Source of the DNA: Flavobacterium frigidarium DSM 17623
GTDB lineage: Bacteria > Bacteroidota > Bacteroidia > Flavobacteriales > Flavobacteriaceae
Assembly: GCF_000425505.1 (NCBI RefSeq)
Contig: NZ_AUDO01000009.1
Span: forward strand, 186,001-250,000
Reading direction: 5' to 3'
Length of the DNA stretch: 64,000 bases
The position numbers and the translations under genes were made by a program. Under the pieces are notes generated by a model. The model saw only the letters and a program-made list of their open reading frames with translations, had not been told where the DNA came from and did no database searches. Below, one piece after another: positions 1 through 64,000 of this stretch (position 1 is its first letter; each line of letters starts with the position of its first letter).

Positions 1-2
1 AT

Positions 3-422
3 CGCGGAAAAGGATATGAATTATTGAGTTTGTATTTTAATCGCACCGAAGATCCCAATGCAGAGCAATGTCCGTTTTTAACAGATGAAGACAATGTAAT
101 AAAGATTAGAAAAGCCAAAGAAATAATCTTGGCGAATATGGCTGAACCACCTGGATTGCAAGAACTAGCAGATCAAGTGGGATTGACATTGAAAAAATTA
201 AAAATGGGATTTAAGCAAATTTACGGAGATACTGTTTATGGGTTCCTATTTGATTATAAAATGGATTTTGCTCGAAAACTACTCGACAGCGGCTCCTATA
301 ATGTGAACGAAGTAGGATTAAAAATAGGGTATAGCACCGGAAGCCACTTCATTGCTGCCTTTAAAAAGAAGTTTGCCACCACTCCAAAAAAATATTTAAT
401 GTCTATTAACCCTGTTACTTAA
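3..422 (+). CDS. AraC-family transcriptional regulator (C-terminal part, 5' end outside window)
   Basis: The reading frame is open from base 3, so the true start lies upstream and only the DNA-binding end is visible. An in-frame TTG at 24 is inside the gene and is not a convincing start. Two helix-turn-helix units of the AraC type are visible: the first around the stretch LQELADQVGLT, the second in the conserved segment with GYSTGSHFIAAFKKKF and the typical ending TPKKYL. Such proteins bind DNA as activators or repressors. It lies about 100 bases upstream of hemH on the same strand, but a separate promoter-like box in the gap suggests that hemH is transcribed on its own. The effector is unknown because the sensory part is missing. 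Confidence 0.9.
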   Translation, partial: RGKGYELLSLYFNRTEDPNAEQCPFLTDEDNVIKIRKAKEIILANMAEPPGLQELADQVGLTLKKLKMGFKQIYGDTVYGFLFDYKMDFARKLLDSGSYNVNEVGLKIGYSTGSHFIAAFKKKFATTPKKYLMSINPVT

Positions 423-495
423 TTAGTATCGATTTTATATATTAAACAATCAATAAATAATAGTTAATTCCAATTTATAAAAAAGTATGTTTCAG

Positions 496-503
496 TACTT
501 TTG
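496..503 (+). promoter_or_regulatory. Bacteroidota -7 box upstream of hemH
   Basis: TACTTTTG matches the Bacteroidota primary-sigma -7 consensus TAnnTTTG and sits 19 bases before the hemH ATG. No clear -33 TTTG was found at the expected distance, so the call rests on one element and its position. Confidence 0.5.
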
Positions 504-521
504 TAAACAAAAAATCACACA

Positions 522-1553
522 ATGAAAGGCGTATTATTAGTAAACCTTGGATCTCCTGAAAGTCCTACACCAAAAGATGTTAAACCGTATTTAGACGAAT
601 TTTTAATGGATAAATACGTGATTGACGTTCCGTTTTTATTAAGAGCGTTACTTGTTCGCGGAATTATTTTACAAACACGACCTAAGAAATCAGCTGCTGC
701 TTACGCAAAAATATGGTGGGATGAAGGTTCTCCATTGGTAGTAATATCGAAGAGAATGCACGAAAAGGTAAAGCAACAGGTAGAAGTACCAGTAGCTCTA
801 GCAATGCGCTATGGTAATCCTTCTATACTTGCAGGTTTACAAGAATTGAGAGACAAAGGGGTTACAGAAGTATTGCTCTTTCCGTTGTATCCACAGCATG
901 CTATGGCGTCAACGACAACGATATTAGTATTAGCAGAAGAGTTACGTAAGAAACATTTTCCTGAGATGAAATTTGCATCTGTTCCTGCTTTTTATAACAA
1001 ACCTGATTATTTAAAAAACCTTGCTGATTCTATTAAAGGACATCTAGAAGGTTACAATTATGATCACCTATTATTCTCCTACCACGGAATCCCTGAACGT
1101 CACATTCGTAAAACAGATGTAACAAAATCACATTGCAAAATTGATGGTTCTTGTTGCAATACGCCATCTCCAGCACATGAATTTTGTTACCGTCATCAAT
1201 GTTATGAAACAACTAAACAAGTGGTGAAATTATTAGGCATTCCAGAAGGAAAATACAGCCAAACATTTCAGTCGCGTTTAGCAGGTGATAAATGGTTAAC
1301 ACCCTACACTGATGTTGAAGTAAACAAAATGCCAGATAAAGGAATTAAAAAATTAGCAGTAGTTACTCCAGCTTTTGTATCTGATTGTTTAGAGACATTA
1401 GAAGAAATCGCTATGGAAGCTAATCACGAATTCAAAGCGCATGGTGGTGAAGAATTTAAAGCTATTCCTTGTTTAAATGATGGTGATGAATGGTGCTCAA
1501 CTGTAAGTAACTGGATTAACAGCTGGGCAATTTCTGAAAAGTTAGCATATTAG
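522..1553 (+). CDS. hemH: Ferrochelatase (HemH)
   Basis: Inserts Fe2+ into protoporphyrin (coproporphyrin in some lineages) near the end of haem synthesis. The 343-residue length fits the family. Visible signatures are the N-terminal NLGSPE (8-13), the segment SYHGIPERH (186-194) with the catalytic-type His188, and the C-terminal TPAFVSDCLETLEEI (282-296). A Cys-rich stretch follows the active-site loop (Cys205, 211, 212, 222, 227); it may bind metal or an iron-sulfur cluster, but this is inference. The stop codon abuts the ATG of the next gene (TAGATG), so translation is probably coupled. A HemJ-like gene follows two genes later, so haem synthesis appears to be the main theme of the operon. 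Confidence 0.97.
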   Translation: MKGVLLVNLGSPESPTPKDVKPYLDEFLMDKYVIDVPFLLRALLVRGIILQTRPKKSAAAYAKIWWDEGSPLVVISKRMHEKVKQQVEVPVALAMRYGNPSILAGLQELRDKGVTEVLLFPLYPQHAMASTTTILVLAEELRKKHFPEMKFASVPAFYNKPDYLKNLADSIKGHLEGYNYDHLLFSYHGIPERHIRKTDVTKSHCKIDGSCCNTPSPAHEFCYRHQCYETTKQVVKLLGIPEGKYSQTFQSRLAGDKWLTPYTDVEVNKMPDKGIKKLAVVTPAFVSDCLETLEEIAMEANHEFKAHGGEEFKAIPCLNDGDEWCSTVSNWINSWAISEKLAY

Positions 1554-2912
1554 ATGGCAGTAAGTGCAGAGGATTTAGGGACCCAAGACATTAAGATACT
1601 ATTGATGAAACAAGCGATACCTGCATCTGTAGGTATTTTGTTCATGTCGGTTAATATCTTGATTGATACCATATTTGTGGGACAATGGATTGGTTCCCTA
1701 GCAATCGCTGCAGTAACTGTTGTACTGCCTATCACTTTTTTTATATCTTCATTGGGTATGGCAATTGGTGTAGGTGGTGGCTCTGTACTATCGAGAGCCT
1801 TAGGAGGAAACAACAAAGAAAAAGCACTGCTCACATTTGCCAATCAAATAATGATGACCTTTTTCATGGCGTCATTATTTGTAATACTAGGTATTTTCTT
1901 TAGTGAAGAAATGCTTGAGTTGTTTGGAGCAAAAGGAGCAATTGTCGCGCCAGCAACAGAGTTCTTTTTTCCAATAATATTTTCGGTGCCTTTTCTAGCG
2001 CTTTGTATGATGGGAAATAATATCATTCGAGCAGAAGGAAAAGCAAAGTTTGCTATGTATGCCATGATTATCCCAGCCTTTGTCAACATCCTTCTGGACA
2101 TTGTTTTTATCAAGATAATGAATTTAGGAATGACGGGAGCTGCACTAGCAACTTCGATTTCTTATGTGATGTGTTTCTTATTTGTATTGTGGTTTTTTAT
2201 GAATAAAAGCGAGCTCAAATTAGAACTAAGACATTTTAAATTCAACTTTCCCATCATTAAGGAAATCACAGAACTAAGTTTTGTTACTTTTTCGAGACAA
2301 GGTGTTATTAGTATTTTATCTATTATATTAAACCACACTTTATATACTTATGGTGGAGAACATTCAATAGCTGTCTACGGAATTATAAGTCGCATGTTAA
2401 TGTTTGCGCTATTCCCTGTACTGGGAATCACTCAAGGATTTATTCCTATTGCGGGATACAACTTTGGAGCAAAAAATTACGATAGAGTAAAAGAGTCTAT
2501 TCAAATTTCTATTAAATACGCCGCTGTTCTTGCAGCAATAATATTTGTATTTATATTGTTTTTTGCCAAGCCAATTGTTAGCGTTTTTACGACAGACATT
2601 AAAGTGATTGAAGAAACTCCTAATGCGCTCCGATGGGTATTTGCAGCCTCTCCCATTATTGCCATTCAACTAATTGGAGCAGCCTATTTTCAAGCAGCAG
2701 GAAAAGCAAAAAAAGCATTGTTTTTAACATTGAGTAAACAAGGGTTTTTCTTAATTCCGTTAGTTTTAATTCTACCAAATTTTTTCGGTATTTTTGGCGT
2801 ATGGATTTCCTTCCCCATTGCCGATGTTTTATCGACAGTGATCACAGGATATTTCTTAAAGAAAGAAATGAATACTAAATTGAACAATACAAGCGATGGA
2901 TCAATATTATAA
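1554..2912 (+). CDS. MATE-family efflux transporter
   Basis: A 452-residue integral membrane protein with about twelve hydrophobic segments in two halves, typical of multidrug and toxic compound extrusion (MATE) proteins that exchange Na+ or H+ for organic cations. Family-like features are the N-terminal segment IPASVGILFMSVNILIDTIF and the glycine-rich MAIGVGGGSVLSRALG around residues 64-80. The gene starts directly after the hemH stop and overlaps the next gene by 17 bases, so it belongs to the same transcript. Its place between two haem-synthesis genes could mean export of a porphyrin or another toxic intermediate, but nothing in the sequence proves the substrate. Confidence 0.92.
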   Translation: MAVSAEDLGTQDIKILLMKQAIPASVGILFMSVNILIDTIFVGQWIGSLAIAAVTVVLPITFFISSLGMAIGVGGGSVLSRALGGNNKEKALLTFANQIMMTFFMASLFVILGIFFSEEMLELFGAKGAIVAPATEFFFPIIFSVPFLALCMMGNNIIRAEGKAKFAMYAMIIPAFVNILLDIVFIKIMNLGMTGAALATSISYVMCFLFVLWFFMNKSELKLELRHFKFNFPIIKEITELSFVTFSRQGVISILSIILNHTLYTYGGEHSIAVYGIISRMLMFALFPVLGITQGFIPIAGYNFGAKNYDRVKESIQISIKYAAVLAAIIFVFILFFAKPIVSVFTTDIKVIEETPNALRWVFAASPIIAIQLIGAAYFQAAGKAKKALFLTLSKQGFFLIPLVLILPNFFGIFGVWISFPIADVLSTVITGYFLKKEMNTKLNNTSDGSIL

Positions 2913-3453
2913 TTACCTCAAATCATTACACCTAATTTTTGTTATCACATGGTTTGCAGGATTGTTTTACATCGTGAGACTATTTGTGTACCAAATTGAA
3001 GCTGCTGCAAAACCTTCTCCTGAAAAAGAAATTTTGCAAAAACAATACAAGATAATGACTTATCGCTTGTGGTATATTATCTCTTGGCCTTCGGCTGTTT
3101 TAGCCAGTATTTTTGCTTTTTGGATGTTGTTTTTTACTGCAACTGGAAAAGCTTGGTTACAAATGCCATGGATGCATGTTAAACTTGGCTTTGTTTTTGT
3201 ACTATATTTATACCATGCAAAGTGCCATCAAATTTTTAAACAATTGCAAAATAATGAGGTCAAATACAGCACTAACTTCATGCGATTATGGAATGAAGGA
3301 GCGACCATAATATTATTTTCAGTTGTCTTTTTAGTAATATTAAAAAATGCCTTCAACTGGATTTATGGCGTTATCGGAATCATTTCATTTTCTGTGATAA
3401 TTATGTTGGGCTTCAAATTTTATAAGAGAATAAGAGAAAGAAATCAATCTTAA
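2896..3453 (+). CDS. hemJ: HemJ-like protoporphyrinogen IX oxidase / CopD-family membrane protein
   Basis: A 185-residue protein with four or five membrane helices. The N-terminal motif LHLIFVITWFAGLFYIVRL (11-29), with His12, is the hallmark of the HemJ (UPF0093) family, which oxidises protoporphyrinogen IX to protoporphyrin IX, the step just before ferrochelatase. Databases often label the flavobacterial members 'CopD family', which is a loose homology call. The start overlaps the end of the MATE gene by 17 bases. The operon with hemH supports HemJ function and argues against copper transport. Residual doubt concerns enzyme activity, since no biochemistry is readable from the sequence. Confidence 0.8.
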   Translation: MDQYYNYLKSLHLIFVITWFAGLFYIVRLFVYQIEAAAKPSPEKEILQKQYKIMTYRLWYIISWPSAVLASIFAFWMLFFTATGKAWLQMPWMHVKLGFVFVLYLYHAKCHQIFKQLQNNEVKYSTNFMRLWNEGATIILFSVVFLVILKNAFNWIYGVIGIISFSVIIMLGFKFYKRIRERNQS

Positions 3454-3456
3454 AAT

Positions 3457-4926
3457 ATGCTAAAAGATTTTAAATTATCTATGTTATCATTACGCATTCG
3501 AATATTCCTTTCGATGATTGTATTGATAATCCTAGCCTCTGTTTTACTTGCTTCAATTTCGATTATTCAGTTTAAAACTGAAGCAAAAGAGTACCACCAA
3601 GAACGTTTAGAACGCAAAGAAAACGCAGTTAAAGAACATATCAACTATGTTTTATCTACAACAACTTACCCGCTAACTACCGATAATTTAGATCTTATTT
3701 TTAAAGATAAAATTCACGAACTAGCACATATTCATAATATCGAAATCAACATTTACAGCCTTGATGGTAAATTGTTGAAATCATCTAAGGAGACTTTCTC
3801 TGTTGATCGCGCTGCTCCACCCATTCCTAAATACATTTTGAAATTGGTGCGTTCCTCTATTGAGAAGCGCTACGTAGACATTAAAACCATTAATGGCGTT
3901 AAAAATCGCTCTTCATACACACAAATTAAGGACGATAAATTTAAACCCTTAGGAGTGCTTAATTTACCCTATCTTGAAGATGATGGCTTTTATGATAAAG
4001 AGCTTAATAATTTCTTGATACGCTTGGGCCAAGTTTATTCCTTTATGTTGATTGTGGCATTTGCCATTGCGTATTTTCTATCATCATACATTACAAAATC
4101 TTTAAAAACAATTTCAGATAGGTTAAATGAAACTAGCTTTAATCAGAAGAACAAGAAAATCGTATTAGAGGCCAGTAGTAAGGAGATTAATTTATTGATT
4201 TCTGCTTATAATAGAATGGTTGATGAGCTGGAAATAAGTGCCGTTAAATTAGCCCAAAGTGAGAGAGAAGAAGCTTGGCGCGAAATGGCGAAACAAGTGG
4301 CACATGAAATCAAGAATCCCTTGACACCTATGCGATTGACGGTTCAAAGTTTTCAACGAAGGTTTAGCCCCGAAGATCCCAATATCATTCAAAAAATGAA
4401 GGATTACTCAGAAACATTAATACAGCAAATTGATACGATGAATGCCGTAGCTTCTGCTTTTTCAAATTTTGCATCGATGCCTGCACAGCAAAACGAAACT
4501 TTGAATGTGGTAGAAGTTGTCGAATTAACGCTCGATATTTTTAATGAAGAACACATTGTTTTCGAAAAAGAGTCACCAGAAATTATATCTAAGATTGATC
4601 GAACACAATTAATTAGAATCATCACTAACTTAGTTAAAAACGCAATACAATCGATTCCTGAAGGCCGTCAAAAAAAGGTTGCTGTTACCGTTACTAAACG
4701 CGACAATAATGTACTTATCACTGTTGAAGACAACGGAATTGGTATTAAACCCGAAGATATAATTCGTATCTTTGAACCTAAATTTACTACTAAAAATAGT
4801 GGTATGGGCCTTGGATTAGGGATTATCAAGAACATTATTGAAAACTACAAAGGAACAATCACCTTTGAAACTGAATATGGAACCGGAACCAAGTTTACTG
4901 TTTCATTACCCATTATAAACTCATAA
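3457..4926 (+). CDS. Membrane sensor histidine kinase
   Basis: 489 residues. The order is an N-terminal membrane helix (about 12-35), an extracytoplasmic sensor region (about 36-190), a second helix (about 191-212), a HAMP linker and a cytoplasmic kinase. The phospho-acceptor is His283 in the motif AHEIKNPLTPM. The ATPase part shows the N box (NLVKNAIQS), a G box (EDNGIGI) and GMGLGLGIIKN. No response regulator gene is adjacent, so this is an orphan kinase by position. It starts 3 bases after the hemJ stop and 9 bases separate it from the enoyl-CoA hydratase gene, so it is in the operon. The stimulus cannot be read from the sequence. Confidence 0.93.
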   Translation: MLKDFKLSMLSLRIRIFLSMIVLIILASVLLASISIIQFKTEAKEYHQERLERKENAVKEHINYVLSTTTYPLTTDNLDLIFKDKIHELAHIHNIEINIYSLDGKLLKSSKETFSVDRAAPPIPKYILKLVRSSIEKRYVDIKTINGVKNRSSYTQIKDDKFKPLGVLNLPYLEDDGFYDKELNNFLIRLGQVYSFMLIVAFAIAYFLSSYITKSLKTISDRLNETSFNQKNKKIVLEASSKEINLLISAYNRMVDELEISAVKLAQSEREEAWREMAKQVAHEIKNPLTPMRLTVQSFQRRFSPEDPNIIQKMKDYSETLIQQIDTMNAVASAFSNFASMPAQQNETLNVVEVVELTLDIFNEEHIVFEKESPEIISKIDRTQLIRIITNLVKNAIQSIPEGRQKKVAVTVTKRDNNVLITVEDNGIGIKPEDIIRIFEPKFTTKNSGMGLGLGIIKNIIENYKGTITFETEYGTGTKFTVSLPIINS

Positions 4927-4935
4927 ACTATCATA

Positions 4936-5718
4936 ATGAATTACGAAAACATTCTTACCTCAATTGATAACAATATCACGACAATTACAATCAATAGACC
5001 TACAAAACTGAATGCACTTAACAAAGCTACAATCGAAGAATTGCATCATGCATTTGCGGCTGTAGCCAAAGACAAGCAAACTAAAGTTATCATATTAACG
5101 GGTATTGGAGAAAAGGCATTTGTTGCCGGTGCTGATATCGCTGAATTTGCTAATTTCTCTGTAGAGGAAGGAGTACAACTTGCAGCTAGCGGTCAAGAAA
5201 AGTTATTTAATTTTGTAGAACGTTTGAAAGTTCCGGTAATTGCAGCAGTGAACGGATTTGCACTTGGTGGTGGCTTAGAGCTAGCAATGGCTTGCCATAT
5301 TAGAGTGGCCTCAGACAATGCAAAAATGGGATTACCAGAAGTATCTTTAGGAGTTATTCCAGGATACGGGGGAACCCAACGCTTACCACAACTTATAGGG
5401 AAAGGTCGTGCCATGGAAATGATTATGACAGCTGGAATGGTTACCGCAGAAGAAGCCTATAGAACGGGTTTAGTTAATCATGTTGTAGCTCAGGCAGATC
5501 TTATGGAATTTTGTACGGGAATCGCACAAAAAATGATGAAAAACTCACCTATGGCAATTGGTATGGCAATAAATGCTGTGAATGCTAATTTCAAAGAGGG
5601 AGAAAACGGTTTTGATACTGAAATAAAATCTTTCGGAAAATGTTTTGGAACCAATGATTTTAAAGAAGGAACTACTGCATTTCTCGAAAAAAGAAAAGCT
5701 GTCTTTTCAGGAGAATAG
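4936..5718 (+). CDS. Enoyl-CoA hydratase/isomerase (crotonase family)
   Basis: A 260-residue crotonase-fold protein, the normal length for a short-chain enoyl-CoA hydratase that adds water to trans-2-enoyl-CoA in beta-oxidation. The oxyanion-hole segments AGADIAEF (about 64-71) and GFALGGGLELAM (107-118) are present. The two acid residues that carry catalysis in the rat mitochondrial enzyme correspond to Glu115 and Glu135 (in LPEVSLGVIPGYGGTQRL). Both glutamates are kept, which favours a genuine hydratase. It is the last gene of the operon that starts with hemH and is followed by a strong terminator. The link with haem synthesis is not obvious. Confidence 0.93.
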   Translation: MNYENILTSIDNNITTITINRPTKLNALNKATIEELHHAFAAVAKDKQTKVIILTGIGEKAFVAGADIAEFANFSVEEGVQLAASGQEKLFNFVERLKVPVIAAVNGFALGGGLELAMACHIRVASDNAKMGLPEVSLGVIPGYGGTQRLPQLIGKGRAMEMIMTAGMVTAEEAYRTGLVNHVVAQADLMEFCTGIAQKMMKNSPMAIGMAINAVNANFKEGENGFDTEIKSFGKCFGTNDFKEGTTAFLEKRKAVFSGE

Positions 5719-5735
5719 TTGTTTTCGAAAATAAT

Positions 5736-5781
5736 AACCGCAGATTTGGAGCAAAAATAGCCTTCAAATCTGTGGTTTTTT
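5736..5781 (+). terminator. Rho-independent terminator after the hemH operon
   Basis: A 16-base stem (5736-5751 with 5762-5777, two mismatches) closes a 10-base loop and is followed by a T-rich run. It sits 18 bases after the enoyl-CoA hydratase stop. Confidence 0.85.
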
Positions 5782-5885
5782 TATTTATTCAAATAAAGTT
5801 TTTGTAGAAATCAATCTGCTATTCGGTTACAAAAGCTAATTTTGCAGCTACTCGTTAAGAGTATTTTCAATTTAAAATTCATATC

Positions 5886-6287
5886 ATGTCATACGAGCCA
5901 GTATTTGCTCTTTTTTGGGAGCGCGTAAAACAAAGTATTCAAGAGGGAACTTATGCCAAATTAACTTTGGCCAAGACTATAGGAGACACCGAACTAAAAA
6001 ACATGTACATAAGACCTGTTTTATTAGAGGAAGGTGGCTACACTTTATCGATAATCGCGCGTTATAAAACAGAGGAAATAGAGAGCTTCCATTCCATAGA
6101 TGAGGCATATGCTATCTTATTTCCATACATGAATAATCCGTTTATGACTGCTTTATTATTCACTACAGAAAATGACATCACTTTTAAACTGAATAAAAAA
6201 AGGGTGGGGTCTATCATCGAGCAAGCACCAACCTTTAAAAGTGCATCAGATGTTATTATCGAAATGAAAGACAAAGGAATTATCTAA
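5886..6287 (+). CDS. Conserved hypothetical protein
   Basis: A 133-residue soluble protein with no signal peptide or membrane helix. I recognise no domain. It is Glu/Lys-rich with alternating helix and strand character (for example TLSIIARYKTEEIESFHSIDEAYAILFPYM). The ATG is the first in frame and is preceded by a long leader that follows the upstream terminator. A convincing terminator directly downstream makes it a stand-alone transcription unit. The codon use and the flanking terminators support a real gene; the function is unknown. Confidence 0.75.
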   Translation: MSYEPVFALFWERVKQSIQEGTYAKLTLAKTIGDTELKNMYIRPVLLEEGGYTLSIIARYKTEEIESFHSIDEAYAILFPYMNNPFMTALLFTTENDITFKLNKKRVGSIIEQAPTFKSASDVIIEMKDKGII

Positions 6288-6310
6288 TTCATCGATACTA
6301 TTATAAAAAA

Positions 6311-6342
6311 CAAAGCCACTCAACTCGAGTGGCTTTGCTCAT
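6311..6342. terminator. Terminator hairpin between convergent genes
   Basis: A perfect 11-base stem (6311-6321 with 6327-6337) encloses a 5-base loop. An A-rich run precedes it and a short T-containing stretch follows, so it could serve both the plus-strand gene ending at 6287 and the minus-strand efflux operon ending at 6386. Confidence 0.8.
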
Positions 6343-6385
6343 TTAAGAGGGTTTATAAAGACTATTAAACTTTATATGACAACTA

Positions 6386-7837
6386 CTAATTCCAACCTCC
6401 TCCTAAAGATTTATACATATTAACTCTTGCCGTTAACTGCTCTTTTTTTGCTGAAACCAAGTCTAGCTTAGCTTCTAGCGCATCCCTTTGAGTCAACAGC
6501 ACTTCCATGTAGTCAGCTCTCGCTGCTCTAAATAATGTATTTGTGATTGTAATGGCATTATTCAATGCATTAACTTGCTTTTCCTTTTGACCATAAATTT
6601 GCTTTAAATTTTCGATTTTAGACATTCCGTTTAAAACCTCAACATGTGCATTTAACACTGTTTTTTCATAATCAAAAATTGCTTGTAACTGACGGTCATT
6701 TGCATTATAATAAGCTGCTTTTATAGCATTTCGATTAATAATGGGAGCAACAACATCACCCGCTAAGCGATACAAAACAGATTCTGGAGTTGTAGTGATG
6801 TATTTTAAATTAAATGACTCTACACCTACTCCAGCACGCAATGTCAAAGACGGATAAAAGTTTGCCTTGGCTACTTTTGTATCTAATTTAGCCGCGCTTA
6901 ACTCGTATTCTGCTTTTCTAATATCAGGACGATTGACTAATAATTGTGATGGCACACCCACATACATTGTGTCTATTTGCTTTTCGATAAACTTTTCAGA
7001 GGCACGTTTGATATGCTGTGGAGATCGACCTATTAAGAAATTTAATTTATTTTCCACCTCTACTAATTCTTGTTTAACGGTATATAGTTCGCTAGTGTTT
7101 TTAAACACCTCAGCTTCTAAACGTTGTACTCCAAGCTCTGTAGCTTTTGCAGCTAATTTTTGTAATCTAACTGTTCGCAAACCATCATTTTGCAATTCTA
7201 AATTTTGTTTTATAATCAACAGCTTATTATCTAGAGCTTGCATTTCATAATAGGAATCAGCGATTTCAGCAATTAAATGGGTCATCATAAAATTCTTCCC
7301 TTCTATCGAAGACAGGTATTCCATAACCGCAGCTTTTTTTGCATTTCGCAGCTTTTTCCAAACATCGACTTCCCAAGTTGCAAATGCGCCAATGCTATAA
7401 TTGGGCAATGCTTCTGGAAATTCTTGATCTCCTTTTACGTGGGTATTTGCATCATTAGCACCTTGGCTCGTGTAGCGACCTACTTTTTCAACCTCAGCAG
7501 CGGCAGCAATACCCACAGAAGGTAGGTATTCTCCCTTCCTAGATTGGATTTCGTTCTTAGCGATATCTACTTGTTGCAACATGATATTTAACTCTTGGTT
7601 GTTTACCAATGCTGTATCTATCAAGGCACTCAAATCAGCATCATTGAAAAACTCTTTCCACTGCATGTTAGCTGAATTAATCGTATCACGTCCACTGATA
7701 GAGTCAAAACTTTCTGGTAAAGACGTTTTCTCTGTTCGAATATCTCTCTTTGGAACACAACTTTGTAACATCGCTAAAGATAAGGTCAGCAGCAAAGCCG
7801 ACCTCATTTTTACATTCTTGAAAATTAACTTATTCAT
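6386..7837 (-). CDS. TolC/NodT-family outer-membrane efflux lipoprotein
   Basis: Outer-membrane channel of a three-part RND pump. From the chosen ATG the protein has 483 residues. A Lys-rich N-terminus is followed by a hydrophobic stretch ending in the lipobox LQSC, so the mature protein should be lipidated. Repeated long helical segments with Ala/Leu/Asn/Gln patterns, and features such as LLVNRPDIRKAEYELSAA, are typical of the outer-membrane efflux protein family. The chosen start at 7837 overlaps the stop of the RND gene in the compact form ATGAATAA; an alternative ATG lies 9 bases upstream (7846). It is the third gene of the minus-strand operon adaptor, pump, channel. Confidence 0.93.
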   Translation of the reverse strand: MNKLIFKNVKMRSALLLTLSLAMLQSCVPKRDIRTEKTSLPESFDSISGRDTINSANMQWKEFFNDADLSALIDTALVNNQELNIMLQQVDIAKNEIQSRKGEYLPSVGIAAAAEVEKVGRYTSQGANDANTHVKGDQEFPEALPNYSIGAFATWEVDVWKKLRNAKKAAVMEYLSSIEGKNFMMTHLIAEIADSYYEMQALDNKLLIIKQNLELQNDGLRTVRLQKLAAKATELGVQRLEAEVFKNTSELYTVKQELVEVENKLNFLIGRSPQHIKRASEKFIEKQIDTMYVGVPSQLLVNRPDIRKAEYELSAAKLDTKVAKANFYPSLTLRAGVGVESFNLKYITTTPESVLYRLAGDVVAPIINRNAIKAAYYNANDRQLQAIFDYEKTVLNAHVEVLNGMSKIENLKQIYGQKEKQVNALNNAITITNTLFRAARADYMEVLLTQRDALEAKLDLVSAKKEQLTARVNMYKSLGGGWN

Positions 7838-10800
7838 TATCTTCACTTTTCATTAATTTTTTAATTTTCTTATTCAGCGCTTTTAGTTTTAAACTAAGTC
7901 TACTTTCATCTTCTGAGCTGTGCATCAATTCTTCAGATATTGGTTGGAAATTTTCATCTTTAATTAGACCACGACCATCAGACATCTTGGCAAATGTGTA
8001 GTACAATCCAGGAATAACAAATACTCCAAACATGGTACCTACAATCATACCTCCCATCGCTGAGCTACCAATAGTTCTATTCCCAATTGCTCCTGCTCCT
8101 GACGCTAATACTAACGGAATCAATCCCGCAATAAACGCAAACGAAGTCATTAAAATCGGTCTAAAACGCAACTTAGCTCCTTCCATAGCGGCATCATAAA
8201 TAGTATATCCTTGGGCTCGCTTCTGGACGGCGACTTCTACAATCAACACGGCATTTTTACCGAGCAGTCCAATAAGCATGATGACCCCAATTTGTGCGTA
8301 AACGTCATTAGACAATCCCATTATTTGCAATAGCGCAAATGATCCAAAGAAACCAATAGGCAATGATAATAATACTGCAAACGGCAAGAAGAAACTCTCG
8401 TACTGAGCAGCTAGCACTAGGTATACGAATATTAATACGATACCAAATACATAAAGGGAATCATTTCCTCGATTTGCTTCATCATAAGATAAACCTTCCC
8501 AGGCAATGTCATATCCACTTGGTAATTTTACCTCAGCTACTTCTTTTATCGCATTGATGGCATCAGCACTGGTATATCCTTTAGCAGGCAATCCACGAAT
8601 CGCAGCCGAATTATATAAATTATAACGCGTAATCTCGTTAGGACCTAATGACTTTTCGACCTTCATGAACGCTGAATAAGGCACCATTTCGCCCGACTCA
8701 TTTTTAACAAATAGCTTCTCTAAATCAGATGGTAGTTTTCTATATTCAGGAGCTGCTTGTGTATACACTTTAAAGAATCGACCATATTTAATAAATCCTT
8801 GTTCGTATGTACTACCAACCATAATGTTCAAGTTTTCCATGGCTTTACCAATAGAAACACCTTTTTGCATCGCGGCTTTGTTGTCAATATTTAATTTTAA
8901 TTGAGGATAATTAGCAGAGTAAAAGGTAAACACTCCAGTTAATTCTGGGCGTTTTTCAAGCTCAGCAAGGAAGTCATTGTTAACGCGTTGAAATTCTTGG
9001 TAATCTGTTCCGTTAGTTTTATCTAGAAGACGTAGTGAGAAACCACCTGAAGACCCAAATCCAGGAACTGCTGGTGGTTCAAAGTATTCAATTACTGCTC
9101 CTAAGTTTTTAGATTTCTCCTCTAACTCTTCCATAATTTCAGTAACGTTGTGCTCCCTTTCATCCCATGCTTTCAGGTTGATCAAACAAGTACCTGCATT
9201 AGACCCACGTCCTTCAGTCATAATTTCGTAACCTGCTAATGATGATACCGAGGCAACACCTTCTACATCTTCACAAATTGCTTGTAACTTTTTAGCAACA
9301 TCATTTGTACGTTCTAATGTTGTTCCTGGAGGTGTTTGAATGATGGCATAAATCATCCCTTGATCCTCACTAGGAATAAATCCTGCAGGCAAAATTTGAT
9401 TTGTATAATATGTTGCAAAGCAAAATGCAATTAGGATTCCAAAAGTGATAACTCTGCGGTTTACAATGTACTTTAAGATGCCAACGTAATGTCCAGTTAA
9501 CTTTTCGAACCCACCATTAAACCATGCAATAAAACGGTCAATAGGTGATTTTTTTCTTTCTTTTCCGTGATTATTTTTCAATAACATCGCACACAATACT
9601 GGTGTAAGTGTCAAGGCTACCACTGCTGAAATGATAATTGAACCAGCCATTGTAATCGAAAACTGTCTGTAGAAAACCCCAACAGGACCAGACATAAACG
9701 AAATAGGAATAAACACGGAAACCATTACCAAGGTAATAGCGATAATCGCTCCTCCAATTTCGCCTAAAACTGCTTTTGAAGCTGCATACGGACTAAGATG
9801 TTCCTCTTCCATCTTGACATGGACGGCCTCGACGACGACAATCGCATCATCGACAACAATACCAATAGCTAATACTAAAGCAAACAGCGTAATCATATTG
9901 ATGGACAAGCCAAACATTTGCATAATAAAGAAGGCTCCAATAAGTGATACTGGTACCGCAATAACAGGAATAAGGGTCGAACGCCAATCTCCCAAGAATA
10001 AGAATACCACAATCGCTACCAGAACAAAAGCATCTCTCAAGGTATCAATTACTTGATCAATAGAAGCATTTAAGAAATTAGATACGTCATAACTAATTTT
10101 ATAACCTACGCCTGGAGGCAAATCCCTTTCTAACTCCTTCAATTTTAATTTAACGTCTTTAATTACGTCACTACCATTTGTCCCTAAGGTTTGTTTTAAA
10201 ACCATAGAAGCAGATGGTTTTCCATCTAGATTGTCGTAGATATCATAGAATTCACTACCTAATTCTACATTAGCAATGTCGCCTAATTTGATCATTTCAC
10301 CATTCGCATTAGCGCGAATAATTACATCTCTATATTCTTCAGGTTCGCTAAAACGGTCACGATAGGTCAGTACATATTCAAGTGACTGTGACTTAATACC
10401 CGAACTTTGCCCTAAACGACCAGGGCGCGCTAAAATACTTTGCTCTTCCATGGCTTTCATAACCTCCTCTGCAGAGATATTGTAGGCGCGCATTCTATCC
10501 GGCTTTAACCAGATACGCATAGCATATTTACGGCTCCCTAAAATTTGAGCACTTGCAATACCATTGATACGCTGAATCTCAGGAATCATTTTAGTATATG
10601 CGTAGTTGTACAAGAATTTCTCATCCATTTGATGTCCGTTCTTACTGTACAAGTCGACGTACATTAACATACTAGGTTGTACCGGAGTAATGATAACCCC
10701 TTCACGCTGCACTAAGTCAGGAAGCAAAGGCATTACTTGATCTACTCTTGTTTTTACTCTAATTACAGCAACGTTAGGATCTGTTCCTGGTTCGAAAATC

Positions 10801-11075
10801 ACACGAATTGTTCCTTCACCTGCACTTGTAGCATCTGAAGCAATGTATCGCATTCCTGGAACACCGTTTATGGCAGTCTCTAGCGGAATTAAAGTGGATT
10901 TAACCAATACATCTGAACTAGATCCTGGGTAAGCGATGAAAATATTTACAGTAGTTGGCGCAATCTCTGGAAATTGAGATATTGGCAATTGCTTGATTGC
11001 AAGTAAGCCTGTAAATACAATAATGACCGATATAACGATAGCTAGTACCGGTCTTTGTATAAATTTTTTAAACAT
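7830..11075 (-). CDS. RND multidrug efflux transporter, HAE1 (AcrB-like) family
   Basis: Inner-membrane proton-driven pump of 1081 residues, close to AcrB in length. Two repeats of one N-terminal helix, a large periplasmic loop and a bundle of helices are evident. The family hallmark GIVVDDAIVVVEAV in the fourth helix carries the paired aspartates Asp409 and Asp410 that relay protons. The N-terminus (FIQRPVLAIVISVIIVFTG) and the conserved GGFSLRLLD region also fit the hydrophobe/amphiphile exporters. The C-terminal tail is highly charged. It lies between the adaptor gene (20-base gap) and the channel gene (8-base overlap). Likely substrates are drugs, bile-like detergents or dyes; no specific one can be read. 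Confidence 0.96.
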   Translation of the reverse strand: MFKKFIQRPVLAIVISVIIVFTGLLAIKQLPISQFPEIAPTTVNIFIAYPGSSSDVLVKSTLIPLETAINGVPGMRYIASDATSAGEGTIRVIFEPGTDPNVAVIRVKTRVDQVMPLLPDLVQREGVIITPVQPSMLMYVDLYSKNGHQMDEKFLYNYAYTKMIPEIQRINGIASAQILGSRKYAMRIWLKPDRMRAYNISAEEVMKAMEEQSILARPGRLGQSSGIKSQSLEYVLTYRDRFSEPEEYRDVIIRANANGEMIKLGDIANVELGSEFYDIYDNLDGKPSASMVLKQTLGTNGSDVIKDVKLKLKELERDLPPGVGYKISYDVSNFLNASIDQVIDTLRDAFVLVAIVVFLFLGDWRSTLIPVIAVPVSLIGAFFIMQMFGLSINMITLFALVLAIGIVVDDAIVVVEAVHVKMEEEHLSPYAASKAVLGEIGGAIIAITLVMVSVFIPISFMSGPVGVFYRQFSITMAGSIIISAVVALTLTPVLCAMLLKNNHGKERKKSPIDRFIAWFNGGFEKLTGHYVGILKYIVNRRVITFGILIAFCFATYYTNQILPAGFIPSEDQGMIYAIIQTPPGTTLERTNDVAKKLQAICEDVEGVASVSSLAGYEIMTEGRGSNAGTCLINLKAWDEREHNVTEIMEELEEKSKNLGAVIEYFEPPAVPGFGSSGGFSLRLLDKTNGTDYQEFQRVNNDFLAELEKRPELTGVFTFYSANYPQLKLNIDNKAAMQKGVSIGKAMENLNIMVGSTYEQGFIKYGRFFKVYTQAAPEYRKLPSDLEKLFVKNESGEMVPYSAFMKVEKSLGPNEITRYNLYNSAAIRGLPAKGYTSADAINAIKEVAEVKLPSGYDIAWEGLSYDEANRGNDSLYVFGIVLIFVYLVLAAQYESFFLPFAVLLSLPIGFFGSFALLQIMGLSNDVYAQIGVIMLIGLLGKNAVLIVEVAVQKRAQGYTIYDAAMEGAKLRFRPILMTSFAFIAGLIPLVLASGAGAIGNRTIGSSAMGGMIVGTMFGVFVIPGLYYTFAKMSDGRGLIKDENFQPISEELMHSSEDESRLSLKLKALNKKIKKLMKSEDNE

Positions 11076-11095
11076 TTTATTATTTTTTGGGATTC

Positions 11096-12178
11096 TTACT
11101 CAGCGTAAACATCTAGGCTAGTCAAGACTTTTTTAGAATCTTTTAAATTGTATTTAATTTTCTCATTTACTTTTACCAATCGCAATCCATCTAAAAGTAT
11201 TTTGTCCCCTACTTTTAAACCTTTGGTTACCACAAATAAGTTTTCTAAAGCTTGACCTACCACAACTTCTCTTTGTTCGATCTTACTATTCTTGTCGATT
11301 ACAAAAACGTACTTTTTATTTAGTACTTCAAATGTTGTTTTTTGTGGAATAAGCATTGCGTTTGTAAGTGGGATTGGCATTAAGATTGTGCCTGTTTCTC
11401 CATGTCTTAAAATTCCTTTTGGATTATCGAAAGCGGCTCTAAAGGCAATATTTCCGGTTTCATTATTAAATTCACCTTCAATAGTTTCTACTATTCCTGG
11501 CAAATTAAATTGTTGATTATTAGCCATTAATAAGTTCACTTTTTGCTTTTTGTCTTTATCAGCACTCATAATAAAATTCAAGTACTCTGCTTCAGGAACA
11601 TTGAAATAAACCCACATTTTGCTATTATCAGAAAGCGTTGTTAATAACTCGCCCTCTTCAAGCATACTCCCTTCTCTTACGTGAAAGTGGTCAATCACTC
11701 CATTAAACGGAGCTTTAATATTAGTAAATCCTAGATGTGTAGCAGCCAAGTTAATCTCAGCTTTAGCTTTATCAAATTTTGCTTTAGAAAGTGCTAGTTC
11801 GTTTGTAGATACCACTTTCCCATCTGATAAAAGTTTGGTGTTTTTGTACTCTATCTCCGCAGCATTTCCTTCTGCATTTGCACGTTGTAATTCAGCTTGA
11901 TAAATATTGGGCATAATGGCAAACATGCTCTGTCCCTTACGTACATTTTGTCCTTCATCAATACTAATAGTTTTAAGATATCCTTTCTCCATAGCTCTCA
12001 ATTCGATATGACGAATGGAGTGGATTTGACATACGTATTCTTTAACAATTGTGGTATCCATGACCACAGGTTGAGTCGCTTCAAATGTGCGTTCTTCCTT
12101 CTTTTCTTCCTTGTGAGAGTTACAGCCAATAGTGCATAGCGCGGCCATAAGACCAATGAAAATTGCATTTTTATTCAT
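11096..12178 (-). CDS. RND efflux periplasmic adaptor (membrane fusion lipoprotein)
   Basis: 360 residues. The signal peptide ends in the lipobox CTIGC near residue 19, so the protein is anchored by lipid. The family order of barrel-sandwich (lipoyl-like) halves around a short helical hairpin is visible: ELRAMEKGYLKTISIDEGQNVRKGQ in front, a Glu/Lys/Ala-rich hairpin, then APFNGVIDHFHVREGSMLEEG. It joins the pump and the outer-membrane channel. It is the first gene of the operon; no regulator of the TetR type is adjacent, so control is probably by a distant factor. The 5' region (12179-12325) is AT-rich and I found no clear promoter box there. Confidence 0.94.
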   Translation of the reverse strand: MNKNAIFIGLMAALCTIGCNSHKEEKKEERTFEATQPVVMDTTIVKEYVCQIHSIRHIELRAMEKGYLKTISIDEGQNVRKGQSMFAIMPNIYQAELQRANAEGNAAEIEYKNTKLLSDGKVVSTNELALSKAKFDKAKAEINLAATHLGFTNIKAPFNGVIDHFHVREGSMLEEGELLTTLSDNSKMWVYFNVPEAEYLNFIMSADKDKKQKVNLLMANNQQFNLPGIVETIEGEFNNETGNIAFRAAFDNPKGILRHGETGTILMPIPLTNAMLIPQKTTFEVLNKKYVFVIDKNSKIEQREVVVGQALENLFVVTKGLKVGDKILLDGLRLVKVNEKIKYNLKDSKKVLTSLDVYAE

Positions 12179-12325
12179 GATAGTGTTTAAATTTTACGAT
12201 AAAGTGTAATGGGATTTGGCTTGTAGCTTAGAAAAAAAACTAACATACCAATGCGTACTTTAATGTCAGATTTCGACAAAAAAATAGCAGTTAGATAGCA
12301 TAAAAATGTGCTAGAAAGAAGGGAA

Positions 12326-12739
12326 TCAGATACGGTAAACTTCGAATAGTACGTACAATGGAGCATTGTACAATGATAATGGTGAGAATACTTTATTTGT
12401 AGCTATAGTATCTTTAAAAGAATCTGAAGAAAAAATAGTATTCTTGTTTTGTGTAAAAGAGGCAAAACAACTTATTTTGTCTGTAGCTTTTTTATCTACA
12501 GCATGTTCGTTTATTTCTTCTTCGGCATCAATAACAATGGCTCTTTTAAAAATATCTTTAACCGGAGCAGAAGAAAGCAAATGTAAACTAAGAGACAAAT
12601 TATTAGCTGACAATACTAACTCTGAATTAGAAGCAACAGTTGGGTGTGATGCTGCAACAAAAGTTCTGGCATACATATGACCACAACTATAAAGCAGTAT
12701 CATGCAAAAAGGAATAATATTTTTTATTGTGCTTTTCAT
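12326..12739 (-). CDS. Small secreted hypothetical protein
   Basis: A 137-residue protein beginning with a charged start and a hydrophobic stretch (IIPFCMILLYSC), consistent with a signal peptide; a Cys at about residue 19 could be a lipobox, but the context LLYSCG is only moderate. The remainder is Ser/Asn/Ala-rich with a hydrophobic, aromatic C-terminus (PLYVLFEVYRI). I do not recognise a family. A minus-strand TAnnTTTG box 9 bases upstream of the ATG supports this strand over a 104-residue plus-strand frame covering the same bases. It stands alone between the efflux operon and the HD hydrolase gene. Confidence 0.6.
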   Translation of the reverse strand: MKSTIKNIIPFCMILLYSCGHMYARTFVAASHPTVASNSELVLSANNLSLSLHLLSSAPVKDIFKRAIVIDAEEEINEHAVDKKATDKISCFASFTQNKNTIFSSDSFKDTIATNKVFSPLSLYNAPLYVLFEVYRI

Positions 12740-12747
12740 TCGAAATG

Positions 12748-12755
12748 CAAAATTA
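12748..12755 (-). promoter_or_regulatory. -7 box for the small secreted protein gene
   Basis: The plus-strand bases CAAAATTA read TAATTTTG on the minus strand, a match to TAnnTTTG, 9 bases before the start codon at 12739. No -33 element is evident. Confidence 0.45.
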
Positions 12756-12860
12756 AACTATTTGAGTTTAAAATGGGGAATAATTTCACGTTATAAAATT
12801 GCTAAAAAATTCTTAAAATGTAGTATTTATAACAGTTCGCGAATTTACTTAAATGAAAAA

Positions 12861-12887
12861 AGCCTATTAACTTTTGATTATTAGGCT
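12861..12887 (-). terminator. Terminator of the HD hydrolase gene
   Basis: A 10-base stem with one mismatch (12861-12870 with 12878-12887) and a 7-base loop is followed on the minus strand by a run of six T. It lies 18 bases past the stop of the gene at 12905. Confidence 0.8.
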
Positions 12888-12904
12888 CTTTACGTACTGT
12901 TTAA

Positions 12905-13558
12905 TTATTTCTCACCATCCCATTCGGCATAAAATTGCGACAGAAAATTTTCCATATAACGGTGCCTCTCTGCTGCTATTGACTTTCCCGAAGTCGTATT
13001 CATCTTATCTTTTAATAATAAAAGCTTTTCATAGAAATGATTTATGGTGGGCGCGTTACTATTTTTATACTCTTCTTTAGTCATGTTTAAATTTGGAGCC
13101 AAATTAGGGTCATACAATCCTCTATTTTTAAAACCACCATAATTGAATGCTCTAGCAATTCCAATAGCACCTATCGCATCTAAACGATCTGCATCTTGAA
13201 CTATATTTAATTCAATAGAAGTAAACTCTTGTTTTACCTTCCCTCCTTTAAAAGAGATGTTTTCGATAATTTTAATCACATGATTGATAGTTTCTTCAGG
13301 TAGCTTTTCTTGTTCTAAAAATGCTGTAGCTACTGCAGGTCCTACGGTTTCATCACCTCCATGAAATTTACTGTCGGCAATATCATGTAGCAAGGCGCCA
13401 AGCTTAACAACCAAGAGGTCGCAAACTTCATCCTGAGCAATCAATAAACTGTTTTTATACACTCTTTCAATATGAAACCAGTCGTGTCCTCCCTCTGCAC
13501 CTTCTAATTTATTTTTAACAAATTGTATGGTCTTATCAATAATATCGTTGTTATCCAT
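12905..13558 (-). CDS. HD-domain phosphohydrolase
   Basis: A 217-residue protein of the HD superfamily (metal-dependent phosphohydrolases, the group of Escherichia coli YedJ-like proteins). Metal ligands are visible in order: His25 in GGHDWFHIERV, the HD pair His58-Asp59 in LLHDIADSKF, and Asp122/Asp124 in QDADRLDAIG. The spacing fits a one-domain enzyme acting on a small phosphorylated compound, but the substrate is not known. The gene has its own terminator and sits downstream of the terminator of the desaturase gene, so it is probably transcribed alone. Confidence 0.9.
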   Translation of the reverse strand: MDNNDIIDKTIQFVKNKLEGAEGGHDWFHIERVYKNSLLIAQDEVCDLLVVKLGALLHDIADSKFHGGDETVGPAVATAFLEQEKLPEETINHVIKIIENISFKGGKVKQEFTSIELNIVQDADRLDAIGAIGIARAFNYGGFKNRGLYDPNLAPNLNMTKEEYKNSNAPTINHFYEKLLLLKDKMNTTSGKSIAAERHRYMENFLSQFYAEWDGEK

Positions 13559-13576
13559 TGGTTTTTTGAATTAAAA

Positions 13577-13621
13577 AAAATGTTGATTTAAAAAGATTTA
13601 CACCTTTAAAATCAACATTTT
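13577..13621 (-). terminator. Terminator of the desaturase gene
   Basis: A perfect 13-base stem (13577-13589 with 13609-13621) with an AT-rich inner part is followed by a T run on the minus strand. It lies 46 bases past the stop of the desaturase gene and just before the start of the HD gene. Confidence 0.8.
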
Positions 13622-13666
13622 GGTTTTGTTATATTTTAATTTTCGAAAATTCTAAAAATCTTCAAA

Positions 13667-14653
13667 TTATAGTTTTGCAGGCTCTACCCATTTAAAGATA
13701 TGTGACTCTTGCGGAATCACGATTCTATCTGAAATTCTTGTCATTCTACCAGGTAATTTCATCAAGTAATCACGTGCTTTTTCAGCCTCATCAGTCAAAC
13801 CAGTCATTTTATCAATTTCCCATTTGTCGATAAGCTTTTGCATGATTTCAACATAATCGTGAGCTGTGTAGACACCAATACGTTGTGCTGAATCTGAAAA
13901 TTGCTCAAAAGCCGTACTTATTTTTTGACCTGATTCTCTCAAGAAGTGCGCAGGCATAACAATTTTTTGCTTCATCATATATTGAAAAGCAAGCATCATT
14001 TCGCTAGGGTCCACTTGAAAAATTCTAGTTACAAACTCACTATAAGCATGGTGATGACGCATTTCATCACCTGCAATCATCTTACACATTTTTGACAATT
14101 TGTTATCACCATATTTCTTAGCCATTTGTGCCACTCTATTATGAGAAACATAGGTAGCTAACTCTTGAAAACTAGTATAAACAAAGTTTTTATAAGGATC
14201 TGTACCAGTTCCAATGTCAAAACCATCATTAATTAAATGCTGTGTTGTCATCTCAATTTCGCGCATGTTTACACGACCAGACAAATACAAATATTTATTT
14301 AACATATCACCATGGCGGTTTTCTTCTCCAGTCCATTGTCTGATCCACTTAGACCAACCGTTTCTTTCTACATTATCGATACCTTCTACATCCATCAACC
14401 AAGACTCATAAGTAGGTAAAGCTTCTTCGGTGATGGTATCACCTACAAGAGTAACCCAAAAATCATATGGTAATTCCTTAGCAATTTCACGTAATTCTCT
14501 AACCTCTTCAAAGAAATTATCTCCCTCTGAATTAGGTAAAAAATCTGATGGCTGCCAGATTTTCTCAACAGGTATTAGGTATTGATCAACAAAGCTGTCT
14601 ACGTTTTTCTCCAAAAACTGCATTACTTCTAATCGAATATTTTTTATAGACAT
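13667..14653 (-). CDS. Acyl-ACP desaturase
   Basis: Soluble di-iron enzyme, 328 residues, that introduces a double bond into acyl chains bound to acyl carrier protein, giving unsaturated fatty acids. The two iron-binding motifs are present: EENRHGD around residues 110-116 with Glu111 and His114, and DEMRHHH around 196-202 with Glu197 and His200. Further candidate ligands are Glu76/77 in EEALPTYE and Glu164 in SFQELATYVS. It is a stearoyl-ACP desaturase relative, a type found in plants and in several bacterial groups. The PlsC gene lies 11 bases upstream on the same strand, so the two probably form a membrane-lipid operon. Confidence 0.95.
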   Translation of the reverse strand: MSIKNIRLEVMQFLEKNVDSFVDQYLIPVEKIWQPSDFLPNSEGDNFFEEVRELREIAKELPYDFWVTLVGDTITEEALPTYESWLMDVEGIDNVERNGWSKWIRQWTGEENRHGDMLNKYLYLSGRVNMREIEMTTQHLINDGFDIGTGTDPYKNFVYTSFQELATYVSHNRVAQMAKKYGDNKLSKMCKMIAGDEMRHHHAYSEFVTRIFQVDPSEMMLAFQYMMKQKIVMPAHFLRESGQKISTAFEQFSDSAQRIGVYTAHDYVEIMQKLIDKWEIDKMTGLTDEAEKARDYLMKLPGRMTRISDRIVIPQESHIFKWVEPAKL

Positions 14654-14664
14654 TTTATGTATTT

Positions 14665-15399
14665 TTAAATTTTTATTCCTTTTACTACAGCACTTTCTGC
14701 CTTTTCACTTATCTCTTCAAAGCTATAATCACTCACCTTTAGAGGCTCATGTATTGCAAAGGTAAGACGATTTCCTAAACCAACGGGAAAAAAACCAAAT
14801 TTAACCATTTTCCAAGAATTGTTTATGCTCACCGGAACCACATAAGCATCAGGTGCATACTTGCATAATATTTTTAAACCGCTTTGAGCAAATGGCTTAG
14901 GATGTCCCGTTTTACTGCGGGTTCCTTCAGGAAAAATTACTGCTGAACGATTATACTTTTGAATGTATTCTGACAAGCCTTTTATGGCTGGTATCGCTTG
15001 CTTAGGCTCTTTTCTATCGATCAAAACTGACCCTCCATGAGTCAAGTTATACGACACACTAGGAATTCCTGACCCCAATTCTTTCTTACTTACAAACTTT
15101 ACATGAAAGCGACGTAGAAACCAAATCATAGCAATAATATCGTACATACTTTGATGGTTACAAACAAATATCAAAGGAACATTTGTAGGAATGCCTTTAA
15201 CGCCTCTAAACTTATATGTGGTTCCAACAAAATTAGTACAGCCTACTAAGAATAAATTCAGGTAATCGACACTCTTCTTATGAGCTTGGTAACCAAATAC
15301 ATTGAAACATACCCACTGAATGGGATGAAATATCACTAATGTAAGTCCGAAAAGAAGATAATAAATTACAGATATAGGGTACGAAACCAGTTTTTCCAT
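14665..15399 (-). CDS. 1-acyl-sn-glycerol-3-phosphate acyltransferase (PlsC family)
   Basis: 244 residues with an N-terminal hydrophobic anchor (SVIYYLLFGLTLVIFHPIQW). The catalytic NHx4D motif appears as NHQSMYD and the phosphate-binding motif as FPEGTRS; both are intact. The enzyme adds the second acyl chain to lysophosphatidic acid on the cytoplasmic side of the inner membrane. The gene precedes the acyl-ACP desaturase gene in the same direction. A second PlsC-like gene occurs at 29694-30440, so the two paralogues may differ in acyl preference; which one is the main enzyme cannot be decided from sequence. Confidence 0.93.
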   Translation of the reverse strand: MEKLVSYPISVIYYLLFGLTLVIFHPIQWVCFNVFGYQAHKKSVDYLNLFLVGCTNFVGTTYKFRGVKGIPTNVPLIFVCNHQSMYDIIAMIWFLRRFHVKFVSKKELGSGIPSVSYNLTHGGSVLIDRKEPKQAIPAIKGLSEYIQKYNRSAVIFPEGTRSKTGHPKPFAQSGLKILCKYAPDAYVVPVSINNSWKMVKFGFFPVGLGNRLTFAIHEPLKVSDYSFEEISEKAESAVVKGIKI

Positions 15400-15484
15400 G
15401 CTTAAAAAATTAACCGTAAAAGTAATAAATATTTTTTTAGTGCTATTTAATTCCCAAACAATAATGGGGTTTACCGTTTAATTG

Positions 15485-15492
15485 TACCTTTG
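15485..15492 (+). promoter_or_regulatory. -7 box of rnpA, which decides its start codon
   Basis: TACCTTTG matches TAnnTTTG. An upstream in-frame TTG (15490) overlaps this box and would lie at or before the transcription start, so the ATG at 15526 is the better start. Confidence 0.55.
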
Positions 15493-15525
15493 TCACCTAT
15501 AAATAATTGCCCTTTTACCATTAAA

Positions 15526-15906
15526 ATGAACTATAGCTATCCTAAAGAAGAAAAATTAAAAAGTAAAATCACCATTGGCTTACTTTTTTCGGAAGGTAAA
15601 TCAGTATCGAAATATCCTTTGCGATTGGTTTATTATACGGGAGCACTAGCTGAAGATCAAAAAATAAAAATGGGTGTATCCGTTTCTAAGAAGCATTTTA
15701 AAAAAGCTGTAGATAGAAATCGATTCAAACGCATTCTTAGAGAAACATACCGTTTAAACAAACACCTGCTTCATGATAATCTAAAGCAACCTTATGCTTT
15801 TATGTTATTTTATCAAACAAAGGACAGACTCACTTATGAAGAAATCAATATTAAGACGATTCAGTTGTTTGAAAAATTTTTAGCGCAAGTGAAAAAAGAG
15901 GTCTAG
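15526..15906 (+). CDS. rnpA: Ribonuclease P protein component
   Basis: Protein partner of RNase P, which trims the 5' leader of precursor tRNAs. From the ATG at 15526 the protein has 126 residues, a normal length; a longer form from TTG 15490 is unlikely because the promoter -7 box overlaps it. The family signature appears as VSKKHFKKAVDRNRFKRILR, with the RNR motif that contacts the RNA, and the N-terminal KEEKLKSKITIGLLFSEGKS loop is typical. In many bacteria rnpA follows rpmH; here no rpmH is present and the gene heads an operon with a DUF4349 lipoprotein and an S41 peptidase. Confidence 0.95.
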   Translation: MNYSYPKEEKLKSKITIGLLFSEGKSVSKYPLRLVYYTGALAEDQKIKMGVSVSKKHFKKAVDRNRFKRILRETYRLNKHLLHDNLKQPYAFMLFYQTKDRLTYEEINIKTIQLFEKFLAQVKKEV

Positions 15907-15947
15907 CGAATTGTTTTTTTGTACTTTAGCTTATCAATCCATTCTCT

Positions 15948-16772
15948 ATGAGGTTAGCTATACTCTTTTCTGCATTACTTATCAGCCTTTCTAGCTGCAA
16001 CAAAACTGAAGCAGAACTTGATTCTGAAGTTTTAGCGGTTGCCTTGCCTCAAAAAGCAGACCAAGTAAAATTTGTCAAACCAGTTATTGCAAATGCACAA
16101 GAGGTTACCACAATTACAACTCCTAAAATAATTAAAGAGGGAAACCTCCGTTTTGAAACTACAGACCTCACTGCTACTTACGATCAAATCTTAAAAAACG
16201 CTACCTTAAATGGTGGCACAATACAAGAAGATACGCAAGGCAAAGATTATGGAAACAGCTACCGCCATCTTGTTATACGCGTTCCTAGTCATAACTTTGA
16301 TGTTTTTATAAAAAATATCTCTAAGGGAGTTAGCTATTTCGAAAGGAAAGAGATCACAGCCGAAGATGTAACTGCCCAGTTTGTTGACATCGATGCACGA
16401 TTAAAAGCTAAGAAAACCCTTGAAAATCGGTACCTCGAATTATTAAAAAAAGCAAATAAGGTAACCGAAATGCTCGAAATTGAAAAACAACTTTCAGCTA
16501 TTAGAGAAGAGATTGAAGCCAAACAAGGCGAACTTAACTATTTACAAAATCAAGTTACAAATAGTACCGTTACCATAGATTTTTATAAAAAAGAACCTTT
16601 TGAAGATGGTGCAACCGTATCATACGGATCACAAATTACTACAGCACTGAGTTCTGGATTTAATTCGCTATCTGGTTTCTTTATTTGGTTACTGTCTATA
16701 TGGCCATTTATTTTAATTCTACTTGTAGTGCTCTATTTTATTCGAAAAAAAATCAAGTCAAAAAATATATAA
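15948..16772 (+). CDS. DUF4349-domain lipoprotein
   Basis: 274 residues. The signal peptide ends in the lipobox LSSC near residue 17. The central part (about 65-215) fits DUF4349: a conserved start like LRFETTDLTATYDQI, the motif RVPSHNFDVFI, the segment DVTAQFVDIDARLKAKK, and a coiled-coil section near 150-190. A C-terminal membrane helix (about 245-265, WLLSIWPFILILLVVLYFI) is followed by a basic tail, which would place the body outside the cytoplasmic membrane. The function is unknown. It follows rnpA by 41 bases and precedes the S41 peptidase by 3 bases. Confidence 0.85.
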   Translation: MRLAILFSALLISLSSCNKTEAELDSEVLAVALPQKADQVKFVKPVIANAQEVTTITTPKIIKEGNLRFETTDLTATYDQILKNATLNGGTIQEDTQGKDYGNSYRHLVIRVPSHNFDVFIKNISKGVSYFERKEITAEDVTAQFVDIDARLKAKKTLENRYLELLKKANKVTEMLEIEKQLSAIREEIEAKQGELNYLQNQVTNSTVTIDFYKKEPFEDGATVSYGSQITTALSSGFNSLSGFFIWLLSIWPFILILLVVLYFIRKKIKSKNI

Positions 16773-16775
16773 TCA

Positions 16776-18413
16776 ATGCATTCTTATTTTAAAAAAAAAT
16801 ACGTTATCCCTGTACTTGCTTCGGCATTTTTATTTGTAGGCGCTAGTTTCAAAAATGATTTTTTTGAAATTGCCAAACAAATAGAAATTTTCACAACCTT
16901 ATTCAAGGAATTGAACACCAATTATGTTGATGAAATCAATCCTGGTGACTTAATGGAAAAGGGAATAAAAAGTATGCTTGTTAATCTAGACCCTTATACG
17001 GTTTATTTTAATGAGCAAGATGTTCTTCAATTCAAGATAAATAGTACTGGAGAATATACAGGAGTAGGTGCCATGATTGCTCAAGAGGATAATCTATTAG
17101 TTGTACGAGAAGTTTACAAAGACTTCCCTGCAGATAAAGCAGGTTTAAAACCTGGCGATAAAATTACGGTCGTTTCTGGTATTACATTAGCAACTTTAAA
17201 AGGGGATTCCTCTGAACTGCTTAAAGGTTCAAAGAATACTAGAATTCCAATTCAGTTTAATCGACAAGGAAAAACACTTAGCTCTGAGATTGTTTTAGAC
17301 GAAGTGATCATTAAATCGGTGCCTTTTTACAGCATGATTGATAGTAAAACAGGCTACATAGTAATTGAACATTTTAGTCAAAAAGCAGCCCAAGAAACTA
17401 AAACCGCCCTAGAGAACTTAAAAAAACAAGGCGCTACCCAAATTGTGCTTGACTTGCGTTCAAATCCTGGAGGTCTTTTGAATGAGGCTATTGATATATG
17501 CAATCTCTTTGTTCCAAAAAACGAAATCATCGTAACTACAAAATCTAAAATAGAAAAGCATAATGCCGTTTACAAAACAACTAACGAACCCGTGGACACA
17601 GAAATTCCACTAGTGATTATTGTTAATGGAAGAAGTGCATCTGCCTCCGAAATTGTTTCTGGAGCTTTGCAAGATTTAGATCGCGCCGTGATTATTGGTA
17701 GTCGTAGTTATGGTAAAGGATTGGTTCAAAAACAGATTCCATTGACTTATGACACGCAGTTAAAAGTTACTATTTCTAAGTATTACACCCCTTCTGGAAG
17801 GTGTATTCAAGCACTGGATTATGCGCATAAGGATAAAAACGGTCTGGCAATAAGAACAGCAGAGAAAAATTATAACGCTTTTAAAACGCGCAAAGGTCGT
17901 CTCGTATATGATGGAGGCGGGATTTTACCCGACGTAGTTTTAGCGGAAGCGCAGGAAAACATAGCAATTGAGCAATTGTTAAAGAATGATGCCATTTTTA
18001 ATTATGTAACAAAATGGTATTACAAAAACCCTAATTTAGGCAGTACAACTCCGGCCATCACAGATAGTGATTATCAAGATTTCAAACAATTTTTAAAGTC
18101 TGATAAATATGCCTTTGATACTGAAACTACAGCTGCTTTAAAAAACACTTTGGCCGTAGCCAAAGAAGAAAAAATTGATGCTGCCATACAAGCAGAATAC
18201 AACCAACTACTGAATGCTATTCAAAAAAGCCAACAAGAATTGTTAGATAAAAATCAAGAACAAATCAAGAACTTATTAGTCACTGAACTTATAAAAAGGT
18301 ACCAATATCAAGAAGGATATTATCAATATGCCATTCAAAATAATTCAGTTATTAAAAAAGGAGTTGCTATATTAAATGATCGCACCGCTTACAATAAAAT
18401 TATAAAGCTATAA
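16776..18413 (+). CDS. S41-family C-terminal-processing peptidase (PDZ protease)
   Basis: 545 residues with an N-terminal hydrophobic segment that could be an uncleaved signal anchor. The order is a helical leader, a PDZ domain (about 85-170) and a serine protease core (about 180-370). The catalytic serine lies in the motif GRSASASEIV (285-294) and the partner lysine in SYGKG (Lys314), a Ser-Lys dyad. The C-terminal 150 residues are helical and Gln-rich, longer than in minimal members. Such enzymes cleave periplasmic proteins after tail recognition. The gene is last in the rnpA operon and is followed by a strong terminator. Confidence 0.94.
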   Translation: MHSYFKKKYVIPVLASAFLFVGASFKNDFFEIAKQIEIFTTLFKELNTNYVDEINPGDLMEKGIKSMLVNLDPYTVYFNEQDVLQFKINSTGEYTGVGAMIAQEDNLLVVREVYKDFPADKAGLKPGDKITVVSGITLATLKGDSSELLKGSKNTRIPIQFNRQGKTLSSEIVLDEVIIKSVPFYSMIDSKTGYIVIEHFSQKAAQETKTALENLKKQGATQIVLDLRSNPGGLLNEAIDICNLFVPKNEIIVTTKSKIEKHNAVYKTTNEPVDTEIPLVIIVNGRSASASEIVSGALQDLDRAVIIGSRSYGKGLVQKQIPLTYDTQLKVTISKYYTPSGRCIQALDYAHKDKNGLAIRTAEKNYNAFKTRKGRLVYDGGGILPDVVLAEAQENIAIEQLLKNDAIFNYVTKWYYKNPNLGSTTPAITDSDYQDFKQFLKSDKYAFDTETTAALKNTLAVAKEEKIDAAIQAEYNQLLNAIQKSQQELLDKNQEQIKNLLVTELIKRYQYQEGYYQYAIQNNSVIKKGVAILNDRTAYNKIIKL

Positions 18414-18418
18414 TAAGA

Positions 18419-18456
18419 AGACACCAATCGAACGTATCAGTTGGTGTCTTTTTTTA
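18419..18456 (+). terminator. Terminator of the rnpA operon
   Basis: A perfect 9-base stem (18419-18427 with 18441-18449), a 13-base loop and a run of seven or more T start 5 bases past the S41 peptidase stop. Confidence 0.9.
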
Positions 18457-18502
18457 TTATGGCTTTTCGAACCTATTTTTTTTTAAAATCATTCGATCAA
18501 TA

Positions 18503-18949
18503 CTATTCGCGTATCATTTCTATATGCGGAATATCATCTTCAAGATACATTTCGCTGCTTTGAATAAAGCCGTGGCTCTCGTAAAATTTCTTGAGGTATA
18601 ATTGCGCGCCTATAGTGATTTTTGTTTCATTAAATTTACTTGCTATGCCCGCAATCGCCTCACGCATTAAGTCGTGTCCCCATTTTCTATCGCGATAATC
18701 AGCATCTACAACTACTCTACCTATTGAGGCATTATCAAAACTAATTCCGGCTTTAAACAATCGTGCGTGCGCAACTATTTTACCTTCAAACTCAGCAAAT
18801 AAGTGCAATGCCACTTTATCTTTACCATCGAGGTCTAGATAAACGCAATTTTGTTCGACCACAAAAATTTTACTACGCAATTGTAGTAAATCGTATAATT
18901 CATTTACTGATAAGCCGTCAAAGGGCTTGATTTTCCATTGTAATGACAT
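18503..18949 (-). CDS. GNAT-family N-acetyltransferase, ElaA-like
   Basis: 148 residues of the GNAT fold, most like the ElaA group. Visible are LYDLLQLRSKIFVVEQNC near the N-terminus, the central strand with IGRVVVDADYRDRKWGHDLM that supplies the acetyl-CoA-binding loop (RxxxxG pattern, RDRKWG), and the C-terminal YLKKFYESHGF. It would transfer an acetyl group from acetyl-CoA to an unknown amine. It is a single gene, convergent with the S41 peptidase gene and downstream of a DUF4837 lipoprotein gene from which a -7-like box separates it. Confidence 0.9.
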   Translation of the reverse strand: MSLQWKIKPFDGLSVNELYDLLQLRSKIFVVEQNCVYLDLDGKDKVALHLFAEFEGKIVAHARLFKAGISFDNASIGRVVVDADYRDRKWGHDLMREAIAGIASKFNETKITIGAQLYLKKFYESHGFIQSSEMYLEDDIPHIEMIRE

Positions 18950-18983
18950 GAGTAGGAAATTTTAAAATTGATGCTATTAGCGC

Positions 18984-18991
18984 CAAATTTA
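18984..18991 (-). promoter_or_regulatory. -7 box of the GNAT gene
   Basis: CAAATTTA on the plus strand reads TAAATTTG on the minus strand, fitting TAnnTTTG, 35 bases upstream of the start at 18949 and just past the stop of the DUF4837 gene. Confidence 0.4.
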
Positions 18992-18995
18992 GCAA

Positions 18996-19973
18996 TTATC
19001 TTTTAAGAAAGTCAACAGATTTTATGATTGCTTCTAACTCATGCATGAGATCCCTCTTTTCTTTTGATGGTGAGTAACAAAAACCTTCTAAGACTAAAGC
19101 TCTATTATTCTCTTTATCAATGATTGTGTAGTTTATAAATGGTCCTGACATGAAATCATTTTTTAAAACCCAGGTGCCTTTCATTTCATAGGCTACTTTA
19201 CCATCAATATTAACTTTAAAAAAGTAAGGAGCATAAGCCTCCTCTGTTATCATATCTGTATTTGGTTCCTTTCCATGAATGTAAAGTTTACCAATTGAAT
19301 CCCGCTTTTTAATAATAGTAGCAACGAGGTTGTCGCTTTTCTCTATCGAATTTAAAGGAACTTGATAAATAAGTAAACTTGTGTTACCACTAACAATTTC
19401 CTTTTTTAACCATAAAAAGTTAGCATCTTGCAATACATAGCTGTAGGTTGACGGGACGTCCATATCAATTTGGAATCTATCTTTCAACTTCTTAGTATTT
19501 AGCAACGACGGACCGTTTAAAGTCTGGCTTTCCTTGATTTCTGCAGCTTTTATAGTTTGGATAATCTCTGGCGATTTGCCCTGAATTAAATCAAGAATAT
19601 CTTTGGTACTTTTCCCTGAAATGCAAAATACATTTTGAGGTTTTGCAAAAATATCTTTCTTGATTTGGAAATGATTTTCATCTGCTTTTTTAATCAATAT
19701 AATATTACGGCTATCTGTCATGAAGCCTTCCATCAATTTAACAGGATATTGATTGATCGTAAATAACGGTTCTTCTTGAGGCAAACCAATTACTGGCGAC
19801 GCAAATTTATTGCGCACACTATCCCCTATTTCTCCATTCCACATTTGGTCATCAATAATCACAGAGACCGTATTGAGCTTACTAGAAGTATTTTTAAGCG
19901 CTATACTTTCTTCCTTTTGACAAGAAAAAAGAAATAAACTTGATAAAAATAGAAGGATTACCTTTTTACACAT
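18996..19973 (-). CDS. DUF4837-family lipoprotein
   Basis: 325 residues with a signal peptide that ends in the lipobox FSC at about residue 18. The body matches DUF4837, a Bacteroidota-restricted family: conserved segments such as VSVIIDDQMWNGEIGDSVR, PLFTINQYP, IDMDVPSTYSYV and the Trp/Phe-rich part around FMSGPFINYTIID. It is probably an envelope protein; the role is unknown. It stands directly downstream of the lytic transglycosylase gene with a 46-base gap, an arrangement I believe recurs in flavobacteria, which may point to a cell-wall connection. Confidence 0.88.
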   Translation of the reverse strand: MCKKVILLFLSSLFLFSCQKEESIALKNTSSKLNTVSVIIDDQMWNGEIGDSVRNKFASPVIGLPQEEPLFTINQYPVKLMEGFMTDSRNIILIKKADENHFQIKKDIFAKPQNVFCISGKSTKDILDLIQGKSPEIIQTIKAAEIKESQTLNGPSLLNTKKLKDRFQIDMDVPSTYSYVLQDANFLWLKKEIVSGNTSLLIYQVPLNSIEKSDNLVATIIKKRDSIGKLYIHGKEPNTDMITEEAYAPYFFKVNIDGKVAYEMKGTWVLKNDFMSGPFINYTIIDKENNRALVLEGFCYSPSKEKRDLMHELEAIIKSVDFLKR

Positions 19974-20019
19974 GATGCTTTATATTATAACAAAAACCTC
20001 ATAACGAAAATGGTTTATA

Positions 20020-21993
20020 TTAACCATTAATTTTTAACTTCATTCCAGGTTTAATAGCTTCACCGCGAATATCGTTCCACTTTTTCAAATCGGCTATAGA
20101 AACGCCTGGATATTTCTTAGCGATACTGTAAAGTGAGTCTCCTCGTTTCACGTAATAATTATGTTGTTTACTATTTTTATCTTTGGTAAACGTAGACACA
20201 GCTGCATTATTGGTCTTAATTGAAGTTTCTCCTTTTGCAACAATTAAACGACTACCAACAGCAATTGTATTGCTATTTAAGTTATTCCATTTTTTAAGAT
20301 CATCGACTGAGGTTCCAAATTTTTTCGAAATCGCACCAAGTACATCTCCTTTTAAAACAGTATATTTTATAGCAACCACCTCAACGACGCTTACAATGTC
20401 ATTTTTATTTTTATTGGCTACACTAGCAATTTGCAAAGTCTCACCTACTTTTACAACCTTAGTTGTAATCCCATTCCACTTTTGAATATCAGCAACCGTT
20501 ACTTCATGTTTCTCTGCAATAGTGCTTATATTATCTCCTTTTTTTACGGTGTAAAAGTTAGTTTTTTCATCAGTTGCAACTACAGCTTCATCCTGTTCTT
20601 TAACAACAACAGCCTTTGGCTTAGCAGGCTTTTTACTAGCTACGGCAACACGGGTTGTTTTAACTATTTTCAATCTTTTTCCAGAAGCAATTGTATTACT
20701 TCTCAATCGGTTCCAACTTTTAATTTGCTTTACACTTACACGGTATTTTTTAGCTATTGCACCTAAGTTATCCCCACGTCTCACTTTGTAATACGTGTTA
20801 CTTTTTTTAAGAACAGTACTTGTCGATTCTTTAGTTGAATTACTGCTTGCTAAACGTGAATTTGTAAAAGGACGTTCTTTTAAATTTTCTTGGTGGTCAG
20901 CATAGGCATAAATTTTATCTTCGTTTGAAGCAAAAACAGCAATTTTGCTTGTAGGTAATCTTAAGTAATGATTTTCATCAGTATAATGCGGAATCACATC
21001 TAATTTATATGATGGATTTAATGTTTGTAATTGTGCTACGGGAACATCTAGTAATTCAGATATTTGGTTAAAAGACAATTGCTTTTTAACCATAACAGTA
21101 TCTGTGGCAAAATGTTGAGCAATAGCTTTCTCAGGAATAATGCCGTGTTCTTTATGATATTCGTATAAGTACATTGTGGCTAAAAAAGCAGGAACATATC
21201 CTTGAGTTTCCTTGGGCAATTTTTTTCGAATGTTCCAATAATTTTGTTTTCCACCAGATCTTCTAATGGCTTTTGAAACGTTTCCAGGTCCTGAGTTGTA
21301 AGAAGCCAAAACTAGTTCCCAATCTCCAAAAATAGCATACATATTAGACATGTATTTTGCAGCAGCAGCAGTAGCTTTTAACGGATCGCTGCGTTCATCA
21401 ACATAAGAATCTATTTTAAGATCATATTGTTTACCAGTTTGATACATAAATTGCCACAATCCTGTGGCTCCCATTCTTGACACTGCTTTGGGATTTAGAG
21501 TCGACTCAACCACTGCTAAAAATTTAATTTCTAAGGGAACGTTTTCTTTGGCGAAAGCCTCTTCAAACATAGGAAAGTAATACTGCGAAAGGGCCATTAT
21601 TTTACCAAAAGAACCTTTGCGATATTTTAAATAGGATTTGATAACATTTTCTAAAGATTCGTTGTATTCGATTCTAAAAGGAGATTTGGCATTCATTTCC
21701 TTCAACCGTTCTTTTAACAAACTTGTAGGCAATAAATCGTATTCTACTTTCACATCCATGTCAACATCAGCCATATCAACGGAGAGTTCGCTGAACAAAT
21801 CTAAGTTGGCTAACTCATTCAGCCACAAGCTATCCACGCAGCGTGCCATGTTGTCTTTTACAAAGGTATTTTTTATAGAATCTAGATAGGAAATGTTCGT
21901 TTCAGGAGTAGTAATTGCCTCATCAACATCAAGTTGTTGTGAAAATAAGGGCATAGAAACAAAGAACAAAAGGGCAAACTTGGCATTTTTCAA
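20020..21993 (-). CDS. MltD-like lytic transglycosylase with four LysM domains
   Basis: 657 residues. After a signal peptide (about 1-19, ending at FSQQ) comes a helical region and a lysozyme-like transglycosylase (SLT) domain (about 150-290). The catalytic glutamate is Glu163 in VVESTLNPKAVSRMGATGLW, and the SYNSGPGNV motif is at about 231-239. Four LysM repeats that bind peptidoglycan follow at about 401-445, 480-524, 543-587 and 612-656, joined by Lys/Thr-rich linkers. The protein should cut glycan strands in the periplasm to form anhydro-muropeptides. The neighbour DUF4837 lipoprotein is probably co-transcribed. Confidence 0.95.
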   Translation of the reverse strand: MKNAKFALLFFVSMPLFSQQLDVDEAITTPETNISYLDSIKNTFVKDNMARCVDSLWLNELANLDLFSELSVDMADVDMDVKVEYDLLPTSLLKERLKEMNAKSPFRIEYNESLENVIKSYLKYRKGSFGKIMALSQYYFPMFEEAFAKENVPLEIKFLAVVESTLNPKAVSRMGATGLWQFMYQTGKQYDLKIDSYVDERSDPLKATAAAAKYMSNMYAIFGDWELVLASYNSGPGNVSKAIRRSGGKQNYWNIRKKLPKETQGYVPAFLATMYLYEYHKEHGIIPEKAIAQHFATDTVMVKKQLSFNQISELLDVPVAQLQTLNPSYKLDVIPHYTDENHYLRLPTSKIAVFASNEDKIYAYADHQENLKERPFTNSRLASSNSTKESTSTVLKKSNTYYKVRRGDNLGAIAKKYRVSVKQIKSWNRLRSNTIASGKRLKIVKTTRVAVASKKPAKPKAVVVKEQDEAVVATDEKTNFYTVKKGDNISTIAEKHEVTVADIQKWNGITTKVVKVGETLQIASVANKNKNDIVSVVEVVAIKYTVLKGDVLGAISKKFGTSVDDLKKWNNLNSNTIAVGSRLIVAKGETSIKTNNAAVSTFTKDKNSKQHNYYVKRGDSLYSIAKKYPGVSIADLKKWNDIRGEAIKPGMKLKING

Positions 21994-22008
21994 AAAAATA
22001 TGATTTTA

Positions 22009-22073
22009 ATTTCAACAGAAGGCTTATAATGGGCAATTATACCATTTTTTTTATAAAAACCGACTGTTGAAAT
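22009..22073. repeat. Inverted repeat between pgk and the transglycosylase gene
   Basis: A perfect 10-base inverted repeat (22009-22018 with 22064-22073) around a 45-base AT-rich loop. On the minus strand it lies 37 bases past the pgk stop. It may be a weak terminator, since a T-rich stretch follows, or an operator; the long loop makes the terminator reading uncertain. Confidence 0.35.
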
Positions 22074-22109
22074 CAAAAAAATATTCAAAATGTGTTATAG
22101 ATGAACTAC

Positions 22110-23297
22110 TTAATCTAAAATTGCAGCAATTCCAGGAAGCACTTTTCCTTCTAACATTTCTAGCATAGCACCACCTCCAGTAGATACATAACTTACTTTA
22201 TCTTCAAGACCAAATTGTTTTACTGCAGCAACAGAGTCTCCTCCTCCAACAAGTGAAAACGCACCTTTTTCTGTAGCAGCCGCGATGAAGTTTCCTAGTG
22301 CGATTGTTCCATTAGCAAAACTTTCCATTTCAAAAACACCTAATGGTCCGTTCCACAAGATAGTTTTAGACTCCATGATTACTTTTTCAAAAATTTCTAA
22401 TGATTTTGGACCTGCATCAAGACCTTGCCACCCATCAGGAATTTCTTTTACATCAACAATCTTAGTGTTGGCTGTATTAGAGAAATCATCTGCAGCAACA
22501 ACATCAACTGGAATATGAATTTGAACCCCTTTTTCTTTAGCTAATTTTAAAATTTCGAGAGCTAATTCCATTTTGTCATCTTCACAAATAGAATCACCAA
22601 TTTTTCCTCCTAATGCTTTCACAAAAGTAAAAGTCATACCACCACCTATAATCATGTGGTCAACTTTATCAAGAATATTTTCGATTACAGTAATTTTAGA
22701 AGAAACTTTTGAACCTCCTAAAACTGCAGTAACAGGTTTTTCACTGTTTTTTAATACTTTATTTAGGCTTTCAATTTCTTTAGCCAATAATTTTCCAAAG
22801 CACTTCTCTGTTGGGAAAAACTGAGCAATAATTGTAGTTGAAGCATGTGCTCTATGTGCAGTTCCAAAAGCGTCGTTCACATAAATATCTCCTAATGAAG
22901 CTAACTCTTTTGCAAAAGCAACATCACCAGCTTCTTCTTCAGGGTGAAAACGTAAATTTTCAAGTAAGATAACTCCGCCTGGCTTTAAATTTGCAGCAGC
23001 ATTTTTTGCAACATCACCAATAGACTCAGCAACAAATTGTACATCTACTCCTAAAATTCTTGAAGCTTCATCAACGATATGTTTCAATGAATATTTTTCT
23101 TCAACACCTTTAGGTCGACCTAAGTGAGACATTAAAATCACACTTCCGCCTTGTGCTAAAATAGCATCAATGGTAGGTTTTGCAGCTTCGATACGTGTCG
23201 CATCTGTCACTTTAAAATTCTCGTCTAATGGCACATTGAAATCAACACGAATGATTGCTTTTTTATCTTTAAAATTAAAATCGTTTAACGTTTTCAT
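22110..23297 (-). CDS. pgk: Phosphoglycerate kinase
   Basis: Glycolytic enzyme of 395 residues that moves phosphate from 1,3-bisphosphoglycerate to ADP. The family signature [10 protein letters not shown] is near residues 18-27, and the ATP-binding end shows [14 protein letters not shown]. Other conserved stretches are [32 protein letters not shown] and [11 protein letters not shown]. Length and order are canonical. It is preceded by a -7 box on the minus strand and seems to be a single-gene unit. Confidence 0.98.
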
Positions 23298-23333
23298 CTT
23301 ATTATAGTTTTATAGTTTTTATTGTAATAGCAA

Positions 23334-23341
23334 CAAATATA
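23334..23341 (-). promoter_or_regulatory. -7 box of pgk
   Basis: CAAATATA on the plus strand is TATATTTG on the minus strand (TAnnTTTG), giving a leader of roughly 30 bases before the pgk ATG. No -33 TTTG is seen at the usual spacing. Confidence 0.45.
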
Positions 23342-23766
23342 GAACTTTTGAAGTAGTTATAAATTCGAATTATTTAAAAAACAATGCCTTTAATTTACGA
23401 AAACGTTATAATTTAATAAAACTTAGTTGCCATTGATTTAAAAGCTATTGATTAATAGATAAATGTCTCAATAACTATATATTAAATCATATAGGAGCTT
23501 TTTTTGCAATTTTATATTCAAATAGAAAACAGCACTTTAGCACATTATAACTGTTCTTATAAATTAGCTTCAATTCTGGTTACTCGAAGGCATCAACTTA
23601 TAAATAGGAGAGAAAATTTGCTTTCGCTGTAGCGAAAATTATAAATGATATATTTCAGTTGTTGCTACATTTGAAAATAAAAACTCCCCTGATTGCAGCT
23701 TAATTTTAAGTGCTTTTCTTAATACAAACTTTCCTCAGTAAAATTTTAGTGGCAATCATTTTCTAC
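23342..23766. other. Long AT-rich intergenic region between pgk and holB
   Basis: No gene is supported here. The only structure I see is a short perfect hairpin TTTCGCT-GT-AGCGAAA (23632-23647) with no T run, so it is not a convincing terminator. The remainder is AT-rich with several weak promoter-like stretches. The divergent arrangement of pgk and holB means both promoters lie in this gap. Confidence 0.5.
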
Positions 23767-23774
23767 TATCTTTG
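23767..23774 (+). promoter_or_regulatory. -7 box directly in front of holB
   Basis: TATCTTTG matches TAnnTTTG and ends 4 bases before the ATG at 23779. If used, the message would be leaderless or nearly so. It also argues against the upstream in-frame ATG at 23710 as start. Confidence 0.45.
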
Positions 23775-23778
23775 TTCC

Positions 23779-24927
23779 ATGCAATTTTCTGAAATTTTAG
23801 GGCAAGAACATATAAAAAACCATCTGACTAAAAGTGCTGATTCCGGTCGAATCCCGCATGCACAACTATTTGTAGGTCCAGAAGGAAGTGGCACATTAGC
23901 TATGGCGATTGCTTATGCACAGTACATTTTATGTAACAATCAAAATGGTGAGAACAATGGCGCTAATGAATCTTGCAATATTAAATTCCAAAAAATATCG
24001 CACCCTGATTTACATTTTGCGTACCCAACAGTAACTACTGATACTGTAAAAAGGAGTCCAAAAAGTATTGATTTCATTACTGACTGGAGGCAATTTATTA
24101 CTAAAAATCCTTACGGAGGTTTGTTTGATTGGTACGCCATTTTAGGAGTTCAAAATAAACAAGGTGAAATTAGAGTTGACGATGCTCAGGAAATCCTAAA
24201 ATCGCTTTCGCTTAAAGCGTATGAAGGTGGATATAAATTCATGCTAGTTTGGATGGCCGATAAGTTGAATATTGCTGCTTCAAACAAGCTTTTGAAATTA
24301 TTAGAAGAACCACCTGAGAAAACTATTTTTATATTGATATCTGAAAATGAAGAAGATATTATTCAAACTATACGATCGCGTTGCCAAATTTTACATTTTA
24401 ATGGTTTAACAGAGCCTATTATTGCTGAAGCACTTATAAATAAGGAAAATGCTGATCCCAAAGTAGCTGCTAAAATTGCACATCAAGCACAAGGAAATTA
24501 CAATGTAGCTTTGCACTTGTTACATGATGACAGTGAGGACCAACCCTTTGAACAATGGTTTGTAACTTGGGTGAGAGCCGCGTTTAAAGCTAAGGGAAAT
24601 GCTGCAGCTATTCAAGATTTAATCTTGTGGAGTGAAAAGATTGCTGGACTGGGTAGAGAAACGCAAAAAAAGTTTTTGGAGTTTTGTATCGAAATGTTTA
24701 GACAAGCTTTACTGATTAATTATGAAGCTAAAAGCTTGGTCTATTTTGAACCAAAAGTAGATAAATTTAAGCTTGAAAATTTTGCTCCTTTTGTAAATGG
24801 AAACAACATTCAAGAAATTTTCAAAGAACTCTCAGATGCTATGTATCATATTGAGCGTAATGGAAATGCAAAAATTATACTAACTGATTTATCTATAAAA
24901 CTCACTCGTTTAATCCATAAAAAATAA
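23779..24927 (+). CDS. holB: DNA polymerase III subunit delta prime (clamp-loader ATPase-like)
   Basis: 382 residues from ATG 23779, where the conserved N-terminus MQFSEILGQEHIKNHL begins; an upstream ATG at 23710 would add an atypical 23-residue hydrophobic tail. The P-loop position reads GPEGSGT, lacking the Lys of Walker A, as usual for the non-ATP-hydrolysing delta prime subunit. The SRC motif that serves as arginine finger to the neighbour subunit is present (TIRSRCQIL). It helps load the beta clamp at the replication fork. The gene is followed after 4 bases by a DoxX-like gene, suggesting one transcript. Confidence 0.92.
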   Translation: MQFSEILGQEHIKNHLTKSADSGRIPHAQLFVGPEGSGTLAMAIAYAQYILCNNQNGENNGANESCNIKFQKISHPDLHFAYPTVTTDTVKRSPKSIDFITDWRQFITKNPYGGLFDWYAILGVQNKQGEIRVDDAQEILKSLSLKAYEGGYKFMLVWMADKLNIAASNKLLKLLEEPPEKTIFILISENEEDIIQTIRSRCQILHFNGLTEPIIAEALINKENADPKVAAKIAHQAQGNYNVALHLLHDDSEDQPFEQWFVTWVRAAFKAKGNAAAIQDLILWSEKIAGLGRETQKKFLEFCIEMFRQALLINYEAKSLVYFEPKVDKFKLENFAPFVNGNNIQEIFKELSDAMYHIERNGNAKIILTDLSIKLTRLIHKK

Positions 24928-24931
24928 AGAT

Positions 24932-25315
24932 ATGAACAATGCCGCTTCCATTTTAATTTTGGTTTTTTTAGCCATTTCGTTTTTACAATCGGGATATGAT
25001 AAAATCTTTTACTGGAAAGATAATTTAGACTGGCTTAAAGGTCATTTTGCTAATACAAGATTAAAAAATCATGTTCCCTTAGCCTTGATGAACGTGCTAG
25101 TTTTAGAAATGATTTCGGGAATTCTTTGCATAGTAGGTTGTATCGAATTGATGGTAAACAACGGAAGATTATTTGGTTACTACGGAGCAGTTTTTTCTTG
25201 TATCACATTAATTATGTTATTATTTGGACAACGTTTAGCAAAGGATTATGATGGTGCTAGAACTATTGTTATCTACTTTATTCCAGCTGTAATGGCGGTT
25301 TACTGGTTAAACTAA
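24932..25315 (+). CDS. DoxX-like small membrane protein
   Basis: A 127-residue protein with four predicted membrane helices: near residues 5-21, 48-70, 79-98 and 106-124. The N-terminal part FLQSGYDKIFYWKDNLDWLKGHF and the spacing of helices resemble the DoxX/DoxD family, whose functions are mostly unknown and sometimes linked with redox. It starts 4 bases after holB and lies before a thioesterase gene (31-base gap), so all three are probably co-transcribed. The family call is moderate because the sequence is short. Confidence 0.7.
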   Translation: MNNAASILILVFLAISFLQSGYDKIFYWKDNLDWLKGHFANTRLKNHVPLALMNVLVLEMISGILCIVGCIELMVNNGRLFGYYGAVFSCITLIMLLFGQRLAKDYDGARTIVIYFIPAVMAVYWLN

Positions 25316-25346
25316 ACCACAAAATATTATTTACATTCAAAAAAAT

Positions 25347-25856
25347 ATGACACCAAAACACCCTTCAGAATCCCTAACTATCTTAACCGATTTAGTTTTA
25401 CCAAGTGAAACAAATCCGTTAAACAATCTTTTTGGTGGCGAGTTACTCGCTCGTATGGATCGAGCAGCAAGTATAGCGGCACGTAGACATTCGAGAAGAA
25501 TTGTGGTTACAGCCTCTGTGAATCATGTAGCTTTTAATAGAGCCATTCCACTAGGAAGTGTGGTTACGGTCGAAGCCAAAGTATCGCGTTCTTTCAAGAG
25601 TTCGATGGAGATTTTTATTGACATCTGGGTAGAGGACCGTGAGTCAGGAAATAAAACAAAGGCAAACGAAGCTATTTATACTTTTGTAGCCGTTGATGAC
25701 ACTGGAAGACCGGTAGAAGTACCTCAAATCATACCAGAAACACCGCTCGAAATAGCACGTTTTGAAGCGGCATTGAGACGCAAGCAGCTAAGCTTAGTAA
25801 TCGCAGGAAAGATGAAACCAGGAGATGCCACAGAATTAAAGGCTTTATTCATATAA
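25347..25856 (+). CDS. Acyl-CoA thioesterase, hot-dog fold (YciA/BACH type)
   Basis: 169 residues of one hot-dog domain plus a helical tail. The family pattern with the catalytic Asn/Asp region is visible: SETNPLNNLFGGELLARMDR around residues 20-39, then VTASVNHVAFNRAIPLGSVV and VEAKVSRSFKSSMEIFIDIW. It cleaves acyl-CoA thioesters to free acid and CoA. The C-terminus (about 140-169) is helical and may be involved in oligomerisation. It ends about 180 bases before recA, leaving room for a recA promoter. Confidence 0.92.
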   Translation: MTPKHPSESLTILTDLVLPSETNPLNNLFGGELLARMDRAASIAARRHSRRIVVTASVNHVAFNRAIPLGSVVTVEAKVSRSFKSSMEIFIDIWVEDRESGNKTKANEAIYTFVAVDDTGRPVEVPQIIPETPLEIARFEAALRRKQLSLVIAGKMKPGDATELKALFI

Positions 25857-25935
25857 ATCAGGTAAACAGTTACTTTGAAATCTTAATTATTATTTAAAGT
25901 AAAAATTTTAATTAAAAAAAAGAAGTAAATTTACG

Positions 25936-25979
25936 AGCATAATGCTATAAAAAATGAAATTTATAGTTCAAATAGAACT
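25936..25979. promoter_or_regulatory. Two short palindromes upstream of recA (candidate operator)
   Basis: AGCAT-A-ATGCT lies at 25936-25946 and AGTTC-AAATA-GAACT at 25965-25979, about 56-100 bases before the recA start. Short symmetric sites in front of recA are where an SOS repressor would be expected. They do not match the classical Escherichia coli or Bacillus LexA boxes, so the assignment is a suggestion only. Confidence 0.35.
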
Positions 25980-26034
25980 GTACATTTCAAATCGCAACAA
26001 AAAAACATAAATGAAAGAAAAGGTAAAAGAGAAG

Positions 26035-27042
26035 ATGAGTACAGAGAAAGAAGCCAAATTAAAAGCCTTACAGTTAACACTGGATAAACTAGATAAAACG
26101 TACGGAAAAGGAACAGTAATGAAAATGGGGGACAAAGCCATTGTTGAAGTTGAGACAATTTCATCAGGGTCTTTAGGAATCGATTTAGCATTAGGTGTAA
26201 ACGGGTATCCAAGAGGTAGAATCATCGAAATTTACGGACCAGAATCTTCTGGAAAGACGACTTTAACTTTGCACGCAATCGCTGAGGCTCAAAAAGCAGG
26301 TGGAATTGCTGCATTTATTGATGCTGAACACGCATTTGATAGAAGCTACGCTGAAAAATTAGGTGTAGATATCGAAAATTTAATTATATCACAACCTGAT
26401 AATGGAGAGCAAGCACTTGAAATTGCTGAAAACTTAATTCGTTCAGGAGCAATTGATATTGTTGTAATTGACTCGGTGGCTGCCTTAACTCCAAAAAGTG
26501 AAATTGAAGGAGAAATGGGAGATTCTAAAATGGGACTTCACGCTAGATTAATGTCACAAGCGTTAAGAAAACTAACAGGATCTATTAGTAAAACAAACTG
26601 TACTGTTTTCTTTATCAACCAGTTGAGGGAGAAAATTGGTGTAATGTTTGGAAATCCAGAAACTACAACTGGAGGTAACGCCTTGAAATTCTACGCATCT
26701 GTACGTTTAGATATTCGTCGTTCTACTCAAATTAAAGATGGAGACAACGTGATAGGAAATAGAACTAAGGTTAAGGTTGTTAAAAACAAAGTAGCGCCAC
26801 CATTTAAAATCGCTGAATTTGATATCATGTACGGTGAAGGAGTTTCAAAAACTGGAGAGATTTTAGATCTTGCTGTAGAGTTTGAAATCGTTAAAAAGGC
26901 GGGATCTTGGTTTAGCTACGGTGAAACAAAATTAGGTCAAGGACGCGATGCTGTGAAATCTTTAATTAAAGATAACCCAGAATTAGCTGAAGAACTAGAA
27001 GTAAAAATTAAAGAAAGAATCAAAGAGTTAGCCGATGCTTAA
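26035..27042 (+). CDS. recA: Recombinase RecA
   Basis: 335 residues from ATG 26035; an in-frame ATG 24 bases upstream would add a Lys/Glu-rich octapeptide not usual for the family, so the shorter start is preferred. The Walker A motif GPESSGKT, the RecA signature [14 protein letters not shown] and the loop L2-type segment with [22 protein letters not shown] are intact. The protein forms filaments on single-stranded DNA, promotes strand exchange and triggers the SOS response. It has its own upstream region with small palindromes and a strong terminator, so it is a single-gene unit. Confidence 0.99.
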
Positions 27043-27064
27043 CATTTTGTAATCATACATTTTT

Positions 27065-27098
27065 AAAATTCCCGGATGAAAATTCGGGAATTTTTTTT
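27065..27098 (+). terminator. recA terminator
   Basis: A perfect 10-base stem (27065-27074 with 27085-27094), a 10-base loop and a run of eight T lie 22 bases past the recA stop. Confidence 0.95.
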
Positions 27099-27290
27099 AT
27101 AATATATTTTGTCGATTTTAGTTTAAATCTAATTTTTATTCGAAAATAATTAAAACTTAATAATCTCATTTTCAAAAACTATGATACTTAAAATTAGTTA
27201 TTATGCGCTTTTTTTCGAAAATTAAAATTAGTAATTCCACAGGTTTTTAGCCAAGAACACTTTTTAACTCATTATTTTTTTAATGGCGAC

Positions 27291-27316
27291 GCAACCTTTT
27301 AAAATATAAAGTATCT
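27291..27316 (+). promoter_or_regulatory. Candidate ECF-sigma promoter of the lipoprotein-sigma operon
   Basis: GCAACC (27291-27296) is followed after 14 bases by GTATCT (27311-27316), about 50 bases before the lipoprotein ATG. It departs from the TAnnTTTG pattern. A GCAACC/gTATCT pair is, from memory, what one sees before Bacteroidota ECF sigma operons, so self-control by the sigma factor encoded in this operon is plausible. The preceding part of this 320-base gap (27099-27290) is AT-rich and shows nothing else. Confidence 0.4.
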
Positions 27317-27363
27317 ATAGAAAAGATGCATCTTATTTTAATTACTAATTTTAAAAATCAATC

Positions 27364-27777
27364 ATGAAAAAATTACTTTTATTTCTAGCCATTATTACCA
27401 CACTATCAAGTTGCAGCTTAGACAACGACAATACTAACTCATACAGTTATCAAGTATTGCCAGTTGCCAGTTATGTACTTCCTGAGAGTTATAAAGTGGG
27501 CGAAACCTATGAAATTACTCTTAAATATCAACGCCCTACGCCTTGTTACATTTTTCAAGGAATATACTATGATATCAAAGATAATACACGAACTATTGCT
27601 ATTCAAACCATGACTGATGACAATCAAGTGTGTACTGATGTACTTCCAGAATTATCTGAAGCTAAATTCAATTTTAAACCAACTACTACAGGTACTTTCA
27701 TTTTTAAATTTTATAAAGGAAAAGACGCAGAACAAAAAGATACCTTTGATGAAGTTGAATTTCAAGTTGTTGAATAA
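27364..27777 (+). CDS. Small lipoprotein of unknown function
   Basis: 137 residues. A Lys-Lys start, a hydrophobic core and the lipobox LSSC (about 14-17) show a lipoprotein. The mature part has about 120 residues and looks like one all-beta domain of immunoglobulin-like type (VGETYEITLKYQRPTPCYIFQG and TGTFIFKFYKG), with two cysteines that could form a disulfide. I do not recognise a named family. It is the first gene of an operon with an ECF sigma factor (11-base gap), so it may be a stress-induced envelope protein or a signal sensor. Confidence 0.75.
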   Translation: MKKLLLFLAIITTLSSCSLDNDNTNSYSYQVLPVASYVLPESYKVGETYEITLKYQRPTPCYIFQGIYYDIKDNTRTIAIQTMTDDNQVCTDVLPELSEAKFNFKPTTTGTFIFKFYKGKDAEQKDTFDEVEFQVVE

Positions 27778-27788
27778 AAAATAACTCT

Positions 27789-28331
27789 GTGATATTAGAT
27801 CAGCTAATAGAAGAATGTAAAAAGCACAATCCAAAAGCTCAGGAACAATTGTATCATTTGTTCTCTAAAAAGTTTTTTGGGTTGTGCTTAAAGTATTCCA
27901 GTAATTACGCTGATGCTCAAGATAATTTACAAGATGGTTTTATATTACTCTTTAAAAAAATAGAACAATTTTCTGGTAAAGGATCTTTTGAAGGATGGGC
28001 AAAAAGAGTGATGATCAATAATGCACTTCAAAAATTTAAAGGCGTTCGGTTTATGGAAGTACTTTCTGATGAGATTCCTGATGAGATTGTTACAATAGAA
28101 GAAGATAATGTACCACTCGATTATTTGATGAAAATCATTCAAGAACTCCCCGAGCAGTATAGAATTGTATTTAACCTATACGTTTTAGATGGCTATTCGC
28201 ATAAGGAAATAAGCGAAATGTTGCATCTATCTACAGGAACAACAAAATCAAATTTACATCGAGCACGACTCATTTTGAAAGAGAAATTAGAACACCGAAT
28301 AGAAACTAATATAGCATCATCGGCAGAATGA
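27789..28331 (+). CDS. ECF-family RNA polymerase sigma factor
   Basis: 180 residues from a GTG start; no ATG is available before residue 75, so the start looks right. Region 2 (about 16-85) shows DAQDNLQDGFILLFKKI, the core-binding part. Region 4 (about 112-165) contains LPEQYRIVFNLYVLDGYSHKEISEML, a typical helix-turn-helix for the -35 element. There is no extra C-terminal domain. The gene overlaps the next one by 4 bases (ATGA), the classic arrangement for a sigma factor and its partner regulator. Confidence 0.93.
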   Translation: MILDQLIEECKKHNPKAQEQLYHLFSKKFFGLCLKYSSNYADAQDNLQDGFILLFKKIEQFSGKGSFEGWAKRVMINNALQKFKGVRFMEVLSDEIPDEIVTIEEDNVPLDYLMKIIQELPEQYRIVFNLYVLDGYSHKEISEMLHLSTGTTKSNLHRARLILKEKLEHRIETNIASSAE

Positions 28332-29710
28332 AAGAGAACAAAAACATCGATCGATTATTTCAAGAAAAGCTCAAAGATTTTGAGGCAATTCCTGATGCTC
28401 AAACTTGGAACGCAATTTCTCAAGAATTACATAGTAAAAAGAAGAATCGTTTTATTATTCCAATATGGTTTCGCTATGCGGGAATCGCAGCCGTGTTTAT
28501 TTTGGGCTTTTTATTATTTAAAAATCAAGAAAGTGTGACAATCAACACTTCAAATGCTGTTGTTATTGAAGATGATACAGTCATAAATAAACCTATCAAA
28601 AACAATAGCACAGCGGTCGAAAATAAAGAAGCTGTAATATTTCAAGAAAATAATCAGGACAGTATCGCTGAAGTGGGTACTAGAAAAAACGCACAGCTAA
28701 TAGCAATTAAAAAATCAAAATCATCCAACGCAAAATACAGAGCTAGCAACTCGTTAAAACTAGCTGCTACTACTACTGAATTTTCGAATGAAAAAGACAA
28801 AAGCAAGGCGTTAGTAAACAGTTTAGCTGATGAAAAAACAGCTCAGGAAGCAGTTGGAAATTTGGATAAATTTGAGCAAAACAGAAACGAAGCAATCGCG
28901 TCAACAAAACCCACCGCTCTAGAAAATGAAGAATCTTTTATTCCTAATGCACTAGAAGAACTATTAAAAGCAAATACTGAAAACTCGAAAAAAGCAGTAG
29001 TACATACTAAAAAATGGGAAATATCGCCCAACGTTGCTCCTATTTACCTCAACGCTAACTCAGGTGGCTCACCTATTGACAGTGAATTGTCAAGTAACAC
29101 AAAAACTGCCGACAATACCATTAGCTATGGACTAGGAGTGAAATATGCTTTAAACGATAAAATTAAGATTCGTACCGGGATTAATAAAGTAATACTAGGG
29201 TACAACACTAATGATGTCTATTTTACAGCTGGATTAGCCTCAAATGCCATGTCAAACATTAGACAAAAAACAAGTGAACCTATCGAACTACAGAACGCTA
29301 CTACTTTCAACAATTTGTCACCATCTATAACTGCAGTTCAAAAGACGAATTTGGGTAATTTGAACCAGCTCATGGGATATTATGAAGTGCCATTTGAGAT
29401 TTCGTACGCCGTTGTCGATAGAAAAGTAGGAATCAATGTAATTGGGGGTTTTAGCACCTTGTTTTTAAATGAAAACGAAATTTCGTTAGTAACACCTCAA
29501 GCAAATACGGTTCTTGGAGAAGCTAGCAATTTAAATAAAGTGCATCTAAGTACAAATATTGGTTTGGGATTTAAATACCAATTCATGAAGTCCTTTCAGC
29601 TTAATTTTGAACCGATGTTAAAATACCAATTGAATACTTTTTCGAAAGATAACAACAATTTTCAACCAGTATTCATTGGCTTATATTCTGGAGTTAGTTA
29701 CCAATTTTAA
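28328..29710 (+). CDS. Sigma-partner protein: inner-membrane helix plus barrel-like C-terminus
   Basis: 460 residues. The first 45 are charged and cytoplasmic-like (FQEKLKDFEAIPDAQTWNAI), then comes one membrane helix (about 48-64), then a long low-complexity Lys/Ser/Asn/Ala-rich region (about 70-230). The C-terminal 200 residues look like strands of an outer-membrane barrel and end in Phe, as barrel proteins do (GLYSGVSYQF). The ATGA overlap with the ECF sigma gene suggests anti-sigma or sensor function. The combination is topologically odd if both parts are inserted. It ends 17 bases inside the convergent acyltransferase gene. Confidence 0.8.
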   Translation: MKENKNIDRLFQEKLKDFEAIPDAQTWNAISQELHSKKKNRFIIPIWFRYAGIAAVFILGFLLFKNQESVTINTSNAVVIEDDTVINKPIKNNSTAVENKEAVIFQENNQDSIAEVGTRKNAQLIAIKKSKSSNAKYRASNSLKLAATTTEFSNEKDKSKALVNSLADEKTAQEAVGNLDKFEQNRNEAIASTKPTALENEESFIPNALEELLKANTENSKKAVVHTKKWEISPNVAPIYLNANSGGSPIDSELSSNTKTADNTISYGLGVKYALNDKIKIRTGINKVILGYNTNDVYFTAGLASNAMSNIRQKTSEPIELQNATTFNNLSPSITAVQKTNLGNLNQLMGYYEVPFEISYAVVDRKVGINVIGGFSTLFLNENEISLVTPQANTVLGEASNLNKVHLSTNIGLGFKYQFMKSFQLNFEPMLKYQLNTFSKDNNNFQPVFIGLYSGVSYQF

Positions 29711-30440
29711 AATCGGTTAGTTTATTTAAAATCACCGCTCTTACTTCCTCTCTAATGTCTTTTCGATCTAAATTGGTTTTACCTTTTGTGTCAATAATTT
29801 TACCTACGTGAACACGCATTAATCCTGGGCTTCCGCTAAAAAAGGTAAAAGAAAAGCGCTTTTTATTATCTGGAAAAGTTACTGGAACGATAGGTATTTG
29901 ATGGTCAAGAGCCAGTCTAAAAGCACCATCTTTAAAAGAATCTAGCACAATAGACTCATCATTAGGAACGCCACCTTCAGGGAATATACACACGCTCAAG
30001 CCATTTTTTATACGTTTTTGTGCTTGGTTAAAAACCTCTAAGCGACTTTTTGAGGAATTTCGGTCCACAAGAATGCATGTTCGTTTATAGAAAAATCCAA
30101 ACAAAGGAATCTTAGATAATTCTTTTTTACCTACAAATACAAACGGATTTTTTATCACTGCTAGCATTAGCATAATATCAGTCATTGAAGTGTGATTAGC
30201 CACAATCATGTAACTTTTATTGGGATCTAAGGTCTCTTCACGTTCAATTTTATAATGAAATCCCATTCCGAAAAGAATGAATTTAGACCAAATCCTCGCC
30301 ATTTTAAAAAAATAAGGATAGCCTTTCTCTGAAAGAATAGATAGGATTAAAAAGGGCAACATAACCAAAATTGGAATTGCCATTACAACATAAAACCAAA
30401 CACGCCACAGGGTCCAAAAAATAATCTTAATTCCTTTCAT
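29694..30440 (-). CDS. Lysophospholipid acyltransferase (PlsC family, second paralogue)
   Basis: 248 residues with an N-terminal membrane anchor (VWFYVVMAIPILVMLPFLIL). The acyltransferase motifs are NHTSMTD and FPEGGVP; the first is canonical, and the second has Gly-Val-Pro in place of the usual Gly-Thr-Arg, which could affect substrate choice. It adds an acyl chain to lysophosphatidate or a related lipid. It is convergent with the sigma operon (17-base overlap at the 3' ends) and divergent from trpS. It differs clearly from the PlsC at 14665-15399. Confidence 0.9.
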   Translation of the reverse strand: MKGIKIIFWTLWRVWFYVVMAIPILVMLPFLILSILSEKGYPYFFKMARIWSKFILFGMGFHYKIEREETLDPNKSYMIVANHTSMTDIMLMLAVIKNPFVFVGKKELSKIPLFGFFYKRTCILVDRNSSKSRLEVFNQAQKRIKNGLSVCIFPEGGVPNDESIVLDSFKDGAFRLALDHQIPIVPVTFPDNKKRFSFTFFSGSPGLMRVHVGKIIDTKGKTNLDRKDIREEVRAVILNKLTDFKIGN

Positions 30441-30693
30441 GTGCCCAAAAATAAGGAAACAAAAGTTATTATAATTACAAAATTTGGATTGACAAGCATT
30501 TTTTAGGTTTCGTCAAAGCAACTTGATTCATTTTTAGATGTCCAATTGCATTATAGTATTATCGTGTAAAAAATTAAATTTGGAGAAATGTGGAAGTGGC
30601 TCAAGGAAAACTTATAAAAGAAGGCTAAGTTTTTAAATTTTAGAACTAAAAAAGAAAAAACTTTGCGAACTTTGCCTTCAAGAAAAAAATACA

Positions 30694-31671
30694 ATGGCAA
30701 AAATACTTACTGGTGTTCAAAGTACAGGGACACCTCATCTAGGCAATTTATTGGGAGCAATTATTCCAGCGATTAAATTATCAAAGGATCCTAAAAACGA
30801 ATCATTTTTATTTATAGCTGATTTACATTCGATTACTCAAATAAAAAACGGAGAAACTTTAAGAACAAATACTTATAGCACTGCAGCAGCTTGGCTTGCA
30901 TGTGGACTAGATGTTAATAAAGTGGTTTTTTATAGACAATCAGATGTGCCTCAAACTGCAGAATTATCTTGGTACTTAAGCTGTTTTTTCCCTTTTCAAC
31001 GTTTAACATTGGCGCATTCTTTTAAGGATAAGTCGGATCGTTTAGACGATGTAAATGCAGGATTATTTTCTTACCCCATGTTGATGGCAGCAGATATTTT
31101 ACTTTATGACGCAGAGTTAGTACCCGTGGGAAAAGACCAATTACAACATTTAGAAATTACCCGTGATGTTGCGTCTCGTTTTAATCACCAAATGGGTGAA
31201 ACATTTGTCATTCCTGTAGCTAAGATTCAAGAAGACAGTATGTTGATTCCAGGGACAAATGGTGGAAAAATGAGTAAGTCGGCAAATAATTTGATTAATA
31301 TATTTCTTGATGATAAAGCATTGCGCAAGCAAGTAATGTCTATAGAAACAGATAGTACGCCACTAGAAGACCCAAAAAACCCAAATACTTGCAATGCTTT
31401 TGCAATTTATTCCTTAATGGCAAGTGAAGAGCAATTAGCAGCGATGCGTGCGAATTATGAAGGCGGAAACTACGGATACGGTCACGCCAAACAAGCATTG
31501 TTTGAATTAATTTGTGAGACTTTCAAAACAGAGAGAGAAAAGTACAATTACTACATCAACAACCTTCCAGAAGTAGACGCTTTATTAAAAATTGGTGCTA
31601 AAAAAGCATCGTTAGTTGCTGATGGTGTGCTTGCAAAAGTAAGAGTAAAATTAGGTTTTGAAGCGCTTTAG
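30694..31671 (+). CDS. trpS: Tryptophan-tRNA ligase
   Basis: 325 residues, the standard length. The class I signatures are present: a HIGH-type motif in GTPHLGNLLG near residue 11-20, and KMSKS in GGKMSKSANN. It charges tRNA-Trp in the cytoplasm. The upstream gap contains a GAACTTTG stretch that only partly fits the -7 consensus. The last 161 bases of this gene occur again, 96% identical, at 34064-34224, so the 3' end of the gene has been involved in a duplication or import event. The gene itself is full length. Confidence 0.97.
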   Translation: MAKILTGVQSTGTPHLGNLLGAIIPAIKLSKDPKNESFLFIADLHSITQIKNGETLRTNTYSTAAAWLACGLDVNKVVFYRQSDVPQTAELSWYLSCFFPFQRLTLAHSFKDKSDRLDDVNAGLFSYPMLMAADILLYDAELVPVGKDQLQHLEITRDVASRFNHQMGETFVIPVAKIQEDSMLIPGTNGGKMSKSANNLINIFLDDKALRKQVMSIETDSTPLEDPKNPNTCNAFAIYSLMASEEQLAAMRANYEGGNYGYGHAKQALFELICETFKTEREKYNYYINNLPEVDALLKIGAKKASLVADGVLAKVRVKLGFEAL

Positions 31672-31679
31672 AATAGTAT
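31511..31679 (+). repeat. Direct repeat copy A: 3' end of trpS
   Basis: 169 bases including the last 161 of trpS and 8 bases beyond the stop. Compared with copy B (34064-34232) I count seven substitutions and no gaps: four synonymous codon changes, the stop TAG/TAA, and two amino-acid changes (Asn/Ser and Gly/Ser). The mostly silent differences suggest that the copies diverged while under selection as real trpS ends. Confidence 0.95.
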
Positions 31680-31686
31680 AAAAGTC

Positions 31687-31744
31687 AAATCGCAAATTCG
31701 CAGCTTATTTATGTTTTAAATAATTTACGAATTTGCGATTTATT
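31687..31744 (+). terminator. Terminator after trpS (copy A side)
   Basis: A perfect 14-base stem (31687-31700 with 31728-31741) with a 27-base AT-rich loop and a short T-containing tail lies 15 bases past the trpS stop. Its sequence is unlike the terminator behind copy B. Confidence 0.7.
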
Positions 31745-31923
31745 TGTGTTTACGAGTAATGCTATCAAAAACTTTCTCAAGAAAACATCAGTCCACAACC
31801 ATTCATTTCAGATTTAAAACATTCCTGAAAAATCATTAAAAGTGGGTATTGTGATTCCGTGCTAGGAACCGTTACTTTGTTAGCAAAAGTATTAAAAAAT
31901 TACTTTAACTTTAAAAACTGATC

Positions 31924-33373
31924 ATGAACCAAACGCAAGCTAGTCAAGGTTAAGCCATTTGGCAACTTCTTGCTCGCATTAATCATGTCACTTACATTCA
32001 CTAACTGTCAAGTAGAAGAAGAGACTATTAAAAACCAAGCTAGCATTGAAACTGTAAGCGTGTTAGAAGCGATTTCATTTCTACGAGAAAACAATGTAAC
32101 TACTTCGTCGCAAACAGGAAAATAAATAACACTACAACCTCATTTCGATCAGATTTCGCAAGAAAAAATCACCTATACTAATCAGTTGTTAACGGTAATT
32201 CCAATTATAAATAAACAGGAAAAAGCAAGCAGTAGAATTCTATTATTAAAGATAGAAAAAGAACTAAAATCAGTAGCTTTTACGATGTACCCAGACGACA
32301 ACACTACTACTGCATCATTTATTGGAAAAATACTAATGCAAAACTTAAATGGTTCATTCATCAATGGATATAAAGTAAAAGAGGGCATTATTATTGCCCA
32401 ATATATCAAGAAAAATCAAAACACTGCCATCACAAGTAAAGATATAATTATTGATGGTGTTACTTTTACTGATTATGACGTTGTGATTGTCACAAACTAT
32501 TACCACAATCCTAGAAATTCCATAAACTTTATGTCATTGTATACTGGTTTTGCTGACACCGGATCTGAGAGTGATGGCTCCAGTATGAATTGGGACTATG
32601 GAAATGGTGGCGGTGGAGGTGGTCCAGTAACACCAACAGATGAAGATGAAGATGAAGATGAAGATGAAGATGAAGATGAAGGTGTAGCAAACTATATAGA
32701 AGACAATATTGATGACTCTGAACTAGATGAATGTACTAAAGCTATTCTTGAAAAACTTAAAAAATTAACTCATAGTGATATTGCCTGTATATTTGAGAAA
32801 TTTGGAACCCCAACTGACGGAACTTATAATATAAAAATAGTCTTAGGAAATCCTAATGACATGAGTTCTCTTGCACAAACTGAAACAATTAGTAAAAATA
32901 ATTATCTAATAACAATAAGTGAAGCATATATAAAAGGCACACCCAATAATCCTATTCGACCTACCGATTTATCGATAGCAGCAGTGCTAATTCATGAATT
33001 AATACATGCACATTTCAAAGCTCTATTTGACGATTTTCATAACAATGGAGATACATGCGCTTACGATAATTATGACTGTTTGTATGCAAAATATGCAACA
33101 AAAAATTATGTTGGAAAAATTGATGCACAACATGCACAAATGTTTGAAAACTATGTTCCTATAATAGCGGCAATTTTGCAGGAATTTAAACCTGGTTCAT
33201 CATCACAATTTTACGATGATATTGCAATGTCAACTTTGTTTGGTTTACAATACTTTGACGACAAGTACCCAAAAGGAGGTATAAAAAGAACTAGAATAGA
33301 AAATAATCGAATTTCTGAAGATAGTAATACTCCTAGAGGAGAAGCAACTCCTAAAGGAACTGCGTGTAAGTAA
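31924..33373 (+). pseudogene. Broken lipoprotein gene with HExxH metallopeptidase-like domain
   Basis: Reading frame 31946-33373 encodes a hydrophobic lipoprotein leader (LLALIMSLTFTNC), but two lesions interrupt it. The ATG at 31924 is out of frame; one extra base after ATGAA would restore Met-Lys-Thr-Lys-Arg-Lys-Leu-Val in frame. An in-frame TAA lies at 32123-32125. The open part from 32186 (396 codons, TTG first) has an N-terminal domain of about 140 residues, a Gly6 run, a (Asp-Glu)7 run, and a C-terminal domain with the zinc motif HELIH (codons 32993-33007) plus a later QHAQMFENY that may supply another ligand. It resembles multi-copy flavobacterial lipoproteins with variable C-terminal domains, from memory. 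Confidence 0.75.
32639..32680 (+). repeat. Hexanucleotide tandem repeat (GATGAA)7
   Basis: Seven perfect copies of GATGAA encode an Asp-Glu run just after a Gly-rich linker. The unit is a multiple of three, so length changes would alter the linker but not the frame. Confidence 0.95.
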
Positions 33374-33384
33374 ATTTTAAAAAT

Positions 33385-33984
33385 ATGAAAAAAATAATCT
33401 ATTTAACTTTCAGTTTATTATTACTCTCTTGTACCTCTTCTAAAATAGAAAAGAGGGTTTTAAATAGTTTTATAAGTGAAAAGTTTTCAAATACACAAGA
33501 TATCAGCGTATTAGTGAAACAACCAATTAATCGAACGCTACCTTTGTATTTTTATGAGAAAGCGTATCAAGATAAAGATATTCGTTTGGGAGAAAAAATA
33601 AGAATTAGGGCGAACTCAAACCCTCCTTTCGAATGGCCGGTTTCTATTATAGATATTGAAAAATTAAAAGAAAAATATACAAATGACACTGTCAATCAAT
33701 TATGGAAAAAAAAAGATTTTAAAAGACTTAAATTTGATTTAGCTGACACAAAAAATATTAATATACACGGGACTGCCCTATTTGAAAAGCATTTTGGTAA
33801 TAAATTGCTGGAAATATCAAGGCCAATAATAACTACAAATAATAAATATGCATTCTTGTTCTTTAGAACGTTTAACATTGGTATTTATTTTGGACATACA
33901 ACACAAGGTGCAGTATTAATGAAAAATGTAAATGGAGATTGGAAAACGATGGAAACATATTCAGAATTTGACATAATTTATTAA
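33385..33984 (+). CDS. Small lipoprotein following the HExxH gene (possible immunity-type partner)
   Basis: 199 residues. The signal peptide ends in the lipobox LLSC (about 13-16). No family is recognised. The body mixes charged helix and strand, with a C-terminal half rich in aromatic residues (YAFLFFRTFNIGIYFGH and NGDWKTMETYSEFDIIY). The ORF starts 11 bases after the HExxH gene and is intact, unlike that gene. A small lipoprotein placed directly behind a variable-domain lipoprotein fits the layout of toxin/immunity pairs, but the sequence itself gives no proof. It is followed by the second trpS 3' end. Confidence 0.7.
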   Translation: MKKIIYLTFSLLLLSCTSSKIEKRVLNSFISEKFSNTQDISVLVKQPINRTLPLYFYEKAYQDKDIRLGEKIRIRANSNPPFEWPVSIIDIEKLKEKYTNDTVNQLWKKKDFKRLKFDLADTKNINIHGTALFEKHFGNKLLEISRPIITTNNKYAFLFFRTFNIGIYFGHTTQGAVLMKNVNGDWKTMETYSEFDIIY

Positions 33985-34063
33985 AATAATTATTCATATA
34001 GACGTATTCTAATTTAAAAGTAGGGCGGATCTAAACTTATTTTTCATCAAAAGCTAACAGGGC

Positions 34064-34232
34064 TTTGTGAGACTTTCAAAACAGAAAGAGAAAAGTACAG
34101 TTACTACATCAACAACCTTCCTGAAGTAGACGCTTTATTAAAAATTGGTGCTAAAAAAGCATCATTAGTTGCTGATGGTGTGCTTGCAAAAGTAAGAGTA
34201 AAACTAAGTTTTGAAGCGCTTTAAAATAGTAT
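34064..34232 (+). repeat. Direct repeat copy B: truncated trpS 3' end
   Basis: This fragment encodes the last 53 residues of TrpS in frame up to TAA (34222-34224) but has no start, so it cannot be a gene. It lies 2.55 kb downstream of copy A in the same orientation. A strong terminator follows at 34247-34278. The left part of this 555-base gap (33985-34063) holds nothing I recognise; the right part (34282-34511) is AT-rich and leads to the next promoter box. Confidence 0.95.
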
Positions 34233-34246
34233 TTTAAATTATATTG

Positions 34247-34281
34247 AACCCCTTTCTATTTTCGGATAGAAAGGGGTTTAT
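34247..34281 (+). terminator. Strong terminator behind trpS copy B
   Basis: A perfect 13-base stem (34247-34259 with 34266-34278), a 6-base loop and a T-containing tail. It may be the ancestral trpS terminator displaced together with the old 3' end. Confidence 0.85.
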
Positions 34282-34511
34282 TGTTTAAGGTTAAGTTGTG
34301 TTTGAGACAAGTTCTAATGGAGAATTTAATTAAACGATTGGTTGTGTAAATCCCTTGTAAGATCATTACATCTGTAATTTTTTAAATAGTACTATTATTA
34401 AAATTAGCATCTTGAATTTACACTTTTCAGATTTATAAATATTGATAATAGAACCATTCTTAATATAATCACAATTTTAAGAGGCTAACTATGTTATTGT
34501 AAACCAATTGT

Positions 34512-34519
34512 TATTTTTG
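34512..34519 (+). promoter_or_regulatory. -7 box of the two-component operon
   Basis: TATTTTTG fits TAnnTTTG, 20 bases before the response regulator ATG. A TTG occurs 12 bases upstream, which is shorter than the usual -33 spacing. Confidence 0.45.
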
Positions 34520-34539
34520 TAAATAATACCTCAACTTTT

Positions 34540-35214
34540 ATGAAGCTGCTCATTGTCGAAGACGAACCTCATTTATTAGCTATACTTAGAAAAGGATTAA
34601 CTGAATTTAATCATGAAGTTAGCGTTGCGCTTGATGGTAAAACAGCACTTGAAATGATTGCTAATTATAGATTTGATGCCATTGTTCTAGACATCATGCT
34701 TCCTGACGTAAACGGAATCGAAATTTGTAGAAGAGTTCGCGCATCAAAGAATTTTGTTCCCATCTTACTTTTGACCGCTCTTGGAACTTCAGAAAATATT
34801 GTGACTGGTTTGAACGCAGGTGCTGATGATTATCTCACCAAGCCATTTAAATTTGGTGAACTAGAAGCCCGCATTCAAGCATTGCATAGGAGAGCAAATC
34901 AACAAGTAGAAACGGTATCTGTGCTTGAAATAGGTAATTTAAAAATTAATCCTAAAGCCAAAACTGTTGAGCGAGAAGGTACTGTGATTGTGTTGACAGC
35001 TAAGGAATTCAAACTGTTGTTTTACTTAGTTAAAAATAAAGACATGATCGTATCCCGAGAGCAAATTCTAGATAATGTATGGGATATTAACTTTGATATG
35101 AACACCAATGTCGTGGATGTTTATATCACCTACTTGAGAAAAAAAATTGACAAACCATTCGATCAAAAACTAATTCATACTATCAAAGGTTTGGGTTATG
35201 TGGTTAAATTATAA
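34540..35214 (+). CDS. OmpR-family response regulator
   Basis: 224 residues. The receiver domain (about 1-115) has the acidic pair in VEDEP, the phospho-acceptor Asp51 in IVLDIMLPD, and Lys101 in DYLTKPF. The C-terminal winged helix (about 130-222) shows the OmpR/PhoB pattern with LTAKEFKLLFYLVKNKDMIVSREQIL and ends in HTIKGLGYVVKL. It acts as a DNA-binding output protein of the adjacent sensor kinase, whose likely start lies 1 base past this stop. The signal is unknown; the stress-like and channel genes downstream may be targets or simply neighbours. Confidence 0.97.
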   Translation: MKLLIVEDEPHLLAILRKGLTEFNHEVSVALDGKTALEMIANYRFDAIVLDIMLPDVNGIEICRRVRASKNFVPILLLTALGTSENIVTGLNAGADDYLTKPFKFGELEARIQALHRRANQQVETVSVLEIGNLKINPKAKTVEREGTVIVLTAKEFKLLFYLVKNKDMIVSREQILDNVWDINFDMNTNVVDVYITYLRKKIDKPFDQKLIHTIKGLGYVVKL

Positions 35215-35215
35215 T

Positions 35216-36604
35216 ATGAATATTCGAAAAAAAATAACATTCACTTACGTTGCATTATCCACTTTTAGCACCTTACTCCTTTGTGTGCTGGTGTTTATAA
35301 TGTTCCGTCAAAACAACCAATATCATTTTTTAAAACGCCTTGAGGATAGAGCAAAAATTGTCGCGTCTATCCATTTTCAAAATGATCCCGAGAAAATTAG
35401 ATACTATAGCAATTTAAAAAAGAACGGACTTGAAGAGCTTATTCAAGAAGAAGAGTTTGTACTAAAAGTAAATAGTGAAAACAGCTTTGAATATAATGTC
35501 AATCTTGATGTCCCTAATGAATTTTATACACACATCCTACAATCTGGGAGAGACTGGTATGAGGTTGATGACAAATACTATTTAGGCCAAATTTTTACTG
35601 AAAACGATCAGAAATATATTGTAATTGTCGCTGCTAGAGATAGAATGGGTAAAAACACTTTGGTTTTTATTGTTCGTATTATGTTTTTTGGTGGTATTGG
35701 TTTTTTATTACTGGCTTTCTTTTTTGGTCGGGTTTTAGCTCGTAGGGTGTTTTATCCTGTAGCTAGAATTACAAAAGAAGTACAAAGAATTAGTGCCTCA
35801 AACTTGCACAATCGTTTGCCTCAGGTTAAAAACTCACCTGAACTCTCTGATTTGACAGCTACTTTTAATGGTATGTTAGATCGATTAGAGACTTCGTTTG
35901 AAATACAAGCCAACTTTATAAATAATGCTTCTCACGAATTAAAAACCCCAATCACTACCATTATTGCCGAAGCAGAAATAATGCTCTTAAAAGATCGAAA
36001 AACCGAAGAATATATCAACTCTTTAAGTACGATCTATAATCAAGCTTCCCGATTAGGTAATCTCACGGAGAGTTTATTAAAATTAACCCAAACTGGATAC
36101 GACGGTAAAAAGCAAGTGCAGGATATTGCAAGAATTGATGAATTATTACTGGAAGTAAAATCAGATATTGATAAAATATATCCTGATAATCGTGTAGTAG
36201 TTAAACTTAATTTTGCTCCTGAAGATTCTAATTTGTTATTGATTCCATGCAATAAACCGCTACTAGAACTGGCGATTAATAATATTATCACTAATGGCGT
36301 AAAATATTCTGATAATAACGAAGTATTCGTAATGCTTACAGCCAATACCGAAACAATAAAAATTGCAATTAACGACATTGGTATAGGAATCCCACCAGAG
36401 GACATTCCTCATTTGTACGAACCTTTTTTTAGAGGTAAAATTGCAGCAAAATACAATGGCTATGGTTTAGGGCTGCCGCTAGCTATGAAAATTATTCGAA
36501 TGCACAACGGAGAACTGCAAGTACAATCAGAACAAGAGAAAGGGACTATTGTTACTATCGTCTTTAAAAAATCCAACATTAAAAATTCTAATGTTGATTC
36601 TTAG
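35216..36604 (+). CDS. HAMP sensor histidine kinase, partner of the upstream regulator
   Basis: 462 residues from ATG 35216; an in-frame ATG at 35198 overlaps the regulator gene and would add only MWLNYN. The layout is a membrane helix (about 8-30), an extracytoplasmic loop to about 150, a second helix, a HAMP linker, a HisKA domain with NASHELKTPITT and an ATPase domain with NNIITNGVKYS and NDIGIGIPPED. The ending GLGLPLAMKIIRMHNG is typical. It should phosphorylate the regulator encoded directly upstream. Confidence 0.95.
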   Translation: MNIRKKITFTYVALSTFSTLLLCVLVFIMFRQNNQYHFLKRLEDRAKIVASIHFQNDPEKIRYYSNLKKNGLEELIQEEEFVLKVNSENSFEYNVNLDVPNEFYTHILQSGRDWYEVDDKYYLGQIFTENDQKYIVIVAARDRMGKNTLVFIVRIMFFGGIGFLLLAFFFGRVLARRVFYPVARITKEVQRISASNLHNRLPQVKNSPELSDLTATFNGMLDRLETSFEIQANFINNASHELKTPITTIIAEAEIMLLKDRKTEEYINSLSTIYNQASRLGNLTESLLKLTQTGYDGKKQVQDIARIDELLLEVKSDIDKIYPDNRVVVKLNFAPEDSNLLLIPCNKPLLELAINNIITNGVKYSDNNEVFVMLTANTETIKIAINDIGIGIPPEDIPHLYEPFFRGKIAAKYNGYGLGLPLAMKIIRMHNGELQVQSEQEKGTIVTIVFKKSNIKNSNVDS

Positions 36605-36680
36605 AAAATTCTAATTTTAAACTAAGGCCTTTCTAAGGTAGGAGCAAGTAATTTGTAAGTATAAATAAACAACCATACTT

Positions 36681-37403
36681 ATGAAAAATTTCCTTATACC
36701 TACGACACTATCTCCCGATACAATAGCAGCAGTTAACGCAGCAATCTACCAGTCAAAAAACGCTGACAGTGAGATTGTACTCCTGTTTGTATGTGAGTCA
36801 CCTGACACCTATTCTGCCTCGCAATTTTTACGCGAAATGAGAATGCAAATAAGTGCAAATCAAGAAAACATATTAGAAAATTGCAGAGCGCTGGTTAACA
36901 CCACTACTAATTGCAAGCTAAAAATTCACAATCAATGTGGACTATCTACCTTAATTTTTAAAGGTCTCATCGAATTGTATGCTATCAATCTTATTATTTT
37001 TCCTAATTCGTACCAAAAAGAATCGAAGAAAATTAATCAATATTTACTGCAGTTGGCAACAAAGCAAAGATGTCCTATTCTACACCTCAATGTAGATCAC
37101 AATGCCGAAACTTGCAGCAAAGCGCTCTTTATAAAAGAAAACAATGGCAAGATTACACTAGAATCAGTTCAAAATTTCTTGAATGACAATTTCCCACTCG
37201 AAATCGTGAGCCAGACAACACATCAAAATGGCCATTATGAAGATGCGATTCCTTATATAAACGAAGCAATTTCTAAATATAAAATCGACATGCTTGTTCA
37301 AACACGCATGAACCAAAAAGTAAAATTTAAGAAGAATAAAAGTGACGATTTAAATCAAAAAATAGGACTTCCTGTTTTATCACTTTATGAAGAGTTGGTG
37401 TAA
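36681..37403 (+). CDS. Universal-stress-protein-like hypothetical protein
   Basis: 240 residues. The N-terminal half begins like a UspA fold (KNFLIPTTLSPDTIAAVNAAIYQSKN), with a strand, a Ser/Thr-rich loop and a helix; a second related half follows after about residue 120. The ATP-binding glycine motif of true UspA proteins is not clear, so nucleotide binding is uncertain. It sits 76 bases after the sensor kinase and 30 bases before the bestrophin gene, so it may be co-expressed with the channel. A role in stress adaptation is inference from fold and context. Confidence 0.6.
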   Translation: MKNFLIPTTLSPDTIAAVNAAIYQSKNADSEIVLLFVCESPDTYSASQFLREMRMQISANQENILENCRALVNTTTNCKLKIHNQCGLSTLIFKGLIELYAINLIIFPNSYQKESKKINQYLLQLATKQRCPILHLNVDHNAETCSKALFIKENNGKITLESVQNFLNDNFPLEIVSQTTHQNGHYEDAIPYINEAISKYKIDMLVQTRMNQKVKFKKNKSDDLNQKIGLPVLSLYEELV

Positions 37404-37433
37404 TGATTACTTACAATCTAAAAATTAAACAAG

Positions 37434-38381
37434 ATGCTATTAAAAAAAAGAATTCCAATGCGATACGTACTTGGAAAAATAAAAGTCGAATTAGCGTTGG
37501 TGATTACTTACACTATTTTATTCGAAATATTTCATCATTATTTTATAAATGTTAACGTCGAAATACCCATTGCCGTTCCCGCCATTATAGGAACTATTAT
37601 TTCGCTATTATTAGCTTTTAAATCTAATCAAGCCTATGATCGTTGGTGGGAAGCCAGAATAGTTTGGGGTGCGATAGTCAATGAATCAAGAACTCTCGTG
37701 AGACAAATGATTACATTTTATAAAGATCCTGACTTCTCTGTAGAAGCAATTAATTTTAAAGAAAAATTTGCCAAAAGACAAATAGCTTGGTGCTATAGTT
37801 TAGGGCAATCATTGCGAAATGACGATGCGATTAAACCAATTGAAAAACTATTAACAGAGAATGAATTGAATTTTGTAAAAAATCACAAACACATACCTAA
37901 TGCTTTGTTAGTCTTACATGCAAAAGATTTGTACAAAGCTTTACAAGATAAAAAAATAACCACGTATCAGCAGGTAGAGATAGACAATACACTAACAAGA
38001 TTGTGTGATGCTATGGGAAAATGTGAACGTATTAAAAATACAGTGTTTCCAACAACTTATAGTATTTACATTCGGTTTACACTTTGTTTATTTATCATTT
38101 TGTTACCTTTTGGATTAATTAGTTTGCTGAGTTGGTTTGCCGTGCCATTAATCACTACCATTGCTTCTGCTTTTTTCTTGATCGAAAAAATGGCTATTCA
38201 CTTGCAAGATCCTTTTGAAAATAAACCCACCGATACGCCAGTCACAGCAATTGCAAACACCATTGAACAAAATCTAATCCAGATGGTTAATGAGTATCGT
38301 AATGAGTTTGAAAATCATGATATCATTGTTGATAACAAGGAATTAATCACTGTAAAAACTAAGGAGTACTTTTTATTATAA
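37434..38381 (+). CDS. Bestrophin-family ion channel
   Basis: 315 residues with helices near 18-34, 42-62, 207-228 and 230-250. The signature SNQAYDRWWEARIVWGAIVNESR (first residues of the conserved RFP-TM/bestrophin block) is clear. Bacterial bestrophins form pentameric channels, some for chloride and some for sodium. The N-terminus LLKKRIPMRYVLGKIKVELA is the usual one. It is the last gene of the run that begins with the two-component system and has a terminator 108 bases downstream; regulation of the channel by that system is plausible but unproven. Confidence 0.93.
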   Translation: MLLKKRIPMRYVLGKIKVELALVITYTILFEIFHHYFINVNVEIPIAVPAIIGTIISLLLAFKSNQAYDRWWEARIVWGAIVNESRTLVRQMITFYKDPDFSVEAINFKEKFAKRQIAWCYSLGQSLRNDDAIKPIEKLLTENELNFVKNHKHIPNALLVLHAKDLYKALQDKKITTYQQVEIDNTLTRLCDAMGKCERIKNTVFPTTYSIYIRFTLCLFIILLPFGLISLLSWFAVPLITTIASAFFLIEKMAIHLQDPFENKPTDTPVTAIANTIEQNLIQMVNEYRNEFENHDIIVDNKELITVKTKEYFLL

Positions 38382-38488
38382 ATACCACTTTCAGAACCCT
38401 ACTGCCATTATTTTCAATTATATAGCTGCTGTTCCATATCTAATTTAAAGGCTGCCTATACTTTTTATTTTGTGGGCACAGTTATTAC

Positions 38489-38520
38489 AACCTCTTTCTA
38501 TTTTTATAGAAAGGGGTTTT
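38489..38520. terminator. Terminator between the bestrophin and dprA genes
   Basis: A 13-base stem with one mismatch (38489-38501 with 38506-38518), a 4-base loop and a T run. The stem is almost the same sequence as the terminator at 34247-34278. It lies 3 bases past the dprA stop on the minus strand. Confidence 0.85.
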
Positions 38521-39621
38521 TTATATCGCTTCAAACAATTTCCCTGGCAACGGCCGCACCACTCCTTTTAACTCCATGTTTAATAAAATTCCTGAAATTC
38601 TATATATAGGAAATTCACAATGAAGAGCGATAATATCCATCAATTCTTTACCCGATTTTAAAAGGTAATCGTAGACTTTTTGCTCGTCATCTTCTAAAGT
38701 AACAAACAGTTGTTTTTGTACCGGTTGCGTTTCTTTCTGGATGTCCCAATTTAAAATGTAAATCAAATCGGCTGCACCTGTAAGCACATTTGCTTTTTGG
38801 GTTTTAATCAAGTTATTGCAACCTTGACTGTATTTATCGGTCACTCTACCTGGAACTGCAAACACATCTCGGTTATAATCATTAGCAATATTAGCGGTAA
38901 TTAAAGAACCTCCCCTATCTGCTGATTCTATTACAATAGTCGCCTCGCTCATTCCGGCAACAATGCGGTTTCTTTTTACAAAGTTTTCCTTATCAGGATT
39001 AGCTGTACTCCAGAATTCAGTCATAAATCCACCATTTTCCTCTACTCTTGCAACATATTTTTTATGCGTTTTGGGATATATTTGATTTAAGCCGTGTGCC
39101 ACCACTCCTATTGTTTGTAATTTATATTCCATCGCTAGCTGGTGTGCAACGATATCTACACCATACGCAAAACCGCTTACAATTATTGGATCTAGAGGAG
39201 CCAGATCTTCAATGAGTTTTCTACAAAACTCAGTTCCGTAGGCTGTGATTTGACGCGTTCCCACGATGCTAATTATTTTTCTATCCTTTAAATTAATATT
39301 TCCAGAAGAGAATAAAAGTAAGGGACCGTCTATGCAATGCTTCAATCGATCAGGATAATCATCATCAAGAAAAAACGAAACGTTAATATTATTTTCGTTG
39401 ATAAAAGCCATTTCCTTTGTTGATTTTTCGAAAACAGAAGTATCATTTAAATTCTTCAATAAATTAGTTCCCACGCCATCAATAGCCGCTAGTTGCGATT
39501 TCTTGGCTTTAAAAACGGCCTCTGCGCTACCACAATGTGTAAGTAATTTTTTGGCCATTATATCGCCAACTCCTTCAATTCTTTGTAATGCTAATAAATA
39601 AAATAAATCTTGTTCAGTCAT
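38521..39621 (-). CDS. dprA: DNA-processing protein DprA
   Basis: 366 residues, typical length. An N-terminal helix-hairpin-helix/SAM-like region (about 1-80: IEGVGDIMAKKLLTHCG and IDGVGTNLLKNL) precedes the Rossmann-like DprA core (about 90-300) with the motifs VSGFAYGVDIVAHQ, TEFWSTANPDKENF and GSLITANIANDYNRDVFAVPG. A C-terminal winged helix closes the protein. It binds incoming single-stranded DNA in natural transformation and loads RecA onto it. The gene is single, convergent with the bestrophin gene, and recA lies elsewhere in the window. Confidence 0.96.
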   Translation of the reverse strand: MTEQDLFYLLALQRIEGVGDIMAKKLLTHCGSAEAVFKAKKSQLAAIDGVGTNLLKNLNDTSVFEKSTKEMAFINENNINVSFFLDDDYPDRLKHCIDGPLLLFSSGNINLKDRKIISIVGTRQITAYGTEFCRKLIEDLAPLDPIIVSGFAYGVDIVAHQLAMEYKLQTIGVVAHGLNQIYPKTHKKYVARVEENGGFMTEFWSTANPDKENFVKRNRIVAGMSEATIVIESADRGGSLITANIANDYNRDVFAVPGRVTDKYSQGCNNLIKTQKANVLTGAADLIYILNWDIQKETQPVQKQLFVTLEDDEQKVYDYLLKSGKELMDIIALHCEFPIYRISGILLNMELKGVVRPLPGKLFEAI

Positions 39622-39688
39622 GTTAAAATATTGGTGCTGAAATATATAGATAATTTATGGGAATTGTTAATAAAAATTGTGAATAAAA

Positions 39689-39719
39689 TTTTGATAACTA
39701 TTTTCATTACCTAACTTTG
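39689..39719 (+). promoter_or_regulatory. Full Bacteroidota promoter of the HU/SPOR gene
   Basis: -33 TTTTG (39689-39693) and -7 TAACTTTG (39712-39719) are separated by 18 bases, the best match to the Bacteroidota consensus in this window. The -7 box ends 5 bases before the ATG at 39725, so the message has a very short leader. Confidence 0.7.
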
Positions 39720-39724
39720 TATCT

Positions 39725-40669
39725 ATGAACATCGACTCTTACATATCACAACTACTCTATCGCTATCAATGTGTTACCGTGCCAGGTTTAGGAGCTTTCC
39801 TTACCGAAACACAGTCTGCACAATGGATTGAGAGCACAAATTCATTTTTCCCACCTAAGAAAATGATTTCTTTCAATACTAATTTGAAAAACAACGACGG
39901 GCTACTTGCAAACCACATCGCATCTAGTGAAAAAATTTCATACAACTATGCTGTAAATGCAATCGAGTACCAAGTTGTAAAATGGAAAAGAGCGTTGGAG
40001 AACAATGAAGTTCTTGTTTTAATCAACATTGGAACTTTGCGTCTCAACGCAGATCGCAACATCGTATTTAAACCTTCGAATCAAACAAATTATTTGTCAA
40101 GTTCTTTTGGTTTAGATTCATTTGTATCGGCTGTAGTAAAAAGAGAAACACAATTAGAAGAACCTGCTGAAATTGTTGAAAGAGCACCAATTGCTTTGCC
40201 TGTTTACGAGGAAGAAGAAAGCAACGGTCGTTCTTACATGAAATATGCTGCTATTTTTGTTCTAGGATTAGGACTTACAGGAAGTATAGGATATCCTGTT
40301 TACCAGCAGCAAATTGCTAATGAAACTGTTTTAGTTGAATCAGCAGTTCAAAAGCAAGTAGAAAATAAAATTCAAGAAGCGACATTTTTTATCAAAAGCC
40401 CAATGCCTGCGGTAACGCTTTCTATCAAAGAAGGTAAGTTGCCCTATCATGTAGTAGCTGGTGCTTTTAGAGATGAGCAAAATGCAGTTAAAATTTATAA
40501 GAAATTATCTAACGAAGGATTCAAGGCCCGTTTATTAAATGTAAACAAACACGGTCTATATCCAGTAGTGTACGGAAGTTATGCCACTCTAGCCGAAGCT
40601 GAAAAAGCAAAACGTGAAATACATGAAAGTAAAAACCCTGAAGCTTGGGTTTTAATTGAAGCGTTATAA
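39725..40669 (+). CDS. HU-CCDC81 and SPOR-domain membrane protein
   Basis: 314 residues. The first 130 match the bacterial CCDC81-type HU domain (MNIDSYISQLLYRYQCVTVP, then LGAFLTE and ALENNEVLVLINIGTLRLN). A membrane helix near 176-194 (YMKYAAIFVLGLGLTGSIGY) follows. The C-terminal 75 residues form a SPOR domain that binds denuded peptidoglycan glycans (YHVVAGAFRDEQNAVKIYKKL, then HGLYPVVYGSYATLAEAEKA). An HU-like part inside and a peptidoglycan-binding part outside suggests a link between the cell interior and the division wall. It is a single gene. Confidence 0.9.
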   Translation: MNIDSYISQLLYRYQCVTVPGLGAFLTETQSAQWIESTNSFFPPKKMISFNTNLKNNDGLLANHIASSEKISYNYAVNAIEYQVVKWKRALENNEVLVLINIGTLRLNADRNIVFKPSNQTNYLSSSFGLDSFVSAVVKRETQLEEPAEIVERAPIALPVYEEEESNGRSYMKYAAIFVLGLGLTGSIGYPVYQQQIANETVLVESAVQKQVENKIQEATFFIKSPMPAVTLSIKEGKLPYHVVAGAFRDEQNAVKIYKKLSNEGFKARLLNVNKHGLYPVVYGSYATLAEAEKAKREIHESKNPEAWVLIEAL

Positions 40670-40690
40670 TTTATAATTAATAAGATATTT

Positions 40691-40732
40691 AAAAACCTCC
40701 AATAGCATCAATTTGCTCTTGGAGGTTTTTTA
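40691..40732 (+). terminator. Terminator of the HU/SPOR gene
   Basis: A perfect 12-base stem (40691-40702 with 40719-40730), a 16-base loop and a T run, 21 bases past the stop. Confidence 0.9.
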
Positions 40733-40874
40733 TTTTCAGCATTCTTAGAATTGACAGCGGTAAACGTGTAAAGTATAATTTTAGACTGTCAGAGCGATCA
40801 AAAGTTGTCAAGTAACTTAGTTTATTGTAATTGATAAAATTGCCCTTAAAAATGCGCGAAATAGGATTAAACAA

Positions 40875-40908
40875 CAAAGGCGATTTAGATAATTCTAAAT
40901 CGCCTTTG
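40875..40908 (-). terminator. Terminator of the TetR-led operon
   Basis: A perfect 14-base stem (40875-40888 with 40895-40908) and a 6-base loop lie 19 bases past the minus-strand gene that stops at 40928. The tail is only weakly T-rich. The stretch between the two terminators (40733-40874) holds no gene I can support. Confidence 0.7.
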
Positions 40909-40927
40909 CTATATACATTGATGTTGA

Positions 40928-41596
40928 TTATTTACTTACTAAAGTGGTATTAATAAAATGCTCTTCATCAATCACGTTCTTTAATTTGTCATTCATTGGG
41001 ATGAAATTTAGCATCATTGAATTGACTACTCTACTCTTATTTAAGTCAGGTTCAATTATTGTTGCTTTATGATATAATCCTAACATTTCTCGATTGCTCT
41101 TTGAATTGCTATTATTAATAACCACTAGCTTGAAGTGCGTATTATCGAATGGATCTAGTTTAACTCTAAAAGGTAAAATATCAGCATCTGACTCTTGAAT
41201 TATGGGTTCGTACAACGCTCCCTCCTTTTCTATTCCCTTTGTATTACTGTGATAATAACTATCATAATCGGCTAAGAACAATTCACTTTCAATGTCGCTA
41301 GGTTCATAACCTAACATTAAAATAGATTGCTCTGAAGCGTTATCTAAATGATATGGCGTGTTTACTTGCTGATCGAACCTTCCCAGCCACTGATAATCGA
41401 GCTGCTTGTTATATCGTTCTTGAATAAAAGTCGCCAAACCATTTTTTAAACCAATCATAACAGCTCTAAATGCTGAACTGCTAATTTGTGTACCAAAATC
41501 AAAAAGTACATAACCAGGCTTGCTAGTATCTGTTCTAAAAATATTTTGAATACTGTGGTTTATTATTTCTTCGATGTTAACTGTTTCTATTTTCAT
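40928..41596 (-). CDS. Conserved hypothetical protein with HxD-type motif
   Basis: 222 residues, soluble and acidic. No family is recognised. The segment NTPYHLDNASEQSILMLGYE contains an H-x-D pair like that of 2-oxoglutarate/iron dioxygenases, and the surroundings (VLFDFGTQISSSAFRAVMIGL and KLDPFDNTHFKLVVINN) suggest a beta-rich fold, but an iron site cannot be shown. It is the last gene of the operon TetR, AhpD-like, EthD, and lies 43 bases behind the EthD gene. The partners suggest a role in handling reactive organic compounds; the enzyme activity is unknown. Confidence 0.65.
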   Translation of the reverse strand: MKIETVNIEEIINHSIQNIFRTDTSKPGYVLFDFGTQISSSAFRAVMIGLKNGLATFIQERYNKQLDYQWLGRFDQQVNTPYHLDNASEQSILMLGYEPSDIESELFLADYDSYYHSNTKGIEKEGALYEPIIQESDADILPFRVKLDPFDNTHFKLVVINNSNSKSNREMLGLYHKATIIEPDLNKSRVVNSMMLNFIPMNDKLKNVIDEEHFINTTLVSK

Positions 41597-41639
41597 AAAT
41601 AGTGATTTTAGATCGTGAAATAGAAACTTGTTTACTTAA

Positions 41640-41954
41640 TTACAAAGAAACGATTTCACTAATTTGTAATTCTCCTTTTACGTTTGTATAATTAGGAATG
41701 TCTGCTGCAAATGTTTCAGCGTGTGGAAAGAACGATGCTTGAAAAGATTCCATAGTATCAAATTTCAAATCAACAATCACCGTATAAGGTGCTGCTTCTC
41801 CTGGCGCTCTACCAGCTAAACCAACAGTTAATTCCATACCTTTTAAAGCGTCTCCTAGAGCAGCTGAAATCATAGGTAGGTGCGAATTTTTATAGTAATC
41901 TAAGTCAAATGTTGTATCAGCACCGCTAGGGTACATTACGCTTACTTTTATCAT
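41640..41954 (-). CDS. EthD-family (ferredoxin-like fold) protein
   Basis: 104 residues, the usual size. The EthD pattern is clear: an N-terminal strand IKVSVMYPSG, then TFDLDYYKNSHLPMISAALG with the conserved His of the family, and a C-terminal strand in VKGELQISEIVSL. EthD proteins form dimeric alpha-beta barrels and are found near oxidative-degradation genes; the chemistry is often unknown. The gene follows the AhpD-like gene at a distance of 196 bases, a gap that contains a GC-rich repeat element. Confidence 0.9.
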   Translation of the reverse strand: MIKVSVMYPSGADTTFDLDYYKNSHLPMISAALGDALKGMELTVGLAGRAPGEAAPYTVIVDLKFDTMESFQASFFPHAETFAADIPNYTNVKGELQISEIVSL

Positions 41955-41979
41955 GATGTTTTTATTATAAAGTTATAAA

Positions 41980-42127
41980 AAAACCTTATTTTAATTATCG
42001 AATAATCCTCCTGCCGCGCAATCCCGCAGCCCGACTTGAGTGGAGCTCTTTTTTATGGAGCGTAGCGCAACAAAAAAAGCGGGAACGGAAGGCGGAAAAG
42101 CTGCCCAAATAATTAAAATAAGGTTTT
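41980..42127. repeat. GC-rich intergenic repeat with 19-base perfect inverted ends
   Basis: A GC-rich core (about 42005-42106) is bounded by a perfect 19-base inverted repeat at 41980-41998 and 42109-42127 with AT-rich sequence (AAAACCTTATTTTAATTAT on the left). Inside the core are the words AGCCCGA (42028-42034) and GCGGGAAC (42079-42086), shared with the element at 45758-45828. The base composition is far from the surroundings. It does not code. Confidence 0.75.
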
Positions 42128-42150
42128 ATAGGAATCTATCTAGTGATTGA

Positions 42151-42702
42151 TTATTTTTTTTCCCAAGCAAATTTTTGGAATGCAGCGTCAACTGGCGTGT
42201 TTGCAATGTGGTTTGTGTAGTTACTAATCACTTTTTGAGATAAACCTAAAATGATTTCTAATACTTGTTGCTCACCATATCCTGCAGCGTAAAATGCTTC
42301 TAAATCTTGTTGAGAAACGTTTCCACGGTTGCGAACCATGCTTAAAGTAAATGTTCTTAAAGACTCTAATTTAGCGTCAGTAAGTGGTGTTTCGTTACGT
42401 AATGATTCGATGATTTCGTTATCAACTTTCATCATGTGAGCGATACCTGTATGTGCTGGAACGCAATAGTGACATGCGTGCTCAACATTGATTGCTTGCC
42501 ATACTACAGTCAATTCATTTTCATTGAAAGATGTATTTGTGAACAATTCATGTAATACTTGGTATCCTTTTAAAGCACTAGGAGATGCAGCTAATACACC
42601 GTGCAATCCAGGAATCATTCCGTATGCTTTTTGTGAATCTTGTAACAATGCTTTGCTTTCTTCTGGAGCCGATTCGATTGTGTGAACTTTTAATGTTGTC
42701 AT
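42151..42702 (-). CDS. AhpD-like carboxymuconolactone decarboxylase family protein
   Basis: 183 residues of the CMD/AhpD fold. The redox pair Cys77 and Cys80 lies in EHACHYCVPAH, and the nearby His84 and Glu63 complete the peroxidase-type active site known in AhpD. The N-terminal half (ESKALLQDSQKAYGMIPGLHGVLAASP) is characteristic. It probably reduces organic peroxides or serves as a thiol carrier. The gene lies 74 bases downstream of the TetR gene on the same strand, so TetR may repress its own operon. Confidence 0.92.
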   Translation of the reverse strand: MTTLKVHTIESAPEESKALLQDSQKAYGMIPGLHGVLAASPSALKGYQVLHELFTNTSFNENELTVVWQAINVEHACHYCVPAHTGIAHMMKVDNEIIESLRNETPLTDAKLESLRTFTLSMVRNRGNVSQQDLEAFYAAGYGEQQVLEIILGLSQKVISNYTNHIANTPVDAAFQKFAWEKK

Positions 42703-42776
42703 AATATTGATTTTTAAAGATTATAATTGTGTTAAATATATCTAAGCACTAGCTTAGTTTATGGTTAAAAAAATAG

Positions 42777-43346
42777 TTAGATGTTACTGAATGTTAATTC
42801 AATATAATCGTCTATTTCTTGTTTGTTGTTTACTCGTGACGCGGCAGCCAAACCGTGTTTTGCTAATAATAAATAATTTGCTTGCTTCTCAATAGTCGCT
42901 TTATCTTTTAAACTATTTACAGATAATTTTTGAATAAATACCGTTTTCAGGTCATCCATAAATTCCTTCATTTGTATTTGAATTAGCTGGTCTTCGTTAT
43001 TAGCAAACTCATTATATGTATTTGTTAACAAGCAACCTTTGTTGTCTAATTCTCCCATTTTAGCAGGCATTTCGACTGAATCATAAAAGAATGCTTTAAT
43101 GTCATTGACGCCATCAGTTCCGTTTTGTAATTTTTCGAAAACAGAATTGATTTTGCTTTTATAACATTTTAAACTTTCAAGGAACACGCCGTGTTTACTT
43201 CCAAAACTAGCATAAATAGAAAATTGATTGATACCCATTTCCTTTTCCAACATACGAACGGAAGTACTTTCATACCCATTGCGCCAGAACAAAGACATCG
43301 CTTTCTCTATCACTTGTTGTTCGTTATATTGTTTTGCTCTTGCCAT
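42777..43346 (-). CDS. TetR/AcrR-family transcriptional regulator
   Basis: 189 residues. The N-terminal helix-turn-helix (about 8-55) reads VIEKAMSLFWRNGYESTSVRMLEKEMGINQFSIYASFGSK in two parts, the common TetR pattern; the C-terminal ligand domain is variable, with AAASRVNNKQEIDDYIELTF at the end. It has a -7 box on its own strand. It heads the AhpD-like, EthD and HxD operon and faces the divergent SDR-like gene, so one regulator may control both directions. Confidence 0.93.
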   Translation of the reverse strand: MARAKQYNEQQVIEKAMSLFWRNGYESTSVRMLEKEMGINQFSIYASFGSKHGVFLESLKCYKSKINSVFEKLQNGTDGVNDIKAFFYDSVEMPAKMGELDNKGCLLTNTYNEFANNEDQLIQIQMKEFMDDLKTVFIQKLSVNSLKDKATIEKQANYLLLAKHGLAAASRVNNKQEIDDYIELTFSNI

Positions 43347-43365
43347 CTTTCGTTTAATTCTTATG

Positions 43366-43373
43366 CAAAACTA
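43366..43373 (-). promoter_or_regulatory. -7 box of the TetR operon
   Basis: CAAAACTA on the plus strand is TAGTTTTG on the minus strand (TAnnTTTG), 20 bases upstream of the TetR start. Confidence 0.5.
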
Positions 43374-43564
43374 AGCAGATGCTTTGAAATAAAAAAACAA
43401 TTTAGTAATATTTAACATTTTACCGTTTAAGACACTTATTTTTAAAGGTATACAACATTATTTTACAACTCCTATAATATGTGCATCTCGTATTTAATAC
43501 CCCATATTAAATTCATTTACTTTGGAAAAAGTCGATTAAAGTTGTTTTGGAAATTTGAATGCAA

Positions 43565-43599
43565 TTAACATTAAAGCTATTCCTCTTAAAGAATGTTAA
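43565..43599. promoter_or_regulatory. Inverted repeat in the divergent TetR/SDR promoter region
   Basis: TTAACATT (43565-43572) is mirrored by AATGTTAA (43592-43599) around 19 bases, in the 323-base gap between the divergent genes. It could be an operator for the TetR protein, but the arms are AT-rich and the match could be chance. The rest of the gap shows only the two -7 boxes. Confidence 0.3.
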
Positions 43600-43649
43600 A
43601 TACTATTAAAGTCAGGTTAAATCAAAAATAAGCAAAGCGTGTTACTCCC

Positions 43650-43657
43650 TATTTTTG
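43650..43657 (+). promoter_or_regulatory. -7 box of the SDR-like gene
   Basis: TATTTTTG matches TAnnTTTG and ends 12 bases before the ATG at 43670. Confidence 0.5.
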
Positions 43658-43669
43658 TAATTTTAGGTT

Positions 43670-44302
43670 ATGGAAAATATATTAGTAGCAGGTGCAAACG
43701 GCACCACCGGAAAAAAAATCATAGCCCTTTTACATAAATCTGAAAATTTTAACCCGATTGCAATGGTTAGAAAAGAAGAGCAACAAGCTTATTTTAAAGA
43801 TCAAAATATAAAGACCGTCTTAGGAGATCTTACAAATGATGTTGACTCAGTATTTGATAGCAGTATCGATCGAGTAATATTTGCTGCTGGTTCAGGCGGT
43901 AAAGATGTGATAGGTGTAGATCAAGATGGCGCCAAGAAAATGATTGATGCGTCTAAGAAAGCTAACGTGAAAAAATTTGTGATGCTTAGTTCTATGGGAG
44001 CAGATAGTCCTGAAGAAGCTGAAAAGCTACAAGATTATTTAAAAGCAAAACACAACGCCGACGAATATTTGAAAAAAAGCGGCCTAGAATATAGTATCGT
44101 TAGACCAGGAACTTTAACTGATGAAGAGCAAGTGGCTAAAATCGAACTAGCTCTTAAATTAAACAAACGAGGAGAAATTAGTCGTGCTGATGTTGCTCAA
44201 ACCTTAGTACAGTCATTAGAAGATAAAACTGCTAACAATGCTACATTTGAAATTATTAAGGGAGAGCAAAGCATAGCAGAAGCATTATTACAAGTAAAAT
44301 AA
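43670..44302 (+). CDS. NAD(P)-binding protein, atypical short-chain dehydrogenase
   Basis: 210 residues with an N-terminal Rossmann motif VAGANGTTGKKI (6-17), followed by a strand with GDLTND and FVMLSSMGADSPEE. This is the atypical SDR group (NmrA or YwnB-like) that often lacks the Tyr-Lys active site; SIVRPGTLTDEE is a typical region. It may act as a redox sensor or reductase. It is divergent from the TetR operon and has its own terminator, so the regulator could govern it also. Confidence 0.9.
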   Translation: MENILVAGANGTTGKKIIALLHKSENFNPIAMVRKEEQQAYFKDQNIKTVLGDLTNDVDSVFDSSIDRVIFAAGSGGKDVIGVDQDGAKKMIDASKKANVKKFVMLSSMGADSPEEAEKLQDYLKAKHNADEYLKKSGLEYSIVRPGTLTDEEQVAKIELALKLNKRGEISRADVAQTLVQSLEDKTANNATFEIIKGEQSIAEALLQVK

Positions 44303-44353
44303 AGCATTAGAATTTATGATTGATTAAGAATACCATTATTGATTCAAATAAAG

Positions 44354-44399
44354 AAACCGAAAGGATGCCAGTTATAAAGCACTCTTTCGGTTTTTTTAG
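44354..44399. terminator. Terminator between the SDR gene and the Bcr/CflA gene
   Basis: A perfect 10-base stem (44354-44363 with 44384-44393) with a 20-base loop and a T run on the plus strand. It may also act on the convergent transporter gene. Confidence 0.85.
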
Positions 44400-44431
44400 T
44401 TTCTATAATTTATGCCACTTTAGTACATTAA

Positions 44432-45634
44432 CTAAATCGCTTTCTCTTTCTTTTTCAAGTAGAAAAGTAGCGTTAATGCTAATGCTGAGCAAATCGAAAA
44501 GCCTATAAATAATGGCAAAGCTGTGGTCGTGATAAACCTACCTATGAAAATACTTATAGGAACCGCCATAATAGTAGAAATACATCCTGTAACCGCAGCC
44601 GCTGTCCCAGCGATATGACCTACTGGTTCCATAGCCATTGCGCGCACGTTACCAAATAGAAATCCGATACTGAAAAACTGCAGACCAAAAAATAATATTA
44701 AAACACCAACAGCAGGATTTGAATCATTAAAAAACAGCCCCACATAAATGGCCGAAACAATAAAAAAACTAAGTAAGGCGACTGTAATCAATTTTTCCAT
44801 TCCGTATTTAATTACAAGAACTCCATTAGAGAATACGGCTGCTCCTATTGCGATGGCTAGTCCAGCAAAAATAAGAGGGAATTCATTTTTGAGTTGGTAT
44901 TGATTTTCGAAAATTTGCTGAGAACTGCTTAGATAAACCATGAAAGAGCCCGTTATAAAACCCGAAATAACGGTATAACCAATTGTTCTTTTAAACCTGA
45001 AAAGTTCTTTAAATTCACTTGTGAAGCCTGTTATTGAAAATTTTTTCTTGTTATTGACAGACAAAGTTTCTGGTTGGCGCCTCCAAAACCAAAGTGAAAC
45101 TAACAAACTTATTAAAACCTGGATGTAAAAGATACCGTGCCAGTTGTAGTAATCCAAAACAAATTTCCCCATGGCCGGCGCTATTACTGGAACTAGGATA
45201 AAAACGACAGTGACGAAGGACATGATTCTAGCCATGTGATCGCCGCTGTACATATCGCGAATGATGGCAATGCTAATCGTGCGGGGGGCCGAAAGACCGA
45301 TTCCTTGAAGAATGCGGCCTAAAACCATTACTTCTAGGCTAGTGGCATTTACACAAATAAAACTTGCCCCTATAAATAACGCAAATCCCACATAAACAAC
45401 GGGTTTTCGCCCCACACTATCTGACAATGGACCAAATATTAGCGGACCAAAACCCAATCCTAGAAATATCATGGTTATTAGCAACTGGTTGTCGACCACA
45501 TTTGTAGTACCTATATCGATACCAATAATGTCTAAAGCAGGCAATAAGGCATCAATTGCCAAAGCTACTACAGACATTAAAGAGGCCATTAATGCAACAA
45601 ATTCAAACTGAGAACTACGAATATTTTTTAACAT
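44432..45634 (-). CDS. Bcr/CflA-family drug-resistance MFS transporter
   Basis: 400 residues with twelve membrane helices. The MFS motif A between helices 2 and 3 reads FGPLIFGPLSDSVGRKPVVY, and the helix 4 region shows LGRILQGIGLSAPRTIS, typical of the Bcr/CflA group of proton-linked drug exporters. The C-terminus is Lys-rich. It is a single gene, downstream of the helicase gene from which a GC-rich repeat separates it. Substrate unknown; a contribution to drug tolerance together with the RND and MATE pumps is likely. Confidence 0.93.
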   Translation of the reverse strand: MLKNIRSSQFEFVALMASLMSVVALAIDALLPALDIIGIDIGTTNVVDNQLLITMIFLGLGFGPLIFGPLSDSVGRKPVVYVGFALFIGASFICVNATSLEVMVLGRILQGIGLSAPRTISIAIIRDMYSGDHMARIMSFVTVVFILVPVIAPAMGKFVLDYYNWHGIFYIQVLISLLVSLWFWRRQPETLSVNNKKKFSITGFTSEFKELFRFKRTIGYTVISGFITGSFMVYLSSSQQIFENQYQLKNEFPLIFAGLAIAIGAAVFSNGVLVIKYGMEKLITVALLSFFIVSAIYVGLFFNDSNPAVGVLILFFGLQFFSIGFLFGNVRAMAMEPVGHIAGTAAAVTGCISTIMAVPISIFIGRFITTTALPLFIGFSICSALALTLLFYLKKKEKAI

Positions 45635-45757
45635 CCTGCAAAAATACAGTATTTTCTTGGGGTTCAGGCTTTGAAACTTTTATTCCCTCATTTATGATAG
45701 CTGTGCTAATGCCTATTAAAATGGCAAATTTACATAAATAACTTGTCGTCATAAATA

Positions 45758-45828
45758 AGCCCGATAGCATTGTAAATCCTTGCGGGGCTGGCGTTATGCC
45801 CCGCAAGATTGAAGTGTATAGCGGGAAC
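45758..45828. repeat. GC-rich intergenic repeat, long hairpin (second copy type)
   Basis: Between the helicase stop and the transporter start, a GC-rich 71-base element forms a long imperfect hairpin. The inner stem CTTGCGGGGC (45779-45788) pairs perfectly with GCCCCGCAAG (45798-45807), and the flanks AAATC/GATT and CCCGATA/TAGCGGG extend the pairing. It starts with AGCCCGA and ends with GCGGGAAC, as in the element at 41980-42127. Confidence 0.8.
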
Positions 45829-45866
45829 ATTTATTATTGAGAATTGGGACGTCATCTTCCTGAAAA

Positions 45867-48137
45867 TTAATTTAAAGTTGCTTTGTACATTCTTGCTTCG
45901 TTCCAAGTGAATTTATCGCTATTATTTTCCATTAAGGTATTTAAAGATTCCTCCTTATATCCTTGAAAAGCTTCTGCTAATGTTTTTATTTTATCTTCGG
46001 GTAAAACTTCATTAATAGACACAGCTTTAGTTTGTATCAATTGTACAAAATGTGAGTAGATAGTTTGCTTTGTAAGCACCCTAATAGTAGCAATATCCGC
46101 AATTGAATTTTTTTCTACCCAAAGCTCATACGTTTCTTGTACGGTCGATTTTTTGGCTGGCTTTTTAGTAGCTTTTTTGGAAGTGTAACGGTTGGCATCA
46201 ACGTCATCTTCGATCAAAGTTACATGACTGTCCTTGAACTGATTTTGAATCGCTTCTGTTTTTCTCGAAATGTATTTTTTTATTTCTTCTGAGCTTAATT
46301 TTTCTTTCGAAATTGTCTCCCCTGCCACCACTGTTTCGATTAATAATTTTGCTTTCATCAATTTCAAAACTGCCTTTGACTGCAGCTCTTCTAAAATAGT
46401 AAGTTCGTCAAAAAAAGCTTTACCTTTTTTCATTCTCTTCACCTCTTCTATTTTCCAAAGTACCTCAAAAACTAAATCGTCCATTGGTTTGAAGAAATAA
46501 TCATAGGCAGCTTGTATTCGCTCAGATACGTGAATTAAGTCCACCGTTTCGGTATTGAAAATTTTGTTGAGCTGCTTGATAAAATTGCGAGCAGGATCCA
46601 CCAATGAATCTATCGCTTCTAATTGCTTGCTGGCCCAATTTGCATGCTTCGATTTACCGGATGCTATAGCGCTATCCGTATAACTGTACTTATGATTGCG
46701 CCATTCTTGAGCTAAATCTGCCCAATCAAAACTGTTAATCAAATAGTTATGAATAAAGTTTTTAGTTTCAAAATGTAACGAGTTTTTAAGTAACTCGTCT
46801 GTGGCTTTATTTTGCGCATAATCCATCACATCTTGATCATTAGAAATACCATTCATTCTTAATGGAGATAGTAAAATAAGCCCTTCTAATGAACGTAATC
46901 GTGAAAGAGCAACATACGCTTGTCCAGGCATAAAAACTTGCGAAACATCAATTGCTGCTTTGTCAAAAGTCAACCCTTGACTTTTGTGAACCGTAATGGC
47001 CCAAGCCAACTTAATAGGATAGTGTACAAAAGTTCCTAGTACCTCCTCCTCTATTTCCTTTGTAATAGGATCTAGTTTGTAACGGATATTTTGCCATTCA
47101 TAACGATCGACTTCAATAGTTTTATCTTCTTCAGGAAAATGCACAGTGATTTCTTGCATCCCAAGAGATTTAATAATACCCATTTTACCATTGAAATAGT
47201 TTTTTTCGGATGATAAATCATTTTTAACGAACATAACTTGAGCGCCAATCTTTAATTGCAAGCGCTCTTCAATAGGAAAAATCTTTTCTGGAAAATCACC
47301 TACGATATCAGGATTGTAGGTTATTAACTCCCCTTTTAAATCTGTAAGAGCTTGGGCGTTCATAGCATCAGCTTTTGCATTGTGAGTCGTTAACGTGATG
47401 TAGCCTTTATTTTCTTTTAAGTCAAAATCAGGTTTTACATATTTATTTAAGGCGGCAACATCAGCGGCTGTAATAGTATTATTTCTTAAATTATTTAATA
47501 CAGAAATAAAATCAGTATCGGTTTGACGGTAGATTTTTGATAACTCGATATACAAGGGCGGTGCAATTTGGACAGCATGCGAATGGAAAAAAAATTTCCC
47601 TTTATAGTAATTTCGCAATGTTCGCCATTCTTCATCTCTAATTACTGGCGGAAGCTGTAATAAATCTCCTATATATAAAACTTGGACACCTCCAAAAGGA
47701 GTTGCTTTTTTACGTACCGTTTGCATCATGTAATCCATTGCATCGAGTAAATCAGCACGTAGCATACTCACTTCATCAATAACGAGTAGCTCCATGTTAC
47801 GGATCACCGATTTCTTGAGTCCGCTCATTTTAAAGTGGCGACGCAAAGTATCTTTAGATTCAAATTTAACTGTGTCTGTGAATTGAGAGTCAACACCAAA
47901 CGCAGGAATAAATCCACCAAACGGCAACTGAAACATGGAATGAATAGTCACCCCACCTGCATTTAATGCTGCGATACCTGTAGGAGCTACCACAACAGTG
48001 TTTTTATGTGTAGTTGCGATAATTTCGCGTAACAAAGTGGTTTTACCAGTACCCGCTTTTCCAGTCAAAAATACAGAACGTTGCGTTTGGTTGATAAATT
48101 GTAAAGTATAAGCAGCTGCTTCAGAGATCGTTTGCAT
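45867..48137 (-). CDS. Pif1-like DNA helicase with C-terminal helix-turn-helix
   Basis: 756 residues. The superfamily 1B core starts with Walker A GKAGTGKTTL (26-35), Walker B LLVIDEVSML (about 105-115), then GDLLQLPPV and the C-terminal WAITVHKSQGLTFDKAAIDVSQVFMPGQAYVALSRL block typical of Pif1/RecD2-type helicases. About 350 further residues carry a Lys-rich linker (SKKATKKPAKKS) and a C-terminal winged or helix-turn-helix unit (SIADIATIRVLTKQTIYSHF). Such enzymes unwind DNA 5' to 3', for example at G-quadruplexes or forks. A single gene. Confidence 0.92.
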   Translation of the reverse strand: MQTISEAAAYTLQFINQTQRSVFLTGKAGTGKTTLLREIIATTHKNTVVVAPTGIAALNAGGVTIHSMFQLPFGGFIPAFGVDSQFTDTVKFESKDTLRRHFKMSGLKKSVIRNMELLVIDEVSMLRADLLDAMDYMMQTVRKKATPFGGVQVLYIGDLLQLPPVIRDEEWRTLRNYYKGKFFFHSHAVQIAPPLYIELSKIYRQTDTDFISVLNNLRNNTITAADVAALNKYVKPDFDLKENKGYITLTTHNAKADAMNAQALTDLKGELITYNPDIVGDFPEKIFPIEERLQLKIGAQVMFVKNDLSSEKNYFNGKMGIIKSLGMQEITVHFPEEDKTIEVDRYEWQNIRYKLDPITKEIEEEVLGTFVHYPIKLAWAITVHKSQGLTFDKAAIDVSQVFMPGQAYVALSRLRSLEGLILLSPLRMNGISNDQDVMDYAQNKATDELLKNSLHFETKNFIHNYLINSFDWADLAQEWRNHKYSYTDSAIASGKSKHANWASKQLEAIDSLVDPARNFIKQLNKIFNTETVDLIHVSERIQAAYDYFFKPMDDLVFEVLWKIEEVKRMKKGKAFFDELTILEELQSKAVLKLMKAKLLIETVVAGETISKEKLSSEEIKKYISRKTEAIQNQFKDSHVTLIEDDVDANRYTSKKATKKPAKKSTVQETYELWVEKNSIADIATIRVLTKQTIYSHFVQLIQTKAVSINEVLPEDKIKTLAEAFQGYKEESLNTLMENNSDKFTWNEARMYKATLN

Positions 48138-48252
48138 TTGAAAAATGAGTTAAAATAAAAACTTAAACTAGGTATAAGTTTAAAATTATAAAGAATGTAA
48201 ATGTAAGATAATTTTAAAGAATGTTACTTTGAGAGTCTACAAAACAAAAAAA

Positions 48253-48281
48253 GCCTCCATTCTACAAATGAGAATGGAGGC
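48253..48281 (-). terminator. Terminator of the OmpH-like gene
   Basis: A perfect 11-base stem (48253-48263 with 48271-48281), a 7-base loop and a run of T on the minus strand, 21 bases past the stop. Confidence 0.9.
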
Positions 48282-48301
48282 CTTGTTATTAAAAAAAACT
48301 A

Positions 48302-48874
48302 TTACTTTTTAGTTTCTTCTTTTTCTTCTTTATCTTCAGTCTTAGCAGCTGACTTGTATTTGTCATTTAATGCTTTGATAATTTCTTTTGTAATGTCATA
48401 TTTCTCTTCAGCGTATAAAACTGATGCAGCATCACCTGTACCATAGATATAAGCATAGCCTTTTTCTTTACCGTATGCTTTGATGAACTTTTTAACACCA
48501 GAAACTAGTGTATCCATTTCAGCACCACTTTCTTGTTGCAATTGCTGCGCTAATGATTGTTGAGCATAGCTTAATTGTTGCTCTCTCTTTTGTAATTCAG
48601 CACCTTGCTTTTGAGCCCATTCTTGACCGTTAGCTTGTGCTTGTTTTTGAAAGTTAGCAGCGTCTTGTTTAAACCTATTAATCTCTGCTTCTAGTTGTCT
48701 CCCTTTTTCTTCTGACTGCCCTTTATATTTTGCTTCTAAATCTTTTGCCTCCGTGTATTCTTTCATTAATACCGAAGTATCAATATAAGCAGTTTTTACT
48801 TCTTTAACTTCTGCAGTTTGGTTACAAGCAATTGCTGATAATGAAATTGCGATAATAAATAATACTTTTTTCAT
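48302..48874 (-). CDS. OmpH/Skp-like periplasmic chaperone lipoprotein
   Basis: 190 residues. A signal peptide ends in the lipobox AIAC at about residue 17. The mature part begins with a strand (TAYIDTSVLMKEY), then a long alpha-helical coiled coil rich in Gln, Lys, Glu and Ala (about 40-120), then GYAYIYGTGDAASVLYAEEKYDIT, as in Skp/OmpH proteins that hold unfolded outer-membrane proteins. The tail is Glu/Lys-rich. Classical Skp is not a lipoprotein, so an anchored variant is likely. A -7 box precedes it and a terminator follows: single unit. Confidence 0.9.
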   Translation of the reverse strand: MKKVLFIIAISLSAIACNQTAEVKEVKTAYIDTSVLMKEYTEAKDLEAKYKGQSEEKGRQLEAEINRFKQDAANFQKQAQANGQEWAQKQGAELQKREQQLSYAQQSLAQQLQQESGAEMDTLVSGVKKFIKAYGKEKGYAYIYGTGDAASVLYAEEKYDITKEIIKALNDKYKSAAKTEDKEEKEETKK

Positions 48875-48907
48875 TTTGGTTTCTTTTGTAATTTAAAGTG
48901 TTTAGGA

Positions 48908-48915
48908 CAAAAATA
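48908..48915 (-). promoter_or_regulatory. -7 box of the OmpH-like gene
   Basis: CAAAAATA on the plus strand reads TATTTTTG on the minus strand (TAnnTTTG), 34 bases before the start codon. Confidence 0.45.
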
Positions 48916-49119
48916 TAAAAAATAAGGTAGTAACCTAAAAAACTTAATTATTTGTGATTATTTTCTACTATTAGAATAACTTATTGTTTTATAAAAAATC
49001 ATTATAAATGACTATGAAAACTGACTTAATATAAAACGTTTTAATGTGAATTTTAATTTTGGACATACTACAAGCTATTTTGAACTTAAAAAAGGCCTTA
49101 AACAGCTGTTTAAATCATT

Positions 49120-49968
49120 TTAACTATTTTCAAGCACGTAAATATGTGATGAATACTCCATTTTACGCTTTGCTTTAATATTTGATTTCAATCCTATATA
49201 AAATGCTTTTATAAAATTCATTTTACCGTTTTTATATTTCTCTGAAAGTAAACTCACATAGAACGAATCAAATTTCATTGGAAGGATTTTTTTCAATTCC
49301 ATACCTTCTTTCGAAAATAATTCTTTAATTGCTTTTTTTGAAAAATGCCAAAAGTGAATAGGAACATCGTAAGCGGCCCAATAAGATTTGTAGTATTGTG
49401 CATCATACGACTTATGATTTGGCACCGCAACGATTAAAGAACCCGAAGGCTTTAATAGTCTTTTCAATTCTTTTATTTGTTCTTCTAAATTTGGAACATG
49501 TTCTAATACATGCCACATGGTAATTACATCAAAAGAGTGACTCGCCAATTCATTTGTCTCGTTAACGAAACTTACATCTTTTTCTAATGCAATTTTTTTT
49601 GCCTTTGTACTTGGTTCAATTCCTACTGCTTTCCAACCATACTTTTCTGCAACAGAAAGAAAATCACCAGTACCTGCTCCTATGTCCAATATTGATCCTT
49701 TTTCTTTTTGCAAAGAATTGATTAAATCTAGCTTATTTTTTAATGCAATATTTTTGACCAAATGATATGCCTTTTCGAATAAGCTACGTTTGGAATCTGT
49801 ATGCGAGATGTAATCGACACTTTCGTAATATTTACCAAGAACATCTAAACTTGGTTGTGGATATGTCATTAACATATCTAATTCTTCATCACGATACAAT
49901 TCAAAAACTTCCTTTGAAACAGAATGATCTTTGACAGTTAAATAATGCTTTTTGTTATCGATATTCAT
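49120..49968 (-). CDS. Class I SAM-dependent methyltransferase
   Basis: 282 residues. The Rossmann-like core has motif I LDIGAGTGDFLSV (about 92-104) for S-adenosylmethionine, then the acidic strand GIEPSTKAKK and the motif VITMWHVLEHVPNLEEQI that resembles UbiE/small-molecule methyltransferases. The N-terminal 80 residues are an extra helical region with VFELYRDEELDMLMTYPQP, found in some cell-surface-sugar or lipid-linked enzymes. The acceptor cannot be read. The gene is downstream of mnmG but 184 bases away, with a parS-like site between, so it is probably separate. Confidence 0.9.
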   Translation of the reverse strand: MNIDNKKHYLTVKDHSVSKEVFELYRDEELDMLMTYPQPSLDVLGKYYESVDYISHTDSKRSLFEKAYHLVKNIALKNKLDLINSLQKEKGSILDIGAGTGDFLSVAEKYGWKAVGIEPSTKAKKIALEKDVSFVNETNELASHSFDVITMWHVLEHVPNLEEQIKELKRLLKPSGSLIVAVPNHKSYDAQYYKSYWAAYDVPIHFWHFSKKAIKELFSKEGMELKKILPMKFDSFYVSLLSEKYKNGKMNFIKAFYIGLKSNIKAKRKMEYSSHIYVLENS

Positions 49969-50076
49969 TTATGCGGTTATTAATAAAATTTAAAACTAAA
50001 AAAATTGAGTAATCTCTAGATTGAAAACTTTTGGATTTTTATTGCTCAAGTCAACAATACCGGAGCTTTCGGCCGT

Positions 50077-50092
50077 AGTTTCACGTGGAACA
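50077..50092. promoter_or_regulatory. parS-like ParB-binding site (downstream of mnmG)
   Basis: AGTTTCACGTGGAACA matches the parS consensus TGTTNCACGTGNAACA at 15 of 16 positions when the two free positions are allowed (only the first base differs). It lies in the gap between mnmG and the methyltransferase gene. Confidence 0.75.
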
Positions 50093-50152
50093 TAATTATA
50101 GCTATTTTAACTTTGATCGATGGTCTAAGCTTAACAATACCTCTCAATTTAT

Positions 50153-52024
50153 CTAACGACCCATATAAATCAGTAAAACCGAAATATCGCTTGGAGACAC
50201 ACCACTAATTCTTGACGCCTGTGAAATAGTTACTGGACGAATTTTTGAAAGTTTTTGTTTGGCTTCAATAGACATTGATTTTATTTTCTCGTAGTCGAAA
50301 TCTTCAGGGATTTTAACATCCTCTAACCTTTTTAACTTGTCAGCATTATTTCTTTCCTTCTCAATATATCCTGAATATTTCACTTGAATTTCTGCTTGCT
50401 CTAAAATTTCTTGATCCACATCATTATCTTCAATATACGTTTTCACTTTATCGAATTTCATGATATCCTCTAAATCGATTTGTGGACGAGAAAAGATTTT
50501 GAACATTTTATCCCCTTGTGAGATTAAAGCAGTATCCTTTGAAGCTAAGATCGGATTTGCTTCTGCAACCGTAACACTAGCATCTCTAAAAAATGAAACC
50601 ATTTTTTCAGACTCTTTTAACTTATGTTCCATTCTCCTTAATCTTGCCTCAGAAGCTAAACCAATTTCATGCGACATAGGTGTTAGTCTAAAGTCAGCAT
50701 TATCTTGACGAAGCAACGTTCTATATTCTGCACGAGAGGTAAACATTCTATATGGCTCCTCTGTTCCTTTTGTAATAAGATCATCAATCAATACACCAAT
50801 ATAAGCTTCATCCCTTTTTAAAATTAGCGGCGCTTTTTCATTCACTTTTAAGTGCGCATTAATCCCCGCCATCAATCCTTGAGAAGCAGCTTCTTCATAT
50901 CCTGTTGTTCCATTAATTTGTCCAGCAAAATACAAACCTTCAATTAGCTTTGTTTCTAGAGTATGTTTCAACTGCGTTGGCGGAAAATAATCGTATTCAA
51001 TTGCATAACCAGGACGCAAGAATTGTACTTTTTCAAAACCAGCTACAGAGCGCATTGCTTTAAATTGAATGTCTGCCGGCAAAGAAGTTGAAAACCCATT
51101 TACATAAACTTCACAAGTTTTCCAGCCTTCTGGTTCAATGAATAATTGATGTCTTTCTTTATCTGCAAAGCGATTAATTTTATCTTCAATCGAAGGACAA
51201 TACCTTGGACCGAGGCTTTTAATTCTCCCATTAAACATTGGAGAACGATCAAAGCCTTCTCTTAAAATATCATGAACATCTAAAGAAGTGTATGTCATAT
51301 GACATGATCTTTGATGAATTAATGGCGAAGTAATATCAGAATAAGAAAACTTATCTGGCTTAGCATCTCCTTTTTCTTCATTCATTTTTGTATAATCTAA
51401 TGATCGACCATCAACACGCGGCGGTGTTCCAGTTTTCATTCGACCGGATTCAAATCCAACTTTAATTAAATCTTCAGTGATTCCATGTGCGGCACTTTCA
51501 CCAGCTCTACCTCCCCCAAATTGTTTATCACCTACGTGGATTAAACCATTAAGAAAAGTACCATTTGTCAATACAACTGATTTGGCTTTTATTTCTATTC
51601 CTAACGAAGTTCGCACTCCTTTAATTTTACCATCTTCGATAATCAACCCCTGCACCATCTCCTGATAAAAATCTAGATTTGGAGTTCCTTCAAGCATCAA
51701 TCTCCACTCTTCTGCAAAACGCATTCTATCACTTTGCACTCTTGGAGACCACATAGCAGGACCCTTGGATTTATTCAACATTTTAAATTGAATTGCAGTA
51801 CGGTCAGATACAATTCCTGAGTATCCTCCTAAGGCATCAATCTCTCTAACAATTTGTCCTTTTGCAATTCCACCCATTGCAGGATTGCAAGACATTTGCG
51901 CGATGTTTTGTAAACTCATTGTTACCAGCAACGTTCGCGAACCTAAGTTTGCAGCCGCAGCCGCAGCTTCAGATCCAGCGTGACCAGCACCAACAACTAT
52001 AACATCATATTCTTCTTGAAACAT
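50153..52024 (-). CDS. mnmG: tRNA uridine-5-carboxymethylaminomethyl modification enzyme MnmG
   Basis: 623 residues, the canonical length. The FAD-binding motif VVGAGHAGSEAAAAAANLG (about 10-28), the conserved SCNPAMGGIAKGQIVREIDALGG and GPRYCPSIEDK are all present, as well as the C-terminal helical part that meets MnmE and tRNA. With MnmE it forms cmnm5U34 in several tRNAs. The gene is bracketed by parS-like sites on both sides, as is often seen in origin-proximal chromosomal regions. Confidence 0.98.
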   Translation of the reverse strand: MFQEEYDVIVVGAGHAGSEAAAAAANLGSRTLLVTMSLQNIAQMSCNPAMGGIAKGQIVREIDALGGYSGIVSDRTAIQFKMLNKSKGPAMWSPRVQSDRMRFAEEWRLMLEGTPNLDFYQEMVQGLIIEDGKIKGVRTSLGIEIKAKSVVLTNGTFLNGLIHVGDKQFGGGRAGESAAHGITEDLIKVGFESGRMKTGTPPRVDGRSLDYTKMNEEKGDAKPDKFSYSDITSPLIHQRSCHMTYTSLDVHDILREGFDRSPMFNGRIKSLGPRYCPSIEDKINRFADKERHQLFIEPEGWKTCEVYVNGFSTSLPADIQFKAMRSVAGFEKVQFLRPGYAIEYDYFPPTQLKHTLETKLIEGLYFAGQINGTTGYEEAASQGLMAGINAHLKVNEKAPLILKRDEAYIGVLIDDLITKGTEEPYRMFTSRAEYRTLLRQDNADFRLTPMSHEIGLASEARLRRMEHKLKESEKMVSFFRDASVTVAEANPILASKDTALISQGDKMFKIFSRPQIDLEDIMKFDKVKTYIEDNDVDQEILEQAEIQVKYSGYIEKERNNADKLKRLEDVKIPEDFDYEKIKSMSIEAKQKLSKIRPVTISQASRISGVSPSDISVLLIYMGR

Positions 52025-52103
52025 TTGTTTTCCTTTATTACCTCGACTTATCGAGCTTATTATTACTCATAATCAAAGATCTATTTTAAACCTTTAATCT
52101 ATT

Positions 52104-52119
52104 TGTTCCACGTGGAACC
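52104..52119. promoter_or_regulatory. parS-like site upstream of mnmG (first of pair)
   Basis: TGTTCCACGTGGAACC contains the perfect 14-base palindrome 52105-52118 and differs from the parS consensus only at the last base. It lies 80 bases upstream of the mnmG start on its 5' side. Confidence 0.8.
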
Positions 52120-52149
52120 ACTATAGTGAATTCAGATAATTTTTAAAGA

Positions 52150-52165
52150 TGTTCCACGTGAAACA
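52150..52165. promoter_or_regulatory. parS site upstream of mnmG (second of pair)
   Basis: TGTTCCACGTGAAACA fits the parS consensus TGTTNCACGTGNAACA at every fixed position. It lies 46 bases from the first site of the pair. Confidence 0.85.
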
Positions 52166-52200
52166 CTGTTGGAATACCTAGAAAATTAACTGCGGTCAAA

Positions 52201-52620
52201 CTATTGTTTCACGTGGAACAATAATAGTTTTTCGTCCTCTTTGTTGCGCATCATCTTCTCATCCTCTTCACTCTTGTCCTTGTAGCCACAATAATGTAAC
52301 ATACCATGAACAAGCACGCGCTTTAATTCTTCATCAAAAGAAACCTTAAAATCTTTTGCGTTGTCCTCTACCCTTTCGACAGAAATAAAACAGTCACCAC
52401 TAATTTCATTACCCATAGTGTAATCAAAACTGATAACATCCGTTAAGGTGTCGTGGTCTAAATATTCAACATTTAACTTATGTAAATACTCATCATCGCA
52501 AAAGATGTAATTGATTTCGCCCTCAGTTTTTCCTTCAGATAATATAACCTTTGATAACCATTCTGAGAGTACCAATTCGTTATCTAAATTAAAGTCGTTT
52601 TCGTAATTAAAATTTATCAT
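52201..52620 (-). CDS. ybeY: Endoribonuclease YbeY (rRNA maturation)
   Basis: 139 residues from ATG 52620, giving MINFNYEN; an upstream in-frame ATG at 52656 adds a Lys-rich stretch atypical for the family. The metal site is the conserved HGMLHYCGYKDKSEED (three histidine-type ligands, HxxxHxxGxxHxx variant with Asp where the third His often is). It acts in 16S rRNA 3' processing and ribosome quality control. It overlaps the end of the DUF4175 gene by 14 bases, so the two are translationally linked. The last codons (Phe-His-Val-Lys-Gln-stop) are written in a parS site. Confidence 0.93.
   Translation of the reverse strand: MINFNYENDFNLDNELVLSEWLSKVILSEGKTEGEINYIFCDDEYLHKLNVEYLDHDTLTDVISFDYTMGNEISGDCFISVERVEDNAKDFKVSFDEELKRVLVHGMLHYCGYKDKSEEDEKMMRNKEDEKLLLFHVKQ
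52205..52220. promoter_or_regulatory. parS site inside the 3' end of ybeY
   Basis: TGTTTCACGTGGAACA fits the parS consensus at every fixed position. It covers the last codons of ybeY, so the C-terminal residues Phe-His-Val-Lys-Gln are set by the DNA site. Confidence 0.85.
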
Positions 52621-55600
52621 TTTTATCTTTAAAATATTCTTGAACTTTTTGATCAAAATTAGTGCGCAAAGGTAGCGATTGTCTATTTAATATCTCTATG
52701 CTATTTAAATAATCTAATATACTCTTAGGTAAAGCAACTGCATCATTTTTAAACTGTTTAGTGTTACTATTTGATTCCCGTTTTTTATCTTCACCTTGCT
52801 CTTTAATAGCACTATCTAATTTTAAAAGCTCTGTGTTGATTAATGTCGATTTTCGGAAGTTTTCTCGATCAAAACCGTTGTTTAGTAACTGTTTTTCTAA
52901 CTGCCTCATCTTATCAATAGCATTACTTCCTTTATTAGATAATCCTTGTTTTTTTAATTCGTTTTCTAAACGCTCACGAAGCGCCCTTTGCTCTTTATAA
53001 ATTGCTAATATATCTTTGGCGTTATCTTCACCTCTATCACCATCATCACCTTTTCCGTTATTTGTTTTACCTCCCTTAGATTTGCCAGCCTCCTTAATTT
53101 TATTAGAAATTGATTCTTGCCCTTTTATAATATCTGGCAATTGCATGCCATCACCGTCTCCCATTTGCGGATTCCCTTCCCCTGACTGAGATAAACTAGA
53201 TTGCATGTTACTTAAAATATTACTCAGTAAATCTCCCAACACATTAGCTGCAGCAATTGTATACTGCTGGTGTGACTGCCCTTTATCTAACTTAGACTCA
53301 CTAAAATCATCTAAGGACTTATCCATATTATATTGAATGTTTCCTAATTCCTTTGTGACGTCAATTGACAGCTTAGGGTTCCGTAGAGAAAGTGTGTATA
53401 AACTATCATCAATATGTTTAAACTGTTCTTTTAAATCTTGCTGCACTCTAATGTTTTTGCTTATCGCACTAGAGCCAGAACGCAATCCTTTAAAACGACT
53501 TAGTAAATCTTCTTGTGATAGAGAGAACGAAAGTAAATTATCAAGCACTTGACGCAACATTTTGACATCCTCTTGCAACTGCACAACTTCACCACTTGAT
53601 AAACTTTTTGATAAACGAGCCGCCATCGACTTCATGTTTTTTGCAGCATTATTTTGACTAGGCTTGGCTTTGTCCTTGTTATCTTTAGACAATGCATCAA
53701 TTGCTTTAGACAAATCTTGATCTATCATTTTCTCCGTAGCAGCATCTTCAGGAATGTTGGATTTAGATTTAAGTTGGTCATTAACCCTATTTAAATCTAC
53801 TAAATCTTTTTTCAACTGATTGAATTCTTCCTTGATTTCAGCTTGTTTTTTAGTATTATTACCTTCTGCTTTCTTGGATAGACTCTCCTGTTTTTCGGCT
53901 AGATCTTTTAAGTTAGAAGCAATCTGCTCTGCTTTCTTTTCAACGTAATATTTCTTGGTAAGGGCAACCAACTGTTCTAAATTTTTAACTTGGTTCTTAC
54001 TATTTTGTTTGAATTTGTCTAACTTATCTAATAGCTCATTGTTTTTAATTTTCTGATTTAAGTCTTTAAGTTCGTCTAATAACTCTTTGTTTCTTTCTAA
54101 ATCGGCAGCATTCTCTTTTACTTTATCTAGTAAGTCTTTTTTAAACTCGTCTTTCTTGTCGTCTTTAAATTGATCCAAATTCTCTTTCATATCCTCTGCA
54201 AACTTTTTCATTTTTTCATCTTGACTATTCTGTCTTTCGATAAAACTATTAATTTGTTGCTGTTCTTTAAATTTAAATTGGTTACTCTCCTTCCCTATTT
54301 TATCTAGTAGATTTAAAGTTTTAAATTGTTCTTGCTGTTTTCCTATGGTGTTTTCTAGACCATTTATATTTTGATTTTGTTGCTGCAGTATTGCATTTTC
54401 TTCTTCCTTTACTGATAATACACGGCTAGAAAACATTTGAGATTTACTACTTTTATAATTATGTAGCGCATCATTATCAAAAACCTCAAAATAGTATTCA
54501 TACGTAACGGCTTTTTGTACTTGTAAATTTCCTGGAAAAGAGAATACAAAGCGATCTACACTAGCCGAAACTTTTTTTATTGTTCCACGTTTGACATTAT
54601 TAGGCTGTGAAGATGGGTAATAAACAACGTCTAACTTACTAAGACCATAATCGTCTGCAATGGTACCTAATTTATAGCCCTTTCCCCTACTAAGTGAATC
54701 AGCTAAGTCTTCGATTTTAATGTCGGGATAGGCATCTTTAACAACTTTTAGTTTGTAATTTAATTTTTCGTATCCTTTAACGTCATTATTAGAAGTAATT
54801 AATTGATAATCTGTCTCTTGAATGGCATTATAACTAGCTTTGAATAAGCTATCAGATTTTTTGAAGGGAAAACGTTTTCCATTTACTACTCCTTCGATAT
54901 TTTCTGTGCCTTTTGCGTTTATAATCCAATTGATGCGAGTTCCTTCAGGTATAGTTGCACTACCCGATCCAAGAATTACTTCAGCTTTACGTTTTAAATA
55001 GGCTGGAAAATGCAACAACATTTTTAAATCAACAATAGAAGGAACATCAATGATTTTCAAATTGTATTCCGAAGAATACACTGAATTAGATACCAATTGA
55101 AATTTTAAATCATCTTGTTGATTATTAAAAGTGAAATAAAATTGACCTGGCCCATCGCTTTCTAAGTAGTAACTTTCATCCCCAAGCAATATCATCGCAT
55201 TTTCAGGAACAACCTTACCTACAGTTTTTACTTTCAGAACAAAGTCTTTGTTTTGCTCGACATTTAAATGATCATTTAAAATAACAAACTGAAAAGCAGC
55301 TGGGGCATTATAAGCAGTATTGTAATGAACAATTCTATTCAAAGACTTTGAAAAATCAGGAGTAGCATTCGAAAAAAACAAATAGAATAGAATAAGTATA
55401 GGTATAATTGTTAAAGGAAGAAATCTTTTATTATAACTAAGATTTACTGCATTGTTGAACGGAACAAGTTGTAAATCTACCGCTCTTTGATCAATGGCAG
55501 CAAGAAGTAATTCTGATTGATTACCAACATTTTTGTTATTTGAAAGATCTAGGAAATTAATTAAAGAGTCATTTACATTTACAAAGTGCGAACCTATAAT

Positions 55601-55897
55601 AGCTGCAGCCTCTTTAAATGATAAACCATCTCGTAATTTTATAAGTTTGAAAACGGGATAAAGTATGAATCGTATAAATAACCACGATTCTACAATAGCA
55701 AATAGATAAAATAAAATAGTTCTAGAAATTGGCTTGAGCCAAAGAAAATATTCTATTAAAAGAGTTATTATAAAATAAAGGAGCCCTAGACCCACAAAAA
55801 AAATGATTCCACGCAGAAGCTCGTTCAGATAATATTTTCTAATAAAACTAGATAGCTTTTTATATATAATAGTAGAATTGTCCACAACCATTTCCAT
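52607..55897 (-). CDS. DUF4175-type large membrane-anchored coiled-coil protein
   Basis: 1096 residues. Three N-terminal membrane helices (about 30-52, 58-82, 160-176) precede a beta-rich extracytoplasmic region (about 190-500) and a long Lys/Glu/Gln/Asn-rich coiled-coil region (about 510-780), then a further helical region with a Gly/Asp/Lys-rich loop near 940-965. The layout fits the DUF4175 family found in Bacteroidota and alphaproteobacteria; no enzymatic motif is visible. It may be an envelope scaffold or sensor. The gene leads into ybeY with overlap, so both are likely on one transcript. Confidence 0.8.
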   Translation of the reverse strand: MEMVVDNSTIIYKKLSSFIRKYYLNELLRGIIFFVGLGLLYFIITLLIEYFLWLKPISRTILFYLFAIVESWLFIRFILYPVFKLIKLRDGLSFKEAAAIIGSHFVNVNDSLINFLDLSNNKNVGNQSELLLAAIDQRAVDLQLVPFNNAVNLSYNKRFLPLTIIPILILFYLFFSNATPDFSKSLNRIVHYNTAYNAPAAFQFVILNDHLNVEQNKDFVLKVKTVGKVVPENAMILLGDESYYLESDGPGQFYFTFNNQQDDLKFQLVSNSVYSSEYNLKIIDVPSIVDLKMLLHFPAYLKRKAEVILGSGSATIPEGTRINWIINAKGTENIEGVVNGKRFPFKKSDSLFKASYNAIQETDYQLITSNNDVKGYEKLNYKLKVVKDAYPDIKIEDLADSLSRGKGYKLGTIADDYGLSKLDVVYYPSSQPNNVKRGTIKKVSASVDRFVFSFPGNLQVQKAVTYEYYFEVFDNDALHNYKSSKSQMFSSRVLSVKEEENAILQQQNQNINGLENTIGKQQEQFKTLNLLDKIGKESNQFKFKEQQQINSFIERQNSQDEKMKKFAEDMKENLDQFKDDKKDEFKKDLLDKVKENAADLERNKELLDELKDLNQKIKNNELLDKLDKFKQNSKNQVKNLEQLVALTKKYYVEKKAEQIASNLKDLAEKQESLSKKAEGNNTKKQAEIKEEFNQLKKDLVDLNRVNDQLKSKSNIPEDAATEKMIDQDLSKAIDALSKDNKDKAKPSQNNAAKNMKSMAARLSKSLSSGEVVQLQEDVKMLRQVLDNLLSFSLSQEDLLSRFKGLRSGSSAISKNIRVQQDLKEQFKHIDDSLYTLSLRNPKLSIDVTKELGNIQYNMDKSLDDFSESKLDKGQSHQQYTIAAANVLGDLLSNILSNMQSSLSQSGEGNPQMGDGDGMQLPDIIKGQESISNKIKEAGKSKGGKTNNGKGDDGDRGEDNAKDILAIYKEQRALRERLENELKKQGLSNKGSNAIDKMRQLEKQLLNNGFDRENFRKSTLINTELLKLDSAIKEQGEDKKRESNSNTKQFKNDAVALPKSILDYLNSIEILNRQSLPLRTNFDQKVQEYFKDKNDKF

Positions 55898-56015
55898 AGT
55901 TTTTAACCATTAAAAGTAACTATTTATCCTAACATTAGATTAATAAAGCCAATCAAACTTGAAAATCATAACATTATAGACTTTTTAAACCACTAGATTG
56001 ACTATTTGAAATTGT

Positions 56016-56023
56016 ATATTTGC
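56016..56023 (+). promoter_or_regulatory. -7 box of gltX
   Basis: TATATTTG fits TAnnTTTG, 16 bases before the gltX ATG. A TTG at 55999-56001 lies 14 bases upstream, slightly closer than the normal -33 spacing. Confidence 0.5.
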
Positions 56024-56039
56024 ATTAAAATTATCAACA

Positions 56040-57551
56040 ATGTCAAAGCAAGTTCGTGTGCGTTTTGCACCAAGTCCTACGGGACCTTTACATATAGGTG
56101 GTGTACGCACAGCCTTATTTAATTATTTATTTGCCAAAAAAAATGGCGGAACATTCTACTTAAGAGTTGAAGATACAGATCAAAATAGATTTGTTCCTGG
56201 AGCCGAATCATATATCATGGAAGCTCTAGAATGGCTAGGTATTGCTCCTGACGAAACCATAGGTAAAAATGAAAAATTTGGACCTTATCGCCAAAGCGAA
56301 AGAAAGCATTTATATAAAGAGTATGCCGATCAATTGATAGATTCAGGTTGGGCATATTATGCATTTGATACTGCAGAAGCTTTAGATGAACAAAGAAAAC
56401 ACGACGAAGAGCAAGGAAAAACTTTTATCTATAATCATACAATAAGAGAAAAACTAGATACCTCATTAGTTCTTTCAAAGGAGGACACGGCTACCCGCAT
56501 TGCAAATGGAGACAACTACGTAATACGTTTTAAAACTCCTGTTGATGAAACTTTGCACTTGAAAGATATCATTCGTGGTGATGTAAAATTTGAAACTAGT
56601 TTACTAGATGACAAAGTTTTATTTAAAAGCGATGGGATGCCTACTTACCACCTAGCTAATATAGTTGATGATCATTTAATGGAAACATCTCACGTTATCC
56701 GTGGTGAAGAATGGTTGCCATCAATGCCATTACACGTGTTGTTGTATAGAGCCTTTGGATGGGAAGCTCCAGAATTTGCGCATTTACCATTAATTTTAAA
56801 ACCAGTAGGTAACGGAAAATTGTCAAAACGTGATGGCGATAAATTAGGGTTTCCAGTATTTCCGTTAGAATGGACAGATAATTCTACCATGACAAAATCG
56901 ATAGGATATAGAGAAAATGGATTTTTTCCTGAAGCTGTTGTTAACTTTCTAGCCCTATTAGGATGGAATGATGGAACAGAACAAGAGCTATTTTCGTTAA
57001 CTGAATTAGTTAATAAGTTTGATTTAAATAGAGTTCACAAAGCAGGAGCTAAATTTGATCCAGAAAAAAACAAATGGTTTAACCACCAATATTTAATGCT
57101 ACAAAAAGACGAAGATTTGGCGCAAGCCTTCACTCCTATCCTTGAAGCTAAAAATGTTGATGCAACCAAAGTGGATTTAGTTAAAATCGTTTCATTGATT
57201 AAAGAACGTGCTAACTTTGTTACTGAATTTTGGGAAATGAGCGACTTCTTTTTTGAAGCTCCAACTGCCTATGATGCTAAAGCTAAAAAGAATTGGAAAG
57301 AAGAAACGCCAACATTAATGCAACAGTTGATTACCGTGCTTGATGAAATTACCGACTTTACATCGATGAACATTGAAACAATCGTTAAAGATTGGATGAC
57401 TACTAACGAAATTGGAATGGGAAAAGTAATGCAGCCATTTCGACTAAGTTTAGTAGGAGCACTTAAGGGTCCTCACCTATTTGACATTGTCGAGGTAATA
57501 GGAAAAGCAGAAACAATTGACCGAATAAAAAAGGCTATTGAAAATATATAA
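56040..57551 (+). CDS. gltX: Glutamate-tRNA ligase
   Basis: 503 residues, the typical length of bacterial GluRS. The class I HIGH-type motif is LHIG (17-20) in APSPTGPLHIGGVRTALFN, and the KMSKS-type motif is KLSKRDGD near residue 260. The catalytic domain and the helical C-terminal anticodon-binding region are intact. It charges tRNA-Glu. The gene is divergent from the DUF4175 gene and is followed by a strong terminator; a glnS gene lies further along on the other strand, so Gln-tRNA need not be made by transamidation. Confidence 0.98.
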   Translation: MSKQVRVRFAPSPTGPLHIGGVRTALFNYLFAKKNGGTFYLRVEDTDQNRFVPGAESYIMEALEWLGIAPDETIGKNEKFGPYRQSERKHLYKEYADQLIDSGWAYYAFDTAEALDEQRKHDEEQGKTFIYNHTIREKLDTSLVLSKEDTATRIANGDNYVIRFKTPVDETLHLKDIIRGDVKFETSLLDDKVLFKSDGMPTYHLANIVDDHLMETSHVIRGEEWLPSMPLHVLLYRAFGWEAPEFAHLPLILKPVGNGKLSKRDGDKLGFPVFPLEWTDNSTMTKSIGYRENGFFPEAVVNFLALLGWNDGTEQELFSLTELVNKFDLNRVHKAGAKFDPEKNKWFNHQYLMLQKDEDLAQAFTPILEAKNVDATKVDLVKIVSLIKERANFVTEFWEMSDFFFEAPTAYDAKAKKNWKEETPTLMQQLITVLDEITDFTSMNIETIVKDWMTTNEIGMGKVMQPFRLSLVGALKGPHLFDIVEVIGKAETIDRIKKAIENI

Positions 57552-57559
57552 TTAAAATC

Positions 57560-57590
57560 AGACTCCAATAAAAAGGAGTCTTTTTTTTTG
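57560..57590 (+). terminator. gltX terminator
   Basis: A perfect 7-base stem (57560-57566 with 57575-57581), an 8-base loop and a run of nine T lie 8 bases past the gltX stop. Confidence 0.9.
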
Positions 57591-57720
57591 CTTTAAACGG
57601 CTTAAATGCTAGTAAACAATAATACTAGATCCAAGCCTTTTATCGAAAGGATGAATATTACTATTTTAAACGAAAGAATTTTCGTAATTTAACGCTTCAA
57701 TTAATTTTAACCATACTATT

Positions 57721-58728
57721 ATGAACATTGCATTAATTATTTTATTAGTTATCGCTTTATTTATCCTTTTCTCATCCTTTTTTACTGTTAGACAGCAAAC
57801 TGCAGTAATAATAGAAAGATTTGGTAGATATCAAAGCATTAGACAATCAGGACTTCATTTGAAGATTCCACTAATCGACAGAATCGCTGGTCGTGTGAAT
57901 TTAAAAATTCAGCAATTAGATGTTATTATCGAAACAAAAACTAAAGACAACGTTTTTGTTAAACTTAAAGTTTCAGTACAATTTATGGTTGTTAAAGAGA
58001 CTGTTTATGACGCCTTTTACAAATTAGAATATCCGCATGACCAGATCACATCTTATGTATTTGATGTTGTTAGAGCCGAAGTTCCAAAACTAAAATTAGA
58101 TGATGTTTTCGAAAGAAAAGATGACATTGCAATTGCAGTAAAAAGAGAACTTAATGAAGCAATGACGACTTATGGATATACTATTATTAATACATTAGTA
58201 ACTGATATTGATCCAGATATTCAAGTTAAGAACGCTATGAATAGAATTAATGCTGCTGATAGAGAAAAAACAGTTGCAGAATTTGAAGCAGAAGCATCAA
58301 GAATTAGAATTGTAGCTAAGGCCAAAGCAGAAGCTGAAAGCAAGCGTTTACAAGGACAAGGTATTGCCGATCAAAGAAGAGAAATTGCACGTGGATTAGT
58401 AGAGAGTGTGGATGTTTTAAATAGAGTTGGTATTAACTCTCAAGAGGCCTCTGCCCTGATTGTTGTAACACAACACTATGATACTTTGCAAGCGATTGGT
58501 GCTGATTCTAATTCGAATTTAATTTTGTTACCAAATTCACCTCAAGCTGGCAGTGAGATGTTGAATAATATGGTGGCTTCTTTTAGCGCATCTAACCAAG
58601 TAGGTGAAATGATGAAAAAAGGAAATAGAAAAAAATCTAAAGAAAATTATAAAGATGTTACTCCTGTTATTGATTTGCAGGACCAAGATGATTACGAAGA
58701 CAATCGTGATGATGAAGACGAGGAGTAG
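57721..58728 (+). CDS. SPFH/band-7 membrane protein (QmcA/stomatin-like)
   Basis: 335 residues. The N-terminal helix (about 3-20) anchors the protein. The SPFH domain follows with VRQQTAVIIERFGRYQSIRQ, and TKDNVFVKLKVSVQFMV, then AMNRINAADREKTVAEFEAEASRIRIVAKAKAEAESK in a coiled-coil stretch (in shorter parts). The C-terminus is acidic (Asp/Glu-rich). Such proteins form large rings or microdomains in the inner membrane and can control proteases such as FtsH. A bidirectional terminator separates it from the convergent small-membrane-protein operon. Confidence 0.93.
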   Translation: MNIALIILLVIALFILFSSFFTVRQQTAVIIERFGRYQSIRQSGLHLKIPLIDRIAGRVNLKIQQLDVIIETKTKDNVFVKLKVSVQFMVVKETVYDAFYKLEYPHDQITSYVFDVVRAEVPKLKLDDVFERKDDIAIAVKRELNEAMTTYGYTIINTLVTDIDPDIQVKNAMNRINAADREKTVAEFEAEASRIRIVAKAKAEAESKRLQGQGIADQRREIARGLVESVDVLNRVGINSQEASALIVVTQHYDTLQAIGADSNSNLILLPNSPQAGSEMLNNMVASFSASNQVGEMMKKGNRKKSKENYKDVTPVIDLQDQDDYEDNRDDEDEE

Positions 58729-58734
58729 ATAAAT

Positions 58735-58764
58735 AAAAAAAGAGGCTTAACGGCCTCTTTTTTT
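58735..58764. terminator. Bidirectional terminator, SPFH gene and small-membrane-protein operon
   Basis: A 12-base stem (58735-58746 with 58753-58764) carries A run on one side and T run on the other, so it can work on both strands. The stop codon of the minus-strand gene lies in its loop. Confidence 0.85.
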
Positions 58765-59001
58765 ATTTATAATCCAATTGATAATTAGCGGAATGGCACT
58801 ATTCAGTATTTGTACATAAGAACCTCTTATACCTGTCTTAAATGAGCTGAAAACATTACTAATTAAATAAGTAGGCGCCAAGCTCTCTTTTGTGTTTTTA
58901 AGGCTTAAAATAACCCTTTGATAGCTCACCTCCTTCTCTAAATTGAGGATTTCCAATTCTTTGTCAATTTGATTGTATGATGTATAAATTTTATGAGCCA
59001 T
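58747..59001 (-). CDS. Small DUF6327-like protein
   Basis: 84 residues. The first half is charged and helical (YNQIDKELEILNLEKEVSYQRVILSLKNTK), with the second half amphipathic and hydrophobic near the end (ILNSAIPLIINWIINKKRG). It resembles the small flavobacterial family DUF6327 that sits with YtxH and holin-like genes; the call is by memory and context. It is the last gene of the three-gene operon, 3 bases behind the holin-like gene. Function unknown; membrane association likely. Confidence 0.6.
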   Translation of the reverse strand: MAHKIYTSYNQIDKELEILNLEKEVSYQRVILSLKNTKESLAPTYLISNVFSSFKTGIRGSYVQILNSAIPLIINWIINKKRGR

Positions 59002-59004
59002 AAT

Positions 59005-59355
59005 TTAGTTGCTAAAGAATATTTTTGAAAATTTTACTAGTAAAGGTCTTTCTATAATCTTATCTCTAACAAAGTATAGAATCACAGTTACTACTAAATA
59101 AATAACTCCCACGCTTAAAAAGCCCAATGTATTACTATCCAACATATTTCCTAAACCGAAAGCTAAAGCGATAGACAAAAAAAGTAAAACCATGCAAATT
59201 CCAATTAAAATAATCATGAACTCTAAAACAGTGGAAGTTGCTTTCATTGTTGTTTTAAAGCTTTTTAACTTATAGTAAGTAACATTACTTTCTATAAAAG
59301 ATTTCATTTTCTCCTGTACATCTTCTGTATTTTCTTTGAATTCTTCAAAAGCCAT
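59005..59355 (-). CDS. Phage-holin-like (Phage_holin_3_6/DUF1469) membrane protein
   Basis: 116 residues with an N-terminal charged helix (FEEFKENTEDVQEKMKSFIE), and two membrane helices near 46-68 and 77-96 joined by a short loop. The pattern is the phage-holin superfamily III type (DUF1469), common in chromosomes and not evidence of a prophage. It is the middle gene of the operon YtxH-like, holin-like, DUF6327-like. Such trios are often induced in envelope stress; the mechanism is not known. Confidence 0.78.
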   Translation of the reverse strand: MAFEEFKENTEDVQEKMKSFIESNVTYYKLKSFKTTMKATSTVLEFMIILIGICMVLLFLSIALAFGLGNMLDSNTLGFLSVGVIYLVVTVILYFVRDKIIERPLLVKFSKIFFSN

Positions 59356-59390
59356 ATAATACTATTTAGTAAGAACTTAATTTGTAATAA

Positions 59391-59723
59391 TTATTTTTTT
59401 TGTAACCTAGCATTTTGCTCTTTCAAGTCAGCTAACTTTGTTTCAAGAAAACTAATAACGTCTTCTGTCTTTGTACTCATATTCGAAACTAAATCTCCAT
59501 AAGTCTCTTCCAGGTCCGTTTTTGCTATGGCTAATTTATCTTTCATTTCTTCTGATAAATCATCGTATTTACTTTTTAAATCTTTCTTGGCATCTTTATA
59601 ACCATCTTTGATTTTTACTCTTGTTTTTGAACCCTTCTCTGGAGCAAATAAAATTCCTACTCCTGCTCCTATTGCTACACCTGTTAATACAGCTATTAGC
59701 GTTAATCCTGATTTATCTGACAT
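59391..59723 (-). CDS. YtxH-domain stress-type protein
   Basis: 110 residues. An N-terminal membrane segment LIAVLTGVAIGAGVGILFAPEKGSKTR (in two parts) is the YtxH signature, with the Gly-rich helix and the APxxG motif. The rest (about 35-110) is a charged coiled coil of Lys, Asp and Glu. YtxH-type proteins are general-stress proteins in Bacillus. It is the first gene of the operon; a 35-base gap separates it from the holin-like gene. Upstream is a gene-free gap of about 130 bases that holds a terminator for the gene at 59853. Confidence 0.85.
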   Translation of the reverse strand: MSDKSGLTLIAVLTGVAIGAGVGILFAPEKGSKTRVKIKDGYKDAKKDLKSKYDDLSEEMKDKLAIAKTDLEETYGDLVSNMSTKTEDVISFLETKLADLKEQNARLQKK

Positions 59724-59811
59724 AATTATTTTAAGTTTAATTAGACATAAATATACGAATTTATTTACTCAAAAGCAATTAAAGGCCATTATAAAGCTTT
59801 ATTACAATAAA

Positions 59812-59836
59812 AAACCTCAAGGGTTACTTGAGGTTT
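59812..59836 (-). terminator. Terminator of the secreted hypothetical gene
   Basis: A perfect 10-base stem (59812-59821 with 59827-59836) and a 5-base loop, followed on the minus strand by a T-rich tail, 16 bases past the stop at 59853. Confidence 0.8.
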
Positions 59837-59852
59837 AAATGTTGGATAATAT

Positions 59853-60332
59853 TTAATAATTATAAGCTACAGCAGTATATTTACCATTATTCTGGCCCAA
59901 GATAGTTATGAATGGATAACCGAGTTCTGCCGATTTGTATTTTAATCGTCTTATAGTATCTTCTTTGATAAAATGGGAAGTCCCACCTTTATTGATACCA
60001 TGATAAATTTCAATATCTGTTTGCTTATTTAAACCTACAGCTTGCTCATTATCTATTACAGCAACTTTACCAAAATCCTTTTTAGAATCAATTGTAATTT
60101 TACTGGTTAAAGCTTCTTTGCTAGCCTCATTTTTATCATGTAAATAAGCTACAGCATACTTACTGATTTTAAATTCTTGATCACTTCCTTCAGAAGAATA
60201 ATGTAAAATATCATCTTCGTATTTAATAAAGTTAACATCAAGACTCTCGCCATTATGTTTTTCTATTTGATGTGTTTGTGCGCTAAGTCCTAGACCTAAA
60301 AGCAATCCTAATGCAGTTATATAATTTCTCAT
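59853..60332 (-). CDS. Secreted hypothetical protein
   Basis: 159 residues. A signal peptide with a short basic start and a Leu-rich core (LGLLLGLGLSAQ) ends near residue 19, probably by signal peptidase I. The mature part is about 140 residues of beta-rich type, with His/Lys-rich N-terminus (THQIEKHNGESLDVNFIKY) and no cysteine. I recognise no family. It may be a periplasmic protein. It is a single gene with its own terminator and a long AT-rich upstream region. Confidence 0.72.
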   Translation of the reverse strand: MRNYITALGLLLGLGLSAQTHQIEKHNGESLDVNFIKYEDDILHYSSEGSDQEFKISKYAVAYLHDKNEASKEALTSKITIDSKKDFGKVAVIDNEQAVGLNKQTDIEIYHGINKGGTSHFIKEDTIRRLKYKSAELGYPFITILGQNNGKYTAVAYNY

Positions 60333-60798
60333 AACAAATAAATTAAATTAATAAAATATAAATTATAGCAGAAACAACTTTAGGTGATTGTTAGAATGTA
60401 CTGATCCAGAAAAATAATTTTAAATAATTATTATCTAAATTCAACAGCAGACCTTAATCCAACGATAAAATGTTTTGTGAATATCTTTTAAACAATTTGA
60501 TAAAAACTCTTACGCCCATAGTAAAAGTAAACTTAGCAAATTATTACGTATTCACGTGCCATGTACAAAGCTAAGTGCGCTTCAATTCAAAAATAGAAAA
60601 AATAAGAAGTAAAAAGTATTAATGAATAGTTAAAATGATAAATACGTAAATAACCTCTTTCTAATAAAACATCTGTCAATAATATATAAAATAGTATTAC
60701 CAATTTTAAAAAACCTTTTAAAACCTCTTAATTTGACTCGTTTTTGATAAGTTATATTTATAGAAATATATTAATCAATAGAATATGTATATAATAAA
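60333..60798. other. Long AT-rich intergenic region
   Basis: No gene is supported in this nearly 500-base gap between glnS and the secreted hypothetical gene. A possible minus-strand -7 box CAAAGCTA (60566-60573) lies far upstream (about 230 bases) of the gene at 60332. A CACGTG word occurs near 60553, but its flanks do not fit parS. I see no clear RNA gene. Confidence 0.5.
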
Positions 60799-60823
60799 AA
60801 AACACCTTAAAATAAGGTGTTTT
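60799..60823 (-). terminator. glnS terminator
   Basis: A perfect 11-base stem (60799-60809 with 60813-60823), a tight 3-base loop and a T-rich minus-strand tail, 7 bases past the glnS stop. Confidence 0.85.
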
Positions 60824-60829
60824 CTATAA

Positions 60830-62953
60830 TTAAAATTGATTGACAACTTGCTCGAGAATTTCCGTTTCTCTATCCGTCGTACTCTTTGTTGGGTTACTAT
60901 TTAATTTAATAATTTCGTCTTTAAAAGAATTTTTAAATTTTGCGTCATAATCTAAATCCCGTAAATTCAAAAGCGTCTTAGACCTAACAAAAGTAGACTC
61001 ACTTCTTAACGACATTAAATATAATTTTGTTAATTCATCTTTGTCAAAATCAGCTGCTTTTAAATTTGAATATTTCAAAATAAAATTAGCAAATAGTAAT
61101 GATGCTTTGTTATTATTAATATTCTTTTTAAACGAACTCTGTAATAAACTATAATTAGCCACAGAAGCAATAGTTTCACCTATACTATTTTCTATATCTA
61201 AGCGCTCTGCCTTTGTAGCAACTTTAAAGTATTTATTAATTTCTTTTAAAGAATTATTAATGCTATTAAGCTCTTTTTTACCTTTTTCTTCCCAGGCATC
61301 TTTTAGACCAACTGTCTTATTAAATACTAATTTATCGGCAGTAGAATCTTTATCGACATTGAAATAACCTAAGCGCTGAAATTGAAATTTATCATCTACA
61401 GCAACTATTTTAAGACTTGGTTCAACATACCCAGTCACAATTTTAAGTGAGTTGGAATTCATAAAATCAAGGAAATTTTTCTCCTTATGACTATCCGGTG
61501 CTTCATCTATAAATAAGCGATCATACACACGCACTTCAGCAGGAACTGCATGCGCAATTGAAACCCAATGCAAGGTTCCAGCAACTTTCCTTTTAGAAGC
61601 TTCGCTCCCACTTCCACTTAAAGAATCTGTATCGTAAGTGACATGAATTTCAGTGATATTACCATCAGCATCTTTAACAACGGATTCCCCTTTAATGATG
61701 TAAGCATTTTTTAAACGAACTTCATTACCTATACTTAAACGGAAAAATTTAGCTAGTGCTACCTCTAGAAAATCTTCTCTTTCTATGTATAACTCTCTAG
61801 AAAATGGTACTTTTCTAAAACCTGCTGATTCATCTTCTTGATTATTTTCAGCATCAAGCGATTCTTCTTTATCCATAGGATAATTAGTAATTACCACTTT
61901 TACCGGATCTAAAACAGCCATTACTCGAGGAGCATTTTTGTTTAAATCTTCGCGCAAGCAAAACTCTAATAATGAAAAATCAATTACATTTTCACGCTTG
62001 GCAACACCTATATTCTCACAGAATTTTCGAATAGAATTAGCAGTATAACCACGTCTTCTTAATCCCGAAATAGTAGGCATTCTAGGATCGTCCCAACCAT
62101 TCACAATATTTTCTTGTACTAATTGCAATAATTTACGCTTACTCATTACCGTGTAGTTCAAGTTCAAACGCGCAAACTCATACTGATGTGGTCTTACTTT
62201 ATTATCATCATAAATTTGATCTAAAAACCAATTATACAACTCTTTATGCATTACAAACTCTAGAGTACAAATAGAATGCGAAACTTGTTCGATATAATCA
62301 CTTTCTCCATGAGCAAAATCATACATAGGATATATCTTCCAGTCGTCACCAGTTCTATGATGGTGGCGATGTAAAATACGATACATCAAAGGATCACGCA
62401 TTAACATATTAGTAGATTTCATATCAATTTTAGCACGTAAAACGTGGCTTCCTTCAGGAAAATCACCGTTTTTCATACCTTCAAACAAAGCTAAATTTTC
62501 GTCAATAGAACGATCTCTGTAAGGTCCATCAACACCAGGTTGCGTAGGCGTTCCTTTTTGAATCGCCATCTCTTCAGATGATTGACTATCAATATAAGCT
62601 TTACCCTTTTTAATCATTAGCACTGCCCAGTCATACAATTGTTGGAAATAATCAGATGCGTATCTTTCCTCTGCCCACTGAAATCCTAACCACTGTAAAT
62701 CTTCTTTAATTGCGTCTACATATTCCTGCTCTTCTTTGGCTGGATTGGTATCATCAAAACGTAAATTTACTGGTGCATTATAACGCAATCCTAAACCAAA
62801 TTGTAAACAAATAGATTTAGCATGACCTATGTGTAAATAACCATTAGGTTCAGGTGGAAAACGGAAACGTAGATTATCTTGAGGAAAACCTTTTGCTAGA
62901 TTCTCTTCAACAATTTGTTCTATAAAATGGAGTGATTTTTCTTCAGTTGACAT
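60830..62953 (-). CDS. glnS: Glutamine-tRNA ligase with C-terminal extension
   Basis: 707 residues. The catalytic class I core has HIGH at 41-44 (NGYLHIGHAKS) and the KMSKS-type VMSKRKL near residue 268; the two beta-barrel anticodon-binding domains run to about 555. About 150 extra C-terminal residues follow (from about DAWEEKGKKELNSINN), helical and Lys/Asn/Leu-rich. Many Bacteroidota GlnRS carry a C-terminal addition, often a YqeY-like unit; here YqeY motifs are not evident, so its role is unknown. It charges tRNA-Gln directly. Single gene with its own terminator and -7 box. Confidence 0.96.
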   Translation of the reverse strand: MSTEEKSLHFIEQIVEENLAKGFPQDNLRFRFPPEPNGYLHIGHAKSICLQFGLGLRYNAPVNLRFDDTNPAKEEQEYVDAIKEDLQWLGFQWAEERYASDYFQQLYDWAVLMIKKGKAYIDSQSSEEMAIQKGTPTQPGVDGPYRDRSIDENLALFEGMKNGDFPEGSHVLRAKIDMKSTNMLMRDPLMYRILHRHHHRTGDDWKIYPMYDFAHGESDYIEQVSHSICTLEFVMHKELYNWFLDQIYDDNKVRPHQYEFARLNLNYTVMSKRKLLQLVQENIVNGWDDPRMPTISGLRRRGYTANSIRKFCENIGVAKRENVIDFSLLEFCLREDLNKNAPRVMAVLDPVKVVITNYPMDKEESLDAENNQEDESAGFRKVPFSRELYIEREDFLEVALAKFFRLSIGNEVRLKNAYIIKGESVVKDADGNITEIHVTYDTDSLSGSGSEASKRKVAGTLHWVSIAHAVPAEVRVYDRLFIDEAPDSHKEKNFLDFMNSNSLKIVTGYVEPSLKIVAVDDKFQFQRLGYFNVDKDSTADKLVFNKTVGLKDAWEEKGKKELNSINNSLKEINKYFKVATKAERLDIENSIGETIASVANYSLLQSSFKKNINNNKASLLFANFILKYSNLKAADFDKDELTKLYLMSLRSESTFVRSKTLLNLRDLDYDAKFKNSFKDEIIKLNSNPTKSTTDRETEILEQVVNQF

Positions 62954-62971
62954 TATTTTGTTTTATTTTAG

Positions 62972-62979
62972 CAAAGGTA
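62972..62979 (-). promoter_or_regulatory. -7 box of glnS
   Basis: CAAAGGTA on the plus strand is TACCTTTG on the minus strand (TAnnTTTG), 19 bases upstream of the glnS start. Confidence 0.5.
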
Positions 62980-63052
62980 AAAAAAAATTGTGCGATAGCG
63001 TTTAAACTTAAGCCTTCAAGCACGAAACTTTTACTTAAATATAAATTAAAAA

Positions 63053-63412
63053 ATGGGAACAATAAAATTAAAGAACATTCGCACCTACTCTTACCACGGT
63101 TGTTTGATCGAAGAGGGAAAAATAGGATCGGATTATGTAGTGGATTTAGAGATAAAAACCGACTTAAGAAAATCATGTTTATCTGATGAATTAAGCGATA
63201 CTGTTGATTATGTGCAATTAAACAAAATTGTTGAAGAGGAAATGGCTATTCGCTCTAAGTTATTAGAACATGTAGGACACAGAATCATCATGAGGATATT
63301 CAATGACATCCCTGAAATCTCTAGGATTTTATTATCAGTTTCTAAATTAAATCCACCTATTGGAGGTGATGTTGAGGCTGTAACAATAGAATTAGAAGAA
63401 TATAGGAGCTAA
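63053..63412 (+). CDS. folB: Dihydroneopterin aldolase
   Basis: 119 residues, standard for FolB, which splits dihydroneopterin into hydroxymethyl-dihydropterin and glycolaldehyde in folate synthesis. The start IKLKNIRTYSYHGCLIEEGKIGSDY (in two parts) with its Tyr-Xaa-His-Gly pattern and the later LLEHVGHRIIMRIF and SKLNPPIGG with the lysine that takes part in catalysis are present. It forms oligomers in the cytoplasm. The gene is divergent from glnS (99-base gap) and precedes the tRNA-Cys gene. Confidence 0.92.
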   Translation: MGTIKLKNIRTYSYHGCLIEEGKIGSDYVVDLEIKTDLRKSCLSDELSDTVDYVQLNKIVEEEMAIRSKLLEHVGHRIIMRIFNDIPEISRILLSVSKLNPPIGGDVEAVTIELEEYRS

Positions 63413-63513
63413 AATTAAGAAGGGATAGCAAAATTAAAGCATTCATAATGTGTTAGATACTATATTTTTTCAAAAAAACTATTGAAAACCTTTTATGTAC
63501 TATAGATTTTAAG

Positions 63514-63521
63514 TACTTTTG
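63514..63521 (+). promoter_or_regulatory. -7 box of the tRNA-Cys gene
   Basis: TACTTTTG fits TAnnTTTG, 16 bases before the first base of the tRNA; no clear -33 element at the usual spacing. Confidence 0.55.
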
Positions 63522-63537
63522 CCATCCATTCAATTAT

Positions 63538-63608
63538 GGCGTCGTGGCCGAGTGGCTAGGCTGGGCTCTGCAAAAGCTCCTACTGCGGTTCGAATCCGCA
63601 CGATGCCT
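63538..63608 (+). tRNA. tRNA-Cys (anticodon GCA)
   Basis: A 71-base cloverleaf. The acceptor stem GGCGTCG pairs with CGATGCC (one G-T pair), the anticodon arm has the loop CTGCAAA with anticodon GCA, and the T arm TGCGG-TTCGAAT-CCGCA is perfect. The discriminator base is T, as normal for tRNA-Cys; the CCA end is not encoded. It has its own -7 box and terminator. Its 3' part is repeated downstream in a tandem array. Confidence 0.95.
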
Positions 63609-64000
63609 CAAAAACCTTCAAGGAAACTTGAAGGTTTTTTTTATGTCTAAATTTTTGTAAAATAGTAGATGAAATTATTGTTGGAATTCTCATGAGAGCT
63701 CAAGCACTTTCAAAGAAACTTGAAGTCTTTTTTATGTTTAATTTTTATCAAAAATTAGATAAAGATGTTGTTCGAATCCGCACGATGCCTCAAAAACCAT
63801 TTCGAAAACTTAGAGGTTTTTTTTATGTCTAAATTTTTGTAAAATAGTAGATGAAGCTGTTGTTGAAATATTCATAATAACTCAAGTAATTTCACATACA
63901 TTTAAGGTCTCTTTTATGTTTAATTTTTATAAAAAATTAGATAAAGATGTTATTCGAATCCGCACAGTACCTCATAAACCTACTAGGAAACTTGAAGGTT
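63588..64000 (+). repeat. Degenerating tandem array of tRNA-Cys 3' end plus terminator (runs off the window)
   Basis: Units start at 63588, 63680, 63770, 63862 and 63952, so they alternate 92 and 90 bases (period 182 for like units). Type A units (63588, 63770, 63952) begin with the T arm and acceptor end of the tRNA; the second A copy repeats 29 bases of it (63770-63798) without change. Type B units (63680, 63862) are diverged relatives. All have a T-rich hairpin-like middle and similar AT-rich tails. The last copy is cut by the window end. No gene is seen in this stretch. Confidence 0.9.
63610..63642 (+). terminator. Terminator of tRNA-Cys
   Basis: A perfect 13-base stem (63610-63622 with 63627-63639), a GAAA loop and a run of eight T directly after the tRNA. 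Decayed versions of the same hairpin occur in the later array units. Confidence 0.9.

What the first reader, a model, noticed from the sequence alone, without database searches (positions are those of the whole stretch)
63538..64000. Tandem decay array of the tRNA-Cys tail and terminator
Five units of 92/90 bases start from the T arm of tRNA-Cys; every second unit keeps the tRNA 3' end (29 bases without change in the unit at 63770), and the intermediate ones have lost it. The pattern A-B-A-B-A means a 182-base dimer was amplified. It may be the trace of repeated site-specific insertions at a tRNA 3' end (each leaving an attachment copy), or unequal crossing-over. It might also be transcribed as a series of tRNA-like tails if the first terminator is read through. 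The array goes on beyond the window.
Basis: partly seen in the sequence, partly recalled or inferred. Interest (0 to 1): 0.65.

Follow-up and report, generated by a model that had tools for sequence, protein, structure and literature searches.

The report
Tandem tRNA-end repeats in Flavobacterium
Behind the cysteine tRNA gene of this Flavobacterium lies a row of repeats, each a short AT-rich palindrome joined to a copy of the tRNA's end; relatives carry the same palindrome and layout at two other tRNA genes, which suggests a tiny sequence unit that settles at tRNA gene ends and multiplies there.

Summary
The array is real and runs past the window: 6 units on this contig, 2 at the start of another, then lysE; no second tRNA, no integrase seen. 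It is not a local decay series. Of 130 same-genus tRNA-Cys loci examined, 73 have two or more units. Each unit joins a conserved core of about 36 bp (AATTTTT-nnn-AAAAATT...TAAA) at nearly fixed spacing to a copy of the tRNA end that starts at the T loop. Between neighbouring units the palindrome arms, TAAA and T loop differ at 2-4% of sites; acceptor end, terminator and spacers at 13-18%. The same core, in the same outward order, occurs at tRNA-Ser(GGA) in two genomes and, antisense, at the 5' end of tRNA-Leu(UAA) in at least 22 of 150, where relatives show empty sites. The layout is that of the E. coli 'tRNA-linked repeats'; the core is unrelated. Most likely a minute non-coding unit inserts at tRNA ends, rebuilds them and accretes in tandem, by an unknown enzyme; an array useful to the host as RNA or protein-binding DNA is the main rival. 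Function is not shown. The survey for further sites was insensitive.

The parts
63538..63609 (+). tRNA-Cys(GCA), the host gene; copies start at its T loop (G53 = 63588)
   Evidence: ARAGORN, Rfam RF00005 51.4 bits
63610..63642 (+). terminator hairpin and T-run of the tRNA gene
   Evidence: sequence, fold
63643..63679 (+). decayed core in front of unit B1 (arms reduced to 5 pairs)
63680..63733 (+). unit B1: decayed tail copy (7 of 22 positions changed) and terminator-like stretch
63734..63769 (+). intact core ATGTTTAATTTTT-ATC-AAAAATTAGATAAAG plus five free bases
   Evidence: (R1, E 3.5e-18)
63770..63824 (+). unit A2: 22-nt tRNA tail without change, then terminator-like stretch and T-run
63825..63861 (+). 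decayed core in front of unit B2
63862..63915 (+). unit B2: decayed tail copy (9 of 22 positions changed) and terminator-like stretch
63916..63951 (+). intact core in front of unit A3
63952..64000 (+). unit A3 (tail with 4 changes), continues on C7 to 250098 with unit B3; the far end of the array opens contig C18 (L009 1-131)
63053..63412 (+). folB-like gene in front of tRNA-Cys; neighbour used to find the same locus in named relatives
   Evidence: the name folB is recalled

Best explanation
The array is a pile of copies of a very small non-coding unit that settles at tRNA gene ends. Shown: a unit is a core of about 36 bp (AT palindrome plus TAAA) followed, at nearly fixed spacing, by a copy of the end of the local tRNA gene, which at tRNA-Cys and tRNA-Ser of Flavobacterium starts sharply at the T loop; reading outward from the gene the order is gene end, core, gene-end copy, core, gene-end copy; the same core is found at three tRNA genes in the genus; empty and filled sites exist at tRNA-Leu. 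Inferred: a new unit enters at the gene end, rebuilds the end so that the tRNA stays intact, and pushes the old end outward; repeated entry, or unequal exchange between units, gives the tandem array. The parts that hardly vary (palindrome arms, TAAA, T loop) would be recognition sites of a recombinase or other protein encoded elsewhere, not identified. In this genome a pair of units, one intact in core and T loop and one decayed in both, was amplified as a dimer.
For: Array in 73 of 130 genus loci, facing lysE wherever lysE was found (241 of 296 loci, the genus and named sets overlapping). Core nearly invariant in 247 internal linkers and gap TAAA to TCGAATC 7-9 in 135 of 141 intact units at Cys, 7-8 in 8 of 8 at Ser. 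Homology to the tRNA ends one base before TTCGAAT: identity 0.94 at -1, 0.42 at -2, 0.08 at -3. Core and following copy go together: right arm in 239 of 247 internal but 81 of 192 last or single units; arms and T loop decay together, Fisher p 0.0008. Same core at tRNA-Leu(UAA) (found first by a model trained on Cys arrays only, E 2.5e-7 and 4e-7) and at tRNA-Ser(GGA); genome G068 has all three. Tandem arrays at each site. Empty spacers of 11-14 nt in 10 and filled ones of 74-279 nt in 19 of 29 typed Gly-Leu loci. Constraint within arrays on arms, TAAA and T loop.
Against: The copy at tRNA-Leu is of the 5' end, antisense, without a T loop; only ATCCG is shared with the Cys tail (by eye), so one T-loop-specific enzyme does not explain all sites. 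In other genera copies start at the anticodon loop or have the T loop replaced by a hairpin, and one array (L245) has no such core at all. No recombinase, circle or movement was seen; exact-pattern scans of viral contigs and similarity searches of phages and plasmids found nothing. At -5 and -7 before TTCGAAT identity to the tRNA is 0.61 and 0.54, which I take for shared A/T bases. Within-array constraint fits a host function equally well.
Confidence: 0.45

Rival explanations
1. Host-useful array at RNA level, of the kind proposed for E. coli TLRs: read-through of the tRNA-Cys terminator makes short RNAs of T-loop segment plus terminator that act as decoys or regulators, and selection keeps the working parts of each unit.
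For: Same orientation as the tRNA; T loop kept while the acceptor end drifts; 175 of 245 distal units still fold to -6 kcal/mol or lower in the terminator region; E. coli rrA/B/F RNAs arise by such read-through (PMC8144298, introduction).
Against: Distal terminator stems are only slightly better than mutated controls (-8.8 against -7.3 kcal/mol, 53 units); no consensus fold of core plus tail; the core has no exact TAnnTTTG box in 55 of 55 cores, against 30 of 30 tRNA-Cys upstream regions; at tRNA-Leu the unit lies antisense at the 5' end; no transcript data.
Confidence: 0.22
2. Host-useful array at DNA level: palindrome and T-loop sequence bind a protein and make a roadblock or insulator between the facing genes tRNA-Cys and lysE.
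For: The constrained pieces include two DNA palindromes, AATTTTT-nnn-AAAAATT and TTCGAA; lysE faces the array wherever it was found.
Against: At tRNA-Leu the unit lies inside a tRNA cluster, not between facing genes; TTCGAA is lost in other genera; many species do without an array (57 of 130 with one unit); no protein known.
Confidence: 0.15
3. Nothing but tandem duplication: one ancient duplication of tRNA end, terminator and spacer, spread and homogenised by slippage, unequal crossing-over and template switching at short homologies.
For: Unit number varies from 1 to 17 or more; copies follow the host tRNA variant in several species, by eye; arrays with another linker exist (L245).
Against: Does not explain why arms, TAAA and T loop vary several-fold less than acceptor end, loop and spacers of the same units, for A/T and for G/C positions apart, nor the near-invariant core across species, nor the same core at two other tRNA genes.
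Confidence: 0.13

Closest known systems
E. coli tRNA-linked repeats (TLRs), e.g. behind tyrV
   Same: Copies of the end of the gene lie outward of it, each behind a unit sequence; several stable-RNA genes carry them (22 TLRs at ten loci, PMC8144298 introduction); tandem at tyrV: three exact 19-nt tail copies at period 178.
   Different: Core unrelated (local score 15 against a shuffled mean of 13.6, 45 of 200 shuffles as high; no RtT hit); copies 22 nt from the T loop instead of 18-19 nt; a core of about 36 bp; different phylum; one site at a 5' end, antisense.
Attachment-site copies left by tRNA-targeting integrative elements (T-loop sub-site; recalled)
   Same: Junction at the T loop, gene end rebuilt, old end displaced outward; empty and filled sites.
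   Different: No element body, no integrase seen, unit only 66-120 bases, very regular tandem array.
E. coli rrA/rrB/rrF RNAs and the 3'ETS-leuZ RNA (PMC8144298, introduction)
   Same: Sequences behind stable-RNA genes that become RNAs by read-through or processing.
   Different: Those are shown to be transcribed; here no transcript is known.

Membership tests
tRNA-linked repeats (TLR) | Unit ends in a copy of the end of the stable-RNA gene directly upstream | tested here: met
   Cys and Ser arrays; at Leu the copied end is the 5' end, antisense
tRNA-linked repeats (TLR) | Copy of 18-19 bp identical to the gene end | tested here: not met
   Copies run from the T loop (22 nt), and many have diverged in the acceptor part; in E. 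coli tyrV 19 nt are exact
tRNA-linked repeats (TLR) | Present at several stable-RNA loci of a genome | tested here: met
   Three tRNA genes in G068; in the window's genome only tRNA-Cys was found
Rfam RtT (RF00391, number recalled) | Match to the covariance model | tested here: not met
   No RtT among matches up to E = 10 for 63500-64000
Site-specific integrative element at a tRNA | Recombinase gene in or beside the element | tested here: not met
   Six reading frames of 80 aa or more in 8 kb of C18: none looks like one, two tested by Pfam; other loci only by eye
Site-specific integrative element at a tRNA | Empty and filled sites with direct repeats | tested here: met
   tRNA-Gly-Leu spacer: 10 empty, 19 filled of 29 typed; 15 of 19 with a recognisable copy
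Site-specific integrative element at a tRNA | One crossover sequence common to all sites | tested here: inconclusive
   T loop at Cys and Ser; at Leu only ATCCG is shared, by eye
Site-specific integrative element at a tRNA | Excised circle or observed movement | not testable with these tools
   needs reads or cultures

The most novel reading that the evidence does not exclude
A new class of minimal mobile DNA: a non-coding unit with a core of about 36 bp that moves between tRNA genes by a dedicated recombination reaction, typically at the T loop, rebuilds the gene end and accretes in tandem in Flavobacteriaceae; the unexplained E. coli TLRs would be an independent or very distant case of the same process.
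Probability: 0.27. Interest if true: 0.8.

Novelty: new variant of a known kind. Interest (0 to 1): 0.62.

Why it matters
Repeats that end in a copy of a tRNA end have been known in E. coli since 1978; according to PMC8144298 the TLRs had no known function before that study. Here is a natural series: empty sites, single insertions, arrays of 2 to 17 or more units, three host tRNA genes and a site-by-site map of what is constrained. That makes origin and role directly testable in a cultured genus with harmless laboratory strains. It also warns that tRNA tail fragments behind a tRNA gene need not be relics of large islands.

Tried and rejected
Relic of integrated islands: no integrase seen at the own locus, constant unit length, lysE facing the array in all 241 of 296 loci where it was found. 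Promoter in the core: no exact TAnnTTTG in 55 of 55 cores on either strand; one-mismatch boxes are common on both strands in such AT-rich DNA. Conserved RNA fold of core plus tail: RNAalifold gives none; in single units the fold is mainly the terminator hairpin. Palindrome as covarying hairpin: 95.2% of 462 cells paired, but only one pair with changes on both sides (3 sequences), reached by 196 of 500 shuffles, so RNA hairpin and DNA palindrome are not told apart; counts of wobble-type changes were too few (2, 5, 1, 3). Conserved small reading frame: the own A2 unit reads open for about 25 codons, but many relatives lack the start codon (both by eye). Known RNA family: only sub-threshold Rfam hits beside the tRNA. 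Phages, plasmids, viral contigs: no match. The first, gapless variation test was disturbed by T-run length changes; there T loop and T-run were low (0.035, 0.013 against about 0.15 rotated) but palindrome arms were not (0.118, 0.128) and TAAA was high (0.215). The aligned test replaced it.

Limits. The core model R2 is insensitive to diverged cores: at its thresholds it recovered the Leu core in only 6 of the 22 genomes that have it by DNA match, so further sites may have been missed. Rows dropped before counts: 20 of the 150 genus genomes were not examined in detail (2 without a match, 18 not fetched); 2 of 80 named loci without an ARAGORN tRNA-Cys; segment pairs over 35% different; 3 of 32 Leu loci without the tRNA pair; 3 of 8 family loci flagged proved by eye to be whole second tRNA-Cys genes. 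Of the 55 loci without lysE, 16 end within 700 bases; 13 of all 55 were inspected for reading frames.

Full report
What is there. The window ends inside a tandem array that starts in the T arm of the tRNA-Cys gene. The window is G000:C7:186001-250000; C7 stops 98 bases later within a third B unit, and C18 opens with another B unit and a last A unit, after which come other sequence, probably a decayed gene remnant, and lysE on the other strand. So the assembly breaks in the repeat, the array has at least 8 units, and no second tRNA or recognisable integrase follows in 8 kb. In 30 other tRNA loci of this genome (of 46 other matches) tail hits coincide with whole second tRNA genes; none is tail-only.

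It is not local. In 150 genomes of the genus, 148 match the query that includes the tRNA and 113 match the 183 bases behind it. I took 130 loci (own plus 129 others) and searched them with a unit profile made from 105 seed units of the same loci: 73 of 130 have two or more units, 41 three or more, the largest 10 (E <= 0.01, so weak second hits are included). Of 80 named relatives 78 have an ARAGORN tRNA-Cys in the stretch; F. fryxellicola has 17 units in the 1,600 bases searched, F. dankookense and F. xanthum 7. lysE lies behind the array, facing it, in 108 of 130, 68 of 78 and 65 of 88 loci of the genus, named and family sets, never on the plus strand (the first two sets overlap). In genome G036 a putative insertion sequence (by eye) interrupts the array, which resumes about 3 kb on.

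Anatomy. A unit at tRNA-Cys is: tail copy from the T loop, a terminator whose stem differs between species, and a linker or core, ATGTYTAATTTTT-nnn-AAAAATTAnnTAAAG plus about five free bases. The last unit of arrays and single units often lack an intact core: right arm present in 239 of 247 internal but 81 of 192 last or single units, TAAA in 228 and 37. So core and following copy go together. In 141 units with intact core and T loop the gap from TAAA to TCGAATC is 7-9 in 135; homology to the tRNA falls from 0.94 to 0.42 to 0.08 over the three bases before TTCGAAT, n = 72 (further out, 0.61 and 0.54 at -5 and -7, which I take for shared A/T). In other genera of the family copies often start at the anticodon loop, and sometimes the T loop is replaced by a GC-rich hairpin. 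Outside the genus such arrays are sporadic: 5 of 88 tRNA-Cys loci taken without regard to the core; of 21 loci behind core-model hits, 14 sit at tRNA-Cys, and none of the 7 others shows flanking repeats of 10 bases or more. The 17 hits outside the family were weak and were not inspected.

Constraint. I compared neighbouring segments within arrays, cut in the terminator so that neither core nor T loop lies at an edge (130 pairs, 59 arrays, from 186 loci). Palindrome arms, TAAA, T-run and T loop differ at 1.6-4.3% of sites; acceptor end, terminator, spacer, palindrome loop and free bases at 13-18%; rotating the difference profile gives about 10.6%. A/T positions of the T loop differ at 2.7% against 13-18% in acceptor end, spacer and free bases (lower in 43 arrays, higher in 3), G/C positions at 7.0% against 16-20% (38 against 5), arms against variable A/T sites 47 against 2. 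Core and T loop decay together: of 225 units with a palindrome of 6 pairs or more 201 keep the following T loop (one mismatch allowed), of 11 without it 5 do (Fisher p = 0.0008); the two B units measured in this genome belong to the doubly decayed group. Terminator stems in distal units, by contrast, are only slightly better than mutated controls. An earlier gapless version gave low values for T loop and T-run but not for the core; it was disturbed by length changes in the T-run.

Other sites. The core model R1, trained on Cys arrays only, hit the core beside tRNA-Leu(UAA) in two genomes. A DNA search then found a match across it in at least 22 of 150 genomes (counted by eye from a capped list). 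It lies between tRNA-Gly and tRNA-Leu, antisense, followed by a copy of about the first 12 bases of tRNA-Leu; some sites are tandem (4, 3 and 2 cores in L418, L426, L420). Of 29 typed spacers 10 are empty (11-14 nt) and 19 filled (74-279 nt; 17 by the core pattern, two more, L422 and L428, with a degenerate core seen by eye); 15 of 19 have a recognisable copy. The own genome is empty there (14 nt, from the coordinates). A third site is tRNA-Ser(GGA) in G068 and G708: five units each, core plus copy from the T loop, without a terminator hairpin (counted by eye). G068 has all three sites. In 40 genomes chosen mostly for lack of a Cys array, the core model R2 hits only near tRNA-Cys and at two weak other places; but R2 misses most Leu cores (6 of 22 recovered), so this does not prove that the core is confined to these sites.

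Interpretation. Outward order, sharp T-loop junction, fixed spacing, empty sites and three host genes fit a minute unit that enters at the gene end and rebuilds it. The constrained pieces would then be its recognition sites. The Leu site without T loop, arrays with another linker (L245) and the lack of any known enzyme are the main weaknesses. That the units serve the host, as RNA or as protein-binding DNA, is not excluded. Sequence alone cannot decide.

Known relatives. The E. coli tRNA-linked repeats have the same layout (PMC8144298: introduction and search passages seen; tyrV of MG1655 measured), with no sequence relation. Searches of the open-access library for such repeats in Flavobacterium or Bacteroidetes brought no description in the titles and abstract starts listed (the term 'tRNA-linked repeats' is in two papers); subscription papers are not held. 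The TAnnTTTG promoter box comes from passages of PMC9723704; PMC9897764 was seen only as passages. The T-loop attachment sub-site of integrases is recalled.

Noticed in passing
window 45753-45832 (+): Flavo-1 RNA (RF01705, 57.6 bits, gathering 42), a known small RNA family.
   Followed up: no
window 32638-32681: Perfect 6-base tandem repeat AGATGA, 7.3 copies, possibly length-variable.
   Followed up: no
L247, L254, L263 (other genera of the family): Two different tRNA-Cys genes in tandem, the second with an unusual anticodon arm (CGCAAGG or CGCAAAGG).
   Followed up: no
L031, L035, L081, L124, L206, L211, L245, L301: Short palindromes of the type TCCCGAAGCTTCGGGA replace or follow the T loop of the tail copies, never that of the tRNA itself in the loci shown.
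   Followed up: partly
L009 (C18) 131-330: Behind the last unit, two overlapping open stretches that look like the end of a broken gene; no Pfam match.
   Followed up: partly
L026 and L505 (G036); L319 (Flavobacterium sp. 14A): Putative insertion sequences inside or at the end of the array (identified by eye).
   Followed up: no
L409 (G657) and L413 (G063): Weak core-model hits in one shared context in two species, no tRNA nearby, GTCATTTTTTGAAAAAATTAATTAAATATTTGTTCG; a further site or chance.
   Followed up: no
L428 (tRNA-Leu site): Core with TAACTTT...AAAGTTA, a paired change at a second palindrome position, by eye.
   Followed up: no
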